IMG/VR virus record: IMGVR_UViG_3300022562_002149
Span: 1-25,685 of that record
Source of the DNA: a virus
Direction: 5' to 3' (one strand)
Length of the DNA: 25,685 nt
In this document: piece after piece, positions 1 through 25,685 of the stretch
How the letters are laid out: each line of letters begins with the position of its first letter
Position numbering within the stretch: position 1 is the first letter of the stretch
The notes under the pieces: model-generated
What the model was told of the DNA's origin: nothing
Databases searched by the model: none
Seen by the model: only the letters and a program-made list of their open reading frames with translations
Position numbers and translations under genes: made by a program

Positions 1-768
1 GGTGGCGGTGGCGTCGTTGGCGGGCGTGGCCTCGACCAGCTGGGTGACCTGGCCGAGCGTGTTCAGGTACTTGTTGGCGATGTCGGGGTTCGCCGAGATG
101 TCGATGAGGGAGCCGTCGTTGGCGGGGAACTGGGCGGACCCGTTCAGCTGGACCACCTGGCTCGCCCCCGTGCCGGCGTTCAGGACGGCAGAGGTCCCGA
201 GGCCGAGGTGGGCGCGGGCCTGCGTGGGCGTACGGATCGCCCAGGCGCCGGCCACGACCCACAGGCTCTTGTCGTTGTCCCCGGCCCCGACGACGGGCAG
301 GTTGCCGGAGCCCATGGCGACGCCGTCCAGCTGGCCCTTGTTGACCGCATCCTGGGCGTCCACACCGTCGGCGAGGGACTGGATGCGGCGGCTCTCGCCG
401 TCCCACTGGCCCGTACCGACGTTGAGCTCGAGGCGCTCCGCCGCCGTCATGATGTCCAGGGTCTCCTGGGCGATGTGGAGGAGCTGGAGGGAGTTCCGGT
501 CCAGGTCTTCCTGGCGGAGGACGGTCAGGTCCTGGAAGTCCACCAGGCGCTCGTCGTCCCCCGCGGGGGTGGAGCGCACGACCATGATGGTCTCGCCCCC
601 GACGATGGCGGGGCTCGAGAGGGTCAGGGTGTCATGGTCGTCCGACACCGTGAAGGTGGCGGGGGAGCCGTCCACCGTCACCGTCAGGTAGTCCGAGGAC
701 AGGAACTCGATCGTCAGGGCGTAGGCCTGCTGCGCGGCGACGCCGACGATGGTCTGTTGGGAGTACAC
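1..768 (-). CDS. Tail fibre protein, N-terminal part (T7 gp17-like), runs off the window
   Basis: This is the virion-anchoring end of the receptor-binding tail fibre. Reading from a GTG at 768, the frame is open for all 256 codons to base 1, so the gene continues beyond the window. Residues 1-150 follow the T7 gp17 N-terminal domain: a beta-rich start (QAYALTIEFLSSDYLTV), then RLVDFQDLTVLRQEDLD, then HIAQETLD, then RIQSLADGVDAQDAVNKGQL, which matches the T7 pattern RLVDFTDGSIL...RIVNLANAVDDRDAV. The part after about residue 150 is low-complexity and variable, as expected of a fibre shaft. It starts 3 nt after the stop of the gp16-like gene with no clear Shine-Dalgarno, so translation is probably coupled. 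The start is inferred: the first in-frame ATG is far inside the conserved domain, which favours the GTG. Confidence 0.88.
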   Translation of the reverse strand, partial: MYSQQTIVGVAAQQAYALTIEFLSSDYLTVTVDGSPATFTVSDDHDTLTLSSPAIVGGETIMVVRSTPAGDDERLVDFQDLTVLRQEDLDRNSLQLLHIAQETLDIMTAAERLELNVGTGQWDGESRRIQSLADGVDAQDAVNKGQLDGVAMGSGNLPVVGAGDNDKSLWVVAGAWAIRTPTQARAHLGLGTSAVLNAGTGASQVVQLNGSAQFPANDGSLIDISANPDIANKYLNTLGQVTQLVEATPANDATAT

Positions 769-771
769 GGG

Positions 772-3700
772 CTACTGGCGGGGTTGGAGGAGGGTCTGAA
801 TGAGCTGCTGCGCGGGGGCCGCGGTCGGCTGCTGGGTGGAGATGTCCTGCCCCTGGCGGAGGCGGGTCCGGCGCTCCACGCGCGACTGCTCGGCCTGGGC
901 CAGCTCGGGGAACTCGCGCAGGAGCTGCCGCCAGGCGGTGGCCCGGTAGTCCTCGATCCGGTTCTGGACCAGGGAGATGCGGGGGCTCTGCTGGTCCTCG
1001 GTCGAGTCCGGCGTGAGGCGCTTGTAGTTCGTGCTGGTCATGAGCTGCCGGAGGGAGGCCCGGAGGTCCTTCCCGCCCAGCTTCACCTTGCCCTGCAGCT
1101 CGAGCCAGCGGTCGTAGGCGTTCTGCCCGTTGCGGCCGATCACCTCGGTCAGGTCGAGGGCGCCCCGCGTGCGGCGCGGCGGGGTGAAGCCGTGCTTGAG
1201 GCGGGCGAGCTCCCGGTTCACGACGTCGTCCGAGACCTCCCGGTAGAGGATCGGGACGAAGGCGTTGAGGATGGAGGAGGCTTCGCTGCCCAGGCTCTTG
1301 GCCCGGTCCACCGGCTCGCCCAGCATGTTACGGAGCGGGGGGAGGGAGTCGCTCGCACCGGGCCACCGGGCGCGCATGGCGTCCATGATGCCGCGGACCT
1401 CGCGCATGTGGGGGTCCACGACGGGGACGACGGCCGCGAACTGGCCCGGGACGAAGGAGGCGGCCAGGGTGCGCATGTAGGTGGGGAACCGGCGCTGCGG
1501 GTCCTGGAGGGCCTCGAGAGCCCCGGCCAGGCCGGACAGGTAGGTCTTGTTCGTGAAGTTCGTCGCCAGGGCCACGGCGAAGCCGTAGGTTGCGTCCTCG
1601 ACGGCGCTCTGGTCCTCCGCGGCGGCGTACTTGACGTAGTTCACGAGGTCGGCGGCCGTCCCCATGACCGTGGCGAACGGGTCCAGGCGGGCGTAGGAGA
1701 CGTACTTGTCGCCGATGCGGATGGAGTACGGCTGCCAGCCGGAGGCTTCGAGGATCCGGCGCTGCTCCTTGTCGGACGGGCCGGCGCCCGTCAGGAGCGG
1801 GAGGCCGTCGTCGCCGGTCTCCGCCGCCTTGGTGATGACGAGGGTCGCGGTGGACATGCCGAAGGCCAGGCGGCCGATGGCGTCCGCCTTCCGGCGCGGG
1901 CTGCCCGAGAGCATGTCACGAACAAACAGGTTCTTCGAGCGCTCGAGGTTCGCGGCCAGGCTGGGGAAGCGCTTGGCGGCTAGGAGCTGAGCCACGCCGC
2001 CGAGGGCGCCCGTGGTTCGCTCGTGGGACGCCTTGATCAAGTTCACCGGGGTGCGCACGAACGGCATGACCAGGCGCAGGTAGGGGTGCGCGATCACGGC
2101 CTCTTGGATCCGGTAGGGGATCGTGCCGGGCGTCAGGGCCGCGGTGAACGTGGCTTCCTCCGCTCGCTCCTTGGCGGCCGTGGCGATGCTCTGGAGGCGC
2201 GAGTGCTCGGGGGACTCCGCGGCCTTGCGGACGTACTCCTGGGCGAACTCGTCCACCGCCGTCTTCGCCGTGAGGCCGCGGCGTGCGGCCTCCTCGACCC
2301 CTTTCTTGTAGAGGACGGCCTGGCCGTAGAGCTGGCCGCGGTGGAACAGCTTGTCCATCTCCGCCGCGACAAGCTCCCCCACGGCGCTCTTCGGGATGGC
2401 GGGGTTCTTGAGCAGCTCCTTGGTCAGCTGAGTGCGGGCGATGGATCGGGCGTTCAGCTGCTGGAAGAACTGGTCCGTGACCTGGAGGGTCTTGCTCGGC
2501 CAGCGGGTCAGCTTGCCAGCCCAGTTGATGGCGGCCCCGTGGACGCTGTCCGAGTCCGCCCCGAACGCCTCCGCGTTGATAGCGCCCGAGCGCACGTCGT
2601 GGATGTCCGACACGAGGGACTTCGGATCCAGGACCTCGCCCCCTCCGCGGAGGGAGGCCATGGCCGCCTCCCACGACTCGCGGGCCGAGTGGACCAGGTT
2701 GCCGATCTCGGCGATGCCGTCGGCCATGACCTCGCTGTTGCCGGTGAGGAGGCCGCCGGCGATGGTCTCGAGGGGGCGGTACACGGAGGCCAGGCCGTTG
2801 GACATGGCGTTGACCACGATCGTGGTCGGCCGGCCCAGGAGGCTGTTGTACCAGTACTCGTTCAGGATGCCGAACGCGCGGCGGCCGGCCACGCCCTTGG
2901 CCATGTCGATCCCGCGGGCCGCCCGGGTCAAGTCGTCCGGAGCGCCCTGGTGGAGGATGCGGTACTTCTCGGCGAGGGCCATGGCGCGCTTCCGGCCCCC
3001 CACCTCGTGGAGGGCGGCGTCGACCTCTTCGCGTCCGAACAGGCCCGGCTTGAACTTCACCGAGATGCGGTTCGCGCCCAGGCCGCGGCCCTGCTCCCCG
3101 AGGAGGGACTTGACGCCCAGCTCGAGGTCGTTCAGGGTGCTCAGGGACTGCATGAACTCGACCAGGTCCGCGTCGCTCCCCGTGGCCTTGAAGGCCTTGT
3201 CGGCCAGGCGGAAGGTGTGGTCGCCGTAGGCCTGGAGGGCGGTCTTGTAGGCCAGGACCCGGCGGTTGAGGGCGGTCAGGTCCGACACGTCCTTCTGGAG
3301 GGAGACCATGAGGCGGTGCGGGTTCCGCTCGCCTACGAGGTCCGCGAGCTCCTTGAGGCCCGCCTCCTCCTGCTGCTTGAGGGTCCGGCGGGAGGCGTCG
3401 CCCAGCCCGCGCAGCGGCTCGAGAAGTTGCTCGCTTGCGCGCAGGAGCTGGAGGGCTCCGTCCGGGCCGGTGTACCGGGACAGGTTGAGGTCCGTCTTGA
3501 GCATCCCCTGGGCAAAGCGCTCGGCCTCGGTCAGGTTGCGCGGGTTGACGCGCGGGTCGAGCTCGAGGATGCCGCCGACCTCTCCCTCGAGCGTGGCCTG
3601 GCGGCGCTTGGCCTCCTGGTAGAGGCTCTTGGCCGTCGCCTCGTCCACGTCGAAGGAGCGCAGGATGGCGGCCGGGTCCGGCGCGGCCTGGGGCAGCTTG

Positions 3701-4503
3701 ATCTGGGGCTCCGGGTCGGGGACCGGGCGGGTGGCGTCGATCGCCTCCGGCTGGGCAGGGGAGCCGATCTCGCCGGGCTTCGGGTCGCCCGGGTCGTAGT
3801 CGGCTGCGCGCCGCCAGGCGTCGTCAACGGCCTCCGGCGGGACGACCCCGTCCACGAGGGCCTCGACCTCCGCCTCGGGCAGACCCTTCGCCCGGGCCTC
3901 GCGGCCCACGCGGAGGCTCTTGAGCCCGAGCATGGTGAGCTCGGTCAGGGCGCCGACGCCTAGGCCCTCGAGCACGTTCTTGATCCGGCCCTCGATCTGG
4001 GAGTCGTCCTCCTTGGCGGAGAGGTACTCGGTGACCGGGTTCTGGAGGAGGGGGAAGGCCTGGATCAGGTTCGACAGGCGCTCCTCGTGGCCGTCGAAGA
4101 CGGCGAAGTCCGCGACCGCGCCCTTGACGGCGCCCTTCACGAACGGGGCCAGGCGGCCGAGCTTGGCCGTCCACCCGAGGGGGAGGAACCCCGCCCCCAC
4201 GAAGCCGGCCCCGAAGTTCGTGATGCCCTCGACCAGGCCCCCCACGGCCGTGCGGCTACGGCCCAGGATGCGCTCCTCGTAGTCGGGGAGGGCGTCGAAG
4301 GCGAGAGTGTCGGCCAGGCCGTAGAGGTCCTGGACGGCTCCTTCAACCCCCCGGAGGGGAGCGAAGGCCACGTCCCCGATCGACTCGAGCAGGGAGAGGT
4401 TCGGGGCCTCCTCCTGGGGCGGGGTGCTCGGCAGGAGCTGGGGGCGGGCCGCGGCGTTGCGGGCCTCCGCGGCGCGAGCGATCTCCTGGAGGGAGCGGGC
4501 CAT
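772..4503 (-). CDS. Internal virion protein D, gp16-like (1243 aa)
   Basis: Very large protein of the internal core, which in T7 is ejected at infection and helps form the channel across the cell envelope. The call rests on position (last gene before the fibre, after the gp13/14/15-like genes) and size (1243 aa against 1318 for T7 gp16). Large-protein features seen include EYWYNSLLGRPTTIVVNAMS, a hydrophobic FVGAGFLPLG stretch near the N-terminus, and MPFVRTPVNLIKASHERT. The N-terminus begins MARSLQEIARAAEARNAAA and shows no E-S-x-x-x lytic transglycosylase motif like that at the start of T7 gp16. A Pro/Asp/Glu-rich linker lies around residues 235-275. The ATG at 4503 overlaps the stop of the 44-aa gene by one base (TGATG). 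Similarity to T7 gp16 is weak by eye, so the assignment is mainly positional. Confidence 0.8.
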   Translation of the reverse strand: MARSLQEIARAAEARNAAARPQLLPSTPPQEEAPNLSLLESIGDVAFAPLRGVEGAVQDLYGLADTLAFDALPDYEERILGRSRTAVGGLVEGITNFGAGFVGAGFLPLGWTAKLGRLAPFVKGAVKGAVADFAVFDGHEERLSNLIQAFPLLQNPVTEYLSAKEDDSQIEGRIKNVLEGLGVGALTELTMLGLKSLRVGREARAKGLPEAEVEALVDGVVPPEAVDDAWRRAADYDPGDPKPGEIGSPAQPEAIDATRPVPDPEPQIKLPQAAPDPAAILRSFDVDEATAKSLYQEAKRRQATLEGEVGGILELDPRVNPRNLTEAERFAQGMLKTDLNLSRYTGPDGALQLLRASEQLLEPLRGLGDASRRTLKQQEEAGLKELADLVGERNPHRLMVSLQKDVSDLTALNRRVLAYKTALQAYGDHTFRLADKAFKATGSDADLVEFMQSLSTLNDLELGVKSLLGEQGRGLGANRISVKFKPGLFGREEVDAALHEVGGRKRAMALAEKYRILHQGAPDDLTRAARGIDMAKGVAGRRAFGILNEYWYNSLLGRPTTIVVNAMSNGLASVYRPLETIAGGLLTGNSEVMADGIAEIGNLVHSARESWEAAMASLRGGGEVLDPKSLVSDIHDVRSGAINAEAFGADSDSVHGAAINWAGKLTRWPSKTLQVTDQFFQQLNARSIARTQLTKELLKNPAIPKSAVGELVAAEMDKLFHRGQLYGQAVLYKKGVEEAARRGLTAKTAVDEFAQEYVRKAAESPEHSRLQSIATAAKERAEEATFTAALTPGTIPYRIQEAVIAHPYLRLVMPFVRTPVNLIKASHERTTGALGGVAQLLAAKRFPSLAANLERSKNLFVRDMLSGSPRRKADAIGRLAFGMSTATLVITKAAETGDDGLPLLTGAGPSDKEQRRILEASGWQPYSIRIGDKYVSYARLDPFATVMGTAADLVNYVKYAAAEDQSAVEDATYGFAVALATNFTNKTYLSGLAGALEALQDPQRRFPTYMRTLAASFVPGQFAAVVPVVDPHMREVRGIMDAMRARWPGASDSLPPLRNMLGEPVDRAKSLGSEASSILNAFVPILYREVSDDVVNRELARLKHGFTPPRRTRGALDLTEVIGRNGQNAYDRWLELQGKVKLGGKDLRASLRQLMTSTNYKRLTPDSTEDQQSPRISLVQNRIEDYRATAWRQLLREFPELAQAEQSRVERRTRLRQGQDISTQQPTAAPAQQLIQTLLQPRQ

Positions 4504-4637
4504 CAGCGCTTCTTGTGCTTGAAGTACTCGATCTGGCGGAGGCGCTTCTGGGCCTGCGCCTTGGAGCGGTACGTGCCGAAGGAGCGGCCCGTGGTGTGGG
4601 ACACGACCTTGTAGCCCTTGGGGGTCTTCCGGATCAT
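4503..4637 (-). CDS. Small basic phage protein (44 aa), unknown function
   Basis: A 44-aa, Lys/Arg-rich protein that begins MIRKTPKGYKVVSHTTGRSF and ends in FKHKKR. The pattern 'GYKVVSHxTGRxxGxYxxKxxAxKRLxQIxxFK' is one I recognise as recurring in small hypothetical phage proteins, but I know no function. It sits exactly between the gp15-like and gp16-like genes. Its ATG overlaps the gp15-like stop by 4 nt (ATGA) and its TGA overlaps the gp16-like ATG by 1 nt, so it is embedded in the internal-core operon and should be co-translated. The strong positive charge suggests nucleic-acid contact or packaging in the virion core. That is inference only. Confidence 0.75.
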   Translation of the reverse strand: MIRKTPKGYKVVSHTTGRSFGTYRSKAQAQKRLRQIEYFKHKKR

Positions 4638-7402
4638 TGGGTCCTCAGGATGGCGTTGTACTGGGCGTCCTCCCACTCCTCGCGGGCTCCCGCATCCTCC
4701 GGGTCCAGGCCAAGTCGGCGCAGGAAGTCCGGGTAGGCGGGGTCCGACAGGAAGGCGTGGAACGCCTCCGGGGAGCGGAAGAAGGGAGTCGTGTACGGGG
4801 GGAAGTTGACGTCCGAGATGTCGAGCACGATGGGCGTCAGCCGGTCCTGTAGAGCCCGCATGGTCTCTTCGTAGGCCGGGATGGTGATGCCGTGGGCCTT
4901 GAGCTGCTTGTGGACGTCGATCTCGCGCAGGACGGCTTCCGAGTCCGGCGGTAGGATCTGGACCCTCCCGGCCAAGACCGCGGTCGCGTCCACGCCCATG
5001 ACCGAGAGCATTGCGGCCCCGGCCTGGTTGCGAAGCGGTCGCGGGGTGCTCGTGAGTAGACGGTAGGCGGTCGCCTCGACATCGGCCCGGGTAGTCGGGC
5101 GGCTGAGGATCGGGTCCCGCCCGGACATCCAGTTGGCGGCCTCTTTGTAGAAGGAGGCGGGGACGTCGGGGCTCGGGTTGGGGGCGATGTCGGCCGGACC
5201 GAGATGCTCGCGGAACTCGGGGACGGAGAAGCGGACCCCGAGGGCCTGGCTCAGGGCCAGGTCGTTCTTGAGGTCGGCCGCGGCCTGGGCAGACTCCGCG
5301 GAGCTCTCGCCCTTCGGGATGCCTGCCTGGATGCGGGACCGGCCTCCGGGGAACAGCTGGTCGGAGACCTCCTTCCGGGTGGCCTGGAGAGCGGCGCGGG
5401 AGCGGAGCTCGAAGGTGGACGGGCTGGCCTTCGGATCGCCCAGGAAGGCGTCCAGCTTCTCCGAGTAGGCGTCGCGGAAGCTCTGCTTGGCGACGTCGAG
5501 GGCGGTGATCTGCTCGGGCGTGGGGGACACTCCGCCGAGCTCGGCCTGCCACTGCTGCTCGAGGAAGCGCTCCTCATCCCGGTAGGCGTCCGACTGGAAG
5601 AAGCGCTCCCGGGCGGCGATGGCCTTGTCGTTCTCCTCGCGGAGCCCCTGGGCCTCCAGGAGCGTCAGGGAGCCGTTCGCCAGGCCGGCGTCGATCTGCT
5701 CGCGCGAGTCCTGGAACCGGGAGAGTCGCTGGCGAACGTCCACCTCGAGCTGGTCGCGGCGGGAGCGGATGTCGTCCTCGAGCTGGCGGAGGATCTGGGA
5801 GTCCTGGGCCTCGCGGTCCTCGAGCCAGGTGCGCACGAGGCGCTCCCGGTCCGGCTGGCCCACGGTGCTGCGAACGAAGGCGGCGGCGTCCGTCTCGAGC
5901 TTGCGTTCCAGGTCCAGGGCCCGGGCGTCGAGCTTGGCCTGGATCTCGCCCGCGAAGCCCTGCGGGCGCTCGGAGCGGTAGCGGCTCTTGAGGGCGGCGT
6001 ACTGGCCGTTGTTCTCGAGGAAGGGACTGACCGAGCGGCGCTGCTCCAGGTCGCCCAGGGCGGAGGCGTAGTCCGAGCCGTTCAGGCTCCCGCTGGCGAG
6101 GGCGCCCTTGGCGAGGGCCTGCGCGTCCTCGAGCCGGCCGTCGGCCAGGAGGACGTTGAAGTCGTTGATGACTTGCTGGTCGCTCTGACGGTTGGCATCG
6201 ACGTGGCGGGCGAACTCGTACAGCTCGTTCACGACGAACGCCCCGTTGCCGCCGAACTCGCCCGTGGCGTCGTCCTCCTGGAGGAACTGGCGGGCGAGCT
6301 GGTCTGCGACCTGCGTCACACTATGTCCCTCCTCGCGGGCCTGGAGCAGGAGGCGCACGTAGCGGGACTCGCCCTTCTGGATGGCGACCTTGCGCTCCGC
6401 GTCCGTCTTCTGGGCCTCGCGTACCCGCGACTCGCGCTGGTTCTCGCGGTACTTGTCCAGCATGTTCTGGAGGCGGAGCCCGTACTCACCGCGGTCGTCG
6501 CCGAGGCGCACCCCGCCGATCACCAGGTCCTCGGCCGCGTGCACGGCGCGCAGGGTCTCGTCCGCGTCCACGGAGGCCAGACGCTCGAAGGAAACCTCCA
6601 GGGCGTTCAGGACGAGCTCGCGGGGGTTCTGGACGTTGTGGCCGTACACCTCCTGGTCCAGGAACTGGGTGAGGGGTGCCAGCGTCTCGGAGTCGATGAC
6701 CTGGTTGGTCGCCACGAGCCGGTCGAAGCGCGATCCGATGTCGCGGGCCAGGTCGGAGCGGTAGGTCTCCTCCTGGGCCTTGGCGAGGTTCATCCCGGCC
6801 CGGGTCCGGAACTCCTCATCCACCTGGGCCTTCACGCCGATGGCTTCCTGCTGGCCGTAGAAGCCCCCGAGGGCCGGGCTCTGGGAGATCTTCTCCCACT
6901 CCTGGGCGAGGATCTGGTCCGCGGAGGGGGGCTCCACCGGCTGGCCGTTGGCGTCGCGCAGGGTGGTCGTCTCGTTCATCCGCTGCAGTACGCGGTCCCG
7001 GTAGCTGGTGACGAGCAGGCGGGCGGTAGCCCGCTGGCGGCCGATCTGCCAGTAGGGGTCGGCGGCGGCAGGGATGCTCCCGTTGCGCTGGAGGAAGTCG
7101 AACTGCTCCTTGAGCCACTTCGAGCGATCGTCCGCATCCTTGATCGCGGCGGCCTCTTCCTCGAGCTGGCGCACGAGGTCCGGGCGCTCGATGGCCCACG
7201 CCTCGCCGGCCTGGATCTTGCGCTCGGCGTCCCGCTTCGCCTCCTCCTGGAAGTACCCCTGGAGGGTGTTCGAGATGGGGGAGAAGTCGAGGAGCGGGGT
7301 CCGGATCTGGCCCGGGTCCGCAAAGCCGTCCACCGGGGCCGCGATCGGCGTCGGCCGGAGGGTCTCCTGGAGAGCCTGGACGGGGTTGCGGCGGCGGGCC
7401 AT
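4634..7402 (-). CDS. Internal virion protein C, gp15-like (922 aa)
   Basis: Component of the internal core that is ejected with the DNA and, in T7, forms a trans-periplasmic tube with gp16. The protein is long, charged and mostly helical: repeated Q/E/R-rich segments such as LEEEAAAIKDADDRSKWLKE near residue 85, and a very Arg/Asp/Gln-rich middle. The N-terminal region, with a Pro-rich start then SPISNTLQGYFQEEAKRDAE, and its place between gp14-like and gp16-like genes fit gp15 of T7 (747 aa). This copy is about 175 residues longer. The ATG at 7402 has a GGAG 8 nt upstream (7411-7414). The stop overlaps the next start (ATGA at 4634-4637). No enzyme motif was seen. Confidence 0.8.
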   Translation of the reverse strand: MARRRNPVQALQETLRPTPIAAPVDGFADPGQIRTPLLDFSPISNTLQGYFQEEAKRDAERKIQAGEAWAIERPDLVRQLEEEAAAIKDADDRSKWLKEQFDFLQRNGSIPAAADPYWQIGRQRATARLLVTSYRDRVLQRMNETTTLRDANGQPVEPPSADQILAQEWEKISQSPALGGFYGQQEAIGVKAQVDEEFRTRAGMNLAKAQEETYRSDLARDIGSRFDRLVATNQVIDSETLAPLTQFLDQEVYGHNVQNPRELVLNALEVSFERLASVDADETLRAVHAAEDLVIGGVRLGDDRGEYGLRLQNMLDKYRENQRESRVREAQKTDAERKVAIQKGESRYVRLLLQAREEGHSVTQVADQLARQFLQEDDATGEFGGNGAFVVNELYEFARHVDANRQSDQQVINDFNVLLADGRLEDAQALAKGALASGSLNGSDYASALGDLEQRRSVSPFLENNGQYAALKSRYRSERPQGFAGEIQAKLDARALDLERKLETDAAAFVRSTVGQPDRERLVRTWLEDREAQDSQILRQLEDDIRSRRDQLEVDVRQRLSRFQDSREQIDAGLANGSLTLLEAQGLREENDKAIAARERFFQSDAYRDEERFLEQQWQAELGGVSPTPEQITALDVAKQSFRDAYSEKLDAFLGDPKASPSTFELRSRAALQATRKEVSDQLFPGGRSRIQAGIPKGESSAESAQAAADLKNDLALSQALGVRFSVPEFREHLGPADIAPNPSPDVPASFYKEAANWMSGRDPILSRPTTRADVEATAYRLLTSTPRPLRNQAGAAMLSVMGVDATAVLAGRVQILPPDSEAVLREIDVHKQLKAHGITIPAYEETMRALQDRLTPIVLDISDVNFPPYTTPFFRSPEAFHAFLSDPAYPDFLRRLGLDPEDAGAREEWEDAQYNAILRTQ

Positions 7403-7405
7403 GTA

Positions 7406-7927
7406 TCAGACTCCGGCCGGGCGCGAGCCGAGGTAGGCGTTCGTACCAGCGGCGACGACACCGAGACCGGTGGTGATCCGGCCGGCGTTCGTGTCGAGCG
7501 GGCCGAGGAGGAGGGAGGGCTTGTCGACCTTGAGGGCGGCCTTCTGGCTCTTCTGGATCTGGGCGACCGAGGCGGCCAGGTTGGTGCGGACGGACCGGAC
7601 CCCGGTCAGCTCCTGGCGCGCGAAGTCGGCGAGGAGGGCTTCCACCGAGCCGCCGGCCGTGCCGGACTCGACCGCCTGGAGCTTGGCGGAGCCGGCGGCG
7701 GCGCGGGCCTGGGCCGTGAGGCGGGCGATGTCGGCCGCGGCCTGCTCGCGCTGCTGGAACTCGCGGATCTTGAGCTGGGCGTAGGCGTCGATGGCCTCAG
7801 CCTGGCGGGCCTTCTGGACCTCCTTCTGGTACTCCTTCTCCTGGTTGGCCTGGCTCTGCTGCTGGTAGGCAGAGAGGCCCGCGCCGATGACGGCGACGGC
7901 GACTGCGACAACGGTGGCGTCACACAT
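7406..7927 (-). CDS. Internal virion protein B, gp14-like (173 aa)
   Basis: Small core protein that in T7 becomes the outer-membrane pore after ejection. It starts MCDATVVAVAVAVIGAGLSA: the MC start followed by a short hydrophobic stretch is the same layout as T7 gp14 (MCWAAAIPIAISGAQAISG). The middle (residues 20-130) is a long Ala/Gln/Glu-rich helix with heptad character, and a second small Ala/Gly-rich hydrophobic segment lies near the C-terminus (TTGLGVVAAGTNAYLG). Length is close to T7 gp14 (196 aa). The gene begins just after the gp13-like stop (7932) and ends 3 nt before the gp15-like ATG. Position, size and N-terminus agree. Confidence 0.82.
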   Translation of the reverse strand: MCDATVVAVAVAVIGAGLSAYQQQSQANQEKEYQKEVQKARQAEAIDAYAQLKIREFQQREQAAADIARLTAQARAAAGSAKLQAVESGTAGGSVEALLADFARQELTGVRSVRTNLAASVAQIQKSQKAALKVDKPSLLLGPLDTNAGRITTGLGVVAAGTNAYLGSRPAGV

Positions 7928-7931
7928 GGGG

Positions 7932-8390
7932 TCAGATCTCGAAGAGCCAGAACGGGCGCTGTTCGTGGCCGAAGGTGGGGTCGAGGTGGACGAAGCGGGC
8001 GCCCAGCCACTCGAGCCACCGGATGTGGGTGTGGTTGCGGGCGTCCACGTAGTTCGTGAGGCGGGTGAAGGGGTGGCGCATGCGCTCGAGCTCCTCCCGA
8101 CTCCGGCGGAGGAACTCGCGGCTGTGCGCTTCGATCTCGGGAGAGCCGAGGAGCCAGGGGGCCCCCAGGTCCGGCTGGCCGGGGACGGTGGCGACGCCGA
8201 AGAGGGCGATCGGCTGGCCGTTGGCGAGGAGGGCGCGCGGGTGGCGCGTGACCTCCAGGGCCGTGTTGAGGGCCTCGAGCGGGGCCTGGCCGGAGGCGGC
8301 CTGGCACTCGGCCACGTCCTCGGGGCGCAGGCGGGGGGCCAGGTACTCGGCGTCCTCCAGGGCGGCCGGGTAGACGACGAGGCGGTTCAC
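7932..8390 (-). CDS. gp13-like internal virion / acetyltransferase-fold protein (152 aa)
   Basis: In T7, gp13 is required for assembly of the internal core. The frame is open much further upstream, but the gene proper starts at the GTG at 8390, which overlaps the tail tubular protein B stop by 4 nt (GTGA). Residues 1-30 (VVYPAALEDAEYLAPRLRPED) resemble the start of GNAT-fold phage proteins, and residues 113-152 (NYVDARNHTHIRWLEWLGA then FGHEQRPFWLFEI) match the T7 gp13 end (NYVWVGNTSHIRFLKTIGAVF...FQLFTI). The acetyl-CoA binding loop is not obvious, so catalysis is doubtful and a structural role is more likely. Confidence 0.82.
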   Translation of the reverse strand: MNRLVVYPAALEDAEYLAPRLRPEDVAECQAASGQAPLEALNTALEVTRHPRALLANGQPIALFGVATVPGQPDLGAPWLLGSPEIEAHSREFLRRSREELERMRHPFTRLTNYVDARNHTHIRWLEWLGARFVHLDPTFGHEQRPFWLFEI

Positions 8391-11300
8391 AGGGTCGCGG
8401 CGCGGGCGCGGTAGCGGATCTCCCAGCGGCCCGACTGGACGAAGCTCGGGAAGGGGGACTCGTTCACGAGGGTGCAGTCGATCTCCTTGGAGTTCCCGAT
8501 GATGAAGAAGGACGCTCCCCCAGTGTACAGGCCCAGGGTGCCGGAGAGCAGGAGGCCCGTTCCGAGGCCGGCGGCCGTGAACGTCTCGGTCGTGGTCGGG
8601 CGCAGGTCCCGGGCCACCGAGCACTTGAGGATGGCCGTGTCGGCCAGATACAGGTGCAGCTGGTGGACGTCCACGGGGGCGCCCACGCGGGGGACGAGGC
8701 CCTGCTCGCGGCCCTCCTGGACGACCGGCTCGCTCAGGACGACGCGCATGTCGAAGCGCTCCCCGATGTAGAGCTGGGCCGCGGAGAAGTCGTCGGACAC
8801 GGTGATCGTGTTCGAGGTCTGGGCGATGATCGGAACCAGGAGCCCCGAGGCGCGGTCGACCACCTGCATCGTGGCCGTGCCGGAGATCGTGTAGGGGAGC
8901 GTCAGGACGGTCTCGTCCGGGCCCCCCGAGTAGACGGCGGTGACCTGGGTCTCGTTCAGGCGGCGGTCCAGGAGAGCAATCGGGAGGCCGTTGTCCTCCT
9001 CGAGCTCGGTGGTCGTGGAGAGGGCCTCCAGGTGGACTCCGTCCGAGCGCTCCACGACCAGGCGGGCGTCGTCGCCGAGGAACCCGATGCCGAGCACGCT
9101 GGCCCCCGCGTCGAAGGTCCACTTGAAGGAGGCCGACTGGAGGAGGCTCTCGTCCGTGGCGTAGAAGGCCTGGTGCACGCCCAGGCGGGACAGGTCGGCG
9201 TCCGTCTGGATGAGGGTCAGGTTCGTCAGGGTCGAGTGGGCCATCCGCAGGCCGGCGCCGGGGTGGTAGCGCGGGCAGGCGGTCGTGAGCTCCTCGACGG
9301 AGAAGACGGTGGCGTCCTTGACGAGGGAAGCGAACAGGAGGCCGGTGAAGGCGCCCGTCTGGCGGGCGAAGAGGATGCCGCGGTCCCATCCCACGGGGCG
9401 GACCTGGGGCAGGTTCTCGAACGCCCTGACGGGCGCTAGCTGGGCGGTGGAGGGGGACAGGACCGGCTCCGCCAGGAGCTCGAACTGGTCGCGCTCGCTG
9501 ATGATGAGGCAGCGGTCGGCGGTCAGGCCCACGTTGCGGAACTTCCCGCTGTTCTGGATGCCCGAGCTGATGTCGATGGGGTCCGTGTCGAGGAGGCTGC
9601 GGACGGTGGTCCGCCAGAGGTTGAAGATCTCCTCCGCCTCGGACAGGATAACGTGGTCGTTCGTCAGGAAGCCCAGGCGCCCGCGGTACAGGAACATCTC
9701 GGCGATCTTCTCGCCGATGAACGAGGGGGCCGGGTTCGAGGTGTCGTCGCCCACGAGGCGGTCGTCCCACGGGCAGGGGCCCACGTCGAAGTACACCTGG
9801 CCCGGGATGGTGGTGATCGTCCCGGCCGCGTCGTCGATCAGGCGGCGGACCCGATGGGGGAGCGTGTCCCCGGGGAGGGTGATGGGGATGCCCGGGGCGG
9901 GGCACTCGACCCAGTGGCCCTTGTAGAAGTTGTCGGCCTCGAGCTCGAACTTGACGTAGTAGTCGTCCTCGACGCTGACGGCGTCCCCGATGACCTTGGC
10001 CACCGGATCCGCGTTGTCGGGTAGGACGACAGGCAGGTCGGTGAGGTCTTTCACCTCGCCCCCGTCCGAACGGAAGGCCACGAGCAACGTGTCGCCCTGG
10101 CCGTCGTGGGCCGTGACGTCGTTGAAGACCTCGGTCCCGTCCACGAGCTGGAAGGCCGAGCCCACGGGCGTGCTGGCGATGAAGAAGGCCCCGGCCGTGA
10201 TGGCCGTGCTCAGCTGGGTGGCGATCGTCTCCGTTTCCGCCGTCGTCGTGGTGCCGGGGGTGTAGGAGTAGAGGCGGTCCGGGCCCCCGGCCTTGCGGAT
10301 GACGACCGTGTAGGGTATGTCCACCTGGCCGCCGACCTTCACGAAGACGATGGCCTTCTGGTGGCCGAGGCCGTCGTAGCTCGAGCCGGTCACGGGGCCG
10401 ACCGTCTGCTCCGTGTTCAGGATGAAGGTGTTGTCCGCGGCGGTCAGGGGGCGGAACAGGTCCGGCCGCGTGTACAGGTAGCTCGGGGCGGTCTGGACAC
10501 TGTCGTGCACCCGGGCCCCGAAGAGGAGGGCGTTCTTGTTCTCGGGGGTGGCCGCGTTCGTGTGGAAGCGGATCCGGAACTGGCGGGCACCGCCCGCAGC
10601 CAGCCAGCCCGGCGGGGGGAAGCCGGCGGAGGCCGTCACCACGATCACGCAGCGATACCAGCCGTTGCCGTGGTCCTCGACGTAGGCCGAGACCGTGGAC
10701 CCGGTGGTGATCGTCGTGCCGACCGTCACGACGCCCCCGGCGCTGATGTCGAAGCGCGCCCCGGCGTAGTTCGTGAGGAAGGGGTCGTTCAGGAGCATCA
10801 GCTCCACGTCGTTGATCGCGGTCGCGTTCTTCTTCACGAAGACGGAGGCGACGTTGTAGACGGAGAAGAGCCCCGCGACCTGGTAGATGTCGCTGATGCT
10901 CGAGACGGCGTCGTTGCCCACGAGGGCGACCGTGTCCGAGGTGACCGCGCTGGCGCTCTGGAAGCGGCCGAAGCCAAACGGCCCCCGGCCCGCGACGTAG
11001 GAGACGACGCTGTTGCCGACGGCCGAGAGCCACCCGCCGCCGAGCACGAAGTCCTCGTCCGAGGTGAGCTCGCCACCCGCCCGGCGGGGGTTCAGGTACG
11101 AGATGGGGGTCCCGCTGCCGACGGCCCCGCGCCCGACGTCCGTCGAGGTCCCGTTCCACTTCACCGGGTACTCCTCCCCGGTGTCCGCGTTGAACGCCCG
11201 GAGCCGGCGCTCGCCGATGAGGAGCTGGTAGCGCTCAGTCTCGTCGCGGCTGATCAGGTGGGTCTGGATGACGGACTCGAGGCCGGTCACCAGGCGCCGG

Positions 11301-11452
11301 ATGTGGCGCGAGCCCTTGCGCTTGCCGAGGCCGTTGACGACGTGGAGGATGACGTTCTCGGCCTCGGTCACCTGGCCGGGCAGGCGGGCGGCCGGGGGCT
11401 GCTGGCTGACCCCGCCCAGGAGGTGGGGGATCGGCAGCTCGTGGAGGGGCAC
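8387..11452 (-). CDS. Tail tubular protein B (gp12-like) with large insertion (1021 aa)
   Basis: Forms the tail nozzle and lower tube of T7-like virions. Residues 8-50 carry the family signature (PHLLGGVSQQPPAARLPGQ, later ENVILHVVNGLGKRKGS), equal to the GGISQQ...QKRPP region of T7 gp12. Later landmarks also match: DLFRPLTAADNTFILN (331-346; T7 DLRMVTVADYTFIVN) and the segment with FIGEKIAEMFLYRGRLGFL, SEAEEIFNLWR and TDPIDISS. Between residues about 98 and 328 lies an insertion absent from T7 gp12 (794 aa); without it this protein would be about 790 aa. The GTG start follows the tail tubular protein A stop directly (TAG then GTG). The insertion is annotated separately. Confidence 0.93.
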   Translation of the reverse strand: MPLHELPIPHLLGGVSQQPPAARLPGQVTEAENVILHVVNGLGKRKGSRHIRRLVTGLESVIQTHLISRDETERYQLLIGERRLRAFNADTGEEYPVKWNGTSTDVGRGAVGSGTPISYLNPRRAGGELTSDEDFVLGGGWLSAVGNSVVSYVAGRGPFGFGRFQSASAVTSDTVALVGNDAVSSISDIYQVAGLFSVYNVASVFVKKNATAINDVELMLLNDPFLTNYAGARFDISAGGVVTVGTTITTGSTVSAYVEDHGNGWYRCVIVVTASAGFPPPGWLAAGGARQFRIRFHTNAATPENKNALLFGARVHDSVQTAPSYLYTRPDLFRPLTAADNTFILNTEQTVGPVTGSSYDGLGHQKAIVFVKVGGQVDIPYTVVIRKAGGPDRLYSYTPGTTTTAETETIATQLSTAITAGAFFIASTPVGSAFQLVDGTEVFNDVTAHDGQGDTLLVAFRSDGGEVKDLTDLPVVLPDNADPVAKVIGDAVSVEDDYYVKFELEADNFYKGHWVECPAPGIPITLPGDTLPHRVRRLIDDAAGTITTIPGQVYFDVGPCPWDDRLVGDDTSNPAPSFIGEKIAEMFLYRGRLGFLTNDHVILSEAEEIFNLWRTTVRSLLDTDPIDISSGIQNSGKFRNVGLTADRCLIISERDQFELLAEPVLSPSTAQLAPVRAFENLPQVRPVGWDRGILFARQTGAFTGLLFASLVKDATVFSVEELTTACPRYHPGAGLRMAHSTLTNLTLIQTDADLSRLGVHQAFYATDESLLQSASFKWTFDAGASVLGIGFLGDDARLVVERSDGVHLEALSTTTELEEDNGLPIALLDRRLNETQVTAVYSGGPDETVLTLPYTISGTATMQVVDRASGLLVPIIAQTSNTITVSDDFSAAQLYIGERFDMRVVLSEPVVQEGREQGLVPRVGAPVDVHQLHLYLADTAILKCSVARDLRPTTTETFTAAGLGTGLLLSGTLGLYTGGASFFIIGNSKEIDCTLVNESPFPSFVQSGRWEIRYRARAATL
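10469..11161 (-). other. Inserted jelly-roll / carbohydrate-binding-like domain inside tail tubular protein B
   Basis: Domain covering residues about 98-328 of the gp12-like protein. It is Gly/Ser/Val-rich and shows the arrangement common in phage tail-fibre and tail-spike carbohydrate-binding modules: FSVYNVASVFVKKNATAIND, then ARFDISAGGVVTV, then the strand GNGWYRCVIVVTASAG, then RIRFHTNAA, LLFGARVHDSVQTAPSYLYT. The last two correspond to the familiar 'GWYRC...V.L.GAQLE.G...TSYI.T' pattern. Its flanks are the contiguous T7 gp12 sequence (…EEYPVKWNG before, DLFRPL after). Domain recognition is from remembered patterns, not a search. Confidence 0.65.
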
Positions 11453-12109
11453 CTAGATGCTCTCGAGGTTGTCGAGGGGGGACCGGCGGCGCACGATCTG
11501 GCGGATGCCCGGCGCGTTGAGGAGGTTCACGTCGTGCGTGTCGAGCTCCTCCTTGGCGAGGATCTGCAGCGCCCGCGCCTCGTCGTCGGCGGAGAAGCGG
11601 TACTGCTGCGGGTCCGTGATCAGGCGGGCCTGGGTCGTCCGGCCGGCCTTGATCGTCACGTAGTGGCGGAAGGAGTCCGGCGTGTGGTCGAAGTCCAGGA
11701 GGCGGACCAGGTCGACGCGCACGTCGCCCACGGCGGAGAAGTCGTAGGGGTCCTCGTCGCGGCGGGCGGCCAGCTTGTCGTACAGCTTCATCTCCCCGTC
11801 GTCGGGGTCCACCCGCATGGCGATGTCGGTGCCGTAGCTGCCCCAGGACAGGCGCTTGGCGTTGTCGACGCGGGCCACGTCGTCGGTGAGGAAGACGTCC
11901 CCGTTCACGTCCGGGGTCAGCTTGACGCTGTACTCCGAGTTGAAGTGCCAGCCGATCAGCTGGACGTGACGGTTCTGGAAGTCCAGCTCCGCGAGGGCGA
12001 TCGCCGCGTCCGGCGACAGGTCAGCCGGGGCCAGGCTCGAGACCGGCATGCGGCCGAGCATCCGGAGGATGGTGTTCACGGCCTCGAGCTGGGTGAGACG
12101 GGCGGGCAT
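11453..12109 (-). CDS. Tail tubular protein A (gp11-like, 218 aa)
   Basis: Adaptor ring between portal and nozzle. The start RLTQLEAVNTILRMLGRMPV is typical of the family ('E.VN.iL...G..PV..L'). Residues around 49-57 give the hallmark QLIGWHFNSEY, equal to the GW.FN.E motif of T7 gp11. The later segment with LYDKLAARRDED and VDLVRLLDFDHTPDSFRHYV follows the family order. Length is 218 aa (T7 gp11 has 196). The ATG at 12109 has no obvious Shine-Dalgarno. It is preceded by the hairpin at 12131-12163, so it probably depends on read-through of that hairpin or on another promoter. Confidence 0.93.
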   Translation of the reverse strand: MPARLTQLEAVNTILRMLGRMPVSSLAPADLSPDAAIALAELDFQNRHVQLIGWHFNSEYSVKLTPDVNGDVFLTDDVARVDNAKRLSWGSYGTDIAMRVDPDDGEMKLYDKLAARRDEDPYDFSAVGDVRVDLVRLLDFDHTPDSFRHYVTIKAGRTTQARLITDPQQYRFSADDEARALQILAKEELDTHDVNLLNAPGIRQIVRRRSPLDNLESI

Positions 12110-12130
12110 AGGGCGAAGCTGGTGAGAGGT

Positions 12131-12163
12131 GCCCGCCCCCGGAAGGGGGAACCGGGAGCGGGC
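12131..12163 (-). terminator. Strong hairpin between capsid and gp11-like gene (candidate late terminator)
   Basis: On the minus strand the arms are GCCCGCTCCCGG and CCGGGGGCGGGC with a 9-nt loop (TTCCCCCTT): 12 base pairs with one T-G wobble. It starts 9 nt after the capsid stop codon and is the strongest inverted repeat I found. In T7 the late terminator lies at this same place, directly after gene 10, and gives capsid-high, tail-low expression. No U-tract follows (the next bases are ACCTCTCACC), so it may be an inefficient terminator, an RNA-stabilising hairpin or a processing site. Confidence 0.55.
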
Positions 12164-12172
12164 GGGGGAAGG

Positions 12173-13228
12173 TCAGACGGTCGTGATCTCGGCACACGCC
12201 TCGGGGCGCAGCCACGACAGACCACAGATCTTCTTGGCGAGGACGAGCGTGGACTGGTACTCGATCATGTACTCAGACTCCACCGACATGCCCTGCATCT
12301 GCAGGGACGCGATCGCGCTCTTGTGGAACGCCACCGCGACGGTGTTCTCGTAGTGGCCGGCAACCACCGCGCCACCGCCGTTGGCGTTGGCCGGGGCGGA
12401 GCCGCCCGAGTAGATGTTGAGGCAGCCACTGAGGTTGCCCGCCGACAGGTCCGTGCCCGGCACGTGCGTGCTGACATGGATCTGGAAGCCGGCCACGCGG
12501 AAGACCGTGCCGTCAGCGAAGTCGCCGTTCGAACCCTGGTTCCAGTCCCGGTTCAGCAGGTCGGTCTGCTGGACGAGGTTGGAGTAGGCCTGCGGGGAGA
12601 CGATGACGTGACGGTCCCGACGCGGGACGAACTTCTCATCGAACGCCCGCTGCAGATCGAACAGGGTGGCCACAGCCGAGGACCCGTTCGTGTTGAAGTC
12701 GGCGTCGATCCGGCGGATACCGGAGCGATCGTTGTCGGGACCCGTGGCCGTGATGAGCGACGCGGAGCGGGCTCCGTTCGCCACCATGAGCAGGGCACGA
12801 CGGTCGTACTCCTCCGCGACACCGCGACCCAGCTCTTGGGCGTGCATGGAGCGCACGTCGTAGCTGGCCCGCAGCTCGTCGAACTCGGTGATCAGCGACG
12901 GCGCGATGAGCGGGCCGTCGACGAACACTTCCTTCTCCGCATGCTTGATGCGGTTCATGAAGGCCGAGTCCTGGAGGATGTTGGTGATGTCGGCCGAAGC
13001 GTCGGGCAGGAGGCCCGCCGCCGCAGCACGACCCATGACAGGGAACTGGGCGCTCTTCTGGCGGGACGCGGTACGCGACATGACCAGGGGCATCATGACG
13101 TTGTACTCGTCGAACGCCTCGAGCACTTCGTTGGCGAAGAGTTTCAGGAAGATCGTCGAGGCAGCCGACTCCGTTGCGAAGGAGTTGTTGACGCTACCGG
13201 GACGAGAGAGCAGCGCGGAATCAACCAC
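12173..13228 (-). CDS. Major capsid protein (gp10-like, HK97 fold, 351 aa)
   Basis: Builds the icosahedral shell. Landmarks shared with T7 gp10 in the same order: FLKLFANEVLEAFDEYNV near residue 30, KSAQFPVMGRAAAAG (T7 GKSAQFPVLGRTQAA), FVDGPLIAP, YDVRSMHAQELGRGVAEEYD (T7 YDVRSEYTSQLGESLA), then FKx-free beta segments and a C-terminal LSWLRPEACAEI (T7 GGLRPEAAGAV). The start is a GTG at 13228, chosen because AAGGAG lies 7 nt upstream; this is the best ribosome binding site in the window and fits the most highly translated gene. No readable slippery site or extended second form (as in T7 10B) was identified. Confidence 0.95.
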   Translation of the reverse strand: MVDSALLSRPGSVNNSFATESAASTIFLKLFANEVLEAFDEYNVMMPLVMSRTASRQKSAQFPVMGRAAAAGLLPDASADITNILQDSAFMNRIKHAEKEVFVDGPLIAPSLITEFDELRASYDVRSMHAQELGRGVAEEYDRRALLMVANGARSASLITATGPDNDRSGIRRIDADFNTNGSSAVATLFDLQRAFDEKFVPRRDRHVIVSPQAYSNLVQQTDLLNRDWNQGSNGDFADGTVFRVAGFQIHVSTHVPGTDLSAGNLSGCLNIYSGGSAPANANGGGAVVAGHYENTVAVAFHKSAIASLQMQGMSVESEYMIEYQSTLVLAKKICGLSWLRPEACAEITTV

Positions 13229-13235
13229 GGATGCG

Positions 13236-13241
13236 CTCCTT
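13236..13241 (-). promoter_or_regulatory. Strong Shine-Dalgarno of the capsid gene
   Basis: AAGGAG on the minus strand, 7 nt before the GTG of the capsid gene. Most other genes here have weak or no Shine-Dalgarno and rely on stop/start overlaps, so this site decides the start and marks the gene for high, independent translation. Confidence 0.85.
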
Positions 13242-13341
13242 GGGGATACCCTGTCAGGCCGAGGGCGCCTGCGCAGAGTCTGGGGTCAGAGGGATGGGGA
13301 GTCCGACTGTCCTCGTAACCTGGCTCGAGTCGCTGACCGGT

Positions 13342-13366
13342 TGTCCGCCGTAGCGGGCCGCGGACA
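13342..13366 (-). other. Hairpin in capsid leader (7-bp stem, 11-nt loop)
   Basis: Perfect inverted repeat TGTCCGC (13342-13348) / GCGGACA (13360-13366) with an 11-nt loop. It lies in non-coding DNA midway through the capsid leader, where it could be an RNA processing or stability element. Confidence 0.45.
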
Positions 13367-13390
13367 CAGACTGGATCGTAGGTGTGTCGT

Positions 13391-13406
13391 GCTGGAAGCC
13401 TCCAGC
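13391..13406 (-). other. Hairpin in capsid leader (6-bp stem, GGCT tetraloop)
   Basis: On the minus strand GCTGGA-GGCT-TCCAGC, perfect pairing with a four-base loop. No U-tract follows, so it is not a textbook terminator. It is the second of three inverted repeats in the same leader. Confidence 0.45.
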
Positions 13407-13462
13407 GGGGTGTAAGGGTGCTCCCCTACTTGTTTGCGCGACCGTCCATGGTGGTCCGCGCA

Positions 13463-13482
13463 GGCGCCGGGGAGCGGGCGCC
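13463..13482 (-). terminator. GC hairpin just after the decoration-like gene
   Basis: GGCGCC (13463-13468) and GGCGCC (13477-13482) around an 8-nt loop, 6 nt after the stop of the preceding gene. Being short and fully GC it could form by chance in this GC-rich DNA. Its position at a gene end and the start of the leader is the only support for a terminator or processing role. Confidence 0.25.
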
Positions 13483-13488
13483 GTTGTG

Positions 13489-14019
13489 CTACTCGACGTT
13501 GCCCAGGCGGGTGACCTGGATGTAGCTGCCCGGGCGAATCGTGCCCGTGGCGCCGGCCGTGTGCCAGGCGACGTGGAGCTCGAGGACGCGGGCCGACGTG
13601 ACCGTCAGGAGGACCTTCGTGTGGAAGCCCGTGCTCGAGGCGCTGAGGAGGACGGCGCCCTGGATGGCGTCGAGCTCGAGGTCAGGCGTGGCCGCGGCGG
13701 CCTGCGTCAGGGCGACGCCGAAGTCCGAGTCCGTACCGCCTTCCTGGAGCAGGAGACTCACCTCCACCTCGTACACGCCCGGCTCGAGGTTGATCCGGTC
13801 GTTCGCGTCGTCGAGGCTGATGCTGCCCTGGGTCAGGCTCAGCCCCTTCGGGGACAGGGCCTTGCTCGACTGGGCGGCCGAGAGGGCGATCTTGGAGCCC
13901 GCAGCGGGGAAGGAGCCGGCGGCGACGACGGTGGGCGTGACGGCGGCGGAGAAGCGGTGGAGGAGCGTCGTCGGGTAGACGGGCTCCTTCGTGAAGGGTT
14001 CGTACTGGCGTCCGGACAT
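13489..14019 (-). CDS. Beta-rich protein, possible capsid decoration or head-fibre protein (176 aa)
   Basis: Not a T7 homologue that I recognise. After an N-terminal tail (MSGRQYEPFTKEPVYPTTLL) the protein is strand-rich and small-residue-rich. Residues 67-95 (SISLDDANDRINLEPGVYEV) and the end (GSYIQVTRLG, 164-173) resemble C1q/TNF-like beta-sandwich domains, whose last strand often reads 'GSyl.V.rLg' and whose 'G.Y.v...l' strand sits mid-domain. Such domains are common in phage head fibres and decoration proteins. The gene lies between scaffold-side genes and the capsid gene, which favours a head role. It starts ATG at 14019, 9 nt after the lipoprotein-like stop, without a clear Shine-Dalgarno. 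The function is inferred. Confidence 0.6.
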   Translation of the reverse strand: MSGRQYEPFTKEPVYPTTLLHRFSAAVTPTVVAAGSFPAAGSKIALSAAQSSKALSPKGLSLTQGSISLDDANDRINLEPGVYEVEVSLLLQEGGTDSDFGVALTQAAAATPDLELDAIQGAVLLSASSTGFHTKVLLTVTSARVLELHVAWHTAGATGTIRPGSYIQVTRLGNVE

Positions 14020-14028
14020 GGGAGTGGA

Positions 14029-14481
14029 TCAGGCTTGGGGTTGGTCGGCCGCGGCGGCGCTCTCGGGGCTGGAGTGAGAGACCCCCCACGCCTTGAGGAC
14101 ATCGCCCGCGGCAACGGCCAGCTGACCGCGGGAGAGGGACTTTACGGAGTTCGTGTAGTGCTTGCGGCCCCGCTTGCCGAGCAGGGGGACCAGGGCCTGG
14201 GCGAGGGCCCCGAGCCCGAGGGGTTCGAGCAGGTCGGTGAACGGGAGCGCCCGGTGGCGCAGGATCTCGCTCTCGATGGCGGCGAGCTTGGCCTCGGCCT
14301 CCTGGTCGTCCAGGGGGCTCGGCGTCTTCTGGGCCTCCTCGAGCTCCTGCTGGGCGGCCTCCCAGCGCTCCACCAGGGGGAGCGGGTCGGACGCGACCGG
14401 GGCTCCGCTGCAACTGACGAAGGCCATCGCGCAACAGAGCAGGATGGCGTAGGCGGCGAGGATGAAGGCGAATCGGCGCAT
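14029..14481 (-). CDS. Lipoprotein-like small membrane protein (150 aa)
   Basis: It starts MRRFAFILAAYAILLCCAMA followed by FVSCSGAP: a two-Arg n-region, an apolar core of about 17 residues and a cysteine at residue 24 preceded by Phe-Val-Ser, close to a lipobox. Residues 35-75 are an acidic, heptad-like helix (ERWEAAQQELEEAQKT), and 88-101 form a second apolar Gly/Leu segment (LGLGALAQALVPLL) followed by KRGRKHYTN. I do not recognise the family. A lipid-anchored envelope protein acting in lysis (outer spanin-like) or in superinfection exclusion would fit, but neither is shown. The ATG at 14481 has GGGAG (14487-14491) 5 nt upstream; upstream in-frame starts lie inside the preceding gene and lack such a site. 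Confidence 0.65.
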   Translation of the reverse strand: MRRFAFILAAYAILLCCAMAFVSCSGAPVASDPLPLVERWEAAQQELEEAQKTPSPLDDQEAEAKLAAIESEILRHRALPFTDLLEPLGLGALAQALVPLLGKRGRKHYTNSVKSLSRGQLAVAAGDVLKAWGVSHSSPESAAAADQPQA

Positions 14482-14483
14482 GG

Positions 14484-14741
14484 TTACTCCCAGCGGCTGA
14501 TGGCCTTCACGGCCCAGCTCAGTGAATTGTCGAGGGACTTGAGGGCTTCGTCCTGCTCCCACGAGGGCGGGATGCTGGACACGATGTGGCGGGCGAAGAG
14601 GCGGGCGTGCTCGCGGATGGACTTGATCCGGACGACCTGCTCCTCCGAGAGGGCGGGCACGCCGGAGTCGCCGAAGCGATGGTCCACGAGCCCCTTACTC
14701 ACCTCGTCCGAGTAGTCGGTCGGTGGCACGTAGGGACTCAC
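14484..14741 (-). CDS. Acb2/Tad1-hairpin-like small protein (85 aa), putative anti-CBASS/anti-Thoeris sponge
   Basis: It starts at the GTG at 14741, sharing one base with the scaffold stop (TAGTG). After a short variable N-terminus comes VDHRFGD (19-25), a helix EEQVVRIKSIREHARLFARH (33-52), a turn with IPPSWEQDEA (57-66), and a second helix LKSLDNSLSWAVKAISRWE (67-85). This helix-turn-helix with 'RFG/RFTYH…IR..A..lA..I….P.sRE.slAl..Le.a..WanaAIa' is the pattern I know from small phage proteins placed in the Acb2/Tad1 hairpin family, whose studied members bind cyclic-nucleotide immune signals. Family membership is my recollection. Ligand binding is inference. Lying in the capsid operon, it would be made with the virion proteins. 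Confidence 0.6.
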   Translation of the reverse strand: MSPYVPPTDYSDEVSKGLVDHRFGDSGVPALSEEQVVRIKSIREHARLFARHIVSSIPPSWEQDEALKSLDNSLSWAVKAISRWE

Positions 14742-15622
14742 TACAGGATGCCCAGTTCCTGGGCGACGCGGAGACGATCCTCGACCTCCGCCCGGAAGGC
14801 GGGGTCTTCCTTGTACCGCTTGCTGCGGACGGCCGACGAGAGCTCGGCCTCGGACTGGAACGGGGTCACGCCCCCGTAGTTGCCCTGGGGCTTGCGGCCC
14901 GCGATGACGCGCGGCGCGCGGCCAACCTCGGCCTCGTACTTGGCGGCCAGGCCGTCGAGCGCGAGCTGGACCATGTTCGGGTTGCCCGAGTACACGGCCG
15001 TGTTGAAGGCCTCGATGTCGCGGGCGGGGAGCCGGGCGCGGGCCCACTCCTGGAGCTCGGCCACGGCCTGCTGCCCGCCGAGGCGCTGAACGGCCATCTC
15101 GAAGGCCTCCGACCCCTGGCGCTGCATGTGCTGCACGTGGCTGTCGATGTAGCTCTCGGGGAGGCCGGTCCGCTCCACGAAGGCGCGGCGCGTCTCGGGC
15201 GAGACGTTCCCCTGCTGGGCGAACTCGAGGCTCATCTTCTGGACGAGGTCCGTGGCGGCCGGGGTCACGTTCGGCTGGGGCTGGCCCTGCTGCGGGTCCG
15301 CGGGGACCGGGAGGCCCATCGAGGGGACCGGTTGGGGGCTGGGCTGGCCGTCGGGGGGGATCCCCGCGCCCATGCGCTTCTCGAGCTCGCCGTAGGCCCG
15401 CGCCATGTCCTCGGGGGACTTGAACTTCTCGGGGAGCCAGGCCGGGCGCTCGCCCGTGGGGGCCGGCTGCTGGGGCGGCGTGCGTCCCGTCACCGTCGTG
15501 ATCGTCTTGTTCTTGCCGGCGAGGATCTGTACGGCTCCCTCGATGTCAGCGGCGACGCGGTCGGAGGACGGCGTCGGGTTGGAGTCGGGCTGCGAGGGCG
15601 GGACGGAGACGGAGTCGACCAT
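14741..15622 (-). CDS. Scaffold / capsid assembly protein (gp9-like, 293 aa)
   Basis: Directs procapsid assembly and is lost on maturation. It lies between portal and capsid as in T7. It is acidic and Pro/Gln-rich in the first half, with the family motif WLPEKFKSPEDMARAYGELEKRMG at residues about 62-85 (T7 scaffolds have a similar 'PEKF.s.EDl..aY.ELE'). The middle (about 86-130) is a Pro/Gln linker. The C-terminal third is helical and basic, as needed to bind the coat (ends …FRAEVEDRLRVAQELGIL). Length is 293 aa against 307 for T7 gp9. The ATG at 15622 is 6 nt after the portal stop. Confidence 0.92.
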   Translation of the reverse strand: MVDSVSVPPSQPDSNPTPSSDRVAADIEGAVQILAGKNKTITTVTGRTPPQQPAPTGERPAWLPEKFKSPEDMARAYGELEKRMGAGIPPDGQPSPQPVPSMGLPVPADPQQGQPQPNVTPAATDLVQKMSLEFAQQGNVSPETRRAFVERTGLPESYIDSHVQHMQRQGSEAFEMAVQRLGGQQAVAELQEWARARLPARDIEAFNTAVYSGNPNMVQLALDGLAAKYEAEVGRAPRVIAGRKPQGNYGGVTPFQSEAELSSAVRSKRYKEDPAFRAEVEDRLRVAQELGIL

Positions 15623-15628
15623 GGGCGG

Positions 15629-17245
15629 TTACTTGGAGGGGGGGCCGCCGCCCGCGGGGGCGAGGCCGAACTGTTGGGCGATCCCCGGGCCGACCTGGCG
15701 GGCGACTTCCGGGGCCATGCGTTGGAAGGACTCCAGCATCTGCTGCTGGCGCTCCTGCTGCGCGACCTCTTCCTCGGTCCGGAGGAGGCCCGTCGTGTCG
15801 AGGCCCGCGGCCGTGAAGATCTGGCCGAGGAGCGTCCGCACGTTCAGGAAGCGGTTGAGGTTCTCGGGCCCCACGACGGCTTGCGCTGCCGTGGTGGCCA
15901 CGTTGATCCGAGAGAGCTCCTGACCGCGCCCCAGGGCCTCTACCCCGGTCACGATAGCGGGCCGAACGGTCCCGCGCGGCAGGCGCTTGATCTTGCGCTG
16001 GCGGGTCAGGATGTGCATGAACAGCTCCACGAGGGGGAGCTGCAGCTCTTGCGAGAGGACGGAGAACACGCCGCCCAGGGTGGACTCGAGTTCCTGGGCC
16101 ACGTAGCGGATCTCCTCCGCGGTGACGCGCTCGGCCTGGCGCTGCACGGCCGTGTTCAGGAGGAAGGCACGCTGGAGGCGCTCCTCGATCCGCTGAACCG
16201 TGGCCAGAGCGACCTGGAGGTCCGCGCTCTTGTTCGTCTGGAGGGGGGTGACATCGCCCGCCCGGCCCACGATCGCCGCCCCGTTGGAGGCCCGGTTGAG
16301 GTCATCCGCGACCGCGGCGCCGGCCGGGTCCACGAGGAAGTTCAGGCGGGCCGCGATGGCCGCCCCCTCCACGATGGCGCGCATGAGGCCGTCCAGGGAG
16401 ATCAGGTCCCCGATGACCTCCTCGACCATCCCGCGACCGTAGTCCTCCCCGTCGATGGCGGCGTACCGCAGGACGCGGAAGGGCATCAGGTGGGCGGGGA
16501 ACGACTGGACCCCCGGGACCATGCGCGCCCCGATCTCCTGGTCCAGGTAGTACTTCTCCTCCTCAGCGTCCCACTTGACGCGGGTGAAGAGGGCGATCGT
16601 GTTCTGGTGGCGGCTCGAGTCCGTGGCGTGGTAGCTCGTGCTCGTGTCCTGGGGCTCGGTCTCGGAGGGCAGGCCGCTGGCCTCCTCGAGCAGCTCGTGG
16701 AGCTCGGGCGGGAGGTTGTCCCGGTCCAGCTCCTCCTTGATCACCAGCTCCTCGAGCCACCCCATCGGGTCCCGGCGGGTGACGTACTGCTCGATCGTCA
16801 GGACCCGGCTCTTCCCGTCCTCCTGGACGTGGTGGCAGACGTTCCCCGCCACGATCAGGTGCTTGAGGGCCTCGAAGATCTTGACCCGCTGGCCGGACAC
16901 CTCCAGGGCGGAGGCGATGGCGCGCTCCATCTTGGTCAGGCTCTCCTCGATCTCGGTGCGGACCTGCTCGCCCGCCGCGTCGAGGGCCTCCGGGTCCGCG
17001 GGGACGAGCCGGAAGAAGGGGTTGGTCGGCGGGAACAGGGACAGCATCAGCTTGCTGGCCAGGTTGTTCACGCCCTGGGCCCCGAGCCCCTGGTAGGGGG
17101 TAGGCAGGGAGCTGCTCGAGTGATGCCCGAGCGGGGGGATCAGCGAGGGGATCGTCAGCCGGGCGGCGTCACGCGCGCGGCGCAAGAAGGGCTCCCGGAG
17201 CTCGACGCCCCGCTGGTACGCGGAGGCCGGGCTCTCGATTGCCAT
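15629..17245 (-). CDS. Portal (head-tail connector) protein, gp8-like (538 aa)
   Basis: Dodecameric DNA entry/exit ring at one capsid vertex. Recognised by YQGLGAQGVNNLASKLMLSL then FPPTNPFFRLVP (T7-like portals: 'Q..GA..VN.LA.kl...LfPp..pFf.l'), KHLIVAGNVCHHV, then TRVKWDAEEEKYY, and the helix AEEIRYVAQELESTLGGVFS followed by LSQELQLPLVE. The length, 538 aa, is almost that of T7 gp8 (536). The C-terminus is Gln-rich and ends in a Pro/Gly tail (GLAPAGGGPPSK). The ATG at 17245 lies 3 nt past the preceding stop, with no strong Shine-Dalgarno. Confidence 0.95.
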   Translation of the reverse strand: MAIESPASAYQRGVELREPFLRRARDAARLTIPSLIPPLGHHSSSSLPTPYQGLGAQGVNNLASKLMLSLFPPTNPFFRLVPADPEALDAAGEQVRTEIEESLTKMERAIASALEVSGQRVKIFEALKHLIVAGNVCHHVQEDGKSRVLTIEQYVTRRDPMGWLEELVIKEELDRDNLPPELHELLEEASGLPSETEPQDTSTSYHATDSSRHQNTIALFTRVKWDAEEEKYYLDQEIGARMVPGVQSFPAHLMPFRVLRYAAIDGEDYGRGMVEEVIGDLISLDGLMRAIVEGAAIAARLNFLVDPAGAAVADDLNRASNGAAIVGRAGDVTPLQTNKSADLQVALATVQRIEERLQRAFLLNTAVQRQAERVTAEEIRYVAQELESTLGGVFSVLSQELQLPLVELFMHILTRQRKIKRLPRGTVRPAIVTGVEALGRGQELSRINVATTAAQAVVGPENLNRFLNVRTLLGQIFTAAGLDTTGLLRTEEEVAQQERQQQMLESFQRMAPEVARQVGPGIAQQFGLAPAGGGPPSK

Positions 17246-17248
17246 GTG

Positions 17249-17785
17249 CTACTTGCTCTTGGTCGACTCGCGGTTGACGTTGGGGCCGTGGTTGACGCCC
17301 GTCCCGATGCGCAGCTGGGGCGCGGCCGGGGCGGAGGGGACACTGGTCGGGATCCGGAGGCTGCCGAGGTCGCTGACCCGCTGGTTCCGGATGGGGGTGG
17401 GGGAGTACACCTGGTCGGCGACCGCGCCGCCCCCGGTGGGGGCCGAGGCGTGGCCGAGGGGGGTGTAGCGGGAGAACTGCTCCCCGGCGGGCGAGATGTA
17501 GTGGTAGCGGTAGCTGCCGTCAGAGAGCTGCTCCGTCCGGACCAGGCGATTCCCCGCGATCGTGCCCGACCCCTTGGGGCCGCTGTACTCGTAGGTCCCC
17601 GGGGCGCTGTTCTTGCTGCCCGCGTTGAGGGGGTTGATGGGCGCACTGGGCAGGGGAGCCCCCGGCGTCCCGTACAGCTGCCCGTTGGGAGCGCGGTGCG
17701 GATCAGGCGCGGTCGATACGGGCGTTCCGTCGGGGTTGAACTGAACGCGCGTTCCGTCAGGGTTGTACTGAGGAGCGAGACACAT
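17249..17785 (-). CDS. Unknown Pro/Gly/Ser-rich protein upstream of portal (178 aa)
   Basis: A low-complexity, probably disordered protein. It begins MCLAP and then two tandem nine-residue units (QYNPDGTRV, QFNPDGTPV). A more ordered part lies at about 62-110 (GTYEYSGPKGSGTIAG, TEQLSDGSYRYHYISPAGEQ). The end is Pro/Ala- and Asn-rich. No enzyme motif or membrane segment was seen. T7 has a small tail-assembly protein (gp7.3) directly before the portal; position and low complexity are compatible with such a virion protein, but there is no sequence match that I can point to. It overlaps the upstream 67-aa gene by 29 nt in another frame. Confidence 0.65.
   Translation of the reverse strand: MCLAPQYNPDGTRVQFNPDGTPVSTAPDPHRAPNGQLYGTPGAPLPSAPINPLNAGSKNSAPGTYEYSGPKGSGTIAGNRLVRTEQLSDGSYRYHYISPAGEQFSRYTPLGHASAPTGGGAVADQVYSPTPIRNQRVSDLGSLRIPTSVPSAPAAPQLRIGTGVNHGPNVNRESTKSK
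17717..17770 (-). repeat. 27-nt tandem repeat, two copies, coding
   Basis: Two adjacent 27-nt units encode QYNPDGTRV and QFNPDGTPV in the 178-aa protein. They differ at only a few bases, with the core GACGGAACGC kept exactly, pointing to a recent in-frame duplication. Confidence 0.75.
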
Positions 17786-17960
17786 GGTCGCGGAGGAGGG
17801 AGATGATGTCTTGCCGGCCGCGCTCGCGGGCCAGCTTGAGGAGGTCGGGGACGTCGTCCTTCCCCCACATGGGGAAGCGATCCGGGAACAGAGCCTCGAG
17901 CCACTCGACCAGGCCGGGCGGGATCGGGGGCGGGCCCTTCTTGAGGTCAGGAGGGGGCAT
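17757..17960 (-). CDS. Small conserved-looking protein (67 aa), unknown function
   Basis: It begins MPPPDLKKGPPPIPPGLVEW then LEALFPDRFP, and ends with a helix KLARERGRQDIISLLRDHVS. The 'PPPIPp.LVEWLE..FPDR.P' pattern followed by a helix with a repeated Leu spacing is one I recognise from small proteins in T7-like and other podovirus genomes, often near the start of the virion genes; I know no function. It overlaps the LAGLIDADG-like gene by 14 nt and the 178-aa gene by 29 nt, each in another frame, so the three are tightly nested. No cysteine cluster or membrane segment. Confidence 0.7.
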   Translation of the reverse strand: MPPPDLKKGPPPIPPGLVEWLEALFPDRFPMWGKDDVPDLLKLARERGRQDIISLLRDHVSRSSVQP

Positions 17961-18336
17961 GGCGGAGCTCTTTCAGGCGACGGCGGATGTCGGCCTTCTG
18001 GGCCAGGCGGGCGTCGTCCCGGCGACCGGGCCGGCCGGGGACGTAGGACAGGATGAGCTCGGCCTGGGGCTTCTTCTCCCGGAGCCAGGGGAGGACCTGG
18101 GCGAGGACGGTCCGGGCCCGGGGGCCGGTCAGGGTGACCTGGTAGCGGGGCTTCCGCTGGGTCGCCTGCTTGGCGAGGGTCCGGAACTTGCCCCCGACCA
18201 GGGACTGGATGTACTCCAGGGTGGGGCGATGGGTGGCGGTCCAGACCACGCGGGCGCTCGTGTCCAGGTCCATGTACCCTTCCCCGTCAGTGTACGCTGC
18301 GAGCCATGATAGCTCCACGTCGATCAGGGGGCGCAC
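17947..18336 (-). CDS. Free-standing LAGLIDADG-like homing endonuclease (129 aa)
   Basis: Residues 12-20 read LAAYTDGEG, the form of the LAGLIDADG motif seen in many small homing nucleases ('LAG..DGEG'), followed by a strand-rich stretch (YMDLDTSARVVWTATHRPTL) and the helix/strand order of the family to about residue 100. There is one motif only, so a homodimer is expected. The start is taken as the GTG at 18336, which overlaps the preceding gene's stop by 13 nt and has AGAAGG about 9 nt upstream; the frame stays open further upstream, but that part is Arg/Pro-rich and antiparallel to nothing conserved. It could be a mobile element that has settled between modules, or a domesticated DNA-binding protein. 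There is no intron evidence around it. Confidence 0.65.
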   Translation of the reverse strand: MRPLIDVELSWLAAYTDGEGYMDLDTSARVVWTATHRPTLEYIQSLVGGKFRTLAKQATQRKPRYQVTLTGPRARTVLAQVLPWLREKKPQAELILSYVPGRPGRRDDARLAQKADIRRRLKELRHAPS

Positions 18337-18632
18337 TGGGGTCGCCCTTCTCGGCAGTACACGAGACCGTCCCCGAACGCGGCGATCTTCGCCCGGGAGC
18401 GTCTTCGGGGGGATCGGCGGTCCAACTCCACGGCGTACCACCCGTCAACCACCAGGTCCAGTCGACCTTTCCGGCTACCCCGCCAGAACCCCTTGTTCGG
18501 GTAGCGTATCGGTACTTCTACCTGGACTTGGAATCCCGCTTGGAGTAGGGCGGCCGCGGCCTGCTTCTGGAACTGTCCGGCTGATCCGGGGTCCGGTATC
18601 TGGTCCAGGATCTCGAGGATGGTACGTCTCAT
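18324..18632 (-). CDS. PDDEXK-like small protein (102 aa)
   Basis: It starts at the ATG at 18632. Residues 57-73 (RLDLVVDGWYAVELDRR) form a PDDEXK-like core: Asp59, then Glu69, with Asp71-Arg72 where a classic nuclease has the catalytic Lys two positions after Glu. The following SPRRRSRAKIAAF and DGLVYCREG fit the family of small phage proteins reading 'GRiDlV…AvElDR.SPR.kS..Kl', which I recognise by pattern. The N-terminus (FQKQAAAALLQAGFQVQVEV) is a helix and strand as in such folds. Because the Lys is replaced, activity is uncertain. An AAGGAA lies about 16 nt before the ATG, rather far. It overlaps the LAGLIDADG-like gene. Confidence 0.6.
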   Translation of the reverse strand: MRRTILEILDQIPDPGSAGQFQKQAAAALLQAGFQVQVEVPIRYPNKGFWRGSRKGRLDLVVDGWYAVELDRRSPRRRSRAKIAAFGDGLVYCREGRPQCAP

Positions 18633-18688
18633 GGGTCCGGTCAGGATTTCCTTACCGCGGGTATGGTAACCGGCGGCACTGATCCCCT

Positions 18689-19072
18689 CTACTTGTAGGT
18701 CCGGGGGTAGGAGCGCCAGCGCCAGTCGTGGCGGCAGAGCTCGGACAGGGACCCCTCCGTGGCGGGGTTGAACATGAAGACCGGAATGCGACACACGTCC
18801 GCCGTGTGGCGCTCGAGGCAGGCCCCCTCGGAGTCGTGCCACCCCTCCAGGAGCACGACGGCGTCCTGCTGGAGGAGGGCGTCCAGGTCCCGGCGGAAGG
18901 TGCCGCGGATGTCCAGGGAGGCGGCCTCCGTCCCCCCGACCAGCTCCAGGTCGGCCTCGAGCGGGGACCAGACCTCGTGACCGAGCTCCCGGAGGTGGGT
19001 GGCCGCGGAGCGGAAGACCGGGGCGTTGTACTCCGGGATGCCCCGCATGGGGCCGGCGAGGTAGATCTTCAT
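18689..19072 (-). CDS. DUF4406 protein, nucleoside 2-deoxyribosyltransferase-like (127 aa)
   Basis: The start MKIYLAGPMRGIPEYNAPVF, then AATHLRELGHEVWSPLEADL, and residues 69-88 (QDAVVLLEGWHDSEGACLER) are the DUF4406 signature: a Rossmann-like fold close to nucleoside 2-deoxyribosyltransferases. Asp70 and Ser81/Glu82 sit where the transferases place active-site residues, but I cannot confirm catalysis. A 25-residue tail after position 102 (ending RWRSYPRTYK) is atypical. The ATG at 19072 overlaps the previous stop (ATGA). Next to a dNTP-hydrolase-like gene, it suggests nucleotide salvage or editing during replication; that role is inferred. Confidence 0.82.
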   Translation of the reverse strand: MKIYLAGPMRGIPEYNAPVFRSAATHLRELGHEVWSPLEADLELVGGTEAASLDIRGTFRRDLDALLQQDAVVLLEGWHDSEGACLERHTADVCRIPVFMFNPATEGSLSELCRHDWRWRSYPRTYK

Positions 19073-19617
19073 TCCAGGTCCTCCAGCGCGTCGGAGAGGG
19101 AAGCGTCATGAGCGATGCAGCAGACGTACCCATCGCGGTGATAGACCCACACATCGCCCTCGTCGTCCCGACCTACCGCCGGGTCCCAATCGTAGGGGAC
19201 CGTGGTCGCCGAAGCCAGGCGAATCGGCCCGACGACAGCGGTGGCGGACGCCCACCAGGACGGCGCTGGAGCGGAACCCGGCCAGGTGGTGGCCGCGGCT
19301 GGCGACTCCCCTCTCTCCTCCTCCTCCGCCTCGAGCTCCAGCTGTAGGAGGGCCAGGGCCCGCCAGGCCAGGTGGGCCGAGTGCCGGACTCCCTCCGAGT
19401 CCCGCTTGCCGCGGTCCAGGAGGTGGCGGCCGATGCAGTCGGCGTGGTCCGCTGACTTCTCCCGGGACCAGTGCAAGGGCTCCCCGGGGTTGTGCTTGTC
19501 GTTGCCCAGCTTGGAGCAGAGGGCCACCTCCAGGAGGGCGTCCGGGAAGTAGTCGAGGACGCCGGAGACGATCGGGCGGTCCTTGCGCTCCTGGGAGGTC
19601 AGGTCGTGTCGGTTCAT
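19069..19617 (-). CDS. dATP/dGTP diphosphohydrolase N-terminal-like (DUF5664) protein with novel C-terminus (182 aa)
   Basis: Residues 16-97 follow the pattern of phage proteins annotated as dATP/dGTP diphosphohydrolase N-terminal domain: GVLDYFPDALLEVALCSKLG, KHNPGEPLHWSREKSADHAD, GRHLLDRG, DSEGVRHSAHLAWRALALLQ. Conserved-looking His42, His58, Asp60, His65, Asp73, His79 and His82 could bind metal. The rest (about 103-182) is a Pro/Ser/Ala linker and a short domain with DPAVGRDDEGDVWVYHRDGY and a CC pair; it is not the MazG-like DUF550 domain I would expect. The ATG at 19617 overlaps the exonuclease stop (ATGA). Likely role: trimming purine dNTP pools during phage replication. The reaction is inferred. 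Confidence 0.72.
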   Translation of the reverse strand: MNRHDLTSQERKDRPIVSGVLDYFPDALLEVALCSKLGNDKHNPGEPLHWSREKSADHADCIGRHLLDRGKRDSEGVRHSAHLAWRALALLQLELEAEEEERGESPAAATTWPGSAPAPSWWASATAVVGPIRLASATTVPYDWDPAVGRDDEGDVWVYHRDGYVCCIAHDASLSDALEDLE

Positions 19618-20354
19618 GAGGCGGGCGTCCACATGCGGACGGTCTTGGTCTTCCGGTCGTAGTCCCCCTGGCGCAGGATGCGAGCCAGGCGGGCTTGCAG
19701 GAGGGCATCCTCCTCCGTCTTCCCCGCCTTCTCGAAGGCCTCGAGCACCACCTCCCAGGTGGCCCCCTTGTCCCCGAGCAGGCGCAGTGCCCTGACCGTC
19801 CCGATGCCCGGGCAGCCAGGGTAGTTGTCGGTTCGGTCCCCGGTCAGGGTCTGGTGGAGATGCCACCGCTCCCCCTCCTCCGGGGTCACCTCGAACAGCG
19901 TATCCGAGTCCGGGTTGTAGTGCCACCCCGGGATCTGGCGGAGGTCCTTGTCGATGGTGACGATGACCTTCCCCTCGAGCGGCTCCTTCGTGGCGAGGAG
20001 GCCGAGCATGTCGTCCCCCTCCAGGCGTGGCTCGCTGACCGTCTTGGCGTGGGCCTTGAGGCGGGCCTCGAGCTCCAGGAAGCCGGGGGGCTTCGGGAAG
20101 GCGGCGCGGTGCGCCTTGTACTCGGCGTACAGCTCCTTCCGGAAGTTCGCCCGACGGTCGCCCAGGGCAATCAGGACCTTCTTCGCGCCCAGCTTGCGGC
20201 GCAGCTTCGCGAGCTCCTCGCGGATGAAGCCGCCCGCCTGGCGGAGGTCGACCGACCAGGAGACCTCGTCGTCCCACTGGATCTTCGTGGAGGCGACGGA
20301 GCAGGCGCGGTGGAGGACGATGTCCCCGTCGAGCAGGATGGTGGTGAAGTTCAT
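19614..20354 (-). CDS. 5'-3' exonuclease / RNA primer-removing flap nuclease (gp6-like, 246 aa)
   Basis: Acts on duplex ends and RNA-DNA hybrids; in T7 it degrades host DNA and removes primers. Metal-binding acidic residues of the FEN family are in order: Asp9/Asp11 (LLDGD), Glu112/Asp114/Asp115 (LEGDD), Asp135/Asp137 (TIDKD), Asp173/Asp176 (TGDRTDNYPG) followed by the helix-hairpin-helix CPGIGTVRALRLLG. T7-specific similarities include EPRLEGDD (T7 EPMLEGDD), ADWWHLFQT-like GERWHLHQTLTGD, and LARILRQGDYDRKTKTVRMW (T7 ARILRFNEYNFIDKEIYLW). Slightly shorter than T7 gp6 (300 aa). ATGA overlaps on both sides couple it to its neighbours. Confidence 0.93.
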   Translation of the reverse strand: MNFTTILLDGDIVLHRACSVASTKIQWDDEVSWSVDLRQAGGFIREELAKLRRKLGAKKVLIALGDRRANFRKELYAEYKAHRAAFPKPPGFLELEARLKAHAKTVSEPRLEGDDMLGLLATKEPLEGKVIVTIDKDLRQIPGWHYNPDSDTLFEVTPEEGERWHLHQTLTGDRTDNYPGCPGIGTVRALRLLGDKGATWEVVLEAFEKAGKTEEDALLQARLARILRQGDYDRKTKTVRMWTPAS

Positions 20355-20587
20355 AGGGTGATCCGGCTTTGGCGGACGACCTGAATCCCGAACAGTCGGG
20401 CATCCGGGTCCCCCACGTCGATCAATCGCGTACTGTCGTATCGCCTCCGCAGCTCGACATTGAGCATGTCCACGAGCAGGTCAGGGAGGACGATTCGGCG
20501 GAGCTTCTCCGCGGTCTGCCGGAAGTGCTCCTCCGCCGCCGCCATCAGGCAGTCGAGGACGGGAGTCTTGTACTCGAGGCGGTCCAT
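20351..20587 (-). CDS. Unknown small protein between DNA polymerase and exonuclease (78 aa)
   Basis: It begins MDRLEYKTPVLDCLMAAAEE and contains LRRIVLPDLLVDMLNVELRR, a mostly helical first two-thirds, then a short strand-like end (DARLFGIQVVRQSRITL). There is no recognisable motif. Its ATG directly follows the polymerase stop (TAGATG) and its TGA overlaps the exonuclease ATG, so it belongs to the replication operon. T7 also carries small genes (5.3-5.9) at this place, one of which inhibits host nuclease RecBCD, but there is no similarity that I can show. Confidence 0.75.
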   Translation of the reverse strand: MDRLEYKTPVLDCLMAAAEEHFRQTAEKLRRIVLPDLLVDMLNVELRRRYDSTRLIDVGDPDARLFGIQVVRQSRITL

Positions 20588-22327
20588 CTACTTCGCGGTC
20601 CAGTCAGGGCCGATGCCGGCGTGCGCCGCCAGCGGGATGCGGAGGCGGTAGTACTCCCCCGCCTTCGAGATCGCTTGCACGAGGTCGGCCGCGCACTCCT
20701 CCGCCCGCTCGGTCGGCACCTCACAGACCATCTCGTCGTGCACGTGCATGACCTGGTACGGGAAGGTCCACCGCCAGGCGAGTACCGGGGCCTTCTTCAT
20801 GAGGACCGCCGCCCCGCCCTGGCCCAGGGTGTTGAGGGCCGCGTTGTCCTTGACCACCCACAGGCGGCGCCCGTCGAGCGTGCGCAGCCAGCCGCGGGCC
20901 TTCGCGTCCCGGGTCACCCCACGGATCAGCTTCCCGAGGCCGGGCAGGCTGTTCAAGAGGGCCTCTCGCTTCTGCTCCCCGGCGGCGGGCCGGACCCCGA
21001 GGATCTGGCCGACCTTCTTCCCGAGGGCCCCGTAGAGGATGGCGTAGAAGGCGGTCTTGGCCACGTCCCGGGTCGTCCCCAGGACCTCCGCGTTGCGCGT
21101 GTGGATGTCCGACTCAAGTAGGAGGCGGGCGAACTCCCCGTTGTCCAGGGGGTACGAGTAGTGGGCGATGACGCGGGCGTCGATGCCGGCGGCGTCCGCC
21201 ACGACCAGGGAGTGTCCTGGCTTCGCCACCCAGCACCGCCGGCACTCCGGCCCCCAGGGCTTCTGGACCTTCGGGACCGCGCTCATGTTGGGCTTCGAAT
21301 GGGTGCAGCGCCCCGTCACCGCGGCGTTATGCTGGACCCGGCCGTACACGCGCCCGTCCTTCTTCACGACCTTGAGCCAGGCCTCGTCCCCCTCGGCCAC
21401 CTGGCCCAGGCGCATCTTGATCATGAGGCGCTCGGCGAGGATCTTGGCCTCCGGGTAGGGGAGGGTCTTCATGATCGCCTCGTCGACCTTGGCCTGGCCG
21501 GTGGCGGTGAACTTGGTCGGACGCCATCCGTACTTCTCGCGCAGGGCGCGGGCGATGTGGGCCCGGCTGTTCGGGTTGAAGGGCGTCTCGAAGTCGACCC
21601 GGATCTTGCGCTTGGGGGTGATCCGGAAGTCCTTGAAGGGCGGGAAGGCGACGGAGATCTCCTCGTTGAGCTCGGCCCGGCGGGCGGTCAGCTTGGCGAC
21701 CAGGTCGTCCACGGCCCGGCGGTCCAGCTGGAAGCCGCGCTTCTGCTGGGCGTCGATGATGCGGGCGAACGCGGTCTCGAGGTCCAGCTGCTCCTCGGTC
21801 GGCTGGTGCTTGAGGATGCGGCGCACGAGGAGGTCGAGGACGATGACGTCCTGGGCGCAGTACTCGAGCATCTCGGGGGTGAGGTGGTCCCAGCTCTCCG
21901 GGCTCTGGCCCTTGTAGTCCCCCAGGCGGTAGCCCCAGGCCTCGAGCGAGTGCCCGTGCCGGAACTGCTTGTCCGGGAAGCGGCCCCGTTTGAGGTTGAT
22001 CGCGTCCTTCTTGCGGAGGTAGGAGTCGGGCCAGATCGTGCGGGCCGCGATGATGCTGTCCCGGGCCACGCCGCGGGGGGCCCAGCCGGGGTACACCTTC
22101 TGGATGGCGGGGATGTCGAAGAACTCCCCGTTGTGGGCCCAGATCTCGTCCCCGGCGGCGAGCACCTCGAGCCCCTCCTCGAGCGAGCCATCCCGGCCGG
22201 CGAGCTCCGGCTGGTCGTGGTAGCGGCGCACGACCGGGTCCCCCTCGGCCAGGAGGCAGAGGCAGTGGATCTTGGTCAGCTCGTGGAGGAGGCCGTTGGT
22301 CTCCGTGTCGTAGACGATGCGGGTCAC
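20588..22327 (-). CDS. Family A DNA polymerase with 3'-5' exonuclease (gp5-like, 579 aa)
   Basis: Replicative polymerase. Exonuclease motifs: I, Asp7-x-Glu9 (VYDTETNGL); II, HNGEFFD (65-71); III, Tyr156-x3-Asp160 (YCAQD). Polymerase motifs: A, Asp378 (VVADAAGID); B, RDVAKTAFYAILYG (420-433) with Arg420, Lys424 and Tyr428; C, VHDEM with Asp531. DNGEFARLLLESDIHTRNAE and KKVGQILG match T7 DNGEYAHEILNGDIHTKN and EKIGQIV. At 579 aa it is about 125 shorter than T7 gp5 (704), and the stretch between exonuclease and motif A is about 95 residues shorter, so the thioredoxin-binding loop appears absent. Motif A has Asp383 where T7 has Glu480. The start is the GTG at 22327, overlapping the helicase stop (GTGA). 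Confidence 0.95.
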   Translation of the reverse strand: MTRIVYDTETNGLLHELTKIHCLCLLAEGDPVVRRYHDQPELAGRDGSLEEGLEVLAAGDEIWAHNGEFFDIPAIQKVYPGWAPRGVARDSIIAARTIWPDSYLRKKDAINLKRGRFPDKQFRHGHSLEAWGYRLGDYKGQSPESWDHLTPEMLEYCAQDVIVLDLLVRRILKHQPTEEQLDLETAFARIIDAQQKRGFQLDRRAVDDLVAKLTARRAELNEEISVAFPPFKDFRITPKRKIRVDFETPFNPNSRAHIARALREKYGWRPTKFTATGQAKVDEAIMKTLPYPEAKILAERLMIKMRLGQVAEGDEAWLKVVKKDGRVYGRVQHNAAVTGRCTHSKPNMSAVPKVQKPWGPECRRCWVAKPGHSLVVADAAGIDARVIAHYSYPLDNGEFARLLLESDIHTRNAEVLGTTRDVAKTAFYAILYGALGKKVGQILGVRPAAGEQKREALLNSLPGLGKLIRGVTRDAKARGWLRTLDGRRLWVVKDNAALNTLGQGGAAVLMKKAPVLAWRWTFPYQVMHVHDEMVCEVPTERAEECAADLVQAISKAGEYYRLRIPLAAHAGIGPDWTAK

Positions 22328-23913
22328 GAGGGCACCTCATCGAACGGCGACAGCTCGCGGTACGTCCCGGTCTCCTGGTCCCACTCGAGCGTGCAGGCCA
22401 GGCCGGTCACCCCGATGGGGCGGTTCTTGCGGACGAACACCCGGACGTCGGCCTCGTCGGAGGCCTGGTTCCGGGAGAGGGCGATGACCACGTCCGACAG
22501 CTGCTCGATGGCGCTCGAGCCCCGCAGGTCGGACAGGTGGGGGTCCGTGCCGGTCTCGTACCCCGGCCCCTGGCGGCGCTTGAGCTGGGAGACCAGGAGC
22601 ATGCCGGCCCCGGTCTCCTCCACCAGCTTGCGCATGCTCGCCATCGTGCGGTCGATCGCCCGGCGGTCGCTGTCCCCCTCGTCCCCGGACACGGCCAGGG
22701 TGATGTGGTCCAGGACCACGAAGGTGCACCCCAGCCCCTTCACGAGGTAGCGGATGCGGGAGGCGAGTTCGTCCGAGTCGGTCGTCCCGAAGTGGTCCAG
22801 GAGGGCCAGGCGGTCCGCCAGCTCGGTCCGCCACACGGGCTCGAGGGCAGTCCAGTCGACCGTCTCGGTGCGGTAGTTGCGCTTCGTGAGGATCCCCAGC
22901 ATCCCCGTCAGGGTCTGCTTCGCGTTCTCCTCGAGCGCCACGATGCCGACCTTCTCCCCCGAGCGGATCAGGTGGACGGCGAGCTCGCGGCAGAAGCTGG
23001 ACTTGCCGATGCCCGTGCCGGCCGCGATCGTGACCAGCTCCTTCCGGCGCAGGCCCCGCAGCTTCTCGTTCAGGCCGGGCCAGGGGTAGGGGATGACCGG
23101 GGTGTCGGCCTCGAACGTGGCCCGCTCCCAGAGGGCGGCCCCCTCCAGGATCCCGTCCGGCCGCCAGGGGCGAGCCGACCAGGAAGCGTCCACCAGCTCC
23201 TTCTCCCTCCCCGCCACGAGCATCTCGCTGGCGTCCTTGAGGGGGAGGCGGGCAATCTTGGCCCGGCCGGGGGAGAGGACGGCGGCGGCGGCCTGGGCGT
23301 TCTTCGCGCCCTCCTCATCCTGGTCGAACATGATGACCACCTCGTCGAAGGTCTCGAGCCACTCGAGGTTGTCGGCGAAGGCGCGCTTGGCAGAGCCGGC
23401 TCCGTTCGAGAGGCTGACGACCGGCCAGCGGAGGTCCAGGACCTGGGACATGGAGAGGGCGTCGAGCTCCCCCTCGGTCACGATCACCTTCCGGCCCCCG
23501 TCGCGGCAAAGGTGGCGGCCGTAGAGGGACTCGGCCCCCTTCGGGTTGCCCACCCAGCCGAAGTCCTTGGCCCGGCTGCGCCACTTCTGGGCCACGATGT
23601 GGGGCCCATCCTTCGCGGCGTACTGCGCGACCTGGACCACCTCCTCCCCCCGCCTGGCGAAGCCGTAGCGCCAGTGGGCGCACGTTTCCTGGTGCAGGCG
23701 GCGGGAGGCGATGGCCATGAAACGGACCGGACCGAGCAACCCACCCGGGTGGATCACCCTGGGTTCAGGCGTGCGCGCCGAGTCGCTCGAGTCCGGTCCT
23801 TGTTTCATACCGCAGGAGTAGCAGAGGAGCCATCCCGAAGTGTAGCGGGCTGCAGCATCGGACGAGCCACACTTCGGGCAAGGCTCGTGATGCGAGAAGA
23901 CGCTCTCAGGCAC
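22324..23913 (-). CDS. Primase-helicase (gp4-like, 529 aa)
   Basis: Hexameric replicative helicase that also lays primers. Zinc-binding primase finger: Cys12, Cys15, Cys31, Cys34 (CPKC…CYSC), matching the T7 start. TOPRIM primase core: Glu147/Glu149/Asp151 (TEGELDALS) and Asp197/Asp199 (MFDQDEEG). RecA-like helicase: Walker A GTGIGKSS (299-306), Walker B VVLDH (399-403), H4 Gln443 (LLVSQLKRR), with GSSAIEQLSDVVIAL before the C-terminal strand. Length is close to T7 gp4A (566). The start is the GTG at 23913, 8 nt inside the preceding gene, with GGAAG just upstream. It is supported by the zinc finger lying right after it. An ATG at 23718 is where T7 makes its short form, but no Shine-Dalgarno precedes it here. 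Confidence 0.95.
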   Translation of the reverse strand: MPESVFSHHEPCPKCGSSDAAARYTSGWLLCYSCGMKQGPDSSDSARTPEPRVIHPGGLLGPVRFMAIASRRLHQETCAHWRYGFARRGEEVVQVAQYAAKDGPHIVAQKWRSRAKDFGWVGNPKGAESLYGRHLCRDGGRKVIVTEGELDALSMSQVLDLRWPVVSLSNGAGSAKRAFADNLEWLETFDEVVIMFDQDEEGAKNAQAAAAVLSPGRAKIARLPLKDASEMLVAGREKELVDASWSARPWRPDGILEGAALWERATFEADTPVIPYPWPGLNEKLRGLRRKELVTIAAGTGIGKSSFCRELAVHLIRSGEKVGIVALEENAKQTLTGMLGILTKRNYRTETVDWTALEPVWRTELADRLALLDHFGTTDSDELASRIRYLVKGLGCTFVVLDHITLAVSGDEGDSDRRAIDRTMASMRKLVEETGAGMLLVSQLKRRQGPGYETGTDPHLSDLRGSSAIEQLSDVVIALSRNQASDEADVRVFVRKNRPIGVTGLACTLEWDQETGTYRELSPFDEVPS

Positions 23914-24235
23914 GCGCTTCCGCGGCCAAGAGCCGGGCCACCAGGGCCTCGAGCTCGGTCAGGCGCACGAGAACGTGCCACTCGCCCCCATCCTCCCGGA
24001 GGAGGACCGCGGGGACTTCCTGGCCCCGGGCCTGGGACCGGGCTTGGTCCATGAAGCGGAGGGCCCCGATCTTGCGGCGACCCTTCACCTCCACGGACAC
24101 ACCCTCGACCTGGAGGTCGGCGGCCCCGTCTACCCCGTTCCGCGCAGCCCGGGCGGCGATGCGCCCGAACTGGCGGTTGAGGGCGTGGGCGGCCTCGCGC
24201 TCGAGGCGGGCGCCTTTGCGACGGGAGTCGACCAT
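23906..24235 (-). CDS. PDDEXK nuclease, Holliday-junction-resolvase-like (109 aa)
   Basis: The order GARLEREAAHALNRQFGR (8-25), ARAARNGVDGAADLQVEGVS (28-47), VEVKGRRK (48-55), FMDQARSQARG, PAVLLREDGGEWHVLV is that of small archaeal-Hjc-like resolvases and phage relatives: Glu12/Glu14, Asp40, Glu49 and Lys51 give a complete catalytic set. In T7 the same slot, before the primase-helicase, holds endonuclease I, which also resolves junctions and breaks host DNA but has a different sequence. The ATG at 24235 overlaps the 60-aa gene's stop (TGATG). The frame stays open far upstream inside the ssDNA-binding gene, but only this part is protein-like. The substrate is inferred from fold and position. 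Confidence 0.82.
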   Translation of the reverse strand: MVDSRRKGARLEREAAHALNRQFGRIAARAARNGVDGAADLQVEGVSVEVKGRRKIGALRFMDQARSQARGQEVPAVLLREDGGEWHVLVRLTELEALVARLLAAEARA

Positions 24236-24417
24236 CAGGCCATCTCCTGCCAGAACCAGATGGCCAAGGCCACGACCTGTCGCGACTGGAGCTTTCCATC
24301 CGCGAAACCGACCAGCTCCTCCAGACGCTCCAGGTGGGCGAGAAGATCCGAGGGGATCTGGTCCATCGGGCAGCGCAGCATATCGCCGGCCAGAGCCCGG
24401 ACGTAGTTGCTTACCAC
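24235..24417 (-). CDS. Unknown small protein (60 aa)
   Basis: It has a GTG start at 24417 inside the end of the ssDNA-binding gene (7-nt overlap) and a stop overlapping the nuclease ATG by 3 nt. Two predicted helices, RALAGDMLRCPMDQIPSDLL then AHLERLEELVGF, and a Trp-rich end (ALAIWFWQEMA). No family recognised. The nested overlaps on both sides support it as a real gene. An internal ATG at residue 13 is an alternative start. Confidence 0.6.
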   Translation of the reverse strand: MVSNYVRALAGDMLRCPMDQIPSDLLAHLERLEELVGFADGKLQSRQVVALAIWFWQEMA

Positions 24418-25061
24418 TCGGCTTCCTCGTCGGAGATCTCGGCCCCGCCCGTGACGACCGGCTCGGCCGGAGCGTGCGTGACCTCGACCGGGTCGCTGGC
24501 CGTCGTCCCGGCGCTCTCGATGTAGCCGTCTTCGATCTCGTCGAAGCCGGTGTCGACCTCCCCGATCGCCACGAAGTCCTTGACCTGGACCCCGACCAGC
24601 AGCAGGGAGAGCCCGCTCCCGAGGGCGGCCGTGTAGAAGGGCTTGGGGACGAACTGGCGCATGGGCTGCTTCTTGGCGTCCTCGTACTTCGGCCGGTTCT
24701 CCCCGAAGACGCGCTCGACGCCGTTCTCGTCCTTCCCGATCCGGCGGAACTTGAGGCGGAACGAGAAGCGGATGTCCTCGAGCGTCTCCCCGGTGTCGGG
24801 GTCCTGGAGGTTGCGGTAGGGCTTGTCGGCCCGCTTGATCTCGGCGATCTTGGGCTTGTCCTTCTGGATCTCCGCCAGGTTCTGGGCGTAGGCGTCCTCG
24901 TAGAGGGCATCGAGCGTCTCGATGAGCGGCGCCGCCTCCTCCGGCGAGAGGATGAGCTGCACGGAGAACTCCCCGCGCTGCTTCTGGAACTTGAAGGAGG
25001 GGCGGATCAGGTTGCTGTACCCGGCCCGCCCGAACGGGGTGATCATGGGTGTCTTGGTCAT
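24411..25061 (-). CDS. Single-stranded DNA-binding protein (gp2.5-like, 216 aa)
   Basis: Coats ssDNA and organises the replisome. The OB-like core starts GYSNLIRPSFKFQKQRGEFS then VQLILSPEEAAPLIETLDAL, the layout of T7 gp2.5 and related phage ssDNA-binding proteins, followed by a beta-rich part (SFRLKFRRIG; PFYTAALGSGLSLLLVGVQV; KDFVAIGEVDTGF). The last 35 residues are acidic and flexible and end EISDEEAEW. T7 gp2.5 also ends in an acidic tail with a final Phe that docks on the polymerase and helicase; here the final aromatic is Trp. Size is close to T7 (232 aa). The ATG at 25061 overlaps the RNA polymerase stop (ATGA). Confidence 0.9.
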   Translation of the reverse strand: MTKTPMITPFGRAGYSNLIRPSFKFQKQRGEFSVQLILSPEEAAPLIETLDALYEDAYAQNLAEIQKDKPKIAEIKRADKPYRNLQDPDTGETLEDIRFSFRLKFRRIGKDENGVERVFGENRPKYEDAKKQPMRQFVPKPFYTAALGSGLSLLLVGVQVKDFVAIGEVDTGFDEIEDGYIESAGTTASDPVEVTHAPAEPVVTGGAEISDEEAEW

Positions 25062-25685
25062 GAGAATAGGTAGTCGGAGTCGAGGACCCGCACCGGGTCC
25101 AGGGTTCCCCTTTCGGGGGGCTGAGGGAAGTCTACCCTACCCCCAGCGTTCGTGACGAGTTCATCTCGCAATTTCTGGAGCCAGTCCTCCTGGAACACGG
25201 CGGCGTACTCCTCCCGGATCACCCGGTTGAGCAGCGGCATGTCCGGGGCCAGGGCACCGAAGCTGTCGTGGATCGTGGAGACCGGCGTGCCGGCCGGCAG
25301 GCGGGCCACGACTCGGGCGAGGATGCCGGCGTCCAGCGAGTGTACGAAGTTCGCGGCCAGGGCCCGCACGTGGCGCCCCTTGTTGAGGCGGTCCCCCGCC
25401 TTCTTGCTCCGCACCCACCGCACCCGCTCCCCGAACTTGGTCCGGACGGTGGTCGTGCTCATGTTCGTGTAGGCCTGGCGCACTGGGAAGCCGCTCGGGG
25501 CCCGCCAGGTCGGGGCCACGCCCGCGTCCACGCTCGTACGGGCCATCGCCTTGAGCCACTCGAGGGCGGCCAGGGGCCGGCCCAGGAGTTCCTGGATCGC
25601 CCGCCACAGGAGGGTGGCGAGGGCGTCGAAGGGCTGGCGGAGGCCGAAGCCGGCCCACCCGTCCGGGCGGCCCTGGCGCATCTCC
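25058..25685 (-). CDS. Single-subunit T7-like RNA polymerase, C-terminal part
   Basis: The end of the phage RNA polymerase; the N-terminal majority lies beyond the right edge. About 208 residues are visible. Matches to the T7 enzyme: LEWLKAMA (T7 MNWLKSAA), WRAPSGFPVRQAY (T7 WVTPDGFPVWQEY), ALAANFVHSLDAGILARVV (T7 GIAPNFVHSQDGSHLRKTV), TIHDSFGALAPDMPLL (T7 LIHDSFGTIPADAANL) with catalytic Asp in HDSF, and a C-terminus DSDYLFS (T7 ESDFAFA). The palm and terminal foot are therefore intact. It sits at the upstream end of the replication genes, as in T7-like phages that place the polymerase before the ssDNA-binding gene. Confidence 0.95.
   Translation of the reverse strand, partial: EMRQGRPDGWAGFGLRQPFDALATLLWRAIQELLGRPLAALEWLKAMARTSVDAGVAPTWRAPSGFPVRQAYTNMSTTTVRTKFGERVRWVRSKKAGDRLNKGRHVRALAANFVHSLDAGILARVVARLPAGTPVSTIHDSFGALAPDMPLLNRVIREEYAAVFQEDWLQKLRDELVTNAGGRVDFPQPPERGTLDPVRVLDSDYLFS

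Follow-up and report, generated by a model that had tools for sequence, protein, structure and literature searches.

The question raised by this locus is why a T7-type tail nozzle protein should carry a large additional block, and what that block may do for the virion. The window, that is the whole stretch of 25,685 nucleotides that was analysed, is an IMG/VR virus record in which profile searches identified, on the minus strand, a set of T7-like genes. The set comprises part of an RNA polymerase gene, genes for primase-helicase, portal (head-tail connector), scaffold and capsid, relatives of gp11, gp12, gp14 and gp16, and the start of a fibre gene. Within it the nozzle gene adjoins that for gp11, whose product is the expected partner beneath the nozzle. 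The genes for the tail proteins discussed here are:

1..768, minus strand: T7-type tail fibre, N-terminal 256 amino acids, ended by the contig edge (Pfam PF03906 Phage_T7_tail, E=4.5e-24)
8387..11452, minus strand: gp12-like tail nozzle (tail tubular protein B) with an inserted domain, 1021 amino acids (Pfam, PHROG, T7 gp12 fold)
11453..12109, minus strand: gp11-like tail tube A or adaptor (Pfam PF17212 Tube, E=8e-34)

Elsewhere in the window, a 176-aa frame in the scaffold/capsid interval (13489-14019, minus strand) gave no PHROG match and no Pfam match above cut-off, and a 922-aa frame in the position of T7 gp15 (4634-7402, minus strand) had no significant Pfam or PHROG match. The latter is overlapped by a 349-aa frame (4503-5552).

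The nozzle frame has a GTG start and is open over its 1021 aa. It matched Pfam PF25675 Phage_nozzle in two stretches (E=1.5e-140; 470.3 bits against a cut-off of 27) and PHROG 457 (E=6e-137). In a phmmer search of solved structures, the P-SCSP1u nozzle (8i4m) aligned to residues 2-103 and 331-1019 (E=3.9e-82), and the best aligned stretch for T7 gp12 (6r21, 794 aa) was residues 334-1018, in agreement with the original prediction that nozzle sequence lies on both sides of the block. That prediction put the block at residues 98-328. When aligned with 39 insert-free nozzle relatives, residues 120-328 of the window protein (209 residues) stand against 7-14 residues in each relative, and the native nozzle sequence YL falls at residues 119-120, with Y119 invariant and L120 nearly so. 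Based on this conserved YL and on the short stretch that the relatives have there, the insert was assigned to approximately residues 121-328; the block is real, and its predicted start was about 23 residues too early.

10469..11092, minus strand: inserted domain resembling a carbohydrate-binding module (CBM) and the GTA head spike fibre, residues ~121-328 (nozzle alignment, NF048003, PHROG 5939, AlphaFold model, fold matches)

Without 231 residues the nozzle has a length of 790, and without 208 one of 813, so that, as had been claimed, removal of the block nearly restores the length of T7 gp12 (794). The GWYRC and FGARVHD...PSYLYT motifs on which the claim of a carbohydrate-binding domain had drawn are present. 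The possibility that PSYLYT is merely the native YL loop of the nozzle was rejected, since the alignments place that loop ahead of the insert. An assembly artefact is unlikely because a domain of the same kind occupies the same site in nine other contigs (L201 and L202 being near-copies) with nine different IMG sample numbers.

A model of the full-length protein was compared with T7 gp12 (6r21, 7ey7). The predicted core as a whole has the gp12 fold, which comprises a platform, a 7-bladed propeller, the tip and the fibre dock (VIA Z 34.6 and 34.2 over 745-752 residues), and T7 has no domain at the blade 2-3 loop. Most insert residues had a pLDDT below 50 in this model because that stretch had no aligned relatives; fibre domains and nozzles had been combined in one MAFFT alignment, whose misplaced rows left the insert without alignment support. 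The placement of the insert relative to the core is therefore not given by the full-length model, and its position was read from the order of the strands on either side.

11156..11272, minus strand: propeller blade 2, residues 61-99, just ahead of the insert (strands 61-68, 74-80, 84-88 and 97-99 in the full model)
10415..10456, minus strand: start of propeller blade 3, residues 333-346, FRPLTAADNTFILN, just past the insert (strands 333-338 and 341-346)

The numbering of the blades was inferred from the description of T7, in which three platform strands are drawn from the first 45 residues, the first propeller strand closes blade 1 and the tip is reached through a loop of blade 3 (PMC6702177; here and below, statements on cited papers refer to those sections of them that were available). 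D340, T342 and N346, at the start of blade 3, are invariant in the nozzle alignment. The order of the modelled strands, read against the descriptions of T7 and SU10, places the insert between propeller blades 2 and 3. In SU10 blades 1-3 are located at a distance from the tail axis, and additional domains are inserted after blade 2 and before blade 3 (PMC9509320); the Ig-like domain IG1 of crAss001 is in the same position (PMC10172136). The slot was thus already known, and the insert of the window protein probably faces outward; the kind of domain found in the slot appears new to us.

The insert was also modelled by itself. The AlphaFold model, based on a 61-row alignment, was all-beta with a pTM of 0.79 and a mean pLDDT of 76.8, and in this model the insert is a complete, self-contained beta-sandwich domain. 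Its top solved matches were the tail fibres of the Pseudomonas phages Pa193 and E217 (9b45 and 8env; Foldseek 2.3e-7 and 1.1e-6; VIA Z 18.8 and 16.2; 18-20% identity), which are trimeric fibres of contractile phages matched over chain residues ~180-417. A carbohydrate-binding domain is annotated near the N terminus of the E217 fibre (PMC10329688), and this is presumably the stretch matched by the insert. Next in order were the K2-2 tailspike and many CBMs, CBM4-2 included, together with some enzymes of CBM fold. The CBM4-2 and CBM16 chains superposed with Z scores of 11.2-11.7 (2.6-2.9 A over 135-145 residues), as would be expected of a CBM-type beta-sandwich. Stig cyclases such as HpiC1 also matched (Z 10.4-10.8); since enzymes share the fold, it gives no function by itself. 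The best matches listed were fibre and CBM folds, and an Ig-like family outside that listing may also share the fold. A fold search of BFVD gave 71 matches at E<=0.001, and among the best 50 of the 71, which were mostly unnamed, no nozzle was named. The fold comparisons thus favour the claim of a carbohydrate-binding-like domain on the nozzle rather than on the fibre: the predicted core matches T7 gp12 without the block, and the block appears as a separate beta-sandwich related to the CBMs of phage fibres.

At the level of sequence, the insert matched the NCBIfam model NF048003 GTA_spike_fiber (E=2e-8) with 34.9 bits, against a curated cut-off of 36 bits. The scores obtained for the window (34.9, 33.5 and 34.2 bits) were all below this cut-off, and its copy is therefore regarded as homologous without being filed as a member of NF048003. 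The match covered residues 25-164 of a 222-aa stretch and positions 19-137 of the 182 in the model, the C-terminal part lying outside. The 61-row alignment, assembled on the D-x-G-N-G-W-Y-R signature, runs along the domain and takes in that C-terminal part, extending from an SExF...W region near the domain start to a final S-Y-I-P-T (PSYLYT in the window).

10649..10675, minus strand: family signature DHGNGWYRC, residues 260-268, invariant in the 61-row alignment

The invariance of this signature is a consequence of the other rows having been gathered with the same pattern. Among the nine aligned nozzle inserts, the window's included, W265 is found in eight and R267 in all nine, and W141, P158, G245, G264 and G312 are, like R267, identical throughout. 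The conserved Trp and Arg positions are family-wide and may have a structural role.

Residues 98-328 matched the tail protein family PHROG 5939 (E=5.9e-8) and gave no Pfam family at E<=1, CBM models included, so that a CBM of the CAZy type was not recognised by sequence. One of the 61 aligned family members matched DUF6322 (Pfam, 0.0073). A fibre-type profile was constructed from 113 domains, with the window excluded, taken from IMG/VR frames carrying D-x-G-N-G-W-Y-R-C among the matches listed. It scored 57.1 bits against the window protein (domain 56.2) and, with the 9-residue motif blanked, 13.6 bits (domain 12.7). In 200 shuffles of the insert no score exceeded 1.3, and the match is thus more than chance. 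Phage records searched by tblastn with the window insert gave nothing at 0.01 and, in a looser run, one chance match (E=2); the inserts of five relatives gave nothing at 0.1, and no isolate with a similar insert was found among these records. The same searches recovered none of the fibre homologues, from which it follows that tblastn readily misses this domain family and that absence here carries little weight. Scanning IMG/VR with the insert as a single sequence returned no relatives.

The distribution of the domain was investigated in 246 nozzle frames (211 unique) among the matches listed, a non-random sample in which one search had used carriers as query. A search of all frames in the first 80 nozzle loci with the domain profile gave nothing better than a chance match (E=0.32); a number of these loci, L018, L045 and L063 among them, are fragments in which the site is missing. 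The site was measured in 204 unique nozzles: nine had at least 150 extra aa, one had 40-149 and 194 had fewer than 40. The block is thus not present in most of the T7-like gp12 proteins examined, which is the opposite of what would have refuted the original prediction. The nine carriers (L201, L202, L370, L283, L286, L373, L412, L403 and L372) represent eight lineages besides the window. Of the relatives reached by a portal search, L201 and L202, with portals 62% identical to that of the window, carry the domain and L204 (portal 47%) is without it. The fibre-domain profile matched seven of the nine. L403 and L372 were matched solely by a profile built from the other nozzle inserts, L403 with 43.6 bits (best shuffle 8.3) and L372, whose match is weak, with 13.6 bits (best shuffle 7.5).

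NF048003 was found inside the nozzle frame, once per record, in nine of 11 records, namely the window, seven of the nine site carriers and L430. Three of the 11, the nozzle domains of L286 (50.4 bits), L373 (39.4) and L430 (63.5), were over the cut-off. It matched neither L403 nor L372, nor any of 20 records whose nozzles have no insert or one of another kind. Matches were also obtained in five of 14 unrelated control genomes (three over the cut-off), and the domain is consequently widespread and not specific to phage adhesins. The GTA_spike_fiber-like domain of L430 (5799-6374) is at another nozzle site, corresponding to about residue 876 of the window protein. By a second measure, 13 of 210 unique nozzles had at least 80 extra residues at profile positions 84-120; none of the additional four (L409, L318, L307 and L360) matches the inserted domain. 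Whole-nozzle tblastn searches of phage records were judged by coverage of at least 80%. Such coverage was reached by no record for the window protein (best 60 of 2404 matching records) or L286 (best 12 of 2512) and by two for L283 (best 12 of 2477), the stretch matched in those two (2316 bases) being too short to include the insert.

With regard to the history of the insert, the window and L201 are 50.5% identical in the insert and 50.8% in the C-terminal core, a near equality which indicates that insert and nozzle travelled together. In L283 the identity of the insert was 25.5% against 30.4-35.7% for the core, and in L286 it was 21.8% against 29.3-33.6%, with an overall nozzle identity of 28%. 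In a tree of the cores without inserts, four carriers lie on one side of a branch with an SH-aLRT of 97 (short search), and eight carriers group with the insert-free L381 at a support of 84 (short search). L412 falls outside this group on a long branch with L207. Nine carrier rows (the window, and L201 standing for L202) required two changes on this tree, in which several rows were flagged for odd composition that may pull them together. The tree of the domain did not recover a single origin of the inserts and is compatible with one or several. The original prediction had raised the question of whether the insertion is mobile. The answer is mostly no, insert and core having diverged together in the window and L201 and most carriers grouping on the nozzle tree; the other site in L430 speaks for mobility to the extent that at least two nozzle acquisitions are likely. 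From these comparisons the insert appears to be of long standing and passed down by descent, in a lineage of mostly high G+C content, rather than newly mobile. The G+C content of carriers is mostly 0.61-0.71 (0.50 in L403). As a separate observation, the median locus G+C across the 246 nozzle frames is 0.41, and 11 of the 18 loci above 0.60 carry a blade 2-3 insert (eight distinct contigs among the 11), an excess that may be due to shared ancestry. Origin as a copy from the phage's own fibre was considered and rejected: NF048003 occurs once per record, in the nozzle, and the fetched fibre stretches of the window, L283 and L286 had no profile match, the window fibre being incomplete.

Several known systems resemble this arrangement in part. 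The head spike fibre of RcGTA binds capsule polysaccharide (PMC10218006, PMC7296036) and is linked to the insert through the name of the NF048003 model. The insert is homologous by that model (E=2e-8), and relatives in the same slot reach 39.4 and 50.4 bits; the RcGTA protein, however, forms a fibre of its own, attached to the head of a gene transfer agent, whereas the window domain lies inside a podovirus nozzle. The muzzle protein gp44 of phiCrAss001 and the SU10 nozzle likewise have extra beta-sandwich domains between blades 2 and 3, but these are Ig-like and carbohydrate binding is not mentioned for them in the available sections (PMC10172136, PMC9509320). TTPB, the nozzle protein of phage OWB, is reported to bind whole Vibrio cells by way of a membrane protein and to inhibit adsorption when added beforehand (PMC7241545), so a nozzle is able to contact the host; the partner bound there was a protein (Vp0980), not a sugar. 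The KP32 protein TTPA has a lectin-like sheet (PMC5440376) and, unlike the window protein, is an adaptor.

The reading we prefer, with a probability of roughly 65%, is that the insert is a domain of glycan-binding type which serves as an auxiliary adhesin on the nozzle, alongside the fibres. The computed evidence behind it consists of the homology, a fold model obtained independently, the place of insertion as read from the sequence, the conservation in relatives and the fibre gene start in the contig. If the nozzle is hexameric as in T7, each virion would have six copies of the domain, which would be located on the propeller's outer face, close to where the fibres dock. By analogy with the RcGTA head spike fibres, the domains would bind polysaccharide at the surface, be it capsule, O antigen or another exopolysaccharide, through weak, polyvalent contacts, and the window's own copy would share this affinity for sugar. 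Once bound next to the ejection channel, they could keep the tail at the surface and set its orientation during the fibres' search for the receptor. A T7-type fibre N-terminus was identified in seven of the 11 domain-carrying records, the window included (L201 and L202 end less than 2 kb from the nozzle), and the nozzle domain thus seems to be additional to the fibre and not a replacement for it. In the window phage the presence of such a fibre start makes a second contact point possible.

A stronger version of this reading, which we consider quite unlikely, is that the six domains, anchored between blades 2 and 3 and gripping glycan, would force the propellers apart once bound, in which case ejection could be triggered by a surface glycan as well as by the fibre. 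It is suggested by the report that the tight gate of the T7 nozzle opens only by displacement of whole propellers or protomers (PMC6702177). If true, the nozzle would act as a gate operated by a receptor, and the blade 2-3 slot would serve phages generally as a port for the exchange of trigger domains. The chief rival to an auxiliary adhesin, which we rate as improbable on balance, is a structural role: the domain would pack on the tail fibre, on the dock of that fibre or on the adjoining nozzle subunit, and in this way stabilise the closed tail or position the fibres without binding sugar. This is how the occupants of the same slot are described in SU10, where the domains between blades 2 and 3 are reported as tail-stabilising and nozzle-forming and nozzle domain 4 contacts the fibre-dock loop of the neighbouring subunit (PMC9509320), and the slot is filled by an Ig-like domain in crAss001 as well (PMC10172136). 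The SU10 and crAss001 domains are Ig-like, however, whereas that of the window groups with fibre domains, one of them a known capsule binder. The divergence of the insert can be cited on both sides. Between the window and L201 it has changed about as much as the core, and not faster as an adhesin tracking its host might; in the distant carriers L283 and L286 it is less conserved than the core.

An adhesive domain need not be directed at glycan, and its target might be a protein of the cell surface or the material surrounding the host (particles, mucus or biofilm matrix). TTPA and TTPB of OWB bind a membrane protein (PMC7241545), and the Peru-2 paper, in its available sections, discusses the Ig-like domains of tailed phages as accessory adsorption modules and reports mucin binding by T3. 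We hold a target of this sort to be decidedly unlikely, since those relatives of the domain that have been characterised or annotated bind capsule or carry a carbohydrate-binding annotation. It is highly improbable that the insert is a functionless passenger left by recombination. The structural genes of phages are mosaic, and most nozzles manage without the domain, as the 194 of 204 with fewer than 40 extra residues attest. The insert is nevertheless in frame, whole and in the same place in nine other contigs, across nozzles as little as 28% identical overall (L286), with six residues unchanged in all nine aligned inserts. Finally, the notion that the block is part of the nozzle core, or common to most T7-like gp12 proteins, is refuted for practical purposes by the match of the core to T7 gp12 without it, by its absence from the first 80 loci, of which some are fragments, and by the same count of 194 among 204.

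In the available portions of the full-text literature, no report of a T7-type nozzle with an inserted carbohydrate-binding domain was recognised. Both halves of the arrangement, the fibre-type domain and the accessory slot, are known, and their combination in a T7-type nozzle appears to be new. How T7-like phages sense the right surface, and whether the nozzle touches the host, are unsettled matters, on which one case has been reported, that of OWB. A recognisable domain of glycan-binding type is present at one site in some nozzles and missing from others, and these nozzles form a natural set in which the question could be tested with one recombinant domain. The blade 2-3 loop also emerges as a place in which distantly related podophages have repeatedly accommodated accessory domains.

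Other loops of the nozzle have been enlarged as well. Among the 210 unique nozzles, inserts of at least 80 aa cluster at profile positions 84-120 (13 nozzles), 179-253 and 571-691, a pattern that would fit loops open to the insertion of accessory domains. Inside blade 2, L409 has a 241-aa insert (3744-4466) which by eye looks like a lectin of the LamG/ConA type and gave no Pfam or PHROG match. The L318 nozzle, a stop-to-stop frame of 1679 aa, contains inserts of 437 and 398 aa (474-1784 and 2241-3434), near blades 2-3 and in the tip region, likewise with no Pfam or PHROG match. At the site used by L430, L016 has a glycine-rich linker and a fibronectin-III-like domain (5735-6220; Pfam fn3 E=0.02, below the cut-off; PHROG 7440 E=5.6e-6), and inserts of similar size are found there in L031 and L034.

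Follow-up and report, generated by a model that had tools for sequence, protein, structure and literature searches.

A divergent protein of the Acb2/Tad1 hairpin superfamily encoded directly after the scaffold gene in a clade of T7-like podoviruses

The window, that is, the whole 25,685-bp stretch of the virus record, carries genes on the minus strand in a T7-like order, as identified by PHROG and Pfam matches. The C-terminus of an RNA polymerase is followed by a single-strand binding protein, a primase-helicase, a DNA polymerase A, an exonuclease and the portal. After the portal come the scaffold, a gene for an 85-aa hairpin protein, a lipoprotein-like gene, a gene for a 176-aa protein, the capsid, the tail tube proteins and a gp14-like internal protein. 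The virus is a T7-like podovirus and the hairpin gene lies within its head-gene cluster (Table 1). Neither an Rfam family nor a tRNA was found in the window.

The 85-aa ORF starts with GTG. A sequence-only reading of this DNA had delimited it correctly, leaving out the strand, and the peptide stretches that it quoted are present in the translation. The translational coupling that it proposed through a TAGTG junction is confirmed, as the last G of the scaffold TAG doubles as the initial G of the GTG codon. Its placement of the gene between scaffold and capsid also holds, but the capsid gene is not adjacent: the lipoprotein-like gene, the 176-aa gene and a 260-bp gap intervene.

Table 1. Features of the head-gene cluster around the hairpin gene (positions in the window)
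Feature	Position	Strand	Basis and remarks
Portal (head-tail adaptor)	15629..17245	-	phrog_449, 2e-158
Scaffold gene	14741..15622	-	phrog_1052 head assembly, 5.8e-36; TAG stop overlaps hairpin-gene GTG
Acb2/Tad1-hairpin superfamily gene, 85 aa	14484..14741	-	ORF; PF24729, E 1.4e-5; phrog_1454, E 5.2e-9; AF2 three-helix model
Lipoprotein-like gene, directly downstream of hairpin gene	14029..14481	-	Signal peptide then Cys
176-aa conserved protein, third gene of hairpin/lipoprotein/176-aa cassette	13489..14019	-	62-75% identity within clade
Major capsid protein	12173..13228	-	PF21703 Gp10A-like, 4.6e-30

A family search with the lipoprotein-like gene gave no match. This gene is fast-evolving and comes after the hairpin gene in every relative, with an ATGA overlap in four, and a lipoprotein-like gene is also found after the scaffold in the T7-like relatives L005 (1876-2319) and L010 (6121-6519). 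The 176-aa protein had no Pfam, PHROG or PDB match; our impression from the sequence is that it could be a head-fibre or decoration protein, small and rich in beta structure (TNF/C1q-like). At 18689-19072 (minus strand), ahead of the head genes, lies the gene of a DUF4406/nucleoside 2-deoxyribosyltransferase-like protein, and an ORF similar to it was seen upstream of the portal in L037.

The PF24729 (Acb2_Tad1_hairpin) HMM profile aligned with residues 30-83 of the 85-aa protein at 25.7 bits, covering profile positions 4-58 of 58, and PHROG 1454 matched it over its full length. The search against the Acb2/Tad1 hairpin family that the sequence-only reading had named as a test therefore returned matches. 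With a curated cut-off of 27 bits, the window protein falls 1.3 bits short, which could point to a coincidental match by an unrelated small helical protein, all the more as structure searches often return two-helix hairpins. The ortholog in L002 nevertheless lies above the cut-off (28.0 bits), followed by those in L027 (26.3), L003 (20.7), L037 (16.4) and L004 (13.9), and PF24729 matched all seven members of our first alignment; T4 Acb2 itself scores 71.4 bits (E 7.1e-20). Against the PDB, a seven-sequence family profile retrieved Acb2 homolog 43 (9ptq) at 3.6e-5, and a 31-sequence family profile retrieved the same entry at 7.1e-10, with Tad1 chains following at about 0.006. Using a model built only from 25 wider relatives, with the clade left out, all six real clade proteins scored 25-39 bits, while 20,000 shuffled versions of the clade proteins gave no match up to E 100. 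Coincidence is thus largely refuted by the profile results, and we regard it as very improbable.

The clade-only profile aligned weakly with that of T4 and PaMx33 Acb2 (E 0.016, probability 2.8%), and the comparison came out somewhat better with the deep family (E 4e-4, probability 35%). A phmmer search of the PDB with the single 85-aa protein retrieved only CcmM (E 0.3), an irrelevant match, and T4 Acb2 itself is matched by none of the NCBIfam models. Judged by its profile matches, the 85-aa protein truly belongs to the Acb2/Tad1 hairpin superfamily, as a divergent member in the PHROG 1454 branch.

AlphaFold2 modelled the protein with a mean pLDDT of 79 when given six sequences and 85 when given 31. 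Two long antiparallel helices (33-56 and 61-84) are predicted to form a hairpin with pLDDT 94-98, preceded by an N-terminal helix (13-23) in a block with pLDDT of only 63-75. Among the 14 best matches in a viral structure library, the majority carry the name Acb2/Tad1 hairpin (probability 0.98-1.00, E 0.02-0.36). In the PDB, the first two rows for the deeper model are T4 Acb2 with cGAMP (7uq2_D; Z 7.8, 2.0 A over 60 residues) and a PaMx33-type Acb2 (8h2x_B; Z 7.2, 3.2 A over 64 residues). Further hairpins score within 1 Z of these rows, however, and ordinary helical hairpins reach such values. Foldseek against the PDB listed Acb2 at E 5.9 or worse, which is not significant, and did not list 9ptq for either model, an absence that does not count against the fold. 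The predicted structure agrees with the profile result and taken alone would prove nothing. Acb2 assembles as a homo-hexamer: dinucleotides are held in pockets between protomers, and trinucleotides bind inside the central channel, at the trimer interfaces (PMC12043709, PMC10419184). A predicted monomer without a ligand pocket, which the sequence-only reading had offered as a refutation, is not a valid one, since it takes two protomers to make up the dinucleotide pocket of Acb2.

Searching viral contigs with the single window protein yielded no relative. Ortholog lineages were found through capsid and portal synteny and a family-alignment search, which placed the hairpin gene at the same position in L002, L003, L004, L027 (also L028 and L029) and L037 (also L038). 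Identity to the window across lineages is 38-60% for the hairpin protein, 46-54% for the scaffold, 57-64% for the portal and 61-68% for the capsid. Estimates of dN/dS (about 0.3-1.1) are uninformative, with synonymous sites near saturation in these GC-rich genes. In L037 (5734-6341) and L038 (5064-5671), the major capsid gene is interrupted by a group I intron (RF00028, 56.3 bits) that carries an HNH-like endonuclease ORF. The only match of the family alignment in a bacterial genome, in a Rhodospirillaceae MAG (L042), was false, as it lies inside a large enzyme ORF (5660-8155).

In all six lineages, counting the window, the start of the hairpin gene overlaps or abuts the scaffold stop. This fixed place right after the scaffold would suit a protein recruited into head morphogenesis, where it would serve as a minor head protein or a co-factor of the scaffold, with the fold retained and nucleotide binding lost. 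We treat this as the main rival explanation, though an unlikely one. Against it, neither the hairpin gene nor the 176-aa gene was detected at this place in the remoter T7-like relatives L005, L010, L030, L031 and L033, which share portal (34-47% identity), scaffold (23-32%), capsid (23-40%) and tail genes, so the hairpin protein is not needed for this head type. From its presence in six lineages and its lack of detection in these relatives, we conclude that the gene is clade-specific and kept within the clade.

The many non-structural contexts of superfamily members also speak against a role in the head. Wider hairpin relatives occur in 320 phage records, some recently annotated as 'cyclic nucleotide sequestering protein'. 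The founding Acb2 of PaMx33 lies at the end of the replication cluster, and vs.4 of T4 in a group of small non-structural genes close to regB, vs and tk. The late-type location of the window gene is therefore unusual for tested superfamily members, but it is not unique, because the relative in Gordonia phage ScarletRaider overlaps the end of the portal gene and the one in phage Jace lies between lysin A and a membrane protein. In Curtobacterium phage JoyLin (L082, 2483-3423), a relative annotated as 'cyclic nucleotide sequestering protein' overlaps an annotated nicotinate ribosyltransferase gene by a single base, possibly as an NAD-linked counter-defence pair.

Residues of the putative pocket were mapped from sequence and structural alignments, in which window position 31 corresponds to position 14 of PaMx33 Acb2 and 11 of T4 Acb2 (offsets of 17 and 20). 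In the helix-2 register, window 84 corresponds to PaMx33 Acb2 90, which puts W61 at R67 and K68 at T74 (T4 T68), assuming a gapless helix 2. R43 occupies the place of Acb2 K26 (T4 K23), which we take to be the conserved basic residue of the dinucleotide site, and is Arg in all 31 sequences. The invariance of R43 speaks against a morphogenesis protein that has lost nucleotide binding. That explanation does gain from helix 2, where the R-x6-T motif present in the 25 wider relatives has been lost in the clade. Position 61 is Trp or Tyr in 6/6 clade proteins versus Arg in 25/25 wider relatives, and position 68 is K, T, K, R, E or H in the clade versus Thr in 24 of 25. In PaMx33 Acb2, the corresponding R67 and T74 presumably act at the trinucleotide site. 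At the place of the base-stacking Tyr of Acb2 (Y11/Y8), the window protein has V28, in a low-confidence loop (pLDDT about 63), and a nearby aromatic residue such as F23 may stand in for it. Mutation Y8A in T4 Acb2 disrupts dinucleotide binding (PMC12657218), and Y8 was also tested in PMC12657230.

These substitutions bear on the ligand. The sequence-only reading had proposed an Acb2/Tad1-type sponge with CBASS-type signals in mind. The superfamily resemblance is borne out by the profiles and the agreeing predicted structure, but naming CBASS signals as targets exceeds the evidence, because Acb2 ligand-binding positions are substituted in the clade. As aligned, the substitutions favour a ligand range that is different or narrower, and they speak against presuming CBASS trinucleotides. 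A sponge of the same fold and oligomer with another target than the di- and trinucleotides of CBASS, such as a gcADPR-type signal or some other defence nucleotide, would be a special case of the nucleotide-sequestering sponge that we prefer. The aromatic residue in place of the conserved Arg and the variability at position 68 fit this narrower version, as does the diversity of ligands among superfamily sponges, since Acb2 binds di- and trinucleotides and Tad1 also gcADPR (PMC12043709). The change T68M in a T4-like phage, at the position equivalent to window 68, is likewise described as lowering the affinity of T4 Acb2 (PMC12657230). The mapping of these residues comes from alignments and monomer models, and we give the different-target version about a one-in-five standing.

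Sequestration of a defence nucleotide, whatever the ligand, is the most likely function of the 85-aa protein, because the fold is shared and an invariant arginine occupies the phosphate position; we consider it somewhat better than an even bet. An anti-defence role is a reasonable inference from family resemblance, and the phage is probably protected in a way similar to that of relatives that bind alarm nucleotides. We infer both oligomerisation and nucleotide binding, and the gene order of T7-like phages suggests late timing. In the mechanism that we envisage, the T7-like clade would keep the hairpin gene translationally coupled to the scaffold, and protomers would pack through their two long helices into an oligomeric sponge. 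A pocket between protomers, including R43, would grip a small cyclic nucleotide or an ADPR-type alarm signal by its phosphates, so that the host effector would not be triggered. Made together with the head proteins, the sponge would be present when capsid-sensing defences fire.

A sponge coupled to head genes would make biological sense, because some signalling defences respond to capsid proteins. For Thoeris, the component sensed is the major head protein (PMC11312562), and a PaMx phage deleted for acb2 gains capsid mutations that aid escape from CBASS (reviewed in PMC10419184). It is conceivable, if speculative, that the clade evolved a sponge with a new ligand and a re-modelled pocket (aromatic for the conserved Arg), tied to the scaffold by overlapping codons and hence co-made with the capsid protein that defences sense. 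If the protein is a sponge, T7-like podoviruses, with a head-cluster location, would join the Acb2/Tad1 superfamily, and six orthologs with an exchanged conserved pocket residue would form a natural set for the study of ligand choice.

Among known systems, Tad1 (PDB 7UAV, 8SMD, 8KBE) resembles the wider family in its C-terminal helix motif SRENACALTHVEEALMW (E 0.006). It has an N-terminal beta-sheet domain (PMC12043709), whereas the 85-aa protein is modelled as three helices only and lacks the R...T motif; no Tad1-type N-terminal antiparallel beta-sheet is present in its all-helical AF2 models. The Acb2 proteins compared (T4 Vs.4, PaMx33/PaP2 p26; PDB 7UQ2, 8H2J, 8H2X) share with it the Pfam domain, two long antiparallel helices and a basic residue at the K26/K23 place (Arg in the 85-aa protein), at 11-17% identity in structural alignments; the N-terminal helix that precedes the hairpin in Acb2 has a lower-confidence counterpart in the model. 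They differ, as aligned, in having Tyr at the Y11/Y8 place, Arg where it has Trp (R67) and Thr where it has Lys (T74/T68), and PaMx33 acb2 sits at the end of the replication genes, not in a head cluster. Since the R67/T74 residues are replaced and the Tad1 beta domain is absent, there are no grounds for classing the protein as an Acb2 or a Tad1 whose ligand is known, which is no argument against its working in a sponge-like manner.

The closest solved sequence to the family profile is Acb2 homolog 43 (PDB 9PTQ; E 7.1e-10), which keeps the R-x6-T motif that the window clade lacks. No experimental assay of any PHROG 1454 protein was found in the literature searched. Actinophage members of this PHROG, such as gp75 of Gordonia phage Bantam, gp73 of Gordonia phage DatBoi and gp5 of Mycobacterium phage Marshawn, belong to other phage types and have other gene surroundings than the window clade. 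They keep a His before P29 and GREKSLAITHLEEAMFW, where the clade has (W/Y)ExxEAL with the aromatic residue at 61. Like the 85-aa protein, to which they are 26-32% identical, they carry the RF motif, the invariant Arg, P58 and the helix-2 pattern.
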